In this document: in pieces, positions 1 to 47,390 of the stretch
How the letters are laid out: each line of letters begins with the position of its first letter
How positions within the stretch are numbered: position 1 is the first letter of the stretch
Assembly (NCBI GenBank): GCA_022821385.1
Contig: JAJEDR010000051.1
Coordinates: 1-47,390 of the forward strand
From: Rhodothermales bacterium
GTDB taxonomy: Bacteria > Bacteroidota > Rhodothermia > Rhodothermales > Bin80
DNA length: 47,390 bases
Direction of reading: 5' to 3'
Translations under genes and position numbers: made by a program
Notes under the pieces: model-generated
Told to the model about the DNA's origin: nothing
What the model saw: only the letters and a program-made list of their open reading frames with translations
Database searches by the model: none

Positions 1-2
1 AT

Positions 3-305
3 CGTGCCCTTGCCATCGGTAGCTACATCCGCAACATGACTGAGCAACTCGTAGTCCTCTCCGTCTTCGCGTCCAAAAACTACGGTCCTGAAACCTGTAG
101 TGTCAATAAATGGCGGGAGCTCATCCCATTTTTCCAGGTCACTCAAATCAATAATAAGGCTGGGATCAGTTGCTTCTGGAATGCTCTCAGGTCTCGGATG
201 ATATAAGCGCTTCTCAAACTGGGCGGCCGCCGGTGAGGCGGACTGGGCCCACAGCATAAGAACCGCCAGGTAAACAAGAAGTCGAAAAGGGCAACGAAAG
301 ATCAT
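3..305 (-). CDS. N-terminal part of a secreted protein, truncated by the window edge
   Basis: An open frame reads from an ATG at 305 leftward to the window edge, giving 101 codons with no stop. The first ~28 residues form a clear signal peptide: a basic start, a hydrophobic core rich in L, V and A, then a small-residue stretch ending AAAQ before the mature start at FEKR. The mature part is acidic and ends, at the edge, in a segment reading VADVATDGKGT. That resembles the first strand of NHL/6-bladed beta-propeller proteins, where D-x-x-G-x-x-Y repeats follow, but too little is present to assign a fold. An exported or periplasmic location is the only firm prediction. No strong Shine-Dalgarno precedes the ATG. 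The frame is real on the strength of the signal peptide and the absence of stops. Confidence 0.65.
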   Translation of the reverse strand, partial: MIFRCPFRLLVYLAVLMLWAQSASPAAAQFEKRLYHPRPESIPEATDPSLIIDLSDLEKWDELPPFIDTTGFRTVVFGREDGEDYELLSHVADVATDGKGT

Positions 306-346
306 GACCAGAAGGGTTATGGAATTCAAAGGGGGTACAAGCCGCG

Positions 347-609
347 TCATTGACGGGCCTCAGAAAAGCACCGCTTCAACAGCGCAAACTCGTACTGCCC
401 GGCTTGACGATGGATCCCGCATTTATTGGTACCTTCGCAGGCGAGGTACAGCGACCGTCTAGCCAGAAGATCACCTTGAACCACTTATTAGCCGCCTCTT
501 CGTGGGGAAATAGCTGCATAATGTCCAGCAGCGTCAGTCCCGTGCCGTGCGCTTTGCCGGAGCCTGTGAGTGGGACTTCGCGCCTGATTTGCCCGCTTAT
601 CCGGGCCAA
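347..609 (-). pseudogene. Broken IS1595 (ISXO2-like) transposase N-terminus
   Basis: The minus-strand frame from 609 contains L-x-x-x-x-LFPHEEAANKWF followed by W-x-DGRC. This matches the start of IS1595/ISXO2-type transposases, which open with a FP-x-E-x-x-A-x-x-WF helix and then W-P-D-G-x-x-C-P-x-C. After DGRC the frame goes wrong. Reading one base over restores a plausible continuation (ACEGTNKCGIHRQAGQYEF) that ends at a TGA at 347-349. So this is a frameshifted remnant of about 80 codons, lacking the zinc-ribbon end and the whole catalytic DDE domain. It sits 42 bases upstream of the secreted-protein start. Confidence 0.5.
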
Positions 610-687
610 CTACTCAAAAGTTGCGATTAACTAAATGAACGCCGAAAACAACCTATTTGGAACAGAAACCAAAAGACTGTACGCTGA

Positions 688-1167
688 TTACTCATCATCG
701 CACAACATGATGGTGGTGCCATCCTCAATATCTTTGCGCCTTCTCCAATTCTCACACTTTATTTTCCTGAGACAACCCGCGAATCCTACCTGCTCCTCTT
801 CGCCTGCATTCTCCTCAAGAATACATGCATTAGCCTGCTTATCTCGATTTAAGCATATCATCGCGGTATTACCATTCTCACCATCGTGAAGTCTATTCCA
901 ATCCGTGCACTCAGCTTCCGCAACACAAGTTTCATATTCCCTATGAACCGCTTCGCTTGCATTTCCTCGAAGAACACATAACGTAGTCTGCGGCCCGGCT
1001 GGAACAATTGAAGTATTCCCATCCTGGAGCATAACTGTATATGACGCTGTCAATCCTCCCCGCCCATTATCGCCAAGAGTAGAAATTGGTCCACGTACTC
1101 CAGAACATCCTGCGGTACAAAGAAAAACAAGAAGGACTCCGATAAGATAGAACCTTGAATTGAGCAT
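688..1167 (-). CDS. Small lipoprotein with two duplicated cysteine modules
   Basis: A 159-residue protein of no family I recognise. It starts with a type II signal peptide (MLNSRFYLIGVLLVF) ending in the lipobox CTAGC, so residue 21 should be the lipidated cysteine. Residues ~63-110 and ~112-157 are two copies of one module. Each has C-x-L-x-x-N-A, then a C, then C-x-x-W-N/R-R, then D-x-E-x-G, T-x-M-I/L-C and an acidic end. The four cysteines per module probably form two disulfides in the periplasm or on the cell surface. It stands alone, with a transposase remnant downstream and a long gene-free stretch upstream. Its function is unknown. Confidence 0.7.
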   Translation of the reverse strand: MLNSRFYLIGVLLVFLCTAGCSGVRGPISTLGDNGRGGLTASYTVMLQDGNTSIVPAGPQTTLCVLRGNASEAVHREYETCVAEAECTDWNRLHDGENGNTAMICLNRDKQANACILEENAGEEEQVGFAGCLRKIKCENWRRRKDIEDGTTIMLCDDE

Positions 1168-1726
1168 CTGCTACGAATGATTTGGTTAGAGGTGACCGCG
1201 GCAACGGTATAGCGATTTTTCTTATCAACTTCAATCACTTAACCCAAGATACTATAAATTGATGTTAGCCGGACATTCAGGTCAACGAAAGAACAGAGTC
1301 AAGGAATGGTGGGAGGGGTGCCCATAAAGGCGCTATACCGCAGAAAACGCATGACTTCGGCCATGTTTGCCCAAAAAGCAAGATAGCGCACACCTAACTC
1401 AGGGCGTGGTATCAGAGTTTGTTAGAACTTGGCAGTTACAACCGGCTGGGCTTGGATTTGAGTTCATGATTCCATACTTGTTCTAGTCCGCCAGCCTGAG
1501 GGGGCGGATTTGATCAAGGTATTTGATGGATTTCAGTCGTAGCTCGGCAACTCTACTCTACCTTGCTTCGCATCCCTCTCCCCCTGTGAGTATTTAGCGT
1601 TGCCAGAAAATACATCTGTCGCTGAACACTTGATCCAACTCAGGATGTCTCGAAGCATTGGACTGCGTCGCCAAACGTCTACCGACTTGCTCGAACACCT
1701 TGTAGGCTTCTCATCTGGTGACTGTC
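1168..1726. other. Gene-free stretch
   Basis: There are 559 bases between the lipoprotein start and the antiporter stop. Only short frames occur, none with a recognisable motif. The minus frame 1533-1826 is mainly the antiporter read out of phase. I see no tRNA, no clear terminator hairpin with a T-run and no repeat. The lipoprotein promoter must lie near 1170-1260, which is AT-rich. Confidence 0.5.
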
Positions 1727-3154
1727 TCAGACCAACAAGCCTGCAACCAAAAATGCACAAAAAGAAATCCCTGCAACCAACGCAGAATAAGGCAGCTGCG
1801 TATTCACATGATCCACATGATCGCATGCGGAAGCCATTGAAGATATGATGGATGTATCTGATAGCGGCGACGCGTGATCACCGTATACGCCCCCCGAAAG
1901 CACTGCGCCAAGCATAAGCGGCACAGAGATGTCCAGCCCCTCCGCCAATGGTAACGCCAGAGGAATCAGGATGGCAAATGTGGTCCAGGATGACCCCAGC
2001 GTGAAGGACACAACACACCCTATCGCAAAGACAAGCGCAGGCAACCACCAGACCCATATGTCTTCTCCCAAAATCGAAACAACGTACGGCCCCATCTCCA
2101 GACTGCGCGAAACCTCACCAAGCGCAAACGCAAGCACCAGTAACCCGACAACACCAACTAGGCCCGATGCGCCCTTGATAACAAAATTTGTAGACTTATC
2201 TGGCATCAGAAGCGGTTGACCCTGTCGCGGTAGCATATAGACAAGCATCGCAACAAAGATGGCAGTGCCCACAGCCCACAATACTGCCGTCGAACCACTG
2301 CCATCCATAAGATTCCCGTTGCCTGTCACGGACAGGCTGACGAAGATCATACCGATCATCACAAGTATCGGAACCAGAAAATCATACACTCGGCCCAGGT
2401 CTGGTTTAACAGGTTCCAGCCCAGTTACTTCATCTGCAATCATGGGGCTGGATCCAGGGCGAATCAACTGCCCCGTGGTGGCTGCCCTGCGTTCAGCTGC
2501 GCGCATCGGGCCAAACCCCCATCCCGTTAGCGCAAGCCCCAAAGCAAACACGATCGCAAAGAGGCAGAAAAAATTGTAGAGCAGCGCACTGAACAGCGTA
2601 CTCACTGCATTGCTGTCATACCCTTGCGTAATCAATAACCCAAGCACAAATGCACCCCAGCCATTGAGTGGAATAGCCATACAGACTGGGGCACTGGTCG
2701 CATCACAGTAGTAGGCCAGCTTCTCCCTTGGTAGTTTAAGTCCATCAAAAAACGGCCGGCTAAGCGTACCTACAATTAGAGACGTGATGCTTGATTCCAC
2801 GAAGACTAATAGGCCAGTAACCCAGGCGAGCAGTTCTACACCGCGACGTGTTTTGGCCAATCCTGCCGTCTGAACAAAGCGCACGAAAGCAGCCACCCCA
2901 CCAGACACCTGAACCAGCGCAATAAGCCCCCCAACCAGCAGGCTGAACAGCACAATTTTCGTGTTTGATGGTTCGGCAAATACCGCTACCACCACATCGG
3001 CCATACCAATCAGGCCCTGAACCACATTACCGCCCGCCAATATGGTTGTCCCGACCCAGAGCCCAACAACCAGAGACAAGAATACCTGTCTCGTCCAAAG
3101 CGCCAACCCAATGGCCACAATCGGCGGTAAAAGGACCACCCAGTCTGTTGGCAT
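1727..3154 (-). CDS. NhaC-type Na+/H+ antiporter family protein
   Basis: A 475-residue polytopic inner-membrane protein with about 11-12 hydrophobic segments. It carries the conserved regions of the NhaC/YuiF antiporter family (PF03553): FVESSITSLIVGTLSRP near 118-134, the substrate-path segment CDATSAPVCMAIPLNGWGA near 150-168, a long loop at ~225-255, and the C-terminal hallmark GDHASPLSDTSIISSMASA followed by DHV-x-TQLPYS near 425-450. Members exchange Na+ for H+, or organic acids in some relatives, so the exact substrate is inferred. The gene starts 3 bases after the thioredoxin-fold gene stops and is probably co-transcribed with it. Full length for the family. Confidence 0.85.
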   Translation of the reverse strand: MPTDWVVLLPPIVAIGLALWTRQVFLSLVVGLWVGTTILAGGNVVQGLIGMADVVVAVFAEPSNTKIVLFSLLVGGLIALVQVSGGVAAFVRFVQTAGLAKTRRGVELLAWVTGLLVFVESSITSLIVGTLSRPFFDGLKLPREKLAYYCDATSAPVCMAIPLNGWGAFVLGLLITQGYDSNAVSTLFSALLYNFFCLFAIVFALGLALTGWGFGPMRAAERRAATTGQLIRPGSSPMIADEVTGLEPVKPDLGRVYDFLVPILVMIGMIFVSLSVTGNGNLMDGSGSTAVLWAVGTAIFVAMLVYMLPRQGQPLLMPDKSTNFVIKGASGLVGVVGLLVLAFALGEVSRSLEMGPYVVSILGEDIWVWWLPALVFAIGCVVSFTLGSSWTTFAILIPLALPLAEGLDISVPLMLGAVLSGGVYGDHASPLSDTSIISSMASACDHVDHVNTQLPYSALVAGISFCAFLVAGLLV

Positions 3155-3157
3155 TGG

Positions 3158-3721
3158 CTATTTCCATTTTATGTTGCAGCCCATGGATGGGCGCTGGGGC
3201 ATAGTCACTACGCCCAGGGTCAGGAGCTCGTCCACTGCCTGCAAAAACTCTTCGCCAGTTGCCTGACCAATACCTGGGCGGCTTTCGTCAAACCTTCCTC
3301 GATAAGCCAGACGTAGATTCTCGTCATACAGAAAGAAATCAGGCGTGCACTCCGCACCATAAGCCTTGGCCACAGACTGAGACTCATCATACAGGTAAGG
3401 GAACGGATACTTCTTATTCTGCGCGCGCCGCCCCATCGCCTCAAAAGAATCCTGAGGGTACTGCAAAGCATCATTGCTGCTGATACCGACAAGATTCACT
3501 CCTCTCTCCCCGCAGACCCTCGCGGCCTCGACTAAAGCATCCTCAACGTGCACAACAAACGGACAATGATTGCACATGAAGACAATTGCGAGTGGCTTTC
3601 CATCCGATGCACGCTTGAGGTTTAGCGTTTCACTGCCAACTGTCTCAGGATTACTGACAGGTAAATCAAACTCTGGAGCTTGCGCTCCAAGGTCAATCAT
3701 TTGTGAATACGTAAGTGCCAT
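3158..3721 (-). CDS. Thioredoxin-fold (AhpC/TSA-like) protein with CNHCP motif
   Basis: A 187-residue single-domain protein. The N-terminus (L-G-x-x-APEFDLP) is the typical opening of AhpC/TSA and redoxin proteins. The active-site region is FMCNHCPFV (about 48-56), a C-x-x-C centre with an unusual NH pair. The family's cis-Pro region is C-T-P-D-FF near 124-129, and the end PSMGCNIKWK is the conserved tail of this subgroup. There is no signal peptide, so the protein is cytoplasmic. It is probably a thiol-disulfide oxidoreductase or thiol peroxidase-like protein; the partner is unknown. In an organism that appears to make bacillithiol (bshB1 at 11978-12718), a role in redox repair is plausible but inferred. 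Confidence 0.85.
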   Translation of the reverse strand: MALTYSQMIDLGAQAPEFDLPVSNPETVGSETLNLKRASDGKPLAIVFMCNHCPFVVHVEDALVEAARVCGERGVNLVGISSNDALQYPQDSFEAMGRRAQNKKYPFPYLYDESQSVAKAYGAECTPDFFLYDENLRLAYRGRFDESRPGIGQATGEEFLQAVDELLTLGVVTMPQRPSMGCNIKWK

Positions 3722-3802
3722 AAAAACTTGTGTGATGTGTTCTGAGTTGTGAGAATGTAGGGCTTAAGACTGACTTTGCAGCCTTGTGCCTCAAAAGTCC
3801 TC

Positions 3803-4447
3803 CTATGATCCGGACCGTATACGGTGAAGCGGTTCCGTTACACAACGGGCAATACTTGCCAGATGCTCGCCTACACGCCCGACCGAATAAGCACCCACCG
3901 TACATACGACCGCTTTGTTTGCGGACAGTTCGGATTCAGCCAAGCGGGCAAAAACCTCGCGAAGAGCCTCAGCAATGGCCTCCTGCTCCACCTGAGCAAC
4001 ATCTGCCTTTTCTATGTCTCCCTCTATAAAACAGTCCCGCACAGCATCAAACTGACCGAGCGTACGCGTACGGAGTTCACGGATTTCGTCCACAATGGCA
4101 CCAATCCGGGGAGCGGTGGCCAATGTCGCCGTTTTCTCCATCGTCCGTCCCAAATATCCGATGCGCTCGGCCTCCTGTGCAACCGTTAATAGTTTGACAC
4201 AGAGCACCAGCTCTCGCTTCGGGTCAATGTTCAGGTGTTCCAATACCGCCCGACGCACTGACTGCTCCCGCTTACGAATTACTGCTTCCTGAGCAGAAAG
4301 ATCTGTGTCAAGGATTTCGTTTTCCAGGAGCCGCCCACTTGAGGCAGCAAACAGGTCGCGACCCGTGTCCAACATAACCTTAACATCATCCAGGGCGTCT
4401 CCGATGAGAGGTGGTTGGTTGCCAGTGAAAAAATCCAGAAAGCCCAT
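3803..4447 (-). CDS. PhoU-like helical-bundle protein
   Basis: A 214-residue, nearly all-helical protein. Two features point to the PhoU fold: a segment A-x-E-A-ERIGYLGRTMEK-x-A near 90-105, and a second one SVGRVGEHLASIARCV near 188-203. In PhoU proteins the equivalent E-R-I-G-D-x-x-x-N-I motifs bind metal clusters. Here both aspartates are changed (ERIGY and RVGEH), so metal binding may be altered. PhoU family members modulate phosphate transport and signalling, but no pst or pho gene lies nearby. The gene is 3 bases from nadD, suggesting one transcript. A general PhoU-domain regulator is the best call. Confidence 0.65.
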   Translation of the reverse strand: MGFLDFFTGNQPPLIGDALDDVKVMLDTGRDLFAASSGRLLENEILDTDLSAQEAVIRKREQSVRRAVLEHLNIDPKRELVLCVKLLTVAQEAERIGYLGRTMEKTATLATAPRIGAIVDEIRELRTRTLGQFDAVRDCFIEGDIEKADVAQVEQEAIAEALREVFARLAESELSANKAVVCTVGAYSVGRVGEHLASIARCVTEPLHRIRSGS

Positions 4448-4450
4448 GAC

Positions 4451-5077
4451 CTAGGGGGCTGATTTGGTGTTGCTCTCCCTGCAGTTGTTACACCCTCCGT
4501 ACAGACGATGTTTGATAATGTAGGAAAGTACATCGTCTGAAACCAAATGACGTACAGGTTGCCCGCCAGAAATTCTACTGCGAATATGCTCCGCACTGAT
4601 TGCTATCTCGGGCGCCTCCATGAATTGAACACGCCCATGTAGAAATTCAGGCAAATCTGTTTCTACAACTAGGTGCCCCGCGCGGGGATAAACCAGAAGC
4701 TGTACCCTCTGGGCGATAACATCCGGCTGTAACCAGGTGTGAAACTGCTTCAGGCTGTCACTTCCCAGAATCAGGTAAAATTCGGCATCGGGGTATCGTT
4801 CTCTCAACGCATCGAGCATTCGTACAGTATAGGTCGGACGTTCAATTGTCGACTCTATATCAGAAACCCGAAAAGATCCTTGGTCTGCGGTAGCAGCCCG
4901 TACCATACCCAGACGGTTTTGATACCGTGTGAGTTGATTCTGGGATTTATGCGGTGGGTCGTATGCAGGCACCCATAAAATCAGCTCCAGCCCAAAATTC
5001 GATCGTGCAAACTCGGCAATTCTCGAATGGGCGGTGTGCGGTGGATCAAAGCTTCCGCCAAAAATGCCCACATTCAT
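4451..5077 (-). CDS. nadD: Nicotinate-nucleotide adenylyltransferase
   Basis: Transfers AMP from ATP to nicotinic acid mononucleotide in NAD synthesis. The 208-residue protein begins with the nucleotidyltransferase signature GGSFDPPHTAH (residues 8-18), in which the two histidines contact ATP phosphates. It also has WVPAYDPPHK (~35-44), the LGSDSL element (~104-109) and the C-terminal ISAEHIRSRI (the family's ISST-x-I-R-x-R). The length is normal. The last ~15 residues (two cysteines, then ESNTKSAP) are extra. It sits between bamD and the phoU-like gene on the same strand with short gaps. Confidence 0.93.
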   Translation of the reverse strand: MNVGIFGGSFDPPHTAHSRIAEFARSNFGLELILWVPAYDPPHKSQNQLTRYQNRLGMVRAATADQGSFRVSDIESTIERPTYTVRMLDALRERYPDAEFYLILGSDSLKQFHTWLQPDVIAQRVQLLVYPRAGHLVVETDLPEFLHGRVQFMEAPEIAISAEHIRSRISGGQPVRHLVSDDVLSYIIKHRLYGGCNNCRESNTKSAP

Positions 5078-5100
5078 CTATTTGTCAAGCGCCCAATACG

Positions 5101-5901
5101 CTATAGTGCTGCGTCGTTTTCGATCAGTGCATCAAGATCTTTTTCCGCCTGGTCATTGAGCTCGCTGGCCACATCCATCAGTTCGCTCTCAGGAAAAAGG
5201 TCCACTAGACGCCGATAATGATCAATCGCTTTTTGTAATCGCTCCGGTTGCCGTTGTATGATACTCTGCGCACTGAATTCAATGTAAGACCTAATAGCAC
5301 CCAGTAGCGCGTCATCCGCCAAGGGAGTATCCGGGTACTTATCAAATACCAACTCATAAGACAGTGCTGCCGCCTGGTAGAGGCCTCGCCGCTCATATAG
5401 CCTAGCAGCATGAAATTGCTTGTCGGCCAATTTCTGACGCAACTCCCCTACACGCCGAATCGCAACATCTACGGAATCGTGACCGGAATAGCGCTGAATG
5501 TACAGATTGAAAACCTCGATCCCTCGCCGCGTGCTTGTCTGATCCAGTTCAATCTGCGGGGAGCGCTCAAAGAAGGTCATGGCCCGCTCAAACTCAGCAT
5601 CTGCAGCACGTGGATCGGCCCTGTAAAGCTCCGTGAATCGGGTGTACTCACTTGCTGATAAGATGAAATCCCTGTTCTGGCGATAAGAACGAGCCAAGTA
5701 CAGTTGTGCATCGGCGGCCCAATCACTTGTACGGCCAAAATCAAATACGCCCGTAAAATACTGGGCCGCGCGACTATAGCGGCCAGCCTCGTAGTGCTCC
5801 AACCCTTTCGTGTATGCCTCACTGGGAGAATCATAGCTAAGACGCCCTGATCCTGCACACCCGACAACAAACAGAAAAAGAACAATTACCTGATTTCTCA
5901 T
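5101..5901 (-). CDS. bamD: Outer-membrane assembly lipoprotein BamD
   Basis: A 266-residue lipoprotein. A short signal peptide ends in FVVGCAG, placing the lipidated cysteine at 15. The body is a run of TPR-like helices with BamD landmarks: A-Y-x-x-G-L-E-HYEAGRYSRAAQYF at ~29-49, A-Q-L-Y-LARSYRQ at ~65-75, and a later YQAAALSYELVFDKYPDTPLADDAL at ~172-196. BamD is the essential lipoprotein partner of BamA in folding outer-membrane beta-barrels, tethered to the inner leaflet of the outer membrane. The nadD gene follows at 23 bases. Confidence 0.85.
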   Translation of the reverse strand: MRNQVIVLFLFVVGCAGSGRLSYDSPSEAYTKGLEHYEAGRYSRAAQYFTGVFDFGRTSDWAADAQLYLARSYRQNRDFILSASEYTRFTELYRADPRAADAEFERAMTFFERSPQIELDQTSTRRGIEVFNLYIQRYSGHDSVDVAIRRVGELRQKLADKQFHAARLYERRGLYQAAALSYELVFDKYPDTPLADDALLGAIRSYIEFSAQSIIQRQPERLQKAIDHYRRLVDLFPESELMDVASELNDQAEKDLDALIENDAAL

Positions 5902-6003
5902 CCAGAAATTGAATAATTCACACGCTGCGTAATGCTGGGAAACTAACGTATGTCACTGTGGAATCATTGTGCGGTTACCGTAACGGGGCCGCACTGTTCC
6001 TTA

Positions 6004-7422
6004 TCAGCGAACCCGCTGTGGACCGTTGGGGGTATGCCTAAAGAAATAAAACTCTGTGTTACGCTGATTGTCTCCAAATTGGATCTGGATACTTAAACCC
6101 TCATACAGCGACGCACCCAACAGACGCCCCCGTGATAATTCTCCCTCGTCCAGATTCTCCAGAATCATACTTGTAACATCGTAGCCTACATATGCAAGCC
6201 GATCGGGCGCGACGCCTCCGTTAGCCGCCCTATACTTCTGAACAAAGTTTCGCACGCTCCTGCTCAGATCGTTAATGTAGTAGACATCCGTGTAGTATAC
6301 CGGAATTGACAGGTTATAGTTATTTAGATTAAGGGAGGGCCAAGCCGATGGACCCAGTATGATCGGGCGCACCCCTCTCCGTCTAAAATTAATAACAGTT
6401 CTTCCTACCAGACGAGAGGCATCTACCTCATTGTCGCGATGGATCGCCAAATAAATCCCCTCTGCCGCTCTAAGCGTATCTGAACTGATCACATTTGGGG
6501 ATCGTATCCAATCTGAATCAGGCCCGACCTGATAAATAAACGTAGGTGTTAGGCCCCGGGCAATAAGTTCTTCTTCAAATCCCCGGGCCATTTCCTCACT
6601 CATAGGATTATCCGCTTCTACCATAATACCAATGTTCTGCAGGTTCAGGTAGTCGACGGCCTGGCGGGCCGTATAGCGTCCGCGCTCAGCTAATGTAGCA
6701 TTGACCTGAAAAACATATCTACGCCCCCGCGTAATCTGGCCATCGGTAGCCAATGGAGCTATCATCACGGTCTGCTGCTGCTCCACCGTGCGGGCGGCGG
6801 AGTGAACTTGGTCACTGAACAGCGGACCGATGATTACGGATACACCTTCGTTCACTAGTGCATTAGCCGCTGATCTGGCACCTGCCTCGGAGTTTTTTGT
6901 ATCCCTGAATACAATCCGTATCTTCGGCTCATGGCGCAAATTGTAGTCCTCAACGGCAAGTTGCACACCATTGAATATAGACCGCGTTAGCGGTAGCTCA
7001 TCACGCGATAGAGGTAGCGCCAAGCCGAGGTTTATTGCGCTGTCGTTCACTCGTCTGTGCTCTCGGCCGATTCGGGCTGCTGCAATAACGCGTTCGGCCT
7101 CTCCACGATAACGACTACTGGAATATTCACGAATGAATCCCTCTAGAAGATCTATAGCCGCCTGGTGGTCGCCGTGGCGATAGAGCGCCTTGCCCGCCAT
7201 CAGATGTGCTGCTGTCGTTTTGGTGTGCACAGGATCCCGCTCATACACATCTCTGAAACCGAAAAATGCACCCGCGTAGTCCTCTGCCTCATAGGCACCT
7301 AATGCAACGGCAAAGGCCTCCTCCACATCTCCCAATTGCTTGGGCGGCGCTTGAGCAGCACATACCCTTGCCCCCCATATGAGCACAACACAGATCAATG
7401 AAAAACGGATGCTCATCTGCAT
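6004..7422 (-). CDS. TPR plus periplasmic-binding protein (penicillin-binding-protein activator / LppC-like)
   Basis: Starting at the ATG at 7422 (or 7416), the protein is about 472 residues. It has a signal peptide (SIRFSLICVVLIWGARVCAAQA), a TPR region at ~30-115 (A-YEAEDYAGAFFGFRDVYERDP; HGDHQAAIDLLEGFI), and then a type-1 periplasmic-binding fold. The latter shows NLGLALPLS, GVQLAVEDYN, VIIGPLFSDQV, VMIAPLATD and RLAYVGYDVT. This architecture matches LppC/LpoA-like activators of penicillin-binding proteins and relatives of amino-acid ABC-binding proteins. No lipobox is evident. A longer in-frame start at 7467 would overlap guaA by 44 bases, so I prefer the start just past the guaA stop, where GGGAAT precedes the ATG. 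Confidence 0.8.
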   Translation of the reverse strand: MQMSIRFSLICVVLIWGARVCAAQAPPKQLGDVEEAFAVALGAYEAEDYAGAFFGFRDVYERDPVHTKTTAAHLMAGKALYRHGDHQAAIDLLEGFIREYSSSRYRGEAERVIAAARIGREHRRVNDSAINLGLALPLSRDELPLTRSIFNGVQLAVEDYNLRHEPKIRIVFRDTKNSEAGARSAANALVNEGVSVIIGPLFSDQVHSAARTVEQQQTVMIAPLATDGQITRGRRYVFQVNATLAERGRYTARQAVDYLNLQNIGIMVEADNPMSEEMARGFEEELIARGLTPTFIYQVGPDSDWIRSPNVISSDTLRAAEGIYLAIHRDNEVDASRLVGRTVINFRRRGVRPIILGPSAWPSLNLNNYNLSIPVYYTDVYYINDLSRSVRNFVQKYRAANGGVAPDRLAYVGYDVTSMILENLDEGELSRGRLLGASLYEGLSIQIQFGDNQRNTEFYFFRHTPNGPQRVR

Positions 7423-7423
7423 A

Positions 7424-8986
7424 CTATTCCCACTCAATAGTTGCTGGCGGTTTTGAACTGATATCATACACTATGCGGTTGATACCCCGAACTTCGTTGA
7501 CGATCCGGTTGGCTACATATCCAAGAAAATCCAGCGGCAACTTAGCCCAGTCTGCCGTCATCCCATCTTTACTGGTAACTGCTCTCAGCCCGCACACCTG
7601 TTCATAGGTGCGCCCATCTCCCATTACGCCCACACTCTGAACCGGTAATAGAACGGCAAAAGCCTGCCACACATCATCATAATAACCCTGCGCATGCAAT
7701 TCTTCAATAAAAATGCGGTCCGCCTCCCTCAAAAGGTGCAAGCTCCTTGCGCATACCGGTCCAAGGATACGCACAGCAAGCCCCGGACCAGGGAACGGAT
7801 GCCGACCAATGATTTCCTCCGGTAAATCCAATAGTCTGCCAATCTCTCGAACTTCGTCCTTAAATAACTCCCGGAAGGGCTCCAATATTTCAAATGGATG
7901 ATCTTCCGGCAAGCCGCCAACATTGTGGTGTGTTTTTATAGTTACACTGGGGCCCTTGAAAGAAATGCTTTCAATTACATCAGGGTATAGCGTACCCTGC
8001 GCCAAAAATTTCGGTCTGTCGCCCAGCGCAGATGAAATGGCCGACGTTGCCTCTTCAAACACATGTACAAACGTATTGCCGATCACAACACGTTTGCGCT
8101 CTGGATCCGTGATCCCCTCCAGGCGAGTCAGAAACCGCTCGCTCGCATCAATTGCTTCCAGGCGAATCTGGAAATGATTGCGGAAAGTGTTTTGCACACT
8201 TTCCCATTCACCGTGGCGTAAAAGCCCGTTATTCACAAAAATACAGGTTAGCTGGTCACCAATCGCCTCATGAATCAACCGGGCAGCAACCGATGAATCT
8301 ACTCCTCCAGACAAGCCCAAGATAACGTGATCCATCCCGACCAGTTTGCGTATCTCCGCAATCTTCTGCGTCATGAAGGAGGCAGGGGACCAGTTGCAGC
8401 GGCAACCACATATTTCCCCTACAAAGTTCTCAAAGATGCGCTGCCCGCCTTCGGTGTGCACGACCTCTGGATGAAACTGTACGCCGTAGTGTGGCAACGT
8501 GGTATGGCGTAGTCCGGCAATAACTGCACTTGTTGTATCTGCTATGACCTCGTAGCCAGGCGGGGCATGCGTGGGAAGATCTCCGTGACTCATCCAGACT
8601 TGCGTACCGTTTTCGATGCCGGCAAGCAGCTTATCATCCCGAAGGATATTGAGCGATGCACGCCCAAATTCTCGATGTTCCGCAGCCTCCACCACACCAC
8701 CTAGTGAATGGACCAAGGCCTGCAATCCGTAGCAGATCCCCAGCAAGGGCATAGGTGAACCATCCCCCCGCTGAAGTTGAAGAAGCGTTGGATTCAGTTG
8801 TGGTGCCCCCGGCTCATAGACCGAGTTTGGGCCTCCGGAAAGTACAATCCCCCGTGCAGTTGCAAATTCCTCAATCGATGCAGTACAGGGAAGGATTTCA
8901 GAGAATACACCTGCCTCGCGTATTCGGCGAGCGATCAATTGGGTATACTGGGCCCCGAAATCCAGAATGACTATCCGCTCATCCAT
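7424..8986 (-). CDS. guaA: GMP synthase (glutamine-hydrolysing)
   Basis: Converts XMP to GMP using glutamine and ATP. The 520-residue protein has both domains. In the class I amidotransferase the nucleophile is C85 in LGICYGLQ, with H172 and E174 in VQFHPEVVHTEGG. The N-type ATP pyrophosphatase begins with the P-loop LSGGVDSSVAA (225-235). The C-terminal dimerisation domain includes HPFPGPGLA-x-R and ends with the family-typical KPPATIEWE. Full length and intact. It is followed without a gap by the TPR/PBP gene and preceded by gcvH. Confidence 0.97.
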   Translation of the reverse strand: MDERIVILDFGAQYTQLIARRIREAGVFSEILPCTASIEEFATARGIVLSGGPNSVYEPGAPQLNPTLLQLQRGDGSPMPLLGICYGLQALVHSLGGVVEAAEHREFGRASLNILRDDKLLAGIENGTQVWMSHGDLPTHAPPGYEVIADTTSAVIAGLRHTTLPHYGVQFHPEVVHTEGGQRIFENFVGEICGCRCNWSPASFMTQKIAEIRKLVGMDHVILGLSGGVDSSVAARLIHEAIGDQLTCIFVNNGLLRHGEWESVQNTFRNHFQIRLEAIDASERFLTRLEGITDPERKRVVIGNTFVHVFEEATSAISSALGDRPKFLAQGTLYPDVIESISFKGPSVTIKTHHNVGGLPEDHPFEILEPFRELFKDEVREIGRLLDLPEEIIGRHPFPGPGLAVRILGPVCARSLHLLREADRIFIEELHAQGYYDDVWQAFAVLLPVQSVGVMGDGRTYEQVCGLRAVTSKDGMTADWAKLPLDFLGYVANRIVNEVRGINRIVYDISSKPPATIEWE

Positions 8987-8997
8987 ACTGGAAATGC

Positions 8998-9381
8998 CTA
9001 TGCGACCTGATCGGCATATTCTTCGGCGGATAGTAAATCTTCCAACTGCCCTGGATCCGATACGCTAAGTTCTATCATCCATCCCTCGCCGAAAGGGTCA
9101 CTGTTCACCAATTCCGGGTTCGCCTCAAGTGCCGGATTATGCCGCTCGACAACCCCGTCCACAGGAAGAAACAGTTCGGAAACGGCCTTAACCGCCTCTA
9201 CAGAACCAAATACCTCTCCTTGCTCATAGGCCTCTCCTTCAGGTTCCAGCTCTACAAACACAATGTCTCCCAGCTCACCTTGAGCATAATCAGTGATACC
9301 AATTGTCACGGTAGTGCCGTCTTCATGTATACGTACCCACTCGTGCTCTTCGGTATACTTAAGATCTTCTGGAAAATTCAT
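8998..9381 (-). CDS. gcvH: Glycine cleavage system H protein
   Basis: Carries the lipoyl arm that shuttles the aminomethyl group between the P, T and L proteins of glycine cleavage. From the ATG at 9381 the protein is 127 residues and begins MNFPEDLKYTEEHEWV, the canonical start. A TTG-initiated form from 9405 would add eight residues. The lipoylated lysine lies in GSVEAVKAVSEL (K about 63). The N-P-x-L-V-N-x-x-P and GWM-I-E-L segments complete the fold. No gcvP or gcvT is present nearby. The gene sits between accC and guaA on one strand. Confidence 0.95.
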   Translation of the reverse strand: MNFPEDLKYTEEHEWVRIHEDGTTVTIGITDYAQGELGDIVFVELEPEGEAYEQGEVFGSVEAVKAVSELFLPVDGVVERHNPALEANPELVNSDPFGEGWMIELSVSDPGQLEDLLSAEEYADQVA

Positions 9382-9405
9382 GACTCGTGGTTTAGCAGAT
9401 ATCAA

Positions 9406-10746
9406 TTAATCCTGCGGTAACATTTGTCGCTCAACAAAATGCGTATCAATTTCTCCGCGAATGAATGCAGGATGCTGTAACAATTCTTTGTGGAATGGGA
9501 TCGTCGTAGGAATACCTTCCAGCACAAATTCATCCAGGGCCCGCAACATTCGCCGAATAGCCCGCTCCCGGGTAGGCCCGTGGGTGATGAGCTTGGCAAT
9601 CATGGAATCATAGTGTGGCGGAATTGTATATCCGTTATAGACATGTGTATCTACGCGGACTCCGGGGCCTCCGGGTTGATGGAAATCCTTAATCTTTCCT
9701 GGAGCAGGCCGGAAATTCTTTGCAGGATCCTCTGCATTGATGCGACACTCAATTGCATGACCACTCATTATGACACGCTTATTGGAGAGCTGCTCCCCCA
9801 TGGCTATGAGGATCTGCTGCTCAACCAGATCCTGCCCCGTCACTTCTTCAGTTACCGGATGCTCCACCTGTATCCGCGTGTTCATCTCCATAAAATAGAA
9901 GTTTCCATCTGCGTCAAGTAAGAACTCAACCGTTCCAGCGCCCTCGTAGTTGACAGCTTCGGCCCCCGCAACAGCCGCTGCACCCATACGCGCACGAAGA
10001 TCGCTGTCAACCGCTACCGAAGGAGCTTCCTCAAGTAATTTCTGATGGCGTCGCTGCACAGAACACTCCCGTTCCCCATAATGCAATGCGGTCCCGCGCC
10101 CATCCCCCATGACCTGAATTTCGATATGCCTGGGCTTCTGGATAAGCTTTTCCAGGTAAACATCGGAATTACCGAACGCCCCTGCTGCCTCTGCCTGCGC
10201 TGCATGGAACTGACGCTCAAAATCGTCTGCATCCATGACCGCACGCATCCCTCGACCTCCTCCACCTGCACTGGCCTTGATCATTACCGGATATCCAATA
10301 GACTTTGCTAACGCCCTCCCATGATCAAGCGATGGTACGACTCCATCAGAACCGGGCACTACCGGAACACCTGCGGCCTTCATCTGATCCTTGGCGCGGC
10401 TCTTATCGCCCATCACTGCAATTGTCTCTGGAGATGGACCAATAAACTTTACACCATGATCCGCACAGATCGCACTGAATACGGCGTTTTCGGCGAGGAA
10501 ACCATACCCAGGATGGATCGCATCCGAGTCGGTAACCTCGGCAGCTGCTATGATTCGATCCGGTTTGAGATAACTCTCAGAGGACGGTGCCAGGCCAATG
10601 CACACGGCTTCATCAGCGTAATACACATGGAGGGCGTCCACATCGGCTTTGGAATAAACCGCTACGGATTTGATTCCCAATTCCTTACAGGCACGAATCA
10701 CCCTGAGGGCAATCTCTCCTCTGTTTGCGATCAGAACTTTCTTCAT
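9406..10746 (-). CDS. accC: Biotin carboxylase subunit of acetyl-CoA carboxylase
   Basis: Carboxylates biotin on AccB with ATP and bicarbonate, the first step of fatty-acid synthesis. The start is the ATG at 10746 ([13 protein letters not shown]), not the TTG at 10761. The protein is 446 residues and shows the ATP-grasp landmarks: [25 protein letters not shown], the glycine-rich [12 protein letters not shown] (ATP lid), [19 protein letters not shown] and [12 protein letters not shown]. All catalytic stretches look intact. It follows accB directly (15 bases), as usual in this lineage. Confidence 0.96.
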
Positions 10747-10761
10747 ACCGGGTGCACCCAA

Positions 10762-11286
10762 TTATGGGGACTCAATAAGCAGCAATGGCTGATCGTACTC
10801 AACCGGATCGCCATCGCCTACGAGGATTTGTGTCACCGTTCCTGCAACCTCGGACTCTACTTCGTTCATCAGCTTCATGGCCTCAATGATGCAAACGGTC
10901 TGCCCTATGCTTACACTATCCCCAACCTGAACAAAAGGTTCTGAATCAGGTGATGGTTTTGCATAAAAAGTACCCGGCGTTGGCGCAAGTACCGGCGTAC
11001 CGCTCGCAGACTCGGTCTCGGAAGATGGTACAGATTCAACCTCGGCAGGGTCTGCTCCTTTTTCCTTGATAACGGCGGTGGTGCTGGGTCCAGCCTGCAC
11101 GGTAACTGGAATGGAGGCTGAGGCCCCCTCCTGGACGTTCGGTGAAACGTACTGCCGAACCAAAACACGAACACCATCGGCTTCGATTTCAACTTCCGCT
11201 GCACCGCTCTCAGCTGCCATCGAGATCAGTTCCCGGATACGATCAAAATCGCTCTTGGACCAAGCATTAGAAAAGAATTTTGGCAC
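10762..11286 (-). CDS. accB: Biotin carboxyl carrier protein of acetyl-CoA carboxylase
   Basis: A 174-residue protein with three parts: a helical N-terminus (~1-45), a flexible Pro/Ala/Ser/Glu linker (~50-105) and the C-terminal biotinyl domain with EAMKLMNE (the lysine is the biotin site) plus the APTPGTFY-x-x-P thumb region. The start codon is a GTG at 11286 (PKFFSNAW follows). The gene lies between efp and accC, the conserved efp-accB-accC order of Bacteroidota and relatives. Confidence 0.95.
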   Translation of the reverse strand: MPKFFSNAWSKSDFDRIRELISMAAESGAAEVEIEADGVRVLVRQYVSPNVQEGASASIPVTVQAGPSTTAVIKEKGADPAEVESVPSSETESASGTPVLAPTPGTFYAKPSPDSEPFVQVGDSVSIGQTVCIIEAMKLMNEVESEVAGTVTQILVGDGDPVEYDQPLLLIESP

Positions 11287-11320
11287 GTGACTAATTGGTT
11301 AACTCTAATTAACTGGTCCG

Positions 11321-11887
11321 CTATTCCGCGACCCGCGTGATATACGCCCCAGTATCCGTATTGACGCGAACAAGGTCCCCCTCGGAAATAAACAGGGGAA
11401 CATTGATTGTTGCGCCACTCTCCAGCTTTGCCGGCTTTGTGGCCCCGGTCGCAGTATCCCCCCTGATACCGGGATCAGACTGAACAATTCTCAGCTCCAC
11501 ACTCTTTGGCAATTCGGCCAGGAGCGGAGCTTCAGTTTCAGCATGAAACAGAATATCAATCATCCCTCCTTCTTTGAGGAACTCGCGTTTAGCCACGCTC
11601 TCTGCGGCCAGAGCAAACTGGCTGTAGTCCTCCATATTCATGAAATGCATCCCCATCGCATCCTCGTACAAAAACTGATGCTCGCGGCGCTCTATCCGTG
11701 CCTGCTGTACTTTCTCACCCGCGCGAAACGTCTTGTCCACGACACGACCTGTCCGAATATTCTTCAAAGTAGTTCGAACAAAAGCCCCGCCCTTGCCCGG
11801 CTTCACATGCTGAAATTTCACGATCTGCCACAGTTCACCCTGCAATCGCATGGTAAAGCCGTTCCTGAAATTTGTCGTATCTGCCAT
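11321..11887 (-). CDS. efp: Translation elongation factor P
   Basis: Relieves ribosome stalling at polyproline stretches. The 188-residue protein has all three beta-barrel domains. The tip loop of domain I reads HVKPGKGGAF, so the residue matching E. coli K34 is a lysine, the type that EpmA can beta-lysylate. No modifying enzyme is visible in the window. The C-terminal domain shows the EF-P signature region (KPAKLESGATINVP-x-FI) and ends G-x-YITRVAE. Confidence 0.96.
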   Translation of the reverse strand: MADTTNFRNGFTMRLQGELWQIVKFQHVKPGKGGAFVRTTLKNIRTGRVVDKTFRAGEKVQQARIERREHQFLYEDAMGMHFMNMEDYSQFALAAESVAKREFLKEGGMIDILFHAETEAPLLAELPKSVELRIVQSDPGIRGDTATGATKPAKLESGATINVPLFISEGDLVRVNTDTGAYITRVAE

Positions 11888-11977
11888 AATTACCGATTCC
11901 TACGGGACTCTGCACGCGAATATAACGCGTATCTGGTTGTTGTGCCCGAGAGATTTTAGAATGTTCGCTCTTCTATA

Positions 11978-12718
11978 CTACTGAAAAGGTGCTTCCATGT
12001 TGAGAAACTTATCAAGATTGGCGGTCCCCAGTGTCCCGTCATACTGAAAAGCCTCTCCATATGTGCAGCCAATGAGATGGCCATACGTGCGAGCACGTGC
12101 TTCAATCCACTCGGAGAAGCCCGCATTAGAAATGTAGGTCTCAGGCTCCTCACTTGCCTTCTTATAGTCTGGATCATGAACCTGGGATCCATAACACCTG
12201 AGCGCCTGCATTCGCTGCGCCCATGTGCTCGTAACATCCAAGATGAAGGTTGGCTCAAAATGCTTCACTTCGGCGAAGTACAGTAAGTGCTTGGGCCTCC
12301 AGGGCACTACATCCGCGCCTGGGTTCATTTTTTTCAGCCCTGCAAAATAGCATGCATCGCGGACAAGCGTGTGCGTAGCTCTGTGATCAGGGTGCCGGCA
12401 AACCGCAGGATGTGTCATGATTATACGTGGGCGCCACTTCCGCAACACTTCAATCACGCCCCCCAAACCAGCGGCTGTGATGTTGCCATCCGGTAGCCCA
12501 AGGTTTTCACGCACTGAGAGCCCAAGAACTGCGGTAGCGGCGGCAGTCTCTTTGGCACGTAACTCAGGCGTCCCCCGGGTACCCAACTCTCCACGAGTCA
12601 GATCTAGGGCCCCAACCCGGAGTCCTTGCCTGACACATAGTGCGAGTGTCCCGCCCGCGGCCAATTCGACATCATCTGGGTGGGCTGCAATCGCCAGTAT
12701 ATCAAGTGCTTCCACCAT
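11978..12718 (-). CDS. bshB1: Bacillithiol biosynthesis deacetylase BshB1
   Basis: A PIG-L family zinc deacetylase that removes acetate from N-acetylglucosaminyl-malate to make GlcN-malate for bacillithiol. The N-terminal zinc motif is AIAAHPDDVE (about 9-19), followed by TRGE-x-GTRG and the second metal site HPDHR (about 110-114). The length of ~246 residues and the end (GE-x-F-x-x-x-x-LG-x-x-NLDKF) fit BshB1 rather than generic LmbE proteins. The ATG at 12718 overlaps the leuS stop in a TGATG, so it is probably translationally coupled to leuS. It implies that the organism uses bacillithiol as a low-molecular-weight thiol. Confidence 0.88.
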   Translation of the reverse strand: MVEALDILAIAAHPDDVELAAGGTLALCVRQGLRVGALDLTRGELGTRGTPELRAKETAAATAVLGLSVRENLGLPDGNITAAGLGGVIEVLRKWRPRIIMTHPAVCRHPDHRATHTLVRDACYFAGLKKMNPGADVVPWRPKHLLYFAEVKHFEPTFILDVTSTWAQRMQALRCYGSQVHDPDYKKASEEPETYISNAGFSEWIEARARTYGHLIGCTYGEAFQYDGTLGTANLDKFLNMEAPFQ

Positions 12719-15315
12719 CACTTGGCAGCTACCAGGTTGATTATACGCCCTTTCACATAAATTTCCCGATGTGGAGGCTTATCACCCAGAAACCGCCGCA
12801 CATTTGGCTCGCGTACTGCGGTTTCGATCACATCCCGCTGGTCTGCATCTGGAGCAACATGAATTGTCGCTCTCACCTTTCCGTTGACCTGCACGGGCAG
12901 AGGAATGCGATCCTCAACAAGATATTCGTCATTCAGGACTGGCCATGCAACATAGGCCAACGACCCTTCGTGCCCAAGCCTGGACCAGAGCTCTTCTGCA
13001 ATATGTGGCGCAAACGGCGAAAGTAAAAGAATTAGTGGTTCTGCAATCTTCCGAGGAACAACAGGCCATTTGAAAGCAGCATTGACCAACTCCATCAGAG
13101 CAGCAATGGCCGTATTCATTCGAAGGGCTTCAATATCTCGAGTCACCCGATCAATCGTTTGATGCAGTACCCTCAATTGTGCGCGGCTTGGCGCTTCCTC
13201 ACTGAGGGACTTAGCCGTGATAAGACGCCATACGCGGTCAAGGAATCGGAAAGTCCCGTGGACTCCTCGTGTGCTCCAGGGCTTTACCTGCTCTAGAGGC
13301 CCCATGAACATCTCGTACAGCCTGAAGGCATCTGCCCCGTACTGATTAATGATTGTATCAGGGTTAACCACATTGCCTCGACTCTTGCTCATCTTGAATG
13401 CGCGCACATCAAGTCTTATATCCGGTGCTGCTTTCAAGACGAAAGCCTCACCATCCTTGACCACAGACTCCTCGTCAATACGGACAACTTCCAGACTCGC
13501 ACCGGTAGAGATTTCTTTGCCTGCATTCACGCTCTCCGCACTGACCCATTCTCCCGTCTTGCTGTTGCGCCAGGCAGTGTATTCAAGCTCCCCCAGAATC
13601 ATACCCTGATGAACAAGCTTGGCAAAAGGCTCCGGTGTCGAAACCACGCCAGCATCATAGAGCACCATATGCCAGAACCGGGCATAAAGTAAGTGAAGCA
13701 CTGCGTGTTCAGCTCCCCCGACATACAGGTCTACGGGCATCCAATACTTCTCGAGCTCTGGATCAACGAGACGTTCTGTGTTGTTCGGATCAATGTAGCG
13801 CAGGAAATACCAACAGGATCCCGCCCACTGCGGCATAGTATTGGTTTCTCGTCTCGCTGATTTACCGGTGTCTGGATCCGTGATGTTCAACCATTCCGAA
13901 GCCAAAGCAAGTGGACCTTCCGGGGTTCCACTTGGCTTAAATTCTGCAAGTTCAGGCAAGGCAATTGGTAGAGCTTCCTCGGACAATGAACGTACTTTTT
14001 CATGTTCAAATACGATCGGAATCGGTTCCCCCCAATACCTTTGTCTAGAAAAAAGCCAATCTCGCAACTTATAGTTGACCTTCCGCTGCCCCAATTCATG
14101 CTCTTCCAACCAGTCCAGTATCCGCGCTTTCGCGTCCTCAACATGTAAACCGTCCAGAAAATCACTGTTGATCGCAGGACCATCTCCGGTATAAGCCAGG
14201 CCGGTAAAACCTGGGGGTGGCTGCACAGTGCGACGAATCGGCAGATCATACCGTGCGGCAAATGCCCAATCTCGCTCATCCTGCCCGGGAACTGCCATGA
14301 TGGCTCCGGTTCCGTAGGATATCAACACATAATCGGCTATCCAGACCGGAATAGATTCTTTCGTTACGGGGTTTACGGCGTATGCCCCTGTAAATACACC
14401 AGACTTGTCCTTTTGGAGTTCAGTTCGTTCCAAATCACTCTTGCGGGACGCCAGTTCCCGATATTTTCTGACCTCATCAAGTTGCTCCCTAGTTGAAATT
14501 TGCTCCACAAGGGGATGCTCAGGAGCAAGTACCATATAGGTCGCCCCGAAAATTGTGTCCGGTCGCGTGGTATACACGCGCATACTGGCCGACTTGTCGC
14601 CCTGTATCGGGAAATCTATATCTGCCCCTTCGCTCCGCCCAATCCAGTTGCGCTGCATTTCCTTCGTACTGGTGGGCCAATCCATATGATCTAATCCCTC
14701 CAGCAGTCGTTCGGCGTAGTGTGTAATGCGCAATACCCACTGCCGTAGCATTCGGCGTTCACAGGGATGTCCTCCTATGTCACTCTTGCCATCAATGACC
14801 TCCTCATTGGCCAACGTGGTGCCCAGTTCCTCACACCACCAGACCGGTACCTCGGCCTCATACGCAAGTCCGCGCTCAAACAGCTTTAAGAAGATCCATT
14901 GCGTCCACTTGAAATATGCAGGATCGGTTGTATCCACCTCCCGATCCCAGTCATAAGAGAGTCCGAGGGATTTGAGCTGCTTGCGGAAGCGGATAATGTT
15001 TCGTTCTGTTGTAATGCGTGGATGTGTCCCCGTCCGCAGAGCGTACTGTTCAGCTGGCAGTCCAAACGCATCCCATCCAATTGGATGCAAAACGTTGAAC
15101 CCACACATCCGCTTATACCGTGCGACAATGTCTGTCGCTGTGTAGCCCTCAGGATGCCCAACATGTAAACCGGACCCACTCGGGTACGGAAACATGTCGA
15201 GAACATAGTACTTCGGCTTGGATACGTCGACCTCGTCAGGGGTACGGAATGTCTTGTTCGACTCCCAATAGGTCTGCCAACGACTTTCAATTTTCTGAAA
15301 AGGATATGCCGCCAT
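12718..15315 (-). CDS. leuS: Leucyl-tRNA synthetase
   Basis: Charges tRNA-Leu. This is an 865-residue class I synthetase with the HIGH box as [12 protein letters not shown] (~52-63), MFPYPSG just before it, the CP1 editing domain in the middle ([27 protein letters not shown]), [13 protein letters not shown] as the KMSKS loop (~638-650) and the anticodon-binding C-terminus (PV[10 protein letters not shown]). The bacterial-type single-chain form is complete. The stop overlaps the bshB1 start by one base. Confidence 0.97.
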
Positions 15316-15484
15316 ATAACTAATTATTCAAGGCTTAGCGCGAACAGCCGAAGCCAACGAACGCCAACACAAATATATTCCAATCACGACTTTTTCTGAT
15401 GAACGTTGACTAACCTGGTCTTAGGTACGTCCAGCCGACTTCACGCGTATTCTGTCCTGATTCCGATTAAGTCACACACTCGAC

Positions 15485-16639
15485 TCATACGAAGGCATCT
15501 TTAACCTTCGAAAAAAAAGATTTGCCTTTACCTTGCTCTGGCGTATTCGATGCGCTGGATTCCCGCAGTTGCTCGAGCAGATCTTTGTCGGAATCAGATA
15601 GGTTCTGTGGAGTCCACACATGGATTCGAATCAGCTGATCCCCTCTTCGGGAACTTTGAAGTTGCCCGAGCCCTTTTCCACGCATACGCAAGACTTTGCC
15701 GGATTGCGTCCCCGGGGCAACGGTTACGCTTGCCCGGCCGGTGAGTGTGGGGACTTCAATGTCCGCCCCCAAGGCTGCGTCAGGGAAAGAAATTTCCAGA
15801 TTATAGATCAAGTCACTGTCCCTGCGAATAAAGTGATCATGCGCTTTTTCCCGGACCTCAATCCTTAGATCTCCTGCTCTTCCTCCTCGGATCCCAGCAT
15901 GCCCCTGACCTCGCAGGTTTATAGTCATTCCATCTTCCACACCCGCCGGCACATTGATCTTAATGGTTGACTGCGTCTCTTTGCGTCCCTGTCCCCGACA
16001 CTCTGGACACTTATCCTCAATTATTTGACCGTCACCATCGCATCTGCTACACTCCGATACACTAACAAATTGTCCCAGAGCCGTCTGCCGTACACGCCGC
16101 TCTTCTCCTGTGCCATTACATGTACTGCACTGCTTCAGTTGGCCAGGGCCTCCCTTGGCTCCACTACCTTCACATTCTCCACACGATGCCAGCCGGCGCA
16201 TCTTGATCTGCTTTTCTACACCTGTTGCAATTTCCTCCAGTGTCAGCGGCAGTTGTCGGCGTATCGTTGCTCCCGGCCGCCCTCTTTCCCGTGTTCGTTG
16301 CCCTCCCCCAAAGAAATCACCAAACATTCCACTTCCTCTCCCTCCCCCAAAAACATCACTGAAAGCACTGAAAATGTCGTTAATGTCACTGAAGCCTGTC
16401 TGCTGTCCCCCTCCAGAGCCACGCAAGCCTGCTTCGCCGTAGCGATCATAGATGGACCGTTTCTCTGAATCACTCAGAACCTCATAAGCTACCGCCGCCT
16501 CCTTAAAGCGGGACTCCGCCGCCTTATCACCTGGATTGCGATCGGGGTGATTCTGGAGCGCTTTCTTACGGTAGGCTTTTTTTATCTCGTCCGCGGATGC
16601 ATCCCTCTCCACCCCCAAGACCTTGTAGTAATCACTCAT
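15485..16639 (-). CDS. dnaJ: Chaperone DnaJ
   Basis: Hsp40 co-chaperone that stimulates DnaK ATPase. The 384 residues are arranged in the classical order: J domain with HPD at 31-33, a Gly/Phe-rich linker (~75-125), a zinc region with four C-x-x-C-x-G-x-G motifs ([32 protein letters not shown]), and C-terminal substrate-binding domains. It starts within the grpE stop codon (TAATG at 16641-16637), so it is coupled to grpE. A gene-free gap of about 170 bases separates its end from leuS. Confidence 0.96.
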
Positions 16640-17232
16640 TATATATCCGCTTCCACTGCTGCTGAGGGCTCAGGCGTAAAAGCTACAATAACCTGTGCAT
16701 GTCTGAGCACACGATCCTTCAAGCGGTATCCCGCCTGACTCTCGTGGAGTACCGTGCCACTCTCTGAACCTTCAGCAGCAGGAGCCTGTCCAACCGCTTC
16801 ATGCAGGTTTTCATCAAATGGTGCACCAATAGCTTGAATACGCTCGAGGCCGAATTTCTCCAGTTCGGCAACAAAATTCTTGTACACGAGGCTGACGCCG
16901 GATTGCAGTGACAGGAACGCAGCATCCTCCGATTCGATTTGCCCAGCGACATCCAGAGATCGCTCAAAGTCATCGAGAACAGGAAGCAACGGCTTGATCA
17001 CCGTTGCCCGTGCACGCGCCGGCCATTCAATGCGCTGGTTTTCCATCCGGCGACGATAATTGGCGAATTCTGCCGCAAGTCTTAGGCGTTGATCCTTTTC
17101 CGCAGACAATGCCTCAGAACACTCAGTCAGCGCATCAGGCAGCTCTTCCTCTGGAGCCTCTTCTTCGCTCACCTGGGAAGACGCCTCCTGGTCAAGGGAT
17201 TCCTCCTTCTCCTCCGAAAATTGCTCAGTCAT
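16639..17232 (-). CDS. grpE: Nucleotide exchange factor GrpE
   Basis: Releases ADP from DnaK. The 197-residue protein has an acidic, Glu/Ser-rich N-terminus (~1-45), a long coiled-coil with EFANYRRR (~50-57), and the C-terminal beta domain containing the family motif [13 protein letters not shown] and the closing [10 protein letters not shown]. It lies between hrcA (14 bases upstream) and dnaJ (one-base overlap) in a heat-shock operon. Confidence 0.95.
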
Positions 17233-17246
17233 TGTTGTTCTTTGTT

Positions 17247-18329
17247 CTATTGTCTTGAAGCTGTGATTGTTGATCGGTTAAGTAATGAGGCCATGCCCTC
17301 AACAAGTGAAATAGCACGACCATAGTCCATACGCATGGGGCCAAGTAATCCGACGGTCCCTACGCTTTCTCCTACATTGTATTGAGCCGTCACAATTGAA
17401 TAGGCACTCTCATCCTCAATTTCACTACCGATACTGACGGACACGCGATTACCGGTGTCCCGAAGCTGATGGGGGGCCTGCTCGAAAAGCTGTACTACAT
17501 ACCCTTCATCTTCAATGAGTTGAATCAACTGCCGCATTTCGGTGGTCCCCTGAAATTCAGGCTGCGTAAGTAACCCGGAGGTCCCTGCATGTGTCAGCCG
17601 ACCTTCGACGGAGTCGCTGAACAGCACCGCCGACTCATTCAGGATCAATTGTACTATTCCCGTGGGATCATTGTCCAGATCTCTCGTACGCGAGGCATAG
17701 TCACGTCGGATTACATCAAGCCGGAGGCCCGCCAAACGCTCATTAAGAATAGCAACAATCCGGTCAAGGTCGCTGCGACGGATCTCAAGTGTAGTTTCGT
17801 AGATAATGGTCTTAACCAGTCGACTGCGTACACTGATTACGATCATTATATTCGACCCCGATAGCTGGACCACTTCCAGTCGTTCCAGCACCCCCGTCGA
17901 AATTTTTGGACTGAGCACTACGCCCAATAGATTGGTCATGCGGCTCAGAAGACGGGAGGTCTCTCGAAAGAGCGCATCAGCATCTCCTATGAGCCTGTCC
18001 ATTCTCTCTTTCAGCAGCTTCCGTTCTGCTGTGGACAATTCGGGGGTATCCATCAGTTCATTCACGAATGCACGATACCCGCGCTCGGTTGGCATACGTC
18101 CGGCAGATCTGTACGGATGCCTGAGAAATCCCTGCTCTTCCAGATCGCAAAGTGTATTTCGGACGGTCGCCGGGCTGAGATCAAGGGATGAGCGCTTGAC
18201 CAACTTGCGTGATCCCACCGGCCCGGCTGTATCGATAAAATTGCGAACAACCAGGTTAAGGATTGTACGCTCCCTTTCCGTCAACTGAAATGGGAGCTTC
18301 TTGTTATATGTATATATCGGCTTTTTCAC
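17247..18329 (-). CDS. hrcA: Heat-inducible transcription repressor HrcA
   Basis: Represses class I heat-shock genes by binding CIRCE. The 360-residue protein has an N-terminal winged helix (~15-85, with GPVGSRKL, LSPATVRN and LEEQGFLRHPYRSAGRMPTERGYR), a GAF-like centre, and the C-terminal motif VG-x-VGLLGPMRMDYGRAISLVE, all diagnostic. Translation from position 18329 uses a GTG start. It heads the hrcA-grpE-dnaJ operon. I found no good CIRCE inverted repeat (TTAGCACTC-N9-GAGTGCTAA) in the upstream 190 bases, so either the operator is diverged or the regulon lies elsewhere (groES/EL is not in the window). Confidence 0.95.
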   Translation of the reverse strand: MKKPIYTYNKKLPFQLTERERTILNLVVRNFIDTAGPVGSRKLVKRSSLDLSPATVRNTLCDLEEQGFLRHPYRSAGRMPTERGYRAFVNELMDTPELSTAERKLLKERMDRLIGDADALFRETSRLLSRMTNLLGVVLSPKISTGVLERLEVVQLSGSNIMIVISVRSRLVKTIIYETTLEIRRSDLDRIVAILNERLAGLRLDVIRRDYASRTRDLDNDPTGIVQLILNESAVLFSDSVEGRLTHAGTSGLLTQPEFQGTTEMRQLIQLIEDEGYVVQLFEQAPHQLRDTGNRVSVSIGSEIEDESAYSIVTAQYNVGESVGTVGLLGPMRMDYGRAISLVEGMASLLNRSTITASRQ

Positions 18330-18520
18330 GAGTCTAATAAACTACAAACTCCTTGCCACAGGACAGGACTGCATTAATTTGGCACAAACTGCCATTTTGA
18401 CCGCACCGAATACCTTGGATACCAGCCGTGTCACGTGCGGTTTCCATCGCAGCGCAACAGTAGATAATCTATTGCGTATTCCTAGTTCTGCCTTTCTAGA
18501 TTCCAGATTGTTATCAGCAC
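18330..18520. promoter_or_regulatory. Divergent promoter region between hrcA and sppA
   Basis: These 191 bases separate two genes transcribed away from each other, so promoters for both must lie here. The only dyad I see is a short TGGCA/TGCCA inverted repeat with a 5-base gap near 18380-18394. It is too short to name and is not CIRCE. No specific promoter boxes are claimed. Confidence 0.4.
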
Positions 18521-20302
18521 ATGCGTTTTTTCTCAACCATGATGGCAAGCGCCCTGGGCTCACTTATAGCCTTAGGACTGCTCATTTTTATTGGCGTACT
18601 GATCACCACAGCATTTATCGCCTCAACCATTTCTTTCTCGTCTGTTCAAGCCCCCATTGCATCGGAGTCCGTACTGACACTCCGGTTAACCGGTCCTATA
18701 GAAGAACATGGAACATCTGATCCAACCTACGAACTGTTTGATTTACCACAGCCGCAGAGTTTGACCCAAATAACGGGAGCACTCGAAAACGCGGCCAGTG
18801 ACGACCGCATAAAAGCAGTCTGGCTTAAGCCGCAGGGGGTAATTACAGGATGGCCTACACTCGTGAAAATCAGGCAATCCCTTCTTGAATTCAAGGAGAG
18901 TGGAAAGCCAGTCATCGCATCTTCATCTGGTGATCTGGCTATGCGTGAATCTGACTACTTTCTGGCAACTGCTGCAGACAGCGTCTATGCGCCTCCAGGT
19001 GCCTTCTTTGAGTTTAATGGCTTGTCCCTGAGCGTACTTTTTTACAAGGGGCTCCTTGATAAATTGAATATTGAGCCGACCGTTCTCCGTGTTGGTTCTT
19101 ACAAGGGTGCTGTCGAACCCTATACACGCGAAGAGCTGTCCAGGGAAAATCGGGAGCAATTGGAGGCAATACTGGAAAACTGGAGTCAACTCCTGGCGAG
19201 TACGACAGCCAAAGCTCGTAGCATGAGTGAAGAAAATATCATAAATCTCATGCAAACAGGTACACTTCTGACTACTGAAGATGCACTTGAAGCTGACCTC
19301 CTGGATGGACTGCTTAGCGAAGAGGGCGTTAGGACGCATCTTCAGAAATGGCTTGGAATGGATAAGAGTCCGCGAACAACGAGCCTCTCCTCATATGCTT
19401 CGTCGAGTTCTAGCGGATCATCCAGTCACGACGATGCAATCGGCGTTATGATCGCATCGGGTACCATTGTTAGTGGCAGCAGCAGTAACCGTGACGGTTT
19501 TTTGGGAGCAACTACATTCGAAAAATCCATGAAGTCGCTCCGGGAGGACGATGACGTGAAAGCTGTCGTGCTACGTATCGATTCTCCTGGCGGTAGCGCA
19601 ACTGCAAGTGAGGCCATGTGGCAGGCTGTCAAAAATACATCGACTGAAAAACCGGTGGTAGTCTCTATGGGAGACATGGCAGCCTCTGGCGGATACTGGC
19701 TTGCAACGGCAGGCGATTCGATTTTGGCTTCTCCGCATACCCTGACCGGTTCTATTGGGGTTTTTGGGATGCACCTCAGTCTGGGTAAGATGATGGAAAA
19801 CAAGTTGGGGATTACCTACGATCATGTGTCCACAAGCGATTATGCAGACATGTTTTCCGGGATGAGACCTCTGCGTGACTCCGAGCGAGCACTGTTTGAA
19901 CGTTCTCTGGGTCAGATCTATACAAAATTTCTTGAACGCGTCGCAGAAAGCCGTGATATGACCGTGGACGCCGTGGATGCTATAGGCCAGGGACGCATAT
20001 GGACTGGAGAAGCTGCGCTGAATTCCGGATTGGTTGACCAACTGGGCGATTTGGATGACGCAATAGAAATCGCAGCTGAAATGGCCGGTCTCGAAAAGGA
20101 TGAGTACCGAATTCGACGGCTGCCCAGACCCAGGACATTGATGGATCGGTATCTGGATCTGTTTATGATCGGCATCCGGTCAGTCTTTGAATCTCCGATT
20201 GAAGCACAGCTTCGTACTGAGGCTCGCCTGCTGGAAGAGGCGGTCAGACTGCACGCCACACCCATCGCGCGCTTCCCACTTGATTTTGTGGATTATGACT
20301 GA
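18521..20302 (+). CDS. sppA: Signal peptide peptidase SppA, 67K type
   Basis: An inner-membrane serine protease that degrades cleaved signal peptides. The 593-residue long form has two tandem S49 domains. One N-terminal TM anchor spans ~10-35. The catalytic lysine is in RVGSYKGAVEPY (K195), and the nucleophile is in MAASGGYWLA (S389), matching the K209/S409 dyad spacing of E. coli SppA. A low-complexity serine run (~288-303) joins the two domains. The last ~24 codons and the following ~100 bases have a diverged second copy at 25017-25192, beyond the P450/acyltransferase block. Confidence 0.94.
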   Translation: MRFFSTMMASALGSLIALGLLIFIGVLITTAFIASTISFSSVQAPIASESVLTLRLTGPIEEHGTSDPTYELFDLPQPQSLTQITGALENAASDDRIKAVWLKPQGVITGWPTLVKIRQSLLEFKESGKPVIASSSGDLAMRESDYFLATAADSVYAPPGAFFEFNGLSLSVLFYKGLLDKLNIEPTVLRVGSYKGAVEPYTREELSRENREQLEAILENWSQLLASTTAKARSMSEENIINLMQTGTLLTTEDALEADLLDGLLSEEGVRTHLQKWLGMDKSPRTTSLSSYASSSSSGSSSHDDAIGVMIASGTIVSGSSSNRDGFLGATTFEKSMKSLREDDDVKAVVLRIDSPGGSATASEAMWQAVKNTSTEKPVVVSMGDMAASGGYWLATAGDSILASPHTLTGSIGVFGMHLSLGKMMENKLGITYDHVSTSDYADMFSGMRPLRDSERALFERSLGQIYTKFLERVAESRDMTVDAVDAIGQGRIWTGEAALNSGLVDQLGDLDDAIEIAAEMAGLEKDEYRIRRLPRPRTLMDRYLDLFMIGIRSVFESPIEAQLRTEARLLEEAVRLHATPIARFPLDFVDYD

Positions 20303-20398
20303 ATGTATTTAGCCAGTTCGATCCCGCGAAGGTACTCCGAGCATCCACTTTCTGTCTCGCTCATCTTTGCGGCAGGCTTTCATCGGTTGTGATTGACC
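20221..20398 (+). repeat. Direct repeat copy A: sppA 3' end plus downstream DNA
   Basis: This segment and 25017-25192 align over their whole length by eye. They share CGCCTGCTGGAA, CACCCATCGCGC, CCACTTGATTT, AGCCAGTTCGAT and AAGGTACTCCGAGCA in the same order and spacing. Copy A includes the sppA stop codon at 20300-20302. The two copies bracket the GPP34-P450 and acyltransferase genes. Confidence 0.8.
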
Positions 20399-21119
20399 TT
20401 CCGACTTCTTGGTCTAGAATGCATGGCTAGCGCCTCGCTGTATCACTGGCCCAAGTTTCCGGGAGTTTAGCCATGCACCGTTTCACAGAATATTCGTTGA
20501 ACAAAACCTGGGTGTAGCCCTCGTGCACACATGTTCACATTGTTCGGCCTGACGCTGCAACCGAACTATCCCAACTCAATATCCACTCCTAGGGCCTGAA
20601 TTGGGCACTCTCGGCGCTATTCTCGTTAATTTCGCTGTTTCTTGTAAACTCCGACCATGGGGACGACGGTCTATATGCTGGTATACTTGCGCGTGGTGAC
20701 CAAATCAACGAGACCGGCCGGGCAGTCCGTTGATTGAGATACAACCTAGCATGAATTAATAATACAATATTACCCGATACATAACAGAGAAAGAACATAA
20801 TTGACGACAAACTACTTGAATCTTTGCTAAATTGTTACGGAATTAGTAAGGGGAGACTGTTGCACATGCTATCGAGATTGACCCTCGGAATATTCTTCTC
20901 CATAAATTCGACGCTTTTTTCGACAGCCTCCCAGACCACCATCTACTTCGTGGAATTGTTGCCAAATGAGTGTAATTCGAAAGGAGGCCGGAATTCGTGG
21001 CTACCTAAGTGTTCCCGAGTCGTCGCCTCCTCGCCGGTAATGAGTCGAGCGGGAAGAGGGAAAGGCAGGTTCAATTGTAGATTGACTGCATCTGGGGCAT
21101 TAAGCTAAGGTGAGAGAGT
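20303..21119. other. Gene-free stretch upstream of the P450 fusion
   Basis: There are 817 bases here. The first ~95 belong to the direct repeat. The rest shows only weak short frames: a plus frame at 20824-21108 and a minus frame at 20589-20810. Neither has a recognisable domain and I do not call them genes. Just before 21120 an AAGGTGAG sequence gives the P450-fusion start a good ribosome-binding site, uncommon among genes in this window. Confidence 0.5.
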
Positions 21120-23117
21120 ATGCTCAGATTCGCAGAGGAGCTCCTTATTTTCGTCCTGGACGAGGGGCATGGAGAGTTGGCTCCTGGTCAATCCGAAAGC
21201 TCGCTATATCTGGCGCTTGCCGGTGCAGTGCTTATGGATCTAGCACTTGAGGGACGCATTGACACCGATCTCAAGCGGCTATGGCTGGTGGATTCCACCC
21301 CGTTAGGTGAAGAGATTCTTGACCCGACGTTGGCCGTGATTGCTGGCGCTGAACAAACGTATGACACGGGCTATTGGCTGGAACGGACAGCCCAGATGGG
21401 GGACCGGATCCGAGACGCGGCATTGGCTCATCTGACCGAGCGTGGCATCCTGAGGTCAGAGGCGCACGGGTTATTGTCGCTGGCTCCCCGGGTGTCCCGC
21501 ACACGTCGCTATCCCGTCGCAGACGGAAAGTGGGTCGAAGAGACCAGACTTCGAATCATGCGGCTCCTGTTCAGCGACGATATTCCTGACCCACGCGACC
21601 CCGGGATCATCGCACTCGCCGACGCGTGCGGCATGCTACGCTCGATCCTATCTCCAGACGAGTACGCTCAGGTTCGGGGCCGTATTGATGTTCTGCAGAA
21701 CCTTGACCTGATCGCACAAGCGATGGGCCGGGCGATCCAAGAACTTAGCAAGCCTGGAGAGCCATCTGCGAGGTCAACCCAACTGGAGGAGATCCCGGTT
21801 GTCCCGGGCCTGCCCCTTCTCGGGAACAGTCTCGCCCTTCGCAAGGGCTTGGTGGCATTCCTATGTCACCAATACCGGAGGCTTGGGCCTATCTTCAGAA
21901 TTCGCACTCCGGGACGGAGGTTCGTGTGCATGGTAGGCCCCGAAGCGACCAACTTCCTGGCATCCCACGGTAAGGCGGTATTCAGATCACTTGAACCGAT
22001 GGCCAACTTCCACAACCAGATGGGAGCTTCACGGTCAATCCTTACCATGGATGGAGTTGACCACGTTACCATGCGCAAGGTCCAGGGCCGAGGATACGCC
22101 GCTAAGGTGGTCAAGGACAGCAGTGTTGAAGTTGTAGACATCGTTCGCAACAAAATCTCCAAATGGCCGGTGGGGAAGCCGTTTGAGGCCTTGCCGGCGA
22201 TTCAGAGCATCATTGTTGAGCAGATGGGGTACATGATGGCAGATTACTCCCCGAGAGGGTACACAAAGACCCTGGCAACAGTTCTCAGCGGATTACTTCT
22301 GAGTTCGTCTGTGTTCCCCAACATCATGAAACTGCCACGTTTCAGGCGTGCACGTGCGCGCTCTTTTGAGTTGGCCGAAAAGGTTCTCGCACACAAGGAA
22401 CAGTTTGGCCCGCGAAAGAACAGACGTGATTTTATGGACCTCATGCTGGAGCTGCGTGAGGTTGATCCCCAACTGGTTCCCGAGACCAATATGCCCCTCA
22501 ATGTGCTGGCACCATATTTGGTTGGACTAGACACGACCGCCGCGACCTGCGTTTTCATGCTCTACAATATCCTCAAGCGCCCAGAGATCATGCGGCGAAT
22601 GACCGCCGAGGCGGACGCCATATTCTACCGGGGAATGGAACTGGGGGAGGGGCTGCGACAACTTGATGTTACGCGCCGGGTTGCGATGGAAACGCTAAGG
22701 CTTCACCCTGTCTCTCCGGCCGTGCTCCGAACCGTCAGCAATTCATTTGAGTTCGCGAACTACAGGGTTCCCGCAGGCTCCCTAGTCTTGATTGGCACGG
22801 CAGTGGGTCATGGGCTTGAGGAATACTTCCCCGAACCCGAACGTTTTGACATTGACCGCTACTCACAGCCTCGGGCCGAACACCGACAACGGGATGCCTA
22901 CGTTCCGTTTGGAGCAGGGGTCCACCGCTGTCTAGGCAGCGGACTCGTTCCGATTCAGCTCGGATTCACTATCGCGACCATACTGCATGAGCTTATTCTG
23001 CAACCGCTCGATACTGACTATAAGATTCGTGTGAGATCATTGCCGACGACGCAGCCGTCTGGCTTCAAGATCTGTGTTCTTGGCCGCCGATCACACGACA
23101 ACTCGGCGATGAAGTAG
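21120..23117 (+). CDS. GPP34 (GOLPH3-like) domain fused to a cytochrome P450
   Basis: A 665-residue protein in two parts. Residues ~1-212 read as a GPP34 domain: FAEELLIFVLDEGHGEL, LALAGAVLMDLALEGRID, LTERGIL and LRIMRLLFSDD-x-PDPRD. GPP34 (PF05719) is the fold of eukaryotic GOLPH3/Vps74, which binds phosphoinositide membranes. Bacterial members exist, mostly uncharacterised. Residues ~225-660 are a P450: a proline-rich hinge (PVVPGLPLLGN), the I-helix oxygen-binding motif GLDTTAA (469-475), the K-helix E-x-x-R as ETLR (524-527), PEPERF (571-576) and the heme loop FGAGVHRCLG (597-606, with C604 as the iron ligand). All catalytic motifs are intact. No ferredoxin or reductase is nearby. A membrane- or lipid-targeted monooxygenase is inferred. 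AAGGTGAG lies 5 bases before the ATG. Confidence 0.88.
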   Translation: MLRFAEELLIFVLDEGHGELAPGQSESSLYLALAGAVLMDLALEGRIDTDLKRLWLVDSTPLGEEILDPTLAVIAGAEQTYDTGYWLERTAQMGDRIRDAALAHLTERGILRSEAHGLLSLAPRVSRTRRYPVADGKWVEETRLRIMRLLFSDDIPDPRDPGIIALADACGMLRSILSPDEYAQVRGRIDVLQNLDLIAQAMGRAIQELSKPGEPSARSTQLEEIPVVPGLPLLGNSLALRKGLVAFLCHQYRRLGPIFRIRTPGRRFVCMVGPEATNFLASHGKAVFRSLEPMANFHNQMGASRSILTMDGVDHVTMRKVQGRGYAAKVVKDSSVEVVDIVRNKISKWPVGKPFEALPAIQSIIVEQMGYMMADYSPRGYTKTLATVLSGLLLSSSVFPNIMKLPRFRRARARSFELAEKVLAHKEQFGPRKNRRDFMDLMLELREVDPQLVPETNMPLNVLAPYLVGLDTTAATCVFMLYNILKRPEIMRRMTAEADAIFYRGMELGEGLRQLDVTRRVAMETLRLHPVSPAVLRTVSNSFEFANYRVPAGSLVLIGTAVGHGLEEYFPEPERFDIDRYSQPRAEHRQRDAYVPFGAGVHRCLGSGLVPIQLGFTIATILHELILQPLDTDYKIRVRSLPTTQPSGFKICVLGRRSHDNSAMK

Positions 23118-23137
23118 CTGGTTCAGCTTGTTTTAAG

Positions 23138-23236
23138 ATGACAGATGTACCCATCATTAAAGATGCACCAGTAGAGGCTGCACAGGCGAAAGAGGAGTGG
23201 TCAATGAAGGCTTTGTACTTCAAAGGTCCTAAGTGA
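23138..23236 (+). CDS. Possible 32-residue peptide gene
   Basis: A short frame of 33 codons lies 20 bases after the P450 fusion. It starts MTDVPIIKDAPVEAAQ and ends LYFKGPK. It is hydrophilic with a lysine-rich end and has no signal peptide. It could be a small gene co-transcribed with the P450, the 5' remnant of a larger lost gene, or chance. The preceding TTTTAAG is a poor ribosome-binding site. I do not recognise it. Confidence 0.22.
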   Translation: MTDVPIIKDAPVEAAQAKEEWSMKALYFKGPK

Positions 23237-23378
23237 GCCATTGCCAATAGAAAAGCGCTCACCGAAATTTCCATCCTTTATTAAACCTATGCATCTAAAA
23301 CTGGCGAATCTACAAATCCTTCTAAGATCTAAGCTTCACCAATCATTCCAATACTGAACTCAGTTGAGCATTGCGTAA

Positions 23379-24602
23379 ATGATACAGGGACGGTTAGGTC
23401 TAGCTCTCAACACACGGACATCGGTCAGCATTCCGCGATACAATTCGCTTGACCAGCTGCGCGCGACTATGATGTTGCTCGGAGTGGTCCGTCATGCCGC
23501 GATGAGCTACGAACCTACCGTTTTTGAAGGATGGCCTTACAGAGATGCGCAGGCTGATATGCTCGTTGGCTGGGTAATAAACTTCATTCGTGTGTTCCAG
23601 CTACCAGTCTTCTTCGCAATCTCGGGGTTCTTCGCGGCGTATTTGGTTGAGTCGCGTGGCATCTTGATGTTCCTACGACATCGGTGGAGTCGAATCGGAG
23701 TACCGTTTCTGGTCGCTTGGCCGATCTTAGCCATCTCGATGTACTTCATTTTGCGGCTCGCTGCCCCCTTCAGTTCCATTCCACCGAATTACGCCTACAA
23801 TATGGGCGATATGATGTCACCACGGGCCACACGTTACCTGTTCATGCATTTGTGGTTTCTCTACCACCTGATGATCCTGTGCGTGTCCGCCGGTGCAATA
23901 ACTCTTCTCCTGCGGCTAACCGTCCCCGAAAGCTTGCTATCGCGTGCACGAGATGTCACCGAACGGCTGCTAAACATTAAAGGTATCGGAATCTTAATCC
24001 TGCTAACAATCCTGATACTGTACCGGATGCTGTCATGGTCAATTGATTACGATGCTGGCCCTCTTCCACCCGTGCGTATGCTGATGTTGTTCGGTCTGTT
24101 TTTCGCATTCGGTTGGTTGTTGTATCGTCGCCGGGAATTGCTGGAGAAAATCAAGCGCCCCGCGTGGGTAACTCTTGCAATAGGTATGTTGTGTTGCCTC
24201 GCGTATCTATTCTTATTTGAACTCGGCTGTAACCCCGACCCGGGCAAGACCTGTACTGGTACGTCACAGGTGTATCATCTTGGAACAGTTGTATTATTAT
24301 CACTGTCCATGTGGCTATTGACGTTTGCCCTGTTCGGGTTGTTTCTCCGCTATATGACTAATACAAGCCGCCGCTGGCGGTATCTGGCAGACGCTTCGTA
24401 CTGGATCTACATCGTCCACGTGCCGATTGTCATGTTGTTGCCGCTGCTCCTTGCAAATATCCCGCTGCCCGGAATAGTAAAGCTCGCGCTTGTCGTGCTT
24501 ACGGCAACTGGCTTGATCTTGCTGGCTTACCGGTACTTCGTACGACCAACATTCATTGGGGAGCAGTTGAACGGTCGTCGATATCCACGCGTTGCGGTCT
24601 GA
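23379..24602 (+). CDS. Membrane acyltransferase 3 family protein (OpgC/MdoC-like)
   Basis: A 407-residue integral membrane protein with about ten hydrophobic helices, fitting the acyltransferase 3 family (PF01757). The first helix region carries the typical R-Y-x-x-LDQLRA-x-x-M...V-x-RHAAM, with the conserved arginine and histidine of the family. The second carries Q-L-P-V-FF-A-I-SGFFAAYL. The helix 4-5 loop includes the HLWFLYHL motif, and near the C-terminus is Y-W-I-YIVH-x-P. Relatives transfer acyl or succinyl groups from the cytoplasm to sugars or lipids. The substrate cannot be read from sequence. The true start may be internal, near the YNSLDQ segment. It is on the same strand as the P450 fusion and probably part of the same cargo. 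Confidence 0.82.
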   Translation: MIQGRLGLALNTRTSVSIPRYNSLDQLRATMMLLGVVRHAAMSYEPTVFEGWPYRDAQADMLVGWVINFIRVFQLPVFFAISGFFAAYLVESRGILMFLRHRWSRIGVPFLVAWPILAISMYFILRLAAPFSSIPPNYAYNMGDMMSPRATRYLFMHLWFLYHLMILCVSAGAITLLLRLTVPESLLSRARDVTERLLNIKGIGILILLTILILYRMLSWSIDYDAGPLPPVRMLMLFGLFFAFGWLLYRRRELLEKIKRPAWVTLAIGMLCCLAYLFLFELGCNPDPGKTCTGTSQVYHLGTVVLLSLSMWLLTFALFGLFLRYMTNTSRRWRYLADASYWIYIVHVPIVMLLPLLLANIPLPGIVKLALVVLTATGLILLAYRYFVRPTFIGEQLNGRRYPRVAV

Positions 24603-25016
24603 CTGTTCAGCAACAACCCGTGAAGCAAAGTTCGCCGAGCATAGGCTATCATCCGCATGGTTCAAGTCCTCGGCGCGACTACTTCGGTTACATATTCTCC
24701 CGAAGAGTTCTTAGCTGATGGAGTTCCGTGACCGAAATTTCGCAAGGCATGTACCAGTTATCATTAATGCAAATGCAGGCGGTACGCCATAATCTCGCTC
24801 AACGTTGTAATGTCTTGAATTCGGCATTTACTTCCGAGTAACCGTTCCCATAAAGCACCTAATCAAAAAGATGCTACCCTGCGGATCGGCCCCAGCCTGC
24901 CGCTTGGTTCCTCTTTTATAAGACGTATACCTTCCTAACTCGCATTAACCTTGGGATCGTTACTGTCCATACGGATACGGCGGAATTAGCGTGTCCGAAA
25001 GCCAAGCCTCTACTGC
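24603..25016. other. Gene-free stretch
   Basis: There are 414 bases after the acyltransferase with no frame longer than about 40 codons that looks coding and no RNA gene or repeat that I can recognise. The stretch 24970-25016 may be a weak leftward extension of the sppA-like remnant that follows. Confidence 0.4.
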
Positions 25017-25192
25017 GGCACGCCTGCTGGAAAGGTGGTCCGACTGCATGCCGCACCCATCGCGCACTCCCCACTTGATTTCGTAGAACTTGACTGATTA
25101 ACTGAGCCAGTTCGATTCTACAAAGGTACTCCGAGCACCCGCATCAGTCTCATCCATCCTAGCGCCTGGTTTTCATTGGTTGTTTCTTGACC
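25017..25192 (+). pseudogene. Direct repeat copy B: frameshifted remnant of an sppA 3' end
   Basis: This is the counterpart of 20221-20398. After restoring a single lost base near 25032, it translates to LLEEVVRLHAAPIAHSPLDFVELD and a stop, against LLEEAVRLHATPIARFPLDFVDYD in the intact sppA. Several changes are synonymous (TTT/TTC, GTG/GTA), so this copy diverged as coding sequence before the frameshift. The non-coding tail also matches. Similarity may continue weakly to ~25300. There is no catalytic region here, so it cannot be functional. Confidence 0.78.
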
Positions 25193-25723
25193 ATAGAAGG
25201 AGTGGTAGGTATCTCACTACAGCGATAGGACTCCCGAAGAAGGTTGGACGGATACACATATCTTCGAACACTATTCTCCGCTTGAACCTGAATTGCAATA
25301 GTTCATGTTTCAGTCAGGCTAGTTGCCGTGCGGCTGGATATGTAAGAGGAACACCCTAGGGTCTGCCACGCAGCTATCACTACGAGTCTTGGGGTATCTA
25401 TTCCTGCCTGGAGTTTTCATCCTCGACGTGCAGGGCCTTTTGCCAGGATACTGCAAATGCGCGTAATTCAGACTCAATGACTGCCGAGTGTACGACGGAG
25501 TTTACTGATGAATCGCTTGCACCGGTGGGGAGCTCTGTGAATACAATTGCTCGGATTGGGAACAGCCTGCAAAACGTACGGTGCAGAAAACAATTTATAC
25601 GCGAGCTCAACATCTCTCCTCAGACGTGGACCATGAAGGCCTTCCGCGATGCGGATCTGCAAGAGTCAGACTGAGTTCAGACGACAGGCTCAATCGCTCG
25701 AAGACACATGCTCAAAAGGCGGT
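25193..25723. other. Gene-free stretch
   Basis: There are 531 bases between the sppA remnant and the sorting-domain fragment. Short overlapping frames occur at 25398-25674 on both strands with no recognisable motif. I see no RNA gene or clear repeat. Confidence 0.4.
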
Positions 25724-26002
25724 TCACTTCTCGCGCACCAGACTTCCCGTTGCGACCTGATTGCCCGCCTCCAGACGATGGAGGTAGACGCCGCTGGGCC
25801 AGGATGACGAATCCAACCGCACGGAATGCGTACCGGCACTGTGCCATTCATCCACAAGTATGACCATTTCGCGACCGAGAATGTCATAGACCCGCAAGCG
25901 AAAGCGAAAAACCTTCTCCAACTCGCAGGAAATGGTAGCTGCTCCTGCAAACTGGTTGGGATAGTGCGCAGTCCACAGATTCCCCTCGGCCGTGCGTAAT
26001 CA
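25724..26002 (-). pseudogene. Orphan T9SS type A sorting-domain fragment
   Basis: The frame runs from ~26002 to a stop at 25724 and reads as a C-terminal type IX secretion sorting domain. It contains HYPNQFAGAATISCEL, then RLRVYDILGREM-x-x-LVDEW, AGTHSVRLDSS, WPSGVYLHRLEAGNQ and a short tail V-A-T-G-x-L-V-R-E-K. These domains normally end large secreted proteins. Here a TGA sits in frame just upstream and no N-terminal protein or signal peptide precedes it, so it is the decayed tail of a lost secreted protein. It independently supports a T9SS in this organism. Confidence 0.72.
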
Positions 26003-26076
26003 TCTACGCGCGCTTGGAGATTTGTCCGATTCTACTTGCGCGATGGAAAACAAGGATCACCCCCTCCCTGTCGTCC

Positions 26077-26940
26077 CTAATTCCACCCCTTATCCCATCG
26101 GGAGCGGCTCTCTTCGTCCCTAAAAATCTGGCCGACCTCGGTGACAGACTCTGCGAGGGCACCAGTGCCGCGGATGTCGTTCTTGACCTCTTGTATGAAG
26201 AGCCGATTTAGTTCCTGTACCAAGGTCCTGAATCCAGACACCTCTAACTTCTTGATTTCTTCCCACTTGCCTTTACTCAGTGGGGCGGAGGCAAATCCGA
26301 CCATGGTCGGATCGTCCGCCCAGTAGACCGGATCACCCGACTCTATGCCGAACCTCACCAATATTGCTAGCCTGGCATGTACACTTGTAATGATCTGATA
26401 TAGACCATAAGTGGACTCGCTTACGAAAGGGCGCGTGTCGTGCAAATGAGAAGGAAACGTTCCCAATCCAATAGACACGTCACTAGCCGAGTATCCATTC
26501 TCTACCTGACTTGAGAATACCTCCTCTATTTTACCTTCCGGTTCGAATTCAGTCAAAGCCTCTCTTACTTGCCTGCCTAATCTATCCGGCTTTCTAATCG
26601 CATCGAGTAATTCTTTTTTCGTAAGTATTGACACCACAGCCGCTAGAGAGGCGAAGGTCCGCTCTTTATGCAGAATATCCTTCCAAAGCCGTTCAACAGA
26701 TTCAATGGTCTTATCCCGATACCTGGCGTGGATCCGGCTTGCAATGTCCACCGAGTGGACCACCGAAGTCGTGTGCGCTTGAAGTCTCGCTTCAAGCTGC
26801 GTGAGTTCACGGTTTTGTGTATGCTCAATGCGTTTGACAAGCACGTTCATTGCGCCTGGAAGCAATAATTTGATAACCCCCAACAAAGCACCAGCAGCCA
26901 CCGCCCCGGCACCAATTATGTATCCTATGGTTTCAAGCAT
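26077..26940 (-). CDS. One-TM helical protein of unknown function, partner of the protease gene
   Basis: A 287-residue protein that I do not recognise. It has one N-terminal membrane segment (about 5-28, glycine- and alanine-rich, ending LLLPG). A charged coiled-coil-like stretch follows (~33-60, with ELTQLEARLQAH), then a mainly helical soluble body and an acidic C-terminus. The bulk is probably cytoplasmic. Its ATG begins immediately after the stop of the trypsin-like gene upstream (no gap), so the two are almost certainly one operon. Neighbouring IS debris suggests that the pair is accessory. Confidence 0.65.
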   Translation of the reverse strand: MLETIGYIIGAGAVAAGALLGVIKLLLPGAMNVLVKRIEHTQNRELTQLEARLQAHTTSVVHSVDIASRIHARYRDKTIESVERLWKDILHKERTFASLAAVVSILTKKELLDAIRKPDRLGRQVREALTEFEPEGKIEEVFSSQVENGYSASDVSIGLGTFPSHLHDTRPFVSESTYGLYQIITSVHARLAILVRFGIESGDPVYWADDPTMVGFASAPLSKGKWEEIKKLEVSGFRTLVQELNRLFIQEVKNDIRGTGALAESVTEVGQIFRDEESRSRWDKGWN

Positions 26941-27672
26941 TCAGCTTTCTGTTCCCATGCATGAATGGAGAGTCTGGGCCGCGGCTGCTTCGAGGTAACC
27001 GATTGGGCTGGAGTGGATGGCCTCCAGCGCATGTTTGATGCCGTAAGCACGAACAATACCGGTATTCGCATGCACCACATTACCAGTCTCCTTGCCGTTA
27101 TTGTCTAGGACAGGAACCTCGTCAAACCTATAACCGGATACGATGGCTGCAACCCGCCAATCTCGCTGGCTGGAGGCAACCGGTGTAAATACAACCGGGC
27201 CACCAGAAAATCCGGGATTGTTGTGGCCATCCAAGTAAAATGTATTCTCGGCATCTTCCTTGAGGTCAATGGCAGAAACCGTCGCCTGCTTCACAAACGG
27301 CATGGGAAACTGACGGTTGAGGTCCCTGCTGTCCATGCGCATTCTATACGGAAAGCCAAGGAAAAACACTTCCTGCCCGTAACCTAGACCTTTCGAAGTG
27401 GCGTCGAGTGTTAGACTAGCTTCAACAATACGATTGTTTGGAGCAAGCACGCAAACGTCACTGCTGTGCGATCCGTACCCGACCAGATCAACCTCCAAGA
27501 GCTTCCATTGGTTGTCGTGATAAATTTCGATCGTGTCATCCTCAAATGACGGTAGGCAGTGTTTGGCTGTGCACAAATATTGCTTGTCATTTACATCAAT
27601 GGCAAAGCACGTTCCGGTACTAGTACCGTGCTTGAACTGAAACACTCGCCTGAATACTTCGGTCGGAATCAT
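26941..27672 (-). CDS. Trypsin-like serine protease without signal peptide
   Basis: A 243-residue chymotrypsin-fold protease. The triad is visible: H38 in CTAKHCL, D72 in SSDVCVL and S156 in NPGFSGGPV, which also supplies the oxyanion loop. There is no signal peptide or PDZ domain, so it is probably cytoplasmic, unlike DegP-type proteases. Small cytoplasmic trypsin-like proteins occur in bacterial conflict systems as effectors, but that role is inferred here only from its position beside IS debris and a defence-like island. It is followed directly by the one-TM protein gene. Confidence 0.8.
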   Translation of the reverse strand: MIPTEVFRRVFQFKHGTSTGTCFAIDVNDKQYLCTAKHCLPSFEDDTIEIYHDNQWKLLEVDLVGYGSHSSDVCVLAPNNRIVEASLTLDATSKGLGYGQEVFFLGFPYRMRMDSRDLNRQFPMPFVKQATVSAIDLKEDAENTFYLDGHNNPGFSGGPVVFTPVASSQRDWRVAAIVSGYRFDEVPVLDNNGKETGNVVHANTGIVRAYGIKHALEAIHSSPIGYLEAAAAQTLHSCMGTES

Positions 27673-27779
27673 GGATTATGTTCGTTTAGATCGGGCCAGC
27701 CTTGCCGCAAAAACCGTTCCGAGAATCTGGATCGGTCACATTGGCAGTCCAAGAGTAGCTTGGTAGAAGCCGCCAGCCC

Positions 27780-28613
27780 GGTCGCGGCCATGCCGGGCTG
27801 CAGGTAGACGTGGATCCGCAGGCCACGCTTAGTGACACGAGGACGCGGATCTTTGGGATGCCAGGGCCTGGTAGCCCTAATCAAGCCACGGCAGGTAGCA
27901 GCAATTCGACAACAACGGAATGTTTACTCACTCGATGCTGAGCGAAGAGGAATTAAGGACGTACTTTTGTCCGGTACAATCGCGCGGGGCACACCGCCCA
28001 AAAATTCCAACGTCCGGCGAACAGACCCGCAGAAATCGCACGCCCTTTGCGTCTCGGTGGCCTCTGCACACAGATAGTTAGAAGCCCCCAGCACTGCGAC
28101 AAACAATTCTACGGTTCGTACGTCACCGGTATCCAGATCAACCACGCAGGACTTCTTTCCTGAATAATCCACGAATAACCGGTCTCCGGCCTTATAGTTA
28201 TGACGCATTACTGGATCCAAATTGGCGCAGCACCAACTACGGTACAGATCACAAAAACGACTGTACTAGTACCCCTCTGGATGCGCCGCGAGATACTCTT
28301 TTCAAAGCTGCGCCAGGGTCAGCCTACGGTGTTTGGTGAGTTCCAGTTGGACCTCAGCCCAGTTCGGCACCGGCCGCTGTCACGATGCAGATCGGGCTGT
28401 GGAGGGACAGAGGATCGCCTCCAACTCAGCATCCGTCATCCCATCGGGTAACGGCCAAGTCAGATTCGCCACCGTGGCGCGCTCAAGAATCCGGGATACC
28501 GATCCGCGGACCATTCCCACATCGCAGCCAATCGCGCGATGGGACAACTTGAACGCAAATCGCAGTTCCAGAATACGCTTGATCTTCTTCATCGATATAC
28601 GCTGTGCAGGCAC
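27780..28613 (-). pseudogene. istA: Decayed IS21-family istA transposase (left copy)
   Basis: The reading starts near 28613 with MPAQRISMKKIKRILELRF and SHRAIG (the helix-turn-helix of IstA), then WPLPDG. It continues through a stop-containing stretch (28220-28380, reading WAEV-x-LELTKH, YLAAHPEGY and RFCDLYR with in-frame TGA and TAG). It then returns to an open segment, YKAGDRLFVDYSGKK, TVELFVAVLGASNY and FLGGVPRAIVPD, which is the start of the IS21 DDE core. Beyond 27924 only scraps remain (ARPWHPKD-like). There is no istB. Several stops, frameshifts and the missing 3' half make it inactive. Confidence 0.85.
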
Positions 28614-28621
28614 AGGTCATT

Positions 28622-28642
28622 GTTTTTGGTGAAACCAAAAAC
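28622..28642. repeat. Perfect 9-bp hairpin at the istA 5' side
   Basis: GTTTTTGGT, three bases (GAA), then ACCAAAAAC form a perfect inverted repeat just upstream of the decayed istA start. The second IS copy has an eroded equivalent (ATTGG, five bases, CCAAAT near 37702-37720). It is probably part of the IS end, perhaps limiting read-through transcription into the transposase. Confidence 0.6.
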
Positions 28643-28740
28643 TATGCATAACCCGACCTAGATTAGATGAGAAACAAACCGCCTCCGATTTGATGAACGC
28701 GAATCAACGCCCCATATTACCGGCTTGTAAAGTGCTTCAC

Positions 28741-28867
28741 TTCGCTCGGAATGGTGCCCTACTTCGCTCGGAATGGTGCCCCGCTTCGCTCGGATTGATG
28801 CCCCGCTTCGCTCGGATTAGTGCCCCGCATCGCTCGGATTGGTGCCCCACATCGTCGGATTATGCAG
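28741..28867 (-). repeat. 22-bp tandem terminal repeats of the IS21-family left end
   Basis: Five consecutive 22-base units begin at 28741, 28763, 28785, 28807 and 28829, followed by a partial unit ending about 28867. The unit is close to TTCGCTCGGATTGGTGCCCC plus two bases. Neighbouring units differ by one to four bases. Multiple short repeats at the tip are typical of IS21-family ends, where transposase binds. The orientation matches the istA remnant to the left, so the tip of the element is at about 28873. Confidence 0.8.
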
Positions 28868-28939
28868 ATTAGAATAAGGATACCGCCGGTTTAATCCTGA
28901 ACTGTAACCATGATTCTGCCCGTAGATTTCTTATGTCGC

Positions 28940-30754
28940 TTAATCACGGTTATTGGTTTTGTGGACGACATTTCGATGAAAAATCTGAGGAATTCCCATC
29001 TCCTCACATTGCTCCAAAACAACGAAATCAGTAGTAACATCCGTGTTATTGACAAACTGAACAATCAGTTTGGTAGCCAAGCTTGACCACAAACCTAAGT
29101 CATCGTTTCGAGCCTCAAATACGGGATGGAAACATCCAACCCCCTCCCACTGGACATCATCATCACTGAATTGATCACGTTCCTCCTTGAGATAAGGAGC
29201 TAAGCTGTCATTAAAACTGTCGACAGGAAATCTTATTCCGTGTCCATAGAAAGCATAAAACCTGCGGGCCTTCGTACCAATTGATATGGAAATGAAATGC
29301 TTTGGCTGTTTCCAATCTAATGAGTTGAGATGAGCGGTTACATCATCAGATCCCGTAGCATCAATTATTAGATCTGCTTCCAAGATCTCCTCAGATACCT
29401 CGGACTCTGGAGAGAAGCTCCTTGCAACTGCTCGCACGCATGCATGTGGGTTCACAGAGTTCAGATGAGCCTCAAGCTTTTCGGCCTTATTCCCACCTAA
29501 ATCGTTCATGGTCAGTGAGTGCCGGACAAGATTACCTGCCACCAAAGGCTCCATATCAACTAGAGTCATTTCGGTGATCCCACCACGAACAAGATGCTCA
29601 GCCAACGGTGCTCCGAGAGCTCCGACTCCTATGATGACGGTCCTCATTTCGCGGAGTGTTTTGGGTAACTGTCCTCGAGTAGCCAGTGCGTTTGGGTGCC
29701 AATTCTCAGTTGTTCGCCAAGGCAGTGATTTGTTGTTACCTAAATTTCTCATACGATAGGCGTTCCATAGGCTATTTCTGTCGTTCCGGTAACCCTTATA
29801 ACGGCTCTCAAAAGCGGGCAATAAAAGTGCCTGCCAGTGAATAAGACGGGGCTCCTCACCAACTACTTCGGGAATTAAAGCCCCCAGGAGTAAAATGATT
29901 GGTTGCCCGATGGGAATTAGACGAATAGCTTTTTTGATCAAGTCATTTAGCTCTGTATCTGGACAGGATTGACGTAACTCACCCCAAGTCCTGGGTTGTT
30001 GCCACGGATCAACGACCGGCAGTTTATCCAATTGAATCCACAGACCTTTTACGGGTGTAGATGGATAGGCAGTCAAGTGTGTTCCCCAATTCAATTTTCG
30101 GTTGATATTGTTTTCAGAATCACAATAAGCTTGGACGATTCCAGAATTCTCGGAAATCATGCTCAGATCAACAACACCGTATTTTGGTGTGATTCCAGAA
30201 TTTGGTTGATGGTCCAAACTCTCCGACACAATGACAGTCTTGACGCCCTTCTTTCCCTGCTCAGGTTTATGAAATGGGAGTTCAAAACGTTCTCCTTCAC
30301 GCATGAGATCGTTATTTGCTGCACAATTCAGCCATTTGACCGCACGTTCAAAGGTCCATTTGAGCCGAGTACGCCAATCTCGTGGTTCTGTGGATGCACC
30401 CACCCTATCGAGTACTCGTAGGTGACCGGCAAGGCATAGGAATGAGCTTTGCCAAGGCTTGGATTCGGGCACCTGGAAGGGATATTGATGAGGGAAAAGC
30501 CCCTCAATGCTGTTTTTCTTGGAAGGAAAGAAGTCGATAGCTCCATCTGGATAAAGACTGGAGACCCGTACGTACCATTCCGTCGTACAGGGCACCGAAC
30601 TATTTTCCGGCACATTCACAGAAATCCTACACTGAATCGTCCATAGCTTATCCTCTGCACACCACTCCCATGTACCCAAAAGGCTTACCCCATCAACTTC
30701 CAGCACTCTCTGCGTAGCGGCGCAAAGAGTGTCGAAGGATTCAGGGGAATTCAT
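28940..30754 (-). CDS. E2-E1 fusion: ubiquitin-conjugating-like plus ThiF-type activating domain (Cap2-like)
   Basis: About 604 residues from the ATG at 30754 (residue numbers here count one extra codon upstream). The N-terminal ~1-150 read as a bacterial E2 fold: a beta meander, FPHQYPF (H90), then SSFLCLAG with the likely catalytic C108, and a closing helix L-K-W-x-x-ERAVKWL. Residues ~180-365 are a linker or dimerisation region that I cannot name. Residues ~370-605 are a ThiF/E1 adenylation domain: VIIGVGALGAPLAEHL (nucleotide loop 377-382), LVDME (D401), NLVRHSL (R412), then GCFHPVFEA (C542, candidate E1 cysteine). The order is that of Cap2 in type II CBASS, but no CD-NTase or JAB protease is nearby. 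It follows the tandem YegP gene by 24 bases. In Cap2 systems such enzymes attach a partner protein's C-terminus to targets. Confidence 0.83.
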   Translation of the reverse strand: MNSPESFDTLCAATQRVLEVDGVSLLGTWEWCAEDKLWTIQCRISVNVPENSSVPCTTEWYVRVSSLYPDGAIDFFPSKKNSIEGLFPHQYPFQVPESKPWQSSFLCLAGHLRVLDRVGASTEPRDWRTRLKWTFERAVKWLNCAANNDLMREGERFELPFHKPEQGKKGVKTVIVSESLDHQPNSGITPKYGVVDLSMISENSGIVQAYCDSENNINRKLNWGTHLTAYPSTPVKGLWIQLDKLPVVDPWQQPRTWGELRQSCPDTELNDLIKKAIRLIPIGQPIILLLGALIPEVVGEEPRLIHWQALLLPAFESRYKGYRNDRNSLWNAYRMRNLGNNKSLPWRTTENWHPNALATRGQLPKTLREMRTVIIGVGALGAPLAEHLVRGGITEMTLVDMEPLVAGNLVRHSLTMNDLGGNKAEKLEAHLNSVNPHACVRAVARSFSPESEVSEEILEADLIIDATGSDDVTAHLNSLDWKQPKHFISISIGTKARRFYAFYGHGIRFPVDSFNDSLAPYLKEERDQFSDDDVQWEGVGCFHPVFEARNDDLGLWSSLATKLIVQFVNNTDVTTDFVVLEQCEEMGIPQIFHRNVVHKTNNRD

Positions 30755-30778
30755 CACTCAGAGCGTCATTACTCGAAA

Positions 30779-31246
30779 TTATGCAAACCTGCTCTCGCGC
30801 GGTTCAATAGATGTATTACCATCTCTCCCAGAACTTTCACGGTTCTTTGTTTCATCTTTCACTTTTGCAGTGGGCGCAAATTTTTTGACCAGTTCGAGAC
30901 CATTAATACAAGCGAATTTCTTTTTATATCCCTCGCTAGAGATGGCAATGATTTTGTTGTTTCCACTTTGCAGTCTCCACCGGTATTCCTTGGCTTCATC
31001 CTTCTCCACTTCAAATTCTGGTTTACTGCCCTGACCATGGTGCCCATCTGCACCGGGTTTTGTAAGATCATTGACCGGAGCGTTCGGTGCAAGGCGTTTA
31101 ACAAGGTCAATACTTGCCTCTGCCGTAGCTCTGCGTTTAAAGGACTCGCCAGGAACAGCGAGCTCTTCATGGTTTGCAGCATGAAAGGTCCAGCGATACT
31201 GGCCTGTTACGTCCTGAGAAATTCTGAAATATGGCATCATTTTCAT
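30779..31246 (-). CDS. Tandem YegP (DUF1508) domain protein
   Basis: A 155-residue protein made of two YegP/DUF1508 repeats, at ~4-58 and ~76-130. Each has F-x-I/V-x-x-D...YRW, a turn with N, I-I-A-like strand, E-G/S-Y/F-K, then a helix with L-VK-x-x-AP-x-A. The linker (~60-75) is Gly/His-rich. The C-terminus is a disordered, charged tail ending RESRFA. YegP proteins are small alpha/beta proteins of unknown function. The gene directly precedes the E2-E1 gene, so its product is a natural candidate for that enzyme's substrate or target, but no diglycine tail is present. Confidence 0.82.
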   Translation of the reverse strand: MKMMPYFRISQDVTGQYRWTFHAANHEELAVPGESFKRRATAEASIDLVKRLAPNAPVNDLTKPGADGHHGQGSKPEFEVEKDEAKEYRWRLQSGNNKIIAISSEGYKKKFACINGLELVKKFAPTAKVKDETKNRESSGRDGNTSIEPRESRFA

Positions 31247-31472
31247 TTACCTTAAGGTTGAAGTGTCTCCCCGTCGTTTGAGGAAACACAAAGATGATTG
31301 ATCAAGATCTTGCAGAAACAGTCTCCAAGATCCACCTATATGTGCACGAATTAACATAATTGTGTTCTTAATTGTAACTCGCAAATCCTAGGACCCGTAC
31401 TCTCGTATTGATCGCGGTTGCTGTATTCAACCGACATCGTCATCATTTAGCGGCGAACCCAACTATGCTGAT

Positions 31473-31501
31473 TTCGTATTGTTTCCTATTACGAATTCGT
31501 G
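31473..31501. promoter_or_regulatory. Candidate operator for the XRE regulator (three TTCGTA half-sites)
   Basis: TTCGTA at 31473-31478, its complement TACGAA at 31490-31495, and TTCGTG at 31496-31501 form two overlapping inverted repeats. One has 11 bases between arms. The other is the contiguous palindrome ACGAATTCGT. The site lies 18 bases before the regulator ATG, in the 273-base divergent region that must hold promoters for both the YegP/E2-E1 pair and the XRE-ImmA pair. Autoregulation is inferred. Confidence 0.5.
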
Positions 31502-31519
31502 AATAATATGTTTCAGTGA

Positions 31520-31867
31520 ATGAAAAAAAAACGCCCAACCGAAATTTTTCCCAGTCGGCTCCGTAGCACACGGGAGAAACGCGCACTGAACCAGTCTGAG
31601 TTAGCCAGGCGAGCAGGTCTACAGGCCTCCGCCGTTTCTCAATTCGAAACAGGAACTAGAAAGCCATCCTTTGATAATCTGCGCCGGCTTGCTGATGCAC
31701 TAGATGTAACCACAGATTACTTGATTGGCCGGGTGGACGATAATCAGGCCAGTGCAGGTCAGGATCAGTTATATCGTAATATTGATAACCTAACGGCAGA
31801 GGATCGCGAGTTCGCGGAAAGCTTCATTAAACTCCTTGCAAAAAAGTCGCAAAATCGCAGACAATGA
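31520..31867 (+). CDS. XRE-family helix-turn-helix regulator
   Basis: A 115-residue DNA-binding protein. Residues ~11-68 form a Cro/CI-type domain: LRSTREKRALNQSELARRAG, SAVSQFETGTRKPS, then LRRLADAL-x-V-x-x-DYLIGR. The C-terminal ~45 residues are charged and helical. The start is the ATG at 31520; an ATG at 31508 reads into a stop after two codons. Its stop overlaps the ATG of the ImmA/IrrE-like peptidase (ATGA), the usual pairing in which the peptidase cleaves the repressor to switch on a mobile or defence element. Confidence 0.9.
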   Translation: MKKKRPTEIFPSRLRSTREKRALNQSELARRAGLQASAVSQFETGTRKPSFDNLRRLADALDVTTDYLIGRVDDNQASAGQDQLYRNIDNLTAEDREFAESFIKLLAKKSQNRRQ

Positions 31868-32742
31868 ATCGTAATTCTATTCAATTCAAAGCGGCATCAG
31901 TCGCAGAAAAAGTTGTCTCAGATCAAGGCATCAAACAACTACCCGTGGACCCTATTGCAATAGCCCACAACCTAGATATAGAGGTCACACCTCAACCAAT
32001 TCATAGCCGAGGAGTTTCTGGGATGCTTATGCGTGTTAACAACTCGTTTGGAATAGCCTATGCTACGCACATCAATAGCATTGGCTTCAAGAATTTTAGT
32101 ATCGCACACGAACTGGGACACTACTTTCTCCCTGGGCATGTTGATGCGGTATTTGGCGCGGACAATCTTCACATATCAAAGGCAGGATTTTTCTCAGAAA
32201 AACAGTACGAAATGGAGGCTGATCTATTTGCGGCACGATTGCTGATGCCACAGAGATTATTTAAAGAAGCCGCATTATCGGTAGATGAGGGGTTGCTTGG
32301 GATAGAGGAACTCTCCCGAACTTGTAAGACCTCTCTCACAGCAACAGCAATACGTTATACGGAGTGTGTTGAGTATCCGATGGCTGTCATTGTAAGTGTT
32401 CGCGATAAGGTCAGTTATTGCTTTATGTCTGAGCCACTGAAGGAAGTTAGCGACCTAACTTGGATCCGAAAAGGACAAAATCTGCCAATCAATACGATAA
32501 CTTTTGATTTCAATCAGGACAGTCAGAGAGTCCAAGACGCCGAACGAGACGCGGACGTATCCGATTTGCAAGACTGGTTTGGAGGCGACATCTCCGTTCA
32601 GATTGAGGAAGCGGTTCAGGGATTGGGTCGGTATGAGAGGACGTTAACCATACTGACTGCCCCGGACCTTTTCGATAAAATAGAAGAGATTAAAGAGAAT
32701 GAGGCTCTGCATAAATCATGGGAGCCAAAATTTAGACTTTGA
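31864..32742 (+). CDS. ImmA/IrrE-family metallopeptidase
   Basis: A 292-residue zinc peptidase. The catalytic motif is AHELGHYFLPGH (H82, E83, H86), with a downstream MEADLFAARLLMP stretch that supplies the third ligand and fits the COG2856/IrrE family. The C-terminal ~120 residues are a less conserved, probably sensory part. The start overlaps the XRE gene stop by four bases. By family precedent it cleaves the partner XRE repressor after a damage or phage signal. That link is inferred. Confidence 0.9.
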   Translation: MNRNSIQFKAASVAEKVVSDQGIKQLPVDPIAIAHNLDIEVTPQPIHSRGVSGMLMRVNNSFGIAYATHINSIGFKNFSIAHELGHYFLPGHVDAVFGADNLHISKAGFFSEKQYEMEADLFAARLLMPQRLFKEAALSVDEGLLGIEELSRTCKTSLTATAIRYTECVEYPMAVIVSVRDKVSYCFMSEPLKEVSDLTWIRKGQNLPINTITFDFNQDSQRVQDAERDADVSDLQDWFGGDISVQIEEAVQGLGRYERTLTILTAPDLFDKIEEIKENEALHKSWEPKFRL

Positions 32743-32821
32743 TTTTCTTGATGCTAGATAAAGCTATAACCATCCTTGGACTCAGACTCCAATATGTTAG
32801 TTCGCGCAAACTATACCCCAT

Positions 32822-34984
32822 ATGACCAAACCTACGCCAAATCCGCATATCGCTGACGAAAACTTGATCACCGACATTGCCACGAAACACGGAAATACCT
32901 CGGAAACACCTTTTTCCAGTCTAACCAGCAAGACGGCCGTCGGTCAGGTGCTGCTATTAGACTATAATTCTGCCACCTTAGCAGTTCACGATTACCACAA
33001 GGAGCAGGTAGGTGGTTTGGCACGCGGCATGTTCCTGATATCAGGCCCCTCTTCCTCGAGCGAAGAAGCCAGTTTTGTGCTTATGCGAGTAGTCGGAGCG
33101 AAACGTCTAGCTAATCAGACTACTACCGATGAGGTACGACTTACTGCTGCGCAAGAGAGCATTGGTCAGGATATCTGGTCCGATAGACTTACCAAATGGG
33201 TTGCTAACGAAATTGCGCTGGGCGGTGTAGAGGCCCGAATACTTGGGACACTAACTTGGCGCGGTGGGACGCTCCTGTTTGCGGAGGATACAGCAAATTA
33301 TTATTCTGCGCGTGGAGCATATGTATGGAAACCCACGGGTTCTTTGCTTGAGAGTGTCGTAAATCTGTCGCACCGGGGAAATAGCCTTGACCTTTCGGGG
33401 TTGAAGAACCACAATAAATCTGATATTCGGATTCCTGTCGCGAAAACCCGCTTCGCAGCCGCTGACAGCCTCGAAACAAGCGATGTGCATGTTCCCGTCA
33501 AAATTGATCCCACTGACCTACTCAAGCGACGGACGGTTTTCTTTGGAATGTCCAGAAGTGGAAAGTCGAACGCGATGAAAATCACGGCCCAAGCTGTCTA
33601 CATGCTCCGAAAGAAATATCCTGATTTCAGGGTTGGCCAACTCATTTTCGATCCCAATGGAGAGTACGCCCAAGATAATCCGCAGGACGGACGCGGCCTC
33701 CATCGCATCCACGAGTTAGTGAATGAAGACCGGGAGGGAGAAATTGAGACCTACGGGAGGTATCGTCCTCCAACCGATCTTCAAAGAAAGATTACGAAGA
33801 TCAACTTTTTCGGAAACCCGGTTCCTCCCAGTAAACGGATTGACAGGAATCACGTCGAAAAATCACTGGATCAACTCATCGTGGGACGCGATCTTATAAA
33901 GGAACGGATGTCAACGGAGACGGCTCGTTTTACCTGCAACTTCCGAGACGCGGACCTTTCTATTCCGACGAATCTCGTAGATCGTAGTGTTGCAATCCGG
34001 TTTCATCGGGCTATAGTTGTTCATCAAGTCGCGCTTGCAGCAGCGGGATTTGAAGCCCCTCCATATCCCGATATCACCGGACTCTTCAGCAAGGAATTGC
34101 GCAATGCTCTCCGTTCCAGCAAGAACGATATGTCCGACCACGTTGATAAGTACCGAAGGGCAGAAAAAATACTAAGCAACTCCCGGCCGTCGTGGAATCA
34201 ACTAAATTTTGCATTTGAGGCCCTTCACCGTTTTATTCGAGATCGTAAGAGTGCTTACCAATCGTTTGAAGAGGAATACTCAAGCAAATCTGGTTCTGGC
34301 GATGACTGGGCCGATCCGCGTCTGAAGTCCATTCTTTCCATCTTTGATACGCCCAATGGTGTTCGAACATTCCAAGATCTACGCAATCAGCATTCGATGG
34401 AGACATCTTCCGACTACGCGGATGACATTGTTGATGATCTGAAAAAGGGTAAGCTGGTGATTTTCGATCAATCAATTGGCGACCCCAAACTGAATCGACA
34501 GGCTGCCGAACGCATCATGTGGAGAGTCTTTCGAGAACAGCAGAAGAAATTCACATCTGGTCAAGATCTAGCCCCATATAAACAACATGTACTGGTGTAC
34601 CTTGAGGAGGCTCACAATCTTCTGCCGCGCACTGGAGCCAAGGATATTCTGTCTACGGTGTGGGCACGTGCAGTTAAGGAAGGTGGGAAAATGAACCTCG
34701 GAGTTGTCTTAGCAACTCAGGCACCGAGTTCGGTCCTTCCAGAGATCTTGAGTGAGACCAATAATTGGTTCATTGCACACCTAAACTCAGACAATGAGGC
34801 AAAGGTGGTGGAGCGCTATTGGGATTTCGTAGATTTCATTCCCCAAATTCGTAGAGTATCGGAGCCGGGCTTTATCAGACTTCGAACCCTCTCCTCGGGG
34901 TACACAGTACCAGTCCAGTTGGATCGGTTTAAGCTTCCGGATCCTCCATCCGAATCGGACGCTAACATTGAGTTCTCCAATTGA
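32822..34984 (+). CDS. HerA-like FtsK-superfamily ATPase
   Basis: A 720-residue hexameric translocase-type ATPase. Residues ~36-175 form a HAS-barrel-like beta domain (VGQVLLLDYNS...). The P-loop is FFGMSRSGKSN (240-250), FDPNGEYA (277-284) is the HerA-specific acidic loop, and Walker B is LVYLEEAHNLLPR (591-603, E595/E596). ATQAPSSV (631-638) and the NNWFIAHLNSDNEA region (647-660) match the sensor and arginine-finger parts. A long helical insertion spans ~335-500. HerA proteins pump DNA and work with NurA nucleases. Its stop overlaps the NurA-like gene start. Confidence 0.9.
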   Translation: MTKPTPNPHIADENLITDIATKHGNTSETPFSSLTSKTAVGQVLLLDYNSATLAVHDYHKEQVGGLARGMFLISGPSSSSEEASFVLMRVVGAKRLANQTTTDEVRLTAAQESIGQDIWSDRLTKWVANEIALGGVEARILGTLTWRGGTLLFAEDTANYYSARGAYVWKPTGSLLESVVNLSHRGNSLDLSGLKNHNKSDIRIPVAKTRFAAADSLETSDVHVPVKIDPTDLLKRRTVFFGMSRSGKSNAMKITAQAVYMLRKKYPDFRVGQLIFDPNGEYAQDNPQDGRGLHRIHELVNEDREGEIETYGRYRPPTDLQRKITKINFFGNPVPPSKRIDRNHVEKSLDQLIVGRDLIKERMSTETARFTCNFRDADLSIPTNLVDRSVAIRFHRAIVVHQVALAAAGFEAPPYPDITGLFSKELRNALRSSKNDMSDHVDKYRRAEKILSNSRPSWNQLNFAFEALHRFIRDRKSAYQSFEEEYSSKSGSGDDWADPRLKSILSIFDTPNGVRTFQDLRNQHSMETSSDYADDIVDDLKKGKLVIFDQSIGDPKLNRQAAERIMWRVFREQQKKFTSGQDLAPYKQHVLVYLEEAHNLLPRTGAKDILSTVWARAVKEGGKMNLGVVLATQAPSSVLPEILSETNNWFIAHLNSDNEAKVVERYWDFVDFIPQIRRVSEPGFIRLRTLSSGYTVPVQLDRFKLPDPPSESDANIEFSN

Positions 34985-36294
34985 TGCCATACCCGAACGA
35001 GCGGGCTGGTTTTTTCGCTGTGCGAGATCTGGAACGTCGTCAGATTATTGAGGCATTCGGAGGTCAGCTTGAACAGGGAAGCAACCTCCCCCGCGATCCC
35101 TTACCTGCTTTTGAGCCATTTCGACAGACCAACAACCTCAGGTCTACCGTGGTAGCATTGGATGGATCTAGCATTTACCATCGAATCCCAGCGCGTCTCC
35201 CAGCAACTGAAGCGGGGGTAATTTCTATCTCAATCGTACAGATAAATGTTGATCAGCTGGCCAATCTTTCTCAACTCCCCGAAAGCGGTGCAATTGATCC
35301 AGTTCAACTACGTAGCACCGAAGATGGCCGTACACTGCAACGGGCGCTTCCAGGACGAAATGCCCGATCAGTAGACGGGAAAATGTCACGTGATTGGTTT
35401 CGTAGTTCAGTCCAAGAAGTCCTGGAAACTGCACATTTCGGTGGAGAGACTCTTGCGGAGACTCTGCATGCTCTTCTGGGGAACACAAACACTCAACGTA
35501 CAATCAAGTGTCCAAATATTCATTGTAAATCAAAGCCCGCTACTCCTAGTCTGGGTCAAATGCGATCACGGTGTAAAAAGTGTGATTCTGAGATTTTTCT
35601 ATCAGATGCCTTGCGTGCACAAGAGATCTTCAGTGACGAAGAGCCCTGCGGCGACGCTCACGGCCGTATCCGTCATGCCTTGGAGATTCTGTGCCTAATG
35701 AATCTGTTGCGGGGCCTTGCGAAAATCAAAAACGGGCAAGCTGCTTTGGGGAAAATCGCATTCGTACTTGATGGTCCGCTGGCAGCTTTTAGTACGATTG
35801 CTGTACTACAGTCTGGGATTCTTCGGGAACTGAGAAGAATCGAAGAATTGTTATCGCCCAACCACCTCCTGGTCATGTCTGCTGTTAAGACGGGAGCTTT
35901 TGTACAGCACTTCTCAGAGTTAGATGAAGCTCCAGAACCAGACTCCCGAATTCCATTAGGAACGGCATTCCTCCCTGATAATGACTACATCCGGGAAAAG
36001 ATCGTTCCAGGGACTACAGACCAACCTTGGGGCAGAACCACCTACTTTGGGAGACCGCTGGTGGTTAAAACCTATGATGGCCAGAGGTTATTTCTCAATC
36101 TTGCACAGCCGGAGGCCGATCCTCCTTTAACAGATGCTCCCTTCCCAGTCGTACTGAACGAAGCAATTACTATTGCCGAGCACCTTGGTATAGGGCACCA
36201 CGAGTTTCTACCGCTTCGACGAGCCCACGCGAAAGCAGCTATTCCGCTTCAGATGGGTAAAGCCATCATTGAGAGCCTAGCAAGAGCAAAATGA
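34984..36294 (+). CDS. NurA-domain nuclease with an inserted zinc ribbon
   Basis: About 436 residues. The ATG at 34984 overlaps the HerA stop in a TGATG, so that start is preferred over the TTG at 34981. NurA hallmarks are VVALDGSS (D near 60, metal ligand), IAFVLDGPLAAF (D near 263) and a C-terminal H-x-x-FLPLRRAHAKAAI segment. Between the two acidic motifs lies a zinc-ribbon-like insertion (C-x4-C at ~176-181, RSRC-x-x-C at ~197-200). NurA is a single/double-strand 5' nuclease that acts inside the HerA ring in archaeal end resection. In bacteria such pairs occur in defence loci. The stop overlaps the methyltransferase ATG (ATGA). Confidence 0.8.
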   Translation: MPYPNERAGFFAVRDLERRQIIEAFGGQLEQGSNLPRDPLPAFEPFRQTNNLRSTVVALDGSSIYHRIPARLPATEAGVISISIVQINVDQLANLSQLPESGAIDPVQLRSTEDGRTLQRALPGRNARSVDGKMSRDWFRSSVQEVLETAHFGGETLAETLHALLGNTNTQRTIKCPNIHCKSKPATPSLGQMRSRCKKCDSEIFLSDALRAQEIFSDEEPCGDAHGRIRHALEILCLMNLLRGLAKIKNGQAALGKIAFVLDGPLAAFSTIAVLQSGILRELRRIEELLSPNHLLVMSAVKTGAFVQHFSELDEAPEPDSRIPLGTAFLPDNDYIREKIVPGTTDQPWGRTTYFGRPLVVKTYDGQRLFLNLAQPEADPPLTDAPFPVVLNEAITIAEHLGIGHHEFLPLRRAHAKAAIPLQMGKAIIESLARAK

Positions 36295-37433
36295 CTACCT
36301 ACGGAATCTCCCGACTTCCTTGGCCAGCGAGTACAGCACAACATAGATGGTATGGGCTTGGACGCTACTATGCAATGTTTCCAGCTCCATTTGTCACAAC
36401 TGCCCTCACAGAATTCACATGCCCCAAAGATGTAGTGATGGATCCCTTCTCGGGTAGAGGGAATGCACCATTCTTGGCTGCGGCAATGGGGAGACCGTCC
36501 ATCTCCATAGACATTCTTCCCATTGCATGGCTATTCACTACGGCTAAACTCAATCCGTCACACAATGCTGACGATGTACTTCTTCGCCTTCAAGACATAC
36601 GACGGGCTGTGCGTCCTCATGAATGCAGGGCCAGAAACGAATTTGAGAAAATGGCTTGGTCTTCTATCGTTCGTGGCTTTCTTCGTGCAGCGCGCCGAGA
36701 GTTAAACTGGAGGGAGTCCAGTACGGATCAAACTCTGACAGCATTTATTGCTCTTCACATGCAGGACAGCATTCCAAGCGGCCTGTCTAACCGGTTCTCG
36801 CCTACCGTAGCTCACTCTTCATCGTATGCCATACAGTGGTGGACGAAGCAAGGATTACTGGATCCGCCTCAGACGGATCCAGTAGCCTTTCTCGCCAAAA
36901 GAATCCAACGAAGGTACGCTTTCGGAGTCCCGACTCTCGCTCATTCAGTCACTAAACTGGGCGATGCCAGGACAGAATTAAAGGCGATGCCTAGTCAAAG
37001 TGTCAGATTGCTAATTACTTCACCGCCGTATCACGATGTGACTGACTACTGGAACGACCAATGGATTCGTCTATGGCTCCTCGGGGCAGACATGCGTAAG
37101 GATTGGAAGCGTGCGCAGAAGCACTCAAACTTAGCTAGCTATCGTGAGTTGATAAACGGCGTATTCACACAAGCTAAAAGACATGTCCGCAAAGACGGTG
37201 TAGTTATTGTTCGTTGCGGTGATAAGCCAACCACTGCGGATACCTGTAGGGAAGCAATCAAGTCTGTGTGGCCCGAGTGTGATATCTTTGAAAAACGAAC
37301 CGAAATCACCAGACGTGGAAAGGCAAGCGGCTATGGTCATGAGAGCAAGACGATCTATGAAGTAGATATTATCTCCGCTCCTGAAGAGCTTGCCGACAGG
37401 ACCCGCTCTTGGGCATTAAATTCCGAAAACTAG
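36291..37433 (+). CDS. DNA methyltransferase (amino-methylating, SPPY type)
   Basis: A 380-residue methylase. Motif I, the S-adenosylmethionine site, is MDPFSGRGNAPFLAA (50-64). The catalytic motif IV is TSPPYHDVTDYW (243-254), suggesting N4-cytosine or N6-adenine methylation. Motif I precedes IV by ~190 residues, with the probable target-recognition region (~95-230) between them, an alpha-like order. The G-x-G loop is of the DPF-x-G-x-G type seen in beta-class enzymes. It is the last gene of the overlapping HerA-NurA-methylase unit, so it may mark self DNA for that machine. No typical restriction endonuclease is present. Confidence 0.85.
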   Translation: MTTYGISRLPWPASTAQHRWYGLGRYYAMFPAPFVTTALTEFTCPKDVVMDPFSGRGNAPFLAAAMGRPSISIDILPIAWLFTTAKLNPSHNADDVLLRLQDIRRAVRPHECRARNEFEKMAWSSIVRGFLRAARRELNWRESSTDQTLTAFIALHMQDSIPSGLSNRFSPTVAHSSSYAIQWWTKQGLLDPPQTDPVAFLAKRIQRRYAFGVPTLAHSVTKLGDARTELKAMPSQSVRLLITSPPYHDVTDYWNDQWIRLWLLGADMRKDWKRAQKHSNLASYRELINGVFTQAKRHVRKDGVVIVRCGDKPTTADTCREAIKSVWPECDIFEKRTEITRRGKASGYGHESKTIYEVDIISAPEELADRTRSWALNSEN

Positions 37434-37557
37434 CCAAGGAAATCTGTTTCGGCTCTTTGCTATCTATCTGTTATACTTATTTGGACGGTTAAGTACCGGT
37501 AATATAGTTTCCCGAACGATGACAGGCATAAACGGGCACATCCGCGGCCTTGATTGT

Positions 37558-37878
37558 ATTTCGCATATTCCGACCACGTGAACCACTGATTCCGAGCGAT
37601 GCGGGGCACCTTACAAACCGGTATTTTGGGGCGTTGGTGCGAGTTCATCAAACCGGAAGCGGTTTGTTTCTCATCTAATCCAAGTAGGGTTCTTCATCGT
37701 TATTGGCTTTACCAAATCCTATGAGCGACGCCTCCAAATCGTGTATTAATGTGAAAGATCAGGCGTATTCTGTAACTGCGATTTGCGTTCAAGTCGTCCC
37801 ATCGCGCGATGGCCCGTAATGTGGGAGTTGGCCGCGATTCGGTATCCCGGATTCTTGAGCGCGCTACGGTGGCGAAAT
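37558..37878 (+). mobile_element. Second decayed IS21-family end with istA N-terminus (right copy, inverted)
   Basis: This is the mirror image of 27780-28873. The tip GCATATTCCGAC and a repeat unit ATTCCGAGCGATGCGGGGCA (two units left) are followed by AAACCGGTATTTTGGGG, TTTGATGAAC-type and GATTAGATGAGAAACAAACC-type segments in the same order (as complements). An istA start at 37749 follows, with in-frame stops at codons 2 and 9, reading K-I-R-R-I-L-x-LRFAFKSSHRAMARNVGVGRDSVSRILERATVAK. Similarity ends near 37878. The two copies face away from each other and bracket 28874-37557. The rest of the 37434-37961 gap holds nothing else I recognise. Confidence 0.82.
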
Positions 37879-37961
37879 TAGTATACGGTAGATCAGCTAC
37901 TCCAGCAGCAATTTAGAGACCGTAAGCTAATCTGTATGGGAATTCTGAAAGTCAGTCCGTG

Positions 37962-39470
37962 TCAATTATCCACCAGTACACTCCCCGTCATTCTTTCTGG
38001 TATCGACAACCCCATAAGTTTCAAGATTGTAGGTGCTACATCCCCAAGTTTACCCGGCCAAATAGGACCGAAGAATCCATCTCGGATGATCAGATGGGGG
38101 ACAAGCGCGGTGGTGTGGGCCGTATGGGGTGAGCCGTCCTCGTTGCGCATGCAGTCTGCGTTCCCGTGATCTGCGATAATACTGATACTGTAGTTGACTG
38201 CACGTGCAGCCTCAACTACCATACGTGCAGCCTCATCAACAGCCTCTACTGCCTTTACCGCCGCTTCGAACACACCCGTGTGACCAACCATATCGGGATT
38301 GGCGAAATTCAAACATATAAAATCAAACTTGTCCTGTCTCAATGCTTCCACGCAGTGCCTGGCAACTTCGGGCGCACTCATCTCGGGCTGCAAGTCATAG
38401 GTGGCTACTTTTGGTGAAGCAATCAGAAGACGCTCCTCCCCGGTAAATGGTTTTTCCCGCCCACCGCTAAAGAAATAAGTAACATGCGGGTACTTTTCGG
38501 TCTCTGCCACCCGTAGCTGACGCAAGCCCGCTCTGGATACAACCTCGCCCAAGGTTTCTGCTAGGTCCAATTTATCAAAGGCAACCGGCAAGCCAAATTT
38601 CTTGTCGTATGGTGTGAGCGTGGCAAAATAAAGTTGCTCAAAAATCTCTACTTCAAATTCGGCATCCGTAGGTCTCTGCGTGAATGCATTGACTAACTGA
38701 CGACCCCGATCGGCTCTGAAGTTGAAAAACACGACTGCGTCTCCATCAGTAATAGGCGCCTGTTCAATGACGTGTGGTTCAACAAATTCGTCCGTAACAC
38801 TAGCCGCGTAATTGGCCTCAAGAGCCTCCACTGCACTTGCAGAAAGCTGCCCCTCTCCCTTTGTAAGCATGCGATAGGCTTTCCGGGTACGCTCCCATCG
38901 CCGGTCTCGGTCCATTGCATCGTAGCGACCAATGACGGTTACGATTCGTGCCATATGCCCTGCCCTCCGCTCAAACTCCCGTACGTAACGAACACCGCCG
39001 TGTGGATCAGCGTCCCTGCCGTCGGTGAATGCATGTACGCACACCTGTTCACGGGAAAGCCCCTCACGCTGCGCCAACTGGCAGAGCGCTACAAGATGAT
39101 TTATATGACTGTGTACTCCACCATCAGAAAACAACCCCATAAGATGCAACCGCGTATTGCTCGCATGCTTTGCGGCGGCAATCAGTATTTCATTCCTGAA
39201 GATTGAACCATCCTCGATGGCTAAATCAATGCGTGTAATCTCCTGATTCACTACGCGCCCGGCGCCCAGGTTCATATGCCCCACCTCGCTATTGCCCATT
39301 TGTCCGGGCGGAAGTCCAACTGGTCTTCCCGACGCCTCAAGCGTCCCATGCGGATACCTTGCAAACAAGCTGTCCAAGAATGGCTTGCGTGCCTTGTGTA
39401 TTGCACTTACCGCCGGGTTCACGGCTATGCCGTAGCCATCCAGGATAATCAGAATATGTTTACTGGGCAT
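37962..39470 (-). CDS. gpmI: 2,3-bisphosphoglycerate-independent phosphoglycerate mutase
   Basis: Interconverts 3- and 2-phosphoglycerate in glycolysis. The start is the ATG at 39470 (MPSKHILIILDGYG), giving 502 residues. An upstream in-frame extension to 39554 lies inside nth and is not conserved. The alkaline-phosphatase-like metal sites are visible: LDGYG (D11), the phosphoserine loop MGNSEVGHMNLGAGR (S61), HAFTDGRD, FFNFRADR, NFANPDMVGHTG and ADHGNAD. Complete. It overlaps the nth stop by 11 bases. Confidence 0.96.
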   Translation of the reverse strand: MPSKHILIILDGYGIAVNPAVSAIHKARKPFLDSLFARYPHGTLEASGRPVGLPPGQMGNSEVGHMNLGAGRVVNQEITRIDLAIEDGSIFRNEILIAAAKHASNTRLHLMGLFSDGGVHSHINHLVALCQLAQREGLSREQVCVHAFTDGRDADPHGGVRYVREFERRAGHMARIVTVIGRYDAMDRDRRWERTRKAYRMLTKGEGQLSASAVEALEANYAASVTDEFVEPHVIEQAPITDGDAVVFFNFRADRGRQLVNAFTQRPTDAEFEVEIFEQLYFATLTPYDKKFGLPVAFDKLDLAETLGEVVSRAGLRQLRVAETEKYPHVTYFFSGGREKPFTGEERLLIASPKVATYDLQPEMSAPEVARHCVEALRQDKFDFICLNFANPDMVGHTGVFEAAVKAVEAVDEAARMVVEAARAVNYSISIIADHGNADCMRNEDGSPHTAHTTALVPHLIIRDGFFGPIWPGKLGDVAPTILKLMGLSIPERMTGSVLVDN

Positions 39471-40344
39471 TCTTGTTTGTTTTCCGACTTGGTTTATCAA
39501 TGCGGTAATCACGCACGATTTTTGATGTGTGTCCCGTCTTGGATACATACACATTCATTGAATCACACTTCGGACAGCTCAACTGAATAACTCCGGTGCG
39601 GTCGGTGCGCGAGGCGGGCTCATCAAAGTAGTAGCGCCGGGTTGCACAATAGTACGCCCCCTTTGCCGGATCCAGCCCCGCGATGGGTTTTGGGAGGCGT
39701 TGGGCCGCCTCGTAGTATTTGCACGCCTCCGCTACCACGCAGTCCTCGCAGCCAGGATTACGTGCCGTACAGGTGTACCTGCCATGCAGTATCAGGAGAT
39801 GGTGCGCCAGCCCCCATTGTCCCCGAGGTATAACTCGCTTAAGACCCCGCTCAACCTTTAATGGCTTGTCTGCCTGGTGTACAAGTCCGGTCCGATTGGC
39901 AACACGGAAAACATGCGTATCCACAGGCAACGCATCCTGATCATTAAATGCGACAGACGAAACTACCTGTGCTGTTTTTCTACCAACACCAGGTAATTTC
40001 ATCAGACCCGCCTGACTCCTTGGGAGCTGGCCATCATGGTCCGACATTACCTTGCGAGCCATACCCACCAAATGCTTGGCTTTGTTGTTAGGATATGAGA
40101 TGGATGCAATTATCTTGGCTACATCCTCTGGAGCAGCGCGGGAAAGCGCCGCAAAAGTCGGCCACATATTGAACAGCGACGGCGTGACTAGGTTAACACG
40201 TGCATCCGTGCACTGTGCGGACAGAATTACGGCGACTATGAGCTCATACTCTTCCGAGAAATTGAGCTCACTCTCTGGGCGTGGAATTACTTTTGCGAGC
40301 GCGTCAAGTATGATTTGAGCACGCCTCTTTCTGCCTATGTCCAT
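39460..40344 (-). CDS. nth: Endonuclease III with a C-terminal cysteine-bearing extension
   Basis: A DNA glycosylase/AP lyase for oxidised pyrimidines. The ATG at 40344 is preceded by AGGAGGTCA, a strong ribosome-binding site, so I prefer it to the ATG at 40362 (numbers here count from 40362). The helix-hairpin-helix is LPGVGRKTAQVV with catalytic K129, the catalytic aspartate is D148 in VDTHVFRV, and the [4Fe-4S] cysteines are C198, C205, C208 and C214 (C-x6-C-x2-C-x5-C). Ordinary Nth proteins end soon after. Here ~80 extra residues follow, with SCPKCDS (C263/C266) and a basic tail, perhaps a zinc-ribbon-like DNA-binding addition. Confidence 0.93.
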   Translation of the reverse strand: MDIGRKRRAQIILDALAKVIPRPESELNFSEEYELIVAVILSAQCTDARVNLVTPSLFNMWPTFAALSRAAPEDVAKIIASISYPNNKAKHLVGMARKVMSDHDGQLPRSQAGLMKLPGVGRKTAQVVSSVAFNDQDALPVDTHVFRVANRTGLVHQADKPLKVERGLKRVIPRGQWGLAHHLLILHGRYTCTARNPGCEDCVVAEACKYYEAAQRLPKPIAGLDPAKGAYYCATRRYYFDEPASRTDRTGVIQLSCPKCDSMNVYVSKTGHTSKIVRDYRIDKPSRKTNKNAQ

Positions 40345-40360
40345 TGACCTCCTGAGCGAC

Positions 40361-41548
40361 ATGCGGTTAACTCATAGAATACTGACCCTGTTCACACTAT
40401 TGAGCCTAATCTCGCTCGCGCTGGTCACACCCACCCGCGCTCAGATATCAGACTCGGCGCGTGTATCTGTATTCACGATCTATCCAGGGGAGGCCCTTCA
40501 CTCTCTCTGGGGACACAGTGCGCTTAGAATCTGGGATCCAGTCACTGGAATTGATATCTCATACAACTACGGCACTTTCGACTTCGGGAATCGACTGTCG
40601 TTCATTGCCCGATTTGCATATGGAAAACTGGACTATCAATTGTCCCTGCAAAACTCGCCCGCCCTGGTTGAATACTCCTGGTTTTCAGAAAAACGCGGCG
40701 TTGTGGAGCAACAGTTGAATCTCACGCCGTCAGAAAGACGAGTGCTCTATCAGTACCTGTCGGCCAATGCTCTTACAGAAAACCGCACCTATCGCTACGA
40801 CTTTCTCTTTGACAATTGTGCTACACGGATTCGCGATGCACTGGAGTACACTTTACAAACTCCTCTGGCCGATTCGATTTCAACGGGGGTGTCATTTCGT
40901 GATCTAGTCAGGCCCTATGTGCATGCGCGCCCGGATCTGGATATGGCCATTAACCTTGCCATGGGACTCCCTGTAGATCGTTATGCATCACAAAGAGATT
41001 TGGCCTTCTTGCCAATTGAGTTGCAAGCCTTGCTGCAAATTGCACAAACCGCAACTGGTGCTCCACTGGTTATAGCGTCTGATACGCTACATGGCGATCC
41101 CGTGACTCCTGAGACTCGTCGCTCAATGTCTCTCCCGACCGGCGCAGCCTGGCTTATATTCGTTGCGGCATTTGTATACTTTCTGCGTGATTTTCGCGAA
41201 CCCCGTCAACGCAAATTTGATGTGGTATTGCTCTCCACGGTAACCCTTGTAGGACTCTTGGTTACCTTCTTCTGGCTTGTATCTCTGCATACAATCACAC
41301 GACCGAATCTGCACATTATGTGGGCTTGGCCGCTGCACATAATCCCGCTCTACCTCTCCCGTCGTCCCTTTGTGACCATTTACTGGTGGTGCGCCGCCGC
41401 CAGCGCCGTGGTTTTCGCGCTGGGCTCGGCATGGTGGCCACAGGCCTCACCGGCTGTAGCACTCCCTCTTGCACTGGCAGTAGCTGTGCGATGCATTACT
41501 CTTGCAAGAGTACCGCGTACGGGATTTGAACCCGTGTTACCGGCGTGA
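40361..41548 (+). CDS. DUF4105/Lnb N-terminal-domain membrane protein
   Basis: From the ATG at 40361 the protein is 395 residues. The signal peptide (MRLTHRILTLF...TPTRAQ) supports this start over the ATG at 40337, which would add acidic residues. The periplasmic domain has the DUF4105/Lnb hallmarks: LHSLWGHSALRIWDP and YDFLFDNCATRIRDAL, whose His and Cys are the conserved pair. After ~residue 250 come about five hydrophobic segments. Lnb proteins of Gram-positives transfer acyl chains within lipoproteins; whether this relative does so is unknown. The last ~13 codons (RVPRTGFEPVLPA) are read through the antisense of the tRNA-Glu gene, so the natural C-terminus is odd. Confidence 0.82.
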   Translation: MRLTHRILTLFTLLSLISLALVTPTRAQISDSARVSVFTIYPGEALHSLWGHSALRIWDPVTGIDISYNYGTFDFGNRLSFIARFAYGKLDYQLSLQNSPALVEYSWFSEKRGVVEQQLNLTPSERRVLYQYLSANALTENRTYRYDFLFDNCATRIRDALEYTLQTPLADSISTGVSFRDLVRPYVHARPDLDMAINLAMGLPVDRYASQRDLAFLPIELQALLQIAQTATGAPLVIASDTLHGDPVTPETRRSMSLPTGAAWLIFVAAFVYFLRDFREPRQRKFDVVLLSTVTLVGLLVTFFWLVSLHTITRPNLHIMWAWPLHIIPLYLSRRPFVTIYWWCAAASAVVFALGSAWWPQASPAVALPLALAVAVRCITLARVPRTGFEPVLPA

Positions 41549-41582
41549 AAGGCCGGCGTCCTAACCCCTAGACGAACGCGGC
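41511..41582 (-). tRNA. tRNA-Glu (anticodon TTC)
   Basis: Read on the minus strand: acceptor GCCGCGT pairing with ACGCGGT and discriminator A, D-arm GTCTAGGGGTTAGGAC, anticodon stem-loop CCGGCCTTTCACGCCGG with anticodon TTC, and T-arm ACGGGTTCAAATCCCGT. No CCA is encoded. About 72 bases. The 3' half overlaps the tail of the DUF4105 gene on the other strand. Confidence 0.93.
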
Positions 41583-41597
41583 AGATATCTATAAAAG

Positions 41598-41672
41598 GGT
41601 GACCGAGGGGACTTGAACCCCCGACCTCCAGGGCCACAACCTGGCGCTCTAACCACCTGAGCTACGGTCACC
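41598..41672 (-). tRNA. tRNA-His (anticodon GTG)
   Basis: Minus strand: acceptor GTGACCG pairing with CGGTCAC, with the extra 5' G (G-1) opposite C73 that marks histidine tRNAs. The D-arm is GCTCAGGTGGTTAGAGC, the anticodon loop TTGTGGC with anticodon GTG, and the T-arm GGGGGTTCAAGTCCCCT. CCA is not encoded. It lies 15 bases upstream of tRNA-Glu and is probably co-transcribed with it. Confidence 0.94.
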
Positions 41673-41728
41673 ATTTCTCGTCCAACTCGAAATTTACACA
41701 AGAATGATGGATAATAATTAAAACGGGC

Positions 41729-44089
41729 TTAACGAATGATCGCAACCTTGCCATATGAAGTCCCCTCATCGTTCTTGCCCTGAGCAACAATTAAATACAT
41801 ACCAGAAGGAACCAGTTGACCATTATAGTCCCGGCCATCCCAACTGATGCGTCCCCCACGGGCCTGCATTCGCCGAATAAGTTCACCGTGCACAGCAACA
41901 ATTGATATTTCTGTTTCTGCTACCAAACCCTCAATGTAGATTTGAACGTCTGTCTGCCCATGGATCTCAACCGGATTTGGATACACAAACAAGTTCTGCG
42001 CTTCGTCGGCAGGCTGTATCGCATCACCCAATAAACTAACTAATCCTCTGTCCGTACCTAAGAAAACCCGCCCGGTTAACGCTTCAACCGCTACAGTGAT
42101 CACGACATCAGAAAAAAGCGGGGAGTTGTTAGCCCTATGGTGCTCAACCAATTCAAACCCTACCCCCTCCGAAAGCAAGTACGCGCCCTCAGGTGTGGCC
42201 ATCCATAATCTGTTCGAAGGATCAACCGCAATATCATTTATTGCCAAGCCATTCAGCACATAGGACCCTAATGTTCGATCCAGCCAAATGGGCCAAATGG
42301 CGGCTAAGGAAGGATCATTTGCCGAAAAGGCCGTGCTTCGGAAATAGGCCGGGCCTTCGTTTGTGCCGACCCAAATCCTCCCGGAAAGATCTTCGGTCAA
42401 TGAAGAAATCTGAGTGCCAGGAAACCCAACTCCATTTGAACCCGGTTCGGAGTAATAGGTGCATACATCGTCCGATCCGTCCCCTGGCGTGTCGTTCGTA
42501 TCCAGCACAAGTACCCCCTTCGTTATCGTCAAGTTGCCTTGATCCAGAAGAACAATCCATTTTATGCCGTTTGAGTCTACTAGAATATCTCCCAACGCAG
42601 TCGTTTGGGACATACCGCTACACTGGGGCGGCAAAAGCCGCGACCATGTTCCGTCCACCGCGCGAACATGTAACGGGTAGGGTGAAATGGTATTGGTAAC
42701 CCACAACGTCCCGTCCTGCTCGCTTGCAACTCCACCTACAATGATATAATCCTGCGTTCCAGCGGCAGGAAGCAAAGTCGAATTAGACTGATCATAAACC
42801 GTAACCACATCCTCTGGCGATACTTGAGCCAAGCCGGCACCGCGAGAAGCCGCCCAGGCATTGCCCTGCCCGTCTACGTGCACGCGCCAATAACTGCCTC
42901 TTCCACTTAATTCCTCTACGAAGCGTCCCGTGAAGTTCGTCCAGTCGTCCCCTGACCTCATACGATAGAAGCCGGACCTCGGAATACCCAATTGGGCTGC
43001 CGCCCAAAGATTACCGTCGGGGCTGATAGCCAGATCTCCAAAAGGGGAATCAAATGGTCCCGCAGGATAAAGCTCACGGCTGACAAGATCAAGTGAAGTA
43101 GCACTTCCTGCCCTGACGTAGTGACTCAGTCCACTATCGGCGTCCCCGATCCATACATTTCCCGAAGCATCAACCCCCACTGACTGTAAATCTTCGAACC
43201 CACCGACCGGGATTGACTCCACACCATTGATATCATAAGCGCGTAAGCGGAACTGTGTTACCGCCAGAACCTGATCATCCAGTTTGTCCAGATCTAGGAT
43301 AGGACGAGTGTTCGTACCCACACGCTCATAACCTCCGTTTTCTGTCCGTTTACTCAATCCAGAAGTCGTGCCAACGTACAGGCGATCATGCTGGTAAACG
43401 AGGTGTGTAATCCTGATACCGGGAAAGAAATTTCGTTCTGATGTCCATGAACTTGGATCTTGCAGGCTTTGGCCCGAGAGTGGTGCAAATGCCACCCCGG
43501 CATCGGTACCAAGCCATAACCCCCTTTCGCCACCGGGAATGGTGTTTACGATAACATCATTGACGGCCGTAGCAGCCGTAAATGACCCTAGTCTGCTGTA
43601 TGTGTCTCGGACTTCATTGTCTACAGGATCAAATACAACCAGCCCAAATCCCGTTGCAATGAGCAAGCTATCCCCAAGCACCTCCATAGCATTGATTGTT
43701 TTTGTAGGGAATCGCTCACTTCGATATATATCAAAAAAAGAGATTACCTCACCTGTGGATACATCAAGCCGGTCAAATACGCCGTTCACATAGCCAATCC
43801 AAAGCACTTGCCGCTCCGTATCCCATGCCAGGGCCTGCACATTTACGTCATACAAGCCTTCGGCAGCAGTATAACGATTGATCTCACCATTGCCCGGATC
43901 ATAGCTGTATACTCCGCCTGTTGAAGCCACCCAGATTACTCCACCATCTGCAGTTGAAAGTTCTGTAACCTCACGAAAACTGGTATGGGCTGTCCAGGAG
44001 CGGGAATTCTGAGCATGAGCCAACTGGACGAACACAAGAACACAAAGGAATGCACTAATGCACTTAAATGGACTCATAATCGGGGACAT
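41729..44089 (-). CDS. porZ: PorZ-like T9SS protein: beta-propellers plus own sorting domain
   Basis: A 786-residue exported protein. A signal peptide (to ~26, ...VQLAHA) is followed by two long beta-propeller regions with repeated L-W-I/V-x-T/S-x-x-G-V/L blades (VIWVASTGGVYSYDP, VLWIGYVNGV, GLWLGTDAGVA, GRIWVGTNEG, VFLGTDRGLV). The C-terminus (~700-786) is a type A T9SS sorting domain: FVYPNPVE, then ISWDGRDYNGQLVPSGMYLI and K-V-A-I-IR. Length, domain order and the N-terminal block (RSWTAHTSFREVTEL; KTINAM; ATGFGLVVFD) match PorZ, the surface component of the T9SS attachment complex. Translation may start at 44089 or 44077; both overlap the ribH end. Confidence 0.78.
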   Translation of the reverse strand: MSPIMSPFKCISAFLCVLVFVQLAHAQNSRSWTAHTSFREVTELSTADGGVIWVASTGGVYSYDPGNGEINRYTAAEGLYDVNVQALAWDTERQVLWIGYVNGVFDRLDVSTGEVISFFDIYRSERFPTKTINAMEVLGDSLLIATGFGLVVFDPVDNEVRDTYSRLGSFTAATAVNDVIVNTIPGGERGLWLGTDAGVAFAPLSGQSLQDPSSWTSERNFFPGIRITHLVYQHDRLYVGTTSGLSKRTENGGYERVGTNTRPILDLDKLDDQVLAVTQFRLRAYDINGVESIPVGGFEDLQSVGVDASGNVWIGDADSGLSHYVRAGSATSLDLVSRELYPAGPFDSPFGDLAISPDGNLWAAAQLGIPRSGFYRMRSGDDWTNFTGRFVEELSGRGSYWRVHVDGQGNAWAASRGAGLAQVSPEDVVTVYDQSNSTLLPAAGTQDYIIVGGVASEQDGTLWVTNTISPYPLHVRAVDGTWSRLLPPQCSGMSQTTALGDILVDSNGIKWIVLLDQGNLTITKGVLVLDTNDTPGDGSDDVCTYYSEPGSNGVGFPGTQISSLTEDLSGRIWVGTNEGPAYFRSTAFSANDPSLAAIWPIWLDRTLGSYVLNGLAINDIAVDPSNRLWMATPEGAYLLSEGVGFELVEHHRANNSPLFSDVVITVAVEALTGRVFLGTDRGLVSLLGDAIQPADEAQNLFVYPNPVEIHGQTDVQIYIEGLVAETEISIVAVHGELIRRMQARGGRISWDGRDYNGQLVPSGMYLIVAQGKNDEGTSYGKVAIIR

Positions 44090-44651
44090 CCATGGGGTTA
44101 CGGGGGAGTTTCTGTAATAGATCGCTCATTTCCAGAGCAGCTAACGCTGCTTCTGTTCCCTTGTGGTTCGGACCAGGCGTCGAACGTCTCCTTGCTTGCT
44201 CAAGAGTTTCAGTGGTGATGACTCCAAGTGCGACTGGGACTCCCGTCCTTAGTGCCACCTCTTGCAACCCATTGATTGCCGCATTGCTTATTGCCTCAAA
44301 ATGGTACGTTTCCCCCCGAATCACGGCCCCCAAAGCGATGACAGCATCATACCGGCCAGCATTGATCATACGCTCAACTGCGAGCGGCAACTCAAATGCT
44401 CCCGGACACCATACAATGTTAATCTTGGTGACATCATATGAGGAAAGCGATTCCAGACAGCCTTTCAGTAAATCCTGGGTGATAGATTTGTTGAATCGGC
44501 TCACGACAATCCCAAACTGAGCATCCGTAGACCGAATCGGAGCTCCTTTGAACTCTGATATTACGCTCGTCTCACCACCTGAAGATATGTTCTGATCTTC
44601 GCGCACGCGTCCGTCACGCTCCTCTTCTGACTTTACAGGATCAATTCGCAT
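44064..44651 (-). CDS. ribH: 6,7-dimethyl-8-ribityllumazine synthase
   Basis: Condenses 5-amino-6-ribitylaminouracil with dihydroxybutanone phosphate, the penultimate riboflavin step. The 195-residue protein has the family core: FGIVVSRFN, VPGAFE-like CPGAFELPLA, ALGAVIRGETYHFEAI (with the catalytic histidine), GVPVALGVITTE and the N-K-G-x-EAA-like HKGTEAALAALEM. An N-terminal extension of about 40 charged residues precedes the core; a later start is possible. The PorZ-like gene starts inside its 3' end. Confidence 0.93.
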   Translation of the reverse strand: MRIDPVKSEEERDGRVREDQNISSGGETSVISEFKGAPIRSTDAQFGIVVSRFNKSITQDLLKGCLESLSSYDVTKINIVWCPGAFELPLAVERMINAGRYDAVIALGAVIRGETYHFEAISNAAINGLQEVALRTGVPVALGVITTETLEQARRRSTPGPNHKGTEAALAALEMSDLLQKLPRNPMDVPDYESI

Positions 44652-45063
44652 AGAATCTCCTTTGCTGAATTACCGTACCGATATTTCTGACTACTTGTGT
44701 CGGCATCCCTGCTATCGGTGCAATGAAGTATGTGATGAAGGATACTCACTGTCTTTTATGACAAATAGTCCGTCCCGACCTGACCAAGTGATACGCAAAA
44801 TCGTCCTGTTAGTGCTGACCACCGATAAAACAGGACCGCAATTATCTCGCATTGCAGACAGAGCAAGATTAACTCGCCAAATTTCTATATATCCGTTTTC
44901 TTTGTACACAAAAGAAGGGGGCTTCCACGCAACAAGTAATGGCGATATCCGTCAATCTTATCATTGACTGCCTGGAAGACGATGAAGATGGCAACCATAA
45001 GGGCAATCATAGCGCTCTAAGAATAGCGAGATTTGATGTATCATTACATCAAAAAACCTTGAT
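44652..45063. other. Divergent gene-free stretch between ribH and the UPF0104 gene
   Basis: There are 412 bases that must carry the ribH promoter and that of the plus-strand gene. I see no FMN riboswitch-like structure and no coding frame with a recognisable motif. The only strong structure is the inverted repeat at 45032-45053, described separately. Confidence 0.5.
45032..45053. promoter_or_regulatory. Perfect 9-bp inverted repeat before the UPF0104 gene
   Basis: TTTGATGTA, four bases (TCAT), then TACATCAAA form a perfect dyad ending 10 bases before the TTG start at 45064. It could be a repressor operator, or an RNA hairpin at the 5' end of the message that hides or exposes the start. No T-run follows on the plus strand, so it is not a typical terminator for that direction. 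Confidence 0.5.
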
Positions 45064-46056
45064 TTGCAAAAGGCTAGACTCCAAATTTGGGTTCCAATTG
45101 TGCTCAGCCTCGCTGTCTTAGTGGCGATCGCATTATTCACAGTGGAACCCGACACGCTACCACTACTTGGGCAAACCCGCTGGGGGCTTTTGGCGTTGGC
45201 GCCATTCGTTGTCGGTTTGCGCGTGATCTTGGGGGCATGGCGCCTCCATTACATTGCAAAAGGATTTTTGAAATTCAGTGGCGCACTTCGTGCTCAACTG
45301 GCGTGGGACTTCTTTTCCTGTATTACGCCCTCTTCCATTGGAGGAGGTCCAATCGCTCCTGCCTACATTGCAAAAGATTCACGAGTCTCGCTGGGAGACT
45401 CGTCCGCAATCATGCTATTTGCTATGCTGCTGGATCAGATATGGTTTGCCTGCGCCATTGTGCTAGTCCTGCTGAGCACAGCTTCAATTGACGTTATCCC
45501 TGACTCCCTAGGGAATATCGGTGTGCTCACATTAATCACATACTTTTTAGGGTACCTTGCATGGATCATCGTCTTCGCGTACGGCGCACTGAAGAAGCCG
45601 GAGGTACTGTCATGGGTGGTTCAAAGAGTGTTTATGTTGCCTGGGCTCAGGCGTTTCAGCAGCAAGGCTGATTCAATCCTACAGGACCTGCAAGAACGTG
45701 CAACCATCCTTCGATCCCAGCGTCCGGTGTTTTTCTTGAACGGTTTTGGGCTGACCCTATTGACTTGGGCAAGCCGTTATGCACTGGTAGTGCTCATTGT
45801 AGCAGCTACTGCCCCCGAGGTCGACTATATCCTGGCGAGCTTGCGTTCAGTCGTAACGATGCTCGGCGTGCTTGTTGTACCTACCCCGGGCGGAGCGGGC
45901 GGTGCAGAGGGCCTATTTGCGTTACTCGTTGGACCACTGCTGCCTCAGGCCCTGGTCTCCCCCGCTGCCCTTATCTGGCGCGTGCTAGGGTACTATGTAT
46001 TTCTAGCCGCAGGCGCGTACCTGACACTGGACCGTGCACTGCGCAACTATAAGTAA
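45064..46056 (+). CDS. UPF0104 / LPG-synthase transmembrane-region family protein
   Basis: A 330-residue polytopic membrane protein with about eight hydrophobic helices. It matches the flippase-like transmembrane family of lysylphosphatidylglycerol synthases (PF03706): FSCITPSSIGGGP-x-AP near 95-110, DQIWF, and the closing hallmark VPTPGGAGGAEG near 275-286. The soluble aminoacyl-transfer domain of MprF is absent, so it is not a complete LPG synthase. A lipid-handling or flippase role is inferred. The only in-frame start before the first helix is a TTG at 45064, because a TGA lies at 45034, so initiation is weak or unusual. Confidence 0.8.
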   Translation: MQKARLQIWVPIVLSLAVLVAIALFTVEPDTLPLLGQTRWGLLALAPFVVGLRVILGAWRLHYIAKGFLKFSGALRAQLAWDFFSCITPSSIGGGPIAPAYIAKDSRVSLGDSSAIMLFAMLLDQIWFACAIVLVLLSTASIDVIPDSLGNIGVLTLITYFLGYLAWIIVFAYGALKKPEVLSWVVQRVFMLPGLRRFSSKADSILQDLQERATILRSQRPVFFLNGFGLTLLTWASRYALVVLIVAATAPEVDYILASLRSVVTMLGVLVVPTPGGAGGAEGLFALLVGPLLPQALVSPAALIWRVLGYYVFLAAGAYLTLDRALRNYK

Positions 46057-46310
46057 TCAGAGCCGATACCATCGCCTATTCTATCTGCTCAAGTTGATAC
46101 TAACGGTTTATCCTAGCTATACCATTTTATAGCATTATGAACTAGCGCAGTTAGATCAATAAACAGAACCCCCACAATAATTCTATGGGTTCCTAAGACT
46201 GCAATAGGTTTTCGGCACCGGACATCTCTTCCAATCCGTGGTTGGGAATTCAGGTGGTCTTCAGCACGGCCTGTAGTACATACCCTCCCTTGCAGTGGTA
46301 CAGCATAAAT

Positions 46311-46861
46311 GCTCCACAACGGTCTAAGCCTCAGACTAGGAAATTTCGCCGTGTTTTACAGTCGGCGAATGTCATTTTAATGCTTCAAATGGACCCAAGA
46401 CTTTCAACCCGGGAAATGCACGAAAGAGACGACTGAGCCTGCCACCAAAAGAAAACTTGAAAGAGACCCAAGCCTTTTAGCCCGGGAAACAAGTGATGAT
46501 GACCGACAATAATTATTTCGGTCTGATGATTGCTTCGCTACAGCGAGGCCCAGACCTTTCAGCCCCGGAATAGATTCCGTTATCTTAGTTAAACGCCTTA
46601 ACCTTGACCAGCTTCAAAGAGGCCCAGGCCTTTCAACCTGGGAAACACGTGAACTTGGCGATCGAGCCAGCTACCAAAATATCTCCAAAGAGGCCCAAGC
46701 CTTCCAGCCCGGGATACTTCCCTTCGGTTAGCGTTGGATGAAGCTGTGCTACTGCTTCAAAGAGGCCCAGGTCTTTCAGCCCGGGAAATTCTGTGCCTTA
46801 TCACACCCGTAACATACGAACAAGTTCTTCAAGAAGGCCCCGGCCTTTCAACCCGGTAAAT
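46311..46861 (-). CRISPR. Decayed CRISPR-like array of 36-base repeats
   Basis: Seven recognisable 36-base repeats start at 46382, 46455, 46537, 46611, 46681, 46754 and 46826 (spacing 70-82), with a more eroded eighth at 46311. The plus-strand form begins GCTTCAAAGAGGCC and ends CAGCCCGGGAAAC, with an internal GGCC-CA-GGCC dyad flanked by AAAG/CTTT. The minus-strand form starts GTTTCCC and ends TTTGAAGC, like many CRISPR repeats, so transcription is probably leftward from about 46870. Decay rises toward the left, as at a trailer end. Repeats differ from each other by several bases, no cas gene is in the window, and some spacers resemble each other, so activity is doubtful. Confidence 0.55.
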
Positions 46862-46924
46862 AGCCCGTGCCCTCTACCCTAGGGGCACAACAAATTGACA
46901 GTGAATCTGCGAGCGGTTGTAAAC

Positions 46925-47039
46925 TGAGATTCAAATTGCCCACCTAGTGAGATTCAAATTGCCCACCTAATGAGATTCAAATTGCCCACCTAATGAGATT
47001 CAAATTGCCCACCTAATGAGATTCAAATTGCCCACCTGT
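46925..47039 (+). repeat. Five 23-base tandem repeats, probable IS end
   Basis: Units starting TGAGATTCAAATTGCCCACC lie at 46925, 46948, 46971, 46994 and 47017. The middle three are identical (ending TAA); the first ends TAG and the last GT. Near-perfect tandem copies of ~20 bases at an element tip are characteristic of IS21-family ends. This unit differs from the 22-base unit at 28741, so a different element is implied. The conservation suggests a recent origin. Confidence 0.65.
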
Positions 47040-47084
47040 TGCGATACATATTGCAGGACTTACACCCGCTACACTTTGCCAGTT

Positions 47085-47390
47085 AGCTTGGCGCACGACA
47101 ATGTGGCCTTACTGCATAGTACGGGTCATGACTATGTGGTAGCGGCCCGTTTGCGCTCGATGAAGGCAGAGCACTTGCGGAAGGTGACCGAAGTGATCAT
47201 TGGGGATCGGCGGCGCATTTTGCGGTATTGTTCGAGGCGTGCGGTCAAAGACGCACACGAGCGGGAGCAAGCGGTAAAGCGCGCCCGTAGGCGTTTGGCA
47301 TCCGGGGTTAAGGGATTTGGCCGGAACGGTCGTTACTTGAAAGTTAACCGGGGTGCGGTGAAGCTGAATGCGGCGGCCATTGAAAGGGAT
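47085..47390 (+). pseudogene. IS1634/IS4-type transposase fragment, open at the window edge
   Basis: A continuous frame of 102 codons runs from 47085 to the last base. It reads LAHDNVALLHSTGHDYVVAARLRSMK, a block IIGDRRRILRYCSRRAVKDAHERE, a basic helix, then Y-L-K-V-NRGAVKLNAAAIERD. This resembles the middle of IS1634-type transposases (N-x-x-LL-x-x-x-G-x-DY-I-V-A-R, then K-R-A-x-KD-x-x-x-RE, then the segment before the DDE glutamate). The N-terminal third is missing: the frame loses similarity upstream and is replaced by the 23-base repeats, so another element appears to have truncated it. Confidence 0.6.

What the first reader, a model, noticed from the sequence alone, without database searches (positions are those of the whole stretch)
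28940..31246. E2-E1 fusion paired with a tandem YegP protein, with no CD-NTase or JAB protease
Seen: a two-gene minus-strand unit (24-base gap) of a two-domain YegP/DUF1508 protein and a protein with an E2-like N-terminus (H90, C108) and a ThiF E1-like C-terminus (GxGxxG 377-382, D401, R412, C542). Known: the E2-E1 order is that of CBASS Cap2, and other bacterial ubiquitin-like operons carry a Ubl and a JAB peptidase. Here neither a CD-NTase nor JAB is present, and the only partner is YegP-YegP. Inference: the YegP protein is the conjugated modifier or the target, giving a conjugation system built on a fold not usually linked to ubiquitin-like chemistry. Its C-terminus ends in Phe-Ala after a disordered tail, not Gly-Gly.
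Basis: partly seen in the sequence, partly recalled or inferred. Interest (0 to 1): 0.85.

Follow-up and report, generated by a model that had tools for sequence, protein, structure and literature searches.

The report
Cap2 conjugation operon built on YegP
A bacterial ubiquitin-like "tagging" enzyme known from the CBASS antiviral system is paired here, and in at least a dozen other bacteria, with a small protein of unknown function (YegP) that ends in the same short tail the enzyme normally grabs on its usual cyclase partner, so YegP is probably the tag itself.

Summary
Window 28940-30757 (-) encodes a full-length homologue of CBASS Cap2 (E2-E1 fusion; PADLOC E1-E2 2e-164; PDB 7to3 5e-79). Window 30779-31246 (-) encodes a tandem YegP protein. 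No CD-NTase or Cap3/JAB lies in the window, and the genome has no SMODS-family CD-NTase. The pairing is conserved: I found 15 YegP-Cap2 operons in Rhodothermota and Bacteroidota. Thirteen of them continue with an intact Cap3-type JAB gene, and 14 lie next to CapH/CapP-like or WYL (CapW-like) regulator genes; none has a CD-NTase or SAVED effector nearby. All 13 distinct Cap2-linked YegPs carry a 23-41-residue tail ending in FA (mostly G[GP]GRFA), matching the CD-NTase tails beside related Cap2s. No solitary YegP of 42 examined has it. In B. cereus, Cap2 conjugates the cyclase through its final Ala (...KPGGFA; PMC11153139). Most likely Cap2 activates the YegP C-terminal Ala and attaches YegP to target lysines, with Cap3 removing it: a cyclase-free, Ubl-like conjugation system whose modifier is not a beta-grasp fold. 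Conjugation itself, targets and output are inferred. No held paper pairs YegP with Cap2.

The parts
28940..30757 (-). Cap2-type E2-E1 fusion protein, 605 aa (GTG) or 604 aa (ATG at 30754)
   Evidence: PADLOC E1-E2 PDLC00848 2.3e-164 over residues 5-591; PDB 7to3 Cap2 5.1e-79; Foldseek top hits are Cap2 structures
30434..30436 (-). E2 catalytic cysteine C108 codon
   Evidence: aligned with residue 109 (Ala in the 7to3 chain); invariant in 29 Cap2s
29612..29629 (-). E1 nucleotide loop GVGALG (residues 377-382)
   Evidence: ThiF Pfam 2.3e-20 at 366-493; G377, G379, G382, D401, N409, R412, K424 invariant
29132..29134 (-). E1 catalytic cysteine C542 codon
   Evidence: aligned with residue 548 (Ala in the 7to3 chain); conserved in all aligned Cap2s
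30779..31246 (-). Tandem YegP/DUF1508 protein, 155 aa, proposed conjugated modifier
   Evidence: PF07411 1.4e-28, two stretches; fold matches E. coli YegP 2k8e 1.8e-8
31067..31231 (-). YegP unit 1 (residues 6-60)
   Evidence: AF2 model, strands 6-11, 17-22, 28-32, helix 39-55
30854..31018 (-). YegP unit 2 (residues 77-131)
   Evidence: AF2 model, strands 77-82, 88-93, 99-103, helix 110-126
30782..30850 (-). Disordered C-terminal tail (residues 133-155) ending ESRFA; proposed donor tail for Cap2
   Evidence: pLDDT under 50 over residues 136-155 except 149; FA conserved in 13/13 distinct Cap2-linked YegPs
31247..31519 (.). Divergent promoter region between yegP and capH, with inverted repeats
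   Evidence: conserved with the congener G003; operator role inferred
31520..31867 (+). CapH-like HTH repressor, 115 aa
   Evidence: PADLOC capH 1e-24
31864..32742 (+). CapP-like ImmA/IrrE metallopeptidase, 292 aa
   Evidence: PADLOC capP 5.2e-60; HELGH motif in the sequence
32822..37433 (+). HerA-like ATPase, 437-aa protein of unknown family and DNA methyltransferase, codirectional with capHP; part of the same 8.5-kb block shared with G003, functional link to YegP-Cap2 unproven
   Evidence: Pfam/PADLOC; block window 28924-37425 is 80% identical to G003

Best explanation
YegP-Cap2(-Cap3) is a cyclase-free conjugation system derived from, or sharing ancestry with, the type II CBASS protein-modification module. 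The tandem YegP protein takes the place of the CD-NTase as modifier. The E1 domain of Cap2 would adenylate the C-terminal Ala of the flexible YegP tail, pass YegP as a thioester to C542 and then C108, and attach it by an isopeptide bond to lysines of cellular or phage proteins. In most operons a Cap3-type JAB protease would reverse this. Expression is probably repressed by CapH (or a WYL protein) and released when CapP senses ssDNA during phage infection or DNA damage. Shown here: gene linkage, conserved catalytic residues in Cap2 and Cap3, a conserved CD-NTase-like FA tail only on the linked YegPs, no CD-NTase, and adjacent regulators. Inferred: the chemistry on YegP, the targets, the antiviral output.
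For: Linkage: YegP directly upstream of Cap2 at 15 loci, gene gaps mostly 3-24 nt. Deep divergence: window and Pontibacter Cap2s are about 31% identical yet keep the pair. Tail: 13/13 distinct linked YegPs have 23-41 aa after unit 2 and end in FA; 0/20 solitary YegPs, nearly all from Cytophagales, do (Fisher 1.7e-9; CD-NTase-derived PSSM, Mann-Whitney 7e-7). Of 22 more from the window's phylum none ends in FA and one, unrelated, ends in FG. CD-NTase tails beside related Cap2s read e.g. GGGYTPRQGVSQLGGGRFA (Nostoc) against GGGYTPPAVGGSSGPGRFA in YegP. Linked YegPs form one clade, 100/100. Literature: Ala331 of ...KPGGFA is the residue joined to PspA, and A331E abolishes immunity (PMC11153139); C-terminal Gly/Ala is conserved only in cyclases of operons with full Cap2 and Cap3 (PMC10097602). 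C108, C542 and the nucleotide site are invariant in the 29 Cap2s. JAB motifs are intact in 13/13. No CD-NTase or SAVED at the 15 loci; no SMODS CD-NTase in 8 of the 11 YegP-Cap2 genomes tested, and in the other three it lies on a different contig. CapHP-like or WYL regulators adjoin 14 of 15 loci.
Against: No biochemical evidence; no complex model could be made. The window and G003 lack Cap3. No effector or target gene is conserved across the operons, so the output is unknown. The three Rhodothermales YegP tails (ESRFA, GGKFA, REQFA) match the CD-NTase tail profile less well (scores 3.9-8.9 against 18-19.2). The Cap2 tree does not settle whether YegP was recruited once or twice (one clade not rejected, AU p 0.183). 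The solitary-YegP controls come only from Cytophagales and the window's phylum.
Confidence: 0.75

Rival explanations
1. YegP is the substrate (acceptor) or a regulatory subunit of Cap2, and another C-terminal donor, encoded elsewhere, is conjugated.
For: Only sequence evidence exists; Cap2 conjugates to various lysines (PMC10097602) and YegP has many lysines.
Against: The donor-type FA terminus is conserved on YegP in 13/13 and absent from solitary YegPs; an acceptor needs no conserved C-terminal carboxylate. No other donor candidate lies in the operons, and 8 of the 11 YegP-Cap2 genomes tested have no SMODS CD-NTase.
Confidence: 0.1
2. A decayed type II CBASS: CD-NTase, Cap3 and effector were lost, and YegP is an unrelated neighbour.
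For: The sequence after Cap2 in the window reads as an IS21-type transposase remnant; JAB is missing; CapHP resembles CBASS regulators.
Against: The same YegP-Cap2 pair, mostly with intact JAB and never with CD-NTase, occurs in two phyla; window genes are under purifying selection (dN/dS about 0.2); the shared tail would be unexplained.
Confidence: 0.05
3. Cap2 uses the YegP tail as a pseudo-substrate: YegP is a decoy inhibitor or brake that occupies Cap2, for example to silence CBASS of competing elements.
For: A CD-NTase-like tail on a non-enzymatic protein would be expected to bind the E1 site (inference).
Against: Each operon carries its own Cap2 with conserved catalytic residues, and usually an intact JAB; an inhibitor would not need a conserved deconjugase.
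Confidence: 0.07

Closest known systems
Type II CBASS Cap2-Cap3 module (CD-NTase, Cap2, Cap3)
   Same: Homologous E2-E1 fusion with invariant catalytic residues; homologous Cap3/JAB in most relatives; donor tail ending in Ala after Gly/Pro-rich disorder; same gene order (modifier, Cap2, Cap3); CapH/CapP or WYL regulators.
   Different: Modifier is tandem YegP instead of CD-NTase; no cyclic-nucleotide synthase and no SAVED effector; no Cap3 in the window.
6A-MBL operons (Cap2/Cap3 with a metallo-beta-lactamase; NCBIfam NF058523, PMC13373217)
   Same: Precedent for Cap2-type machinery linked to a protein other than a CD-NTase.
   Different: No metallo-beta-lactamase partner was seen in the window; Cap2 scores 120.5 against a cut-off of 320.
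Bub and Bil ubiquitin-like operons
   Same: Bacterial E1/E2 (and JAB) conjugation operons; Bub operons often have CapW or CapHP regulators (PMC13373217).
   Different: They use other E1/E2 families and, by prior knowledge, other modifiers; structural similarity of Cap2 to BubCD is remote.
YegP / UPF0339 / HVO_2922 proteins
   Same: Same fold (2k8e, 2k49, 6q2z).
   Different: Ordinary YegPs lack the tail and the Cap2 linkage.
capKS-yegP loci (57 cases, PMC13373217)
   Same: YegP next to a DNA-damage-responsive immune regulator.
   Different: The paper's main text names no Cap2 or E1-E2 partner; whether these are the same system is unknown.

Membership tests
Cap2 E2-E1 fusion enzymes | Full-length E2 + linker + ThiF-like E1 architecture | tested here: met
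   PADLOC 2.3e-164 over residues 5-591; 7to3 over residues 30-570; Foldseek
Cap2 E2-E1 fusion enzymes | E2 and E1 catalytic cysteines and nucleotide-binding residues | tested here: met
   C108 and C542 aligned with 7to3 positions 109 and 548, invariant in 29
Type II CBASS | CD-NTase in the operon | tested here: not met
   CD-NTase HMM no hit at 15 loci including the window; no SMODS in G000
Type II CBASS | Cyclic-nucleotide-gated effector (SAVED and others) | tested here: inconclusive
   SAVED HMM no hit; other effector types not searched exhaustively
Type II CBASS | Cap3 JAB isopeptidase | tested here: not met
   Absent in the window and G003; present with an intact JAMM motif in 13 of 15 related operons
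Cap2 donor (modifier) | Flexible C-terminal tail ending in Ala or Gly, conserved when Cap2 is present | tested here: met
   FA in 13/13 linked YegPs, in 0/42 solitary ones; tail disordered
Cap2 donor (modifier) | Forms thioester with Cap2 and isopeptide with lysines | not testable with these tools
   needs biochemistry
Classical ubiquitin-like proteins | Beta-grasp fold and GG terminus | tested here: not met
   Fold is YegP; ends FA
6A-MBL | Cap2_3 model above curated cut-off, MBL partner | tested here: not met
   120.5 bits against 320; no MBL in Pfam scans of neighbours
CapH/CapP regulation | HTH repressor plus ImmA/IrrE protease next to the operon | tested here: met
   capH 1e-24, capP 5.2e-60; cleavage and ssDNA response not tested

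The most novel reading that the evidence does not exclude
YegP is a true ubiquitin-like modifier on a non-beta-grasp, non-enzymatic fold: a bacterial protein-conjugation system (YegP, E2-E1, JAB) that shares the CBASS donor tail and works without any nucleotide second messenger, showing that Cap2 recognises a portable C-terminal tag that evolution can graft onto new folds.
Probability: 0.65. Interest if true: 0.85.

Novelty: new variant of a known kind. Interest (0 to 1): 0.78.

Why it matters
If right, Cap2 does not serve cyclases alone: it reads a short FA-type tail and can put different folds onto targets. It would give the long-uncharacterised YegP family a first function and provide a conjugation system in which the effect of the modification can be studied without cyclic-nucleotide signalling. 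What Cap2 conjugation does in CBASS is still debated (activation of the cyclase in PMC10097602, an inactive store on PspA in PMC11153139), and a system with an enzyme-free modifier makes that question directly testable.

Tried and rejected
(1) Viral contigs: two scans with Cap2 alignments gave no relative, and phage records gave only partial ThiF/MoeB-like matches; the system is not obviously phage-borne. (2) Haloarchaeal plasmid Cap2s looked promising because HVO_2922 is a YegP relative, but the locus read in full (L009) is ordinary CBASS with CD-NTase and SAVED. (3) I looked for a remnant of the G003 downstream membrane protein after Cap2 in the window: none. (4) One origin of YegP-type Cap2 was neither shown nor rejected. 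(5) Beta-grasp similarity of YegP: none among significant PDB fold matches. (7) The AF2 model of Cap2 was of moderate quality (pLDDT 65) and was used only for fold matching. (8) No held paper pairs YegP with Cap2 or DUF1508 with E1-E2.

Full report
WHAT IS THERE. The two minus-strand genes exist as described. The 605-aa protein is a full-length homologue of CBASS Cap2: PADLOC E1-E2 models reach 2.3e-164 over residues 5-591, the Enterobacter cloacae Cap2 chain 7to3 5.1e-79. In the profile alignment to 7to3, C108 and C542 fall on residues 109 and 548, which are Ala in that chain and which I take to be its mutated catalytic cysteines. The 155-aa partner carries two DUF1508/YegP units. AF2 gives both units at pLDDT about 92 and a disordered tail, under 50 for residues 136-155 except one. 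Its fold matches E. coli YegP 2k8e and Shewanella 2k49; no beta-grasp protein appears among the significant matches.

Divergently upstream lie a CapH-like repressor (PADLOC 1e-24) and a CapP-like metallopeptidase (5e-60). CapH+CapP is one of the DNA-damage-responsive regulator families reported next to immune operons such as CBASS and Bub (PMC13373217). They are followed codirectionally by a HerA-like ATPase, a 437-aa protein and a DNA methyltransferase. The block window 28924-37425 is shared with a congener (G003) at 80% DNA identity and ends just after Cap2 on one side and within the 3' end of the methyltransferase on the other, so these genes travel together in this genus. Whether HerA/MTase belongs functionally to YegP-Cap2 is not shown. 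Downstream of Cap2 the window has IS21-type istA fragments (my reading of the ORFs; no tool named them) and G003 an unrelated 231-aa membrane protein; neither has JAB there.

THE PAIRING IS CONSERVED. Searches of relatives, plasmids, species genomes, the phylum, the order of Pontibacter and its family gave 15 loci in which a tandem YegP gene lies directly upstream of Cap2: the window, G003, G059 (another family of the same order), a Spirosoma plasmid, Pontibacter ummariensis, Bacteroidetes SZAS-84 and nine further loci in genomes of the Pontibacter family (three of them near-identical). Gaps are 3-24 nt in 13 of 15, and the other two longest ORFs overlap slightly. Thirteen of the 15 continue with a Cap3-type JAB gene with an intact E...H-x-H...S..D motif. 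CapHP-like genes adjoin 11 loci (window, G003, Spirosoma, Pontibacter, G1279, SZAS-84, G852, two G1224 loci, G1217, G1234) and a divergent WYL protein adjoins three; for some of the 11 I judged by likeness to the scanned examples, and for the Spirosoma pair by annotation. G059 has neither. HMMs built from 13 CD-NTases and 5 SAVED proteins hit nothing within these loci. SMODS CD-NTase is absent from G000, G003, G059, G542, G852, G1224, G1217 and G1273, and in G541, G1234 and G1279 lies on another contig. The system is rare: 3 of 294 relatives and 3 of 394 phylum genomes had a strong Cap2 match, one of the latter being ordinary CBASS.

THE TAIL IS THE KEY EVIDENCE. All 13 distinct Cap2-linked YegPs have 23-41 residues beyond unit 2 and end in Phe-Ala. 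Twenty solitary YegPs, nearly all from Cytophagales genomes, almost always stop 3-12 residues after unit 2 and never end so (Fisher 1.7e-9). Of 22 more from the window's own phylum, none ends in FA and one ends in an unrelated FG. The CD-NTases beside related Cap2s end the same way: GGGRFA (Nostoc), EGRFA (delta MAG), GPGRFA (G316), GGGRFG (G764), TGRFA (Enterobacter). The likeness extends upstream: GGGYTPRQGVSQLGGGRFA in the Nostoc cyclase against GGGYTPPAVGGSSGPGRFA in the G1217 YegP. A profile made from CD-NTase tails alone separates linked from solitary YegPs without overlap (3.9 to 19.2 against -10.4 to 1.1). Published work shows what this tail does: in B. cereus the cyclase tail KPGGFA is joined through Ala331 to PspA lysines by Cap2, A331E abolishes immunity and Cap3 reverses the bond (PMC11153139). 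Across 1,583 cyclases a terminal Gly or Ala is conserved only where full Cap2 and Cap3 are present (PMC10097602). The same rule, donor tail present only with Cap2, holds here for YegP.

EVOLUTION AND SELECTION. Linked YegPs are one clade against solitary ones, 100/100, so a dedicated subfamily exists. Cap2s of YegP type fall in two places (Bacteroidota clade 100/100; Rhodothermales group 93/75), but one clade is not rejected (AU p 0.183). dN/dS between window and G003 is 0.20 (YegP) and 0.19 (Cap2). C108, C542, G377/G379/G382, D401, N409, R412 and K424 are invariant across 29 Cap2s of both types; the frameshifted Spirosoma Cap2 enters as its first piece, and its second piece keeps the GVGCWH motif.

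MECHANISM AND CONFIDENCE. Best reading (0.75): Cap2 adenylates the YegP C-terminal Ala, carries YegP on C542 and C108, and attaches it to lysines; Cap3, where present, removes it; CapHP or a WYL protein switches the operon on under DNA damage. Steps shown: genes, residues, tail, linkage, regulators. Steps inferred from Cap2 biochemistry: adenylation, thioester, isopeptide bond. Steps unknown: targets, output, how the window and G003 do without Cap3. Rivals (YegP as acceptor or subunit; decayed CBASS; decoy) each leave the tail conservation, the recurrence or the intact JAB genes unexplained.

MEMBERSHIP AND NOVELTY. It has a Cap2-family enzyme but is not CBASS: the CD-NTase is tested and absent. 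It works like type II CBASS conjugation and like ubiquitin in layout (small stable domain, flexible tail, E1/E2, JAB), but the modifier is not a beta-grasp protein. A precedent for Cap2 machinery next to a protein other than a cyclase is the MBL operon class; the window's Cap2 scores far below that model's cut-off. A 2026 paper noted 57 capKS-associated yegP genes of unknown role but its main text mentions neither Cap2 nor E1-E2. In the held library no paper joins YegP with Cap2 or DUF1508 with E1-E2; most subscription papers and all bioRxiv preprints are missing from it, so priority cannot be certified. I rate it a new variant of a known kind.

Noticed in passing
G000:C18 (L003:3-2340): A separate ubiquitin-like operon in the same genome: Multi_ubiq plus Prok-E2_E protein followed by a JAB-ThiF fusion. 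The window genome thus carries two different Ubl-type conjugation systems.
   Followed up: partly
window 32822-37433: HerA-like ATPase, a 437-aa protein without a significant Pfam match (by eye NurA-like) and a DNA methyltransferase, overlapping in one operon behind CapHP and conserved in G003 (80% DNA identity); looks like a nuclease/methylase defence module.
   Followed up: partly
window 26077-27672: Trypsin-like protease gene (Trypsin_2 8.5e-10) abutting a 287-aa gene of unknown family, reminiscent of protease-containing defence pairs.
   Followed up: no
window 27924-28616: Fragments in several minus frames that read as a broken IS21-type istA transposase just downstream of Cap2, followed at about 28660-28890 by short repeated units (SERSGA-like when translated).
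   Followed up: partly
L054-L057, L010: A YhcG/DUF1016 PDDEXK nuclease gene (PADLOC PDC-S02) lies convergent to the YegP-Cap2-JAB operon in four loci of the Pontibacter family, and a PDDEXK nuclease gene lies downstream in Spirosoma; possible effector or co-travelling system.
   Followed up: partly
L063:7124-7537 and L010:4948-6453: Non-conserved extra genes by the operon: an LRAT/PPPDE-like papain-fold protein after JAB in SZAS-84, and an animal-type haem peroxidase gene before yegP in Spirosoma.
   Followed up: no
L010:6992-8786: The Spirosoma plasmid Cap2 is split by a frameshift near 8300 (or a sequencing error), while its YegP tail and JAB are intact.
   Followed up: no
L059 and L060 (G1224 contig 75): Two diverged copies of the whole CapHP-like/YegP-Cap2-JAB unit about 22 kb apart on one contig.
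   Followed up: no
window 31306-31332 and 31470-31498: Inverted repeats GATCTTGCAGA/TCTCCAAGATC and GATTTCGTA/TACGAATTC in the divergent promoter region, partly kept in G003; candidate CapH operators.
   Followed up: partly
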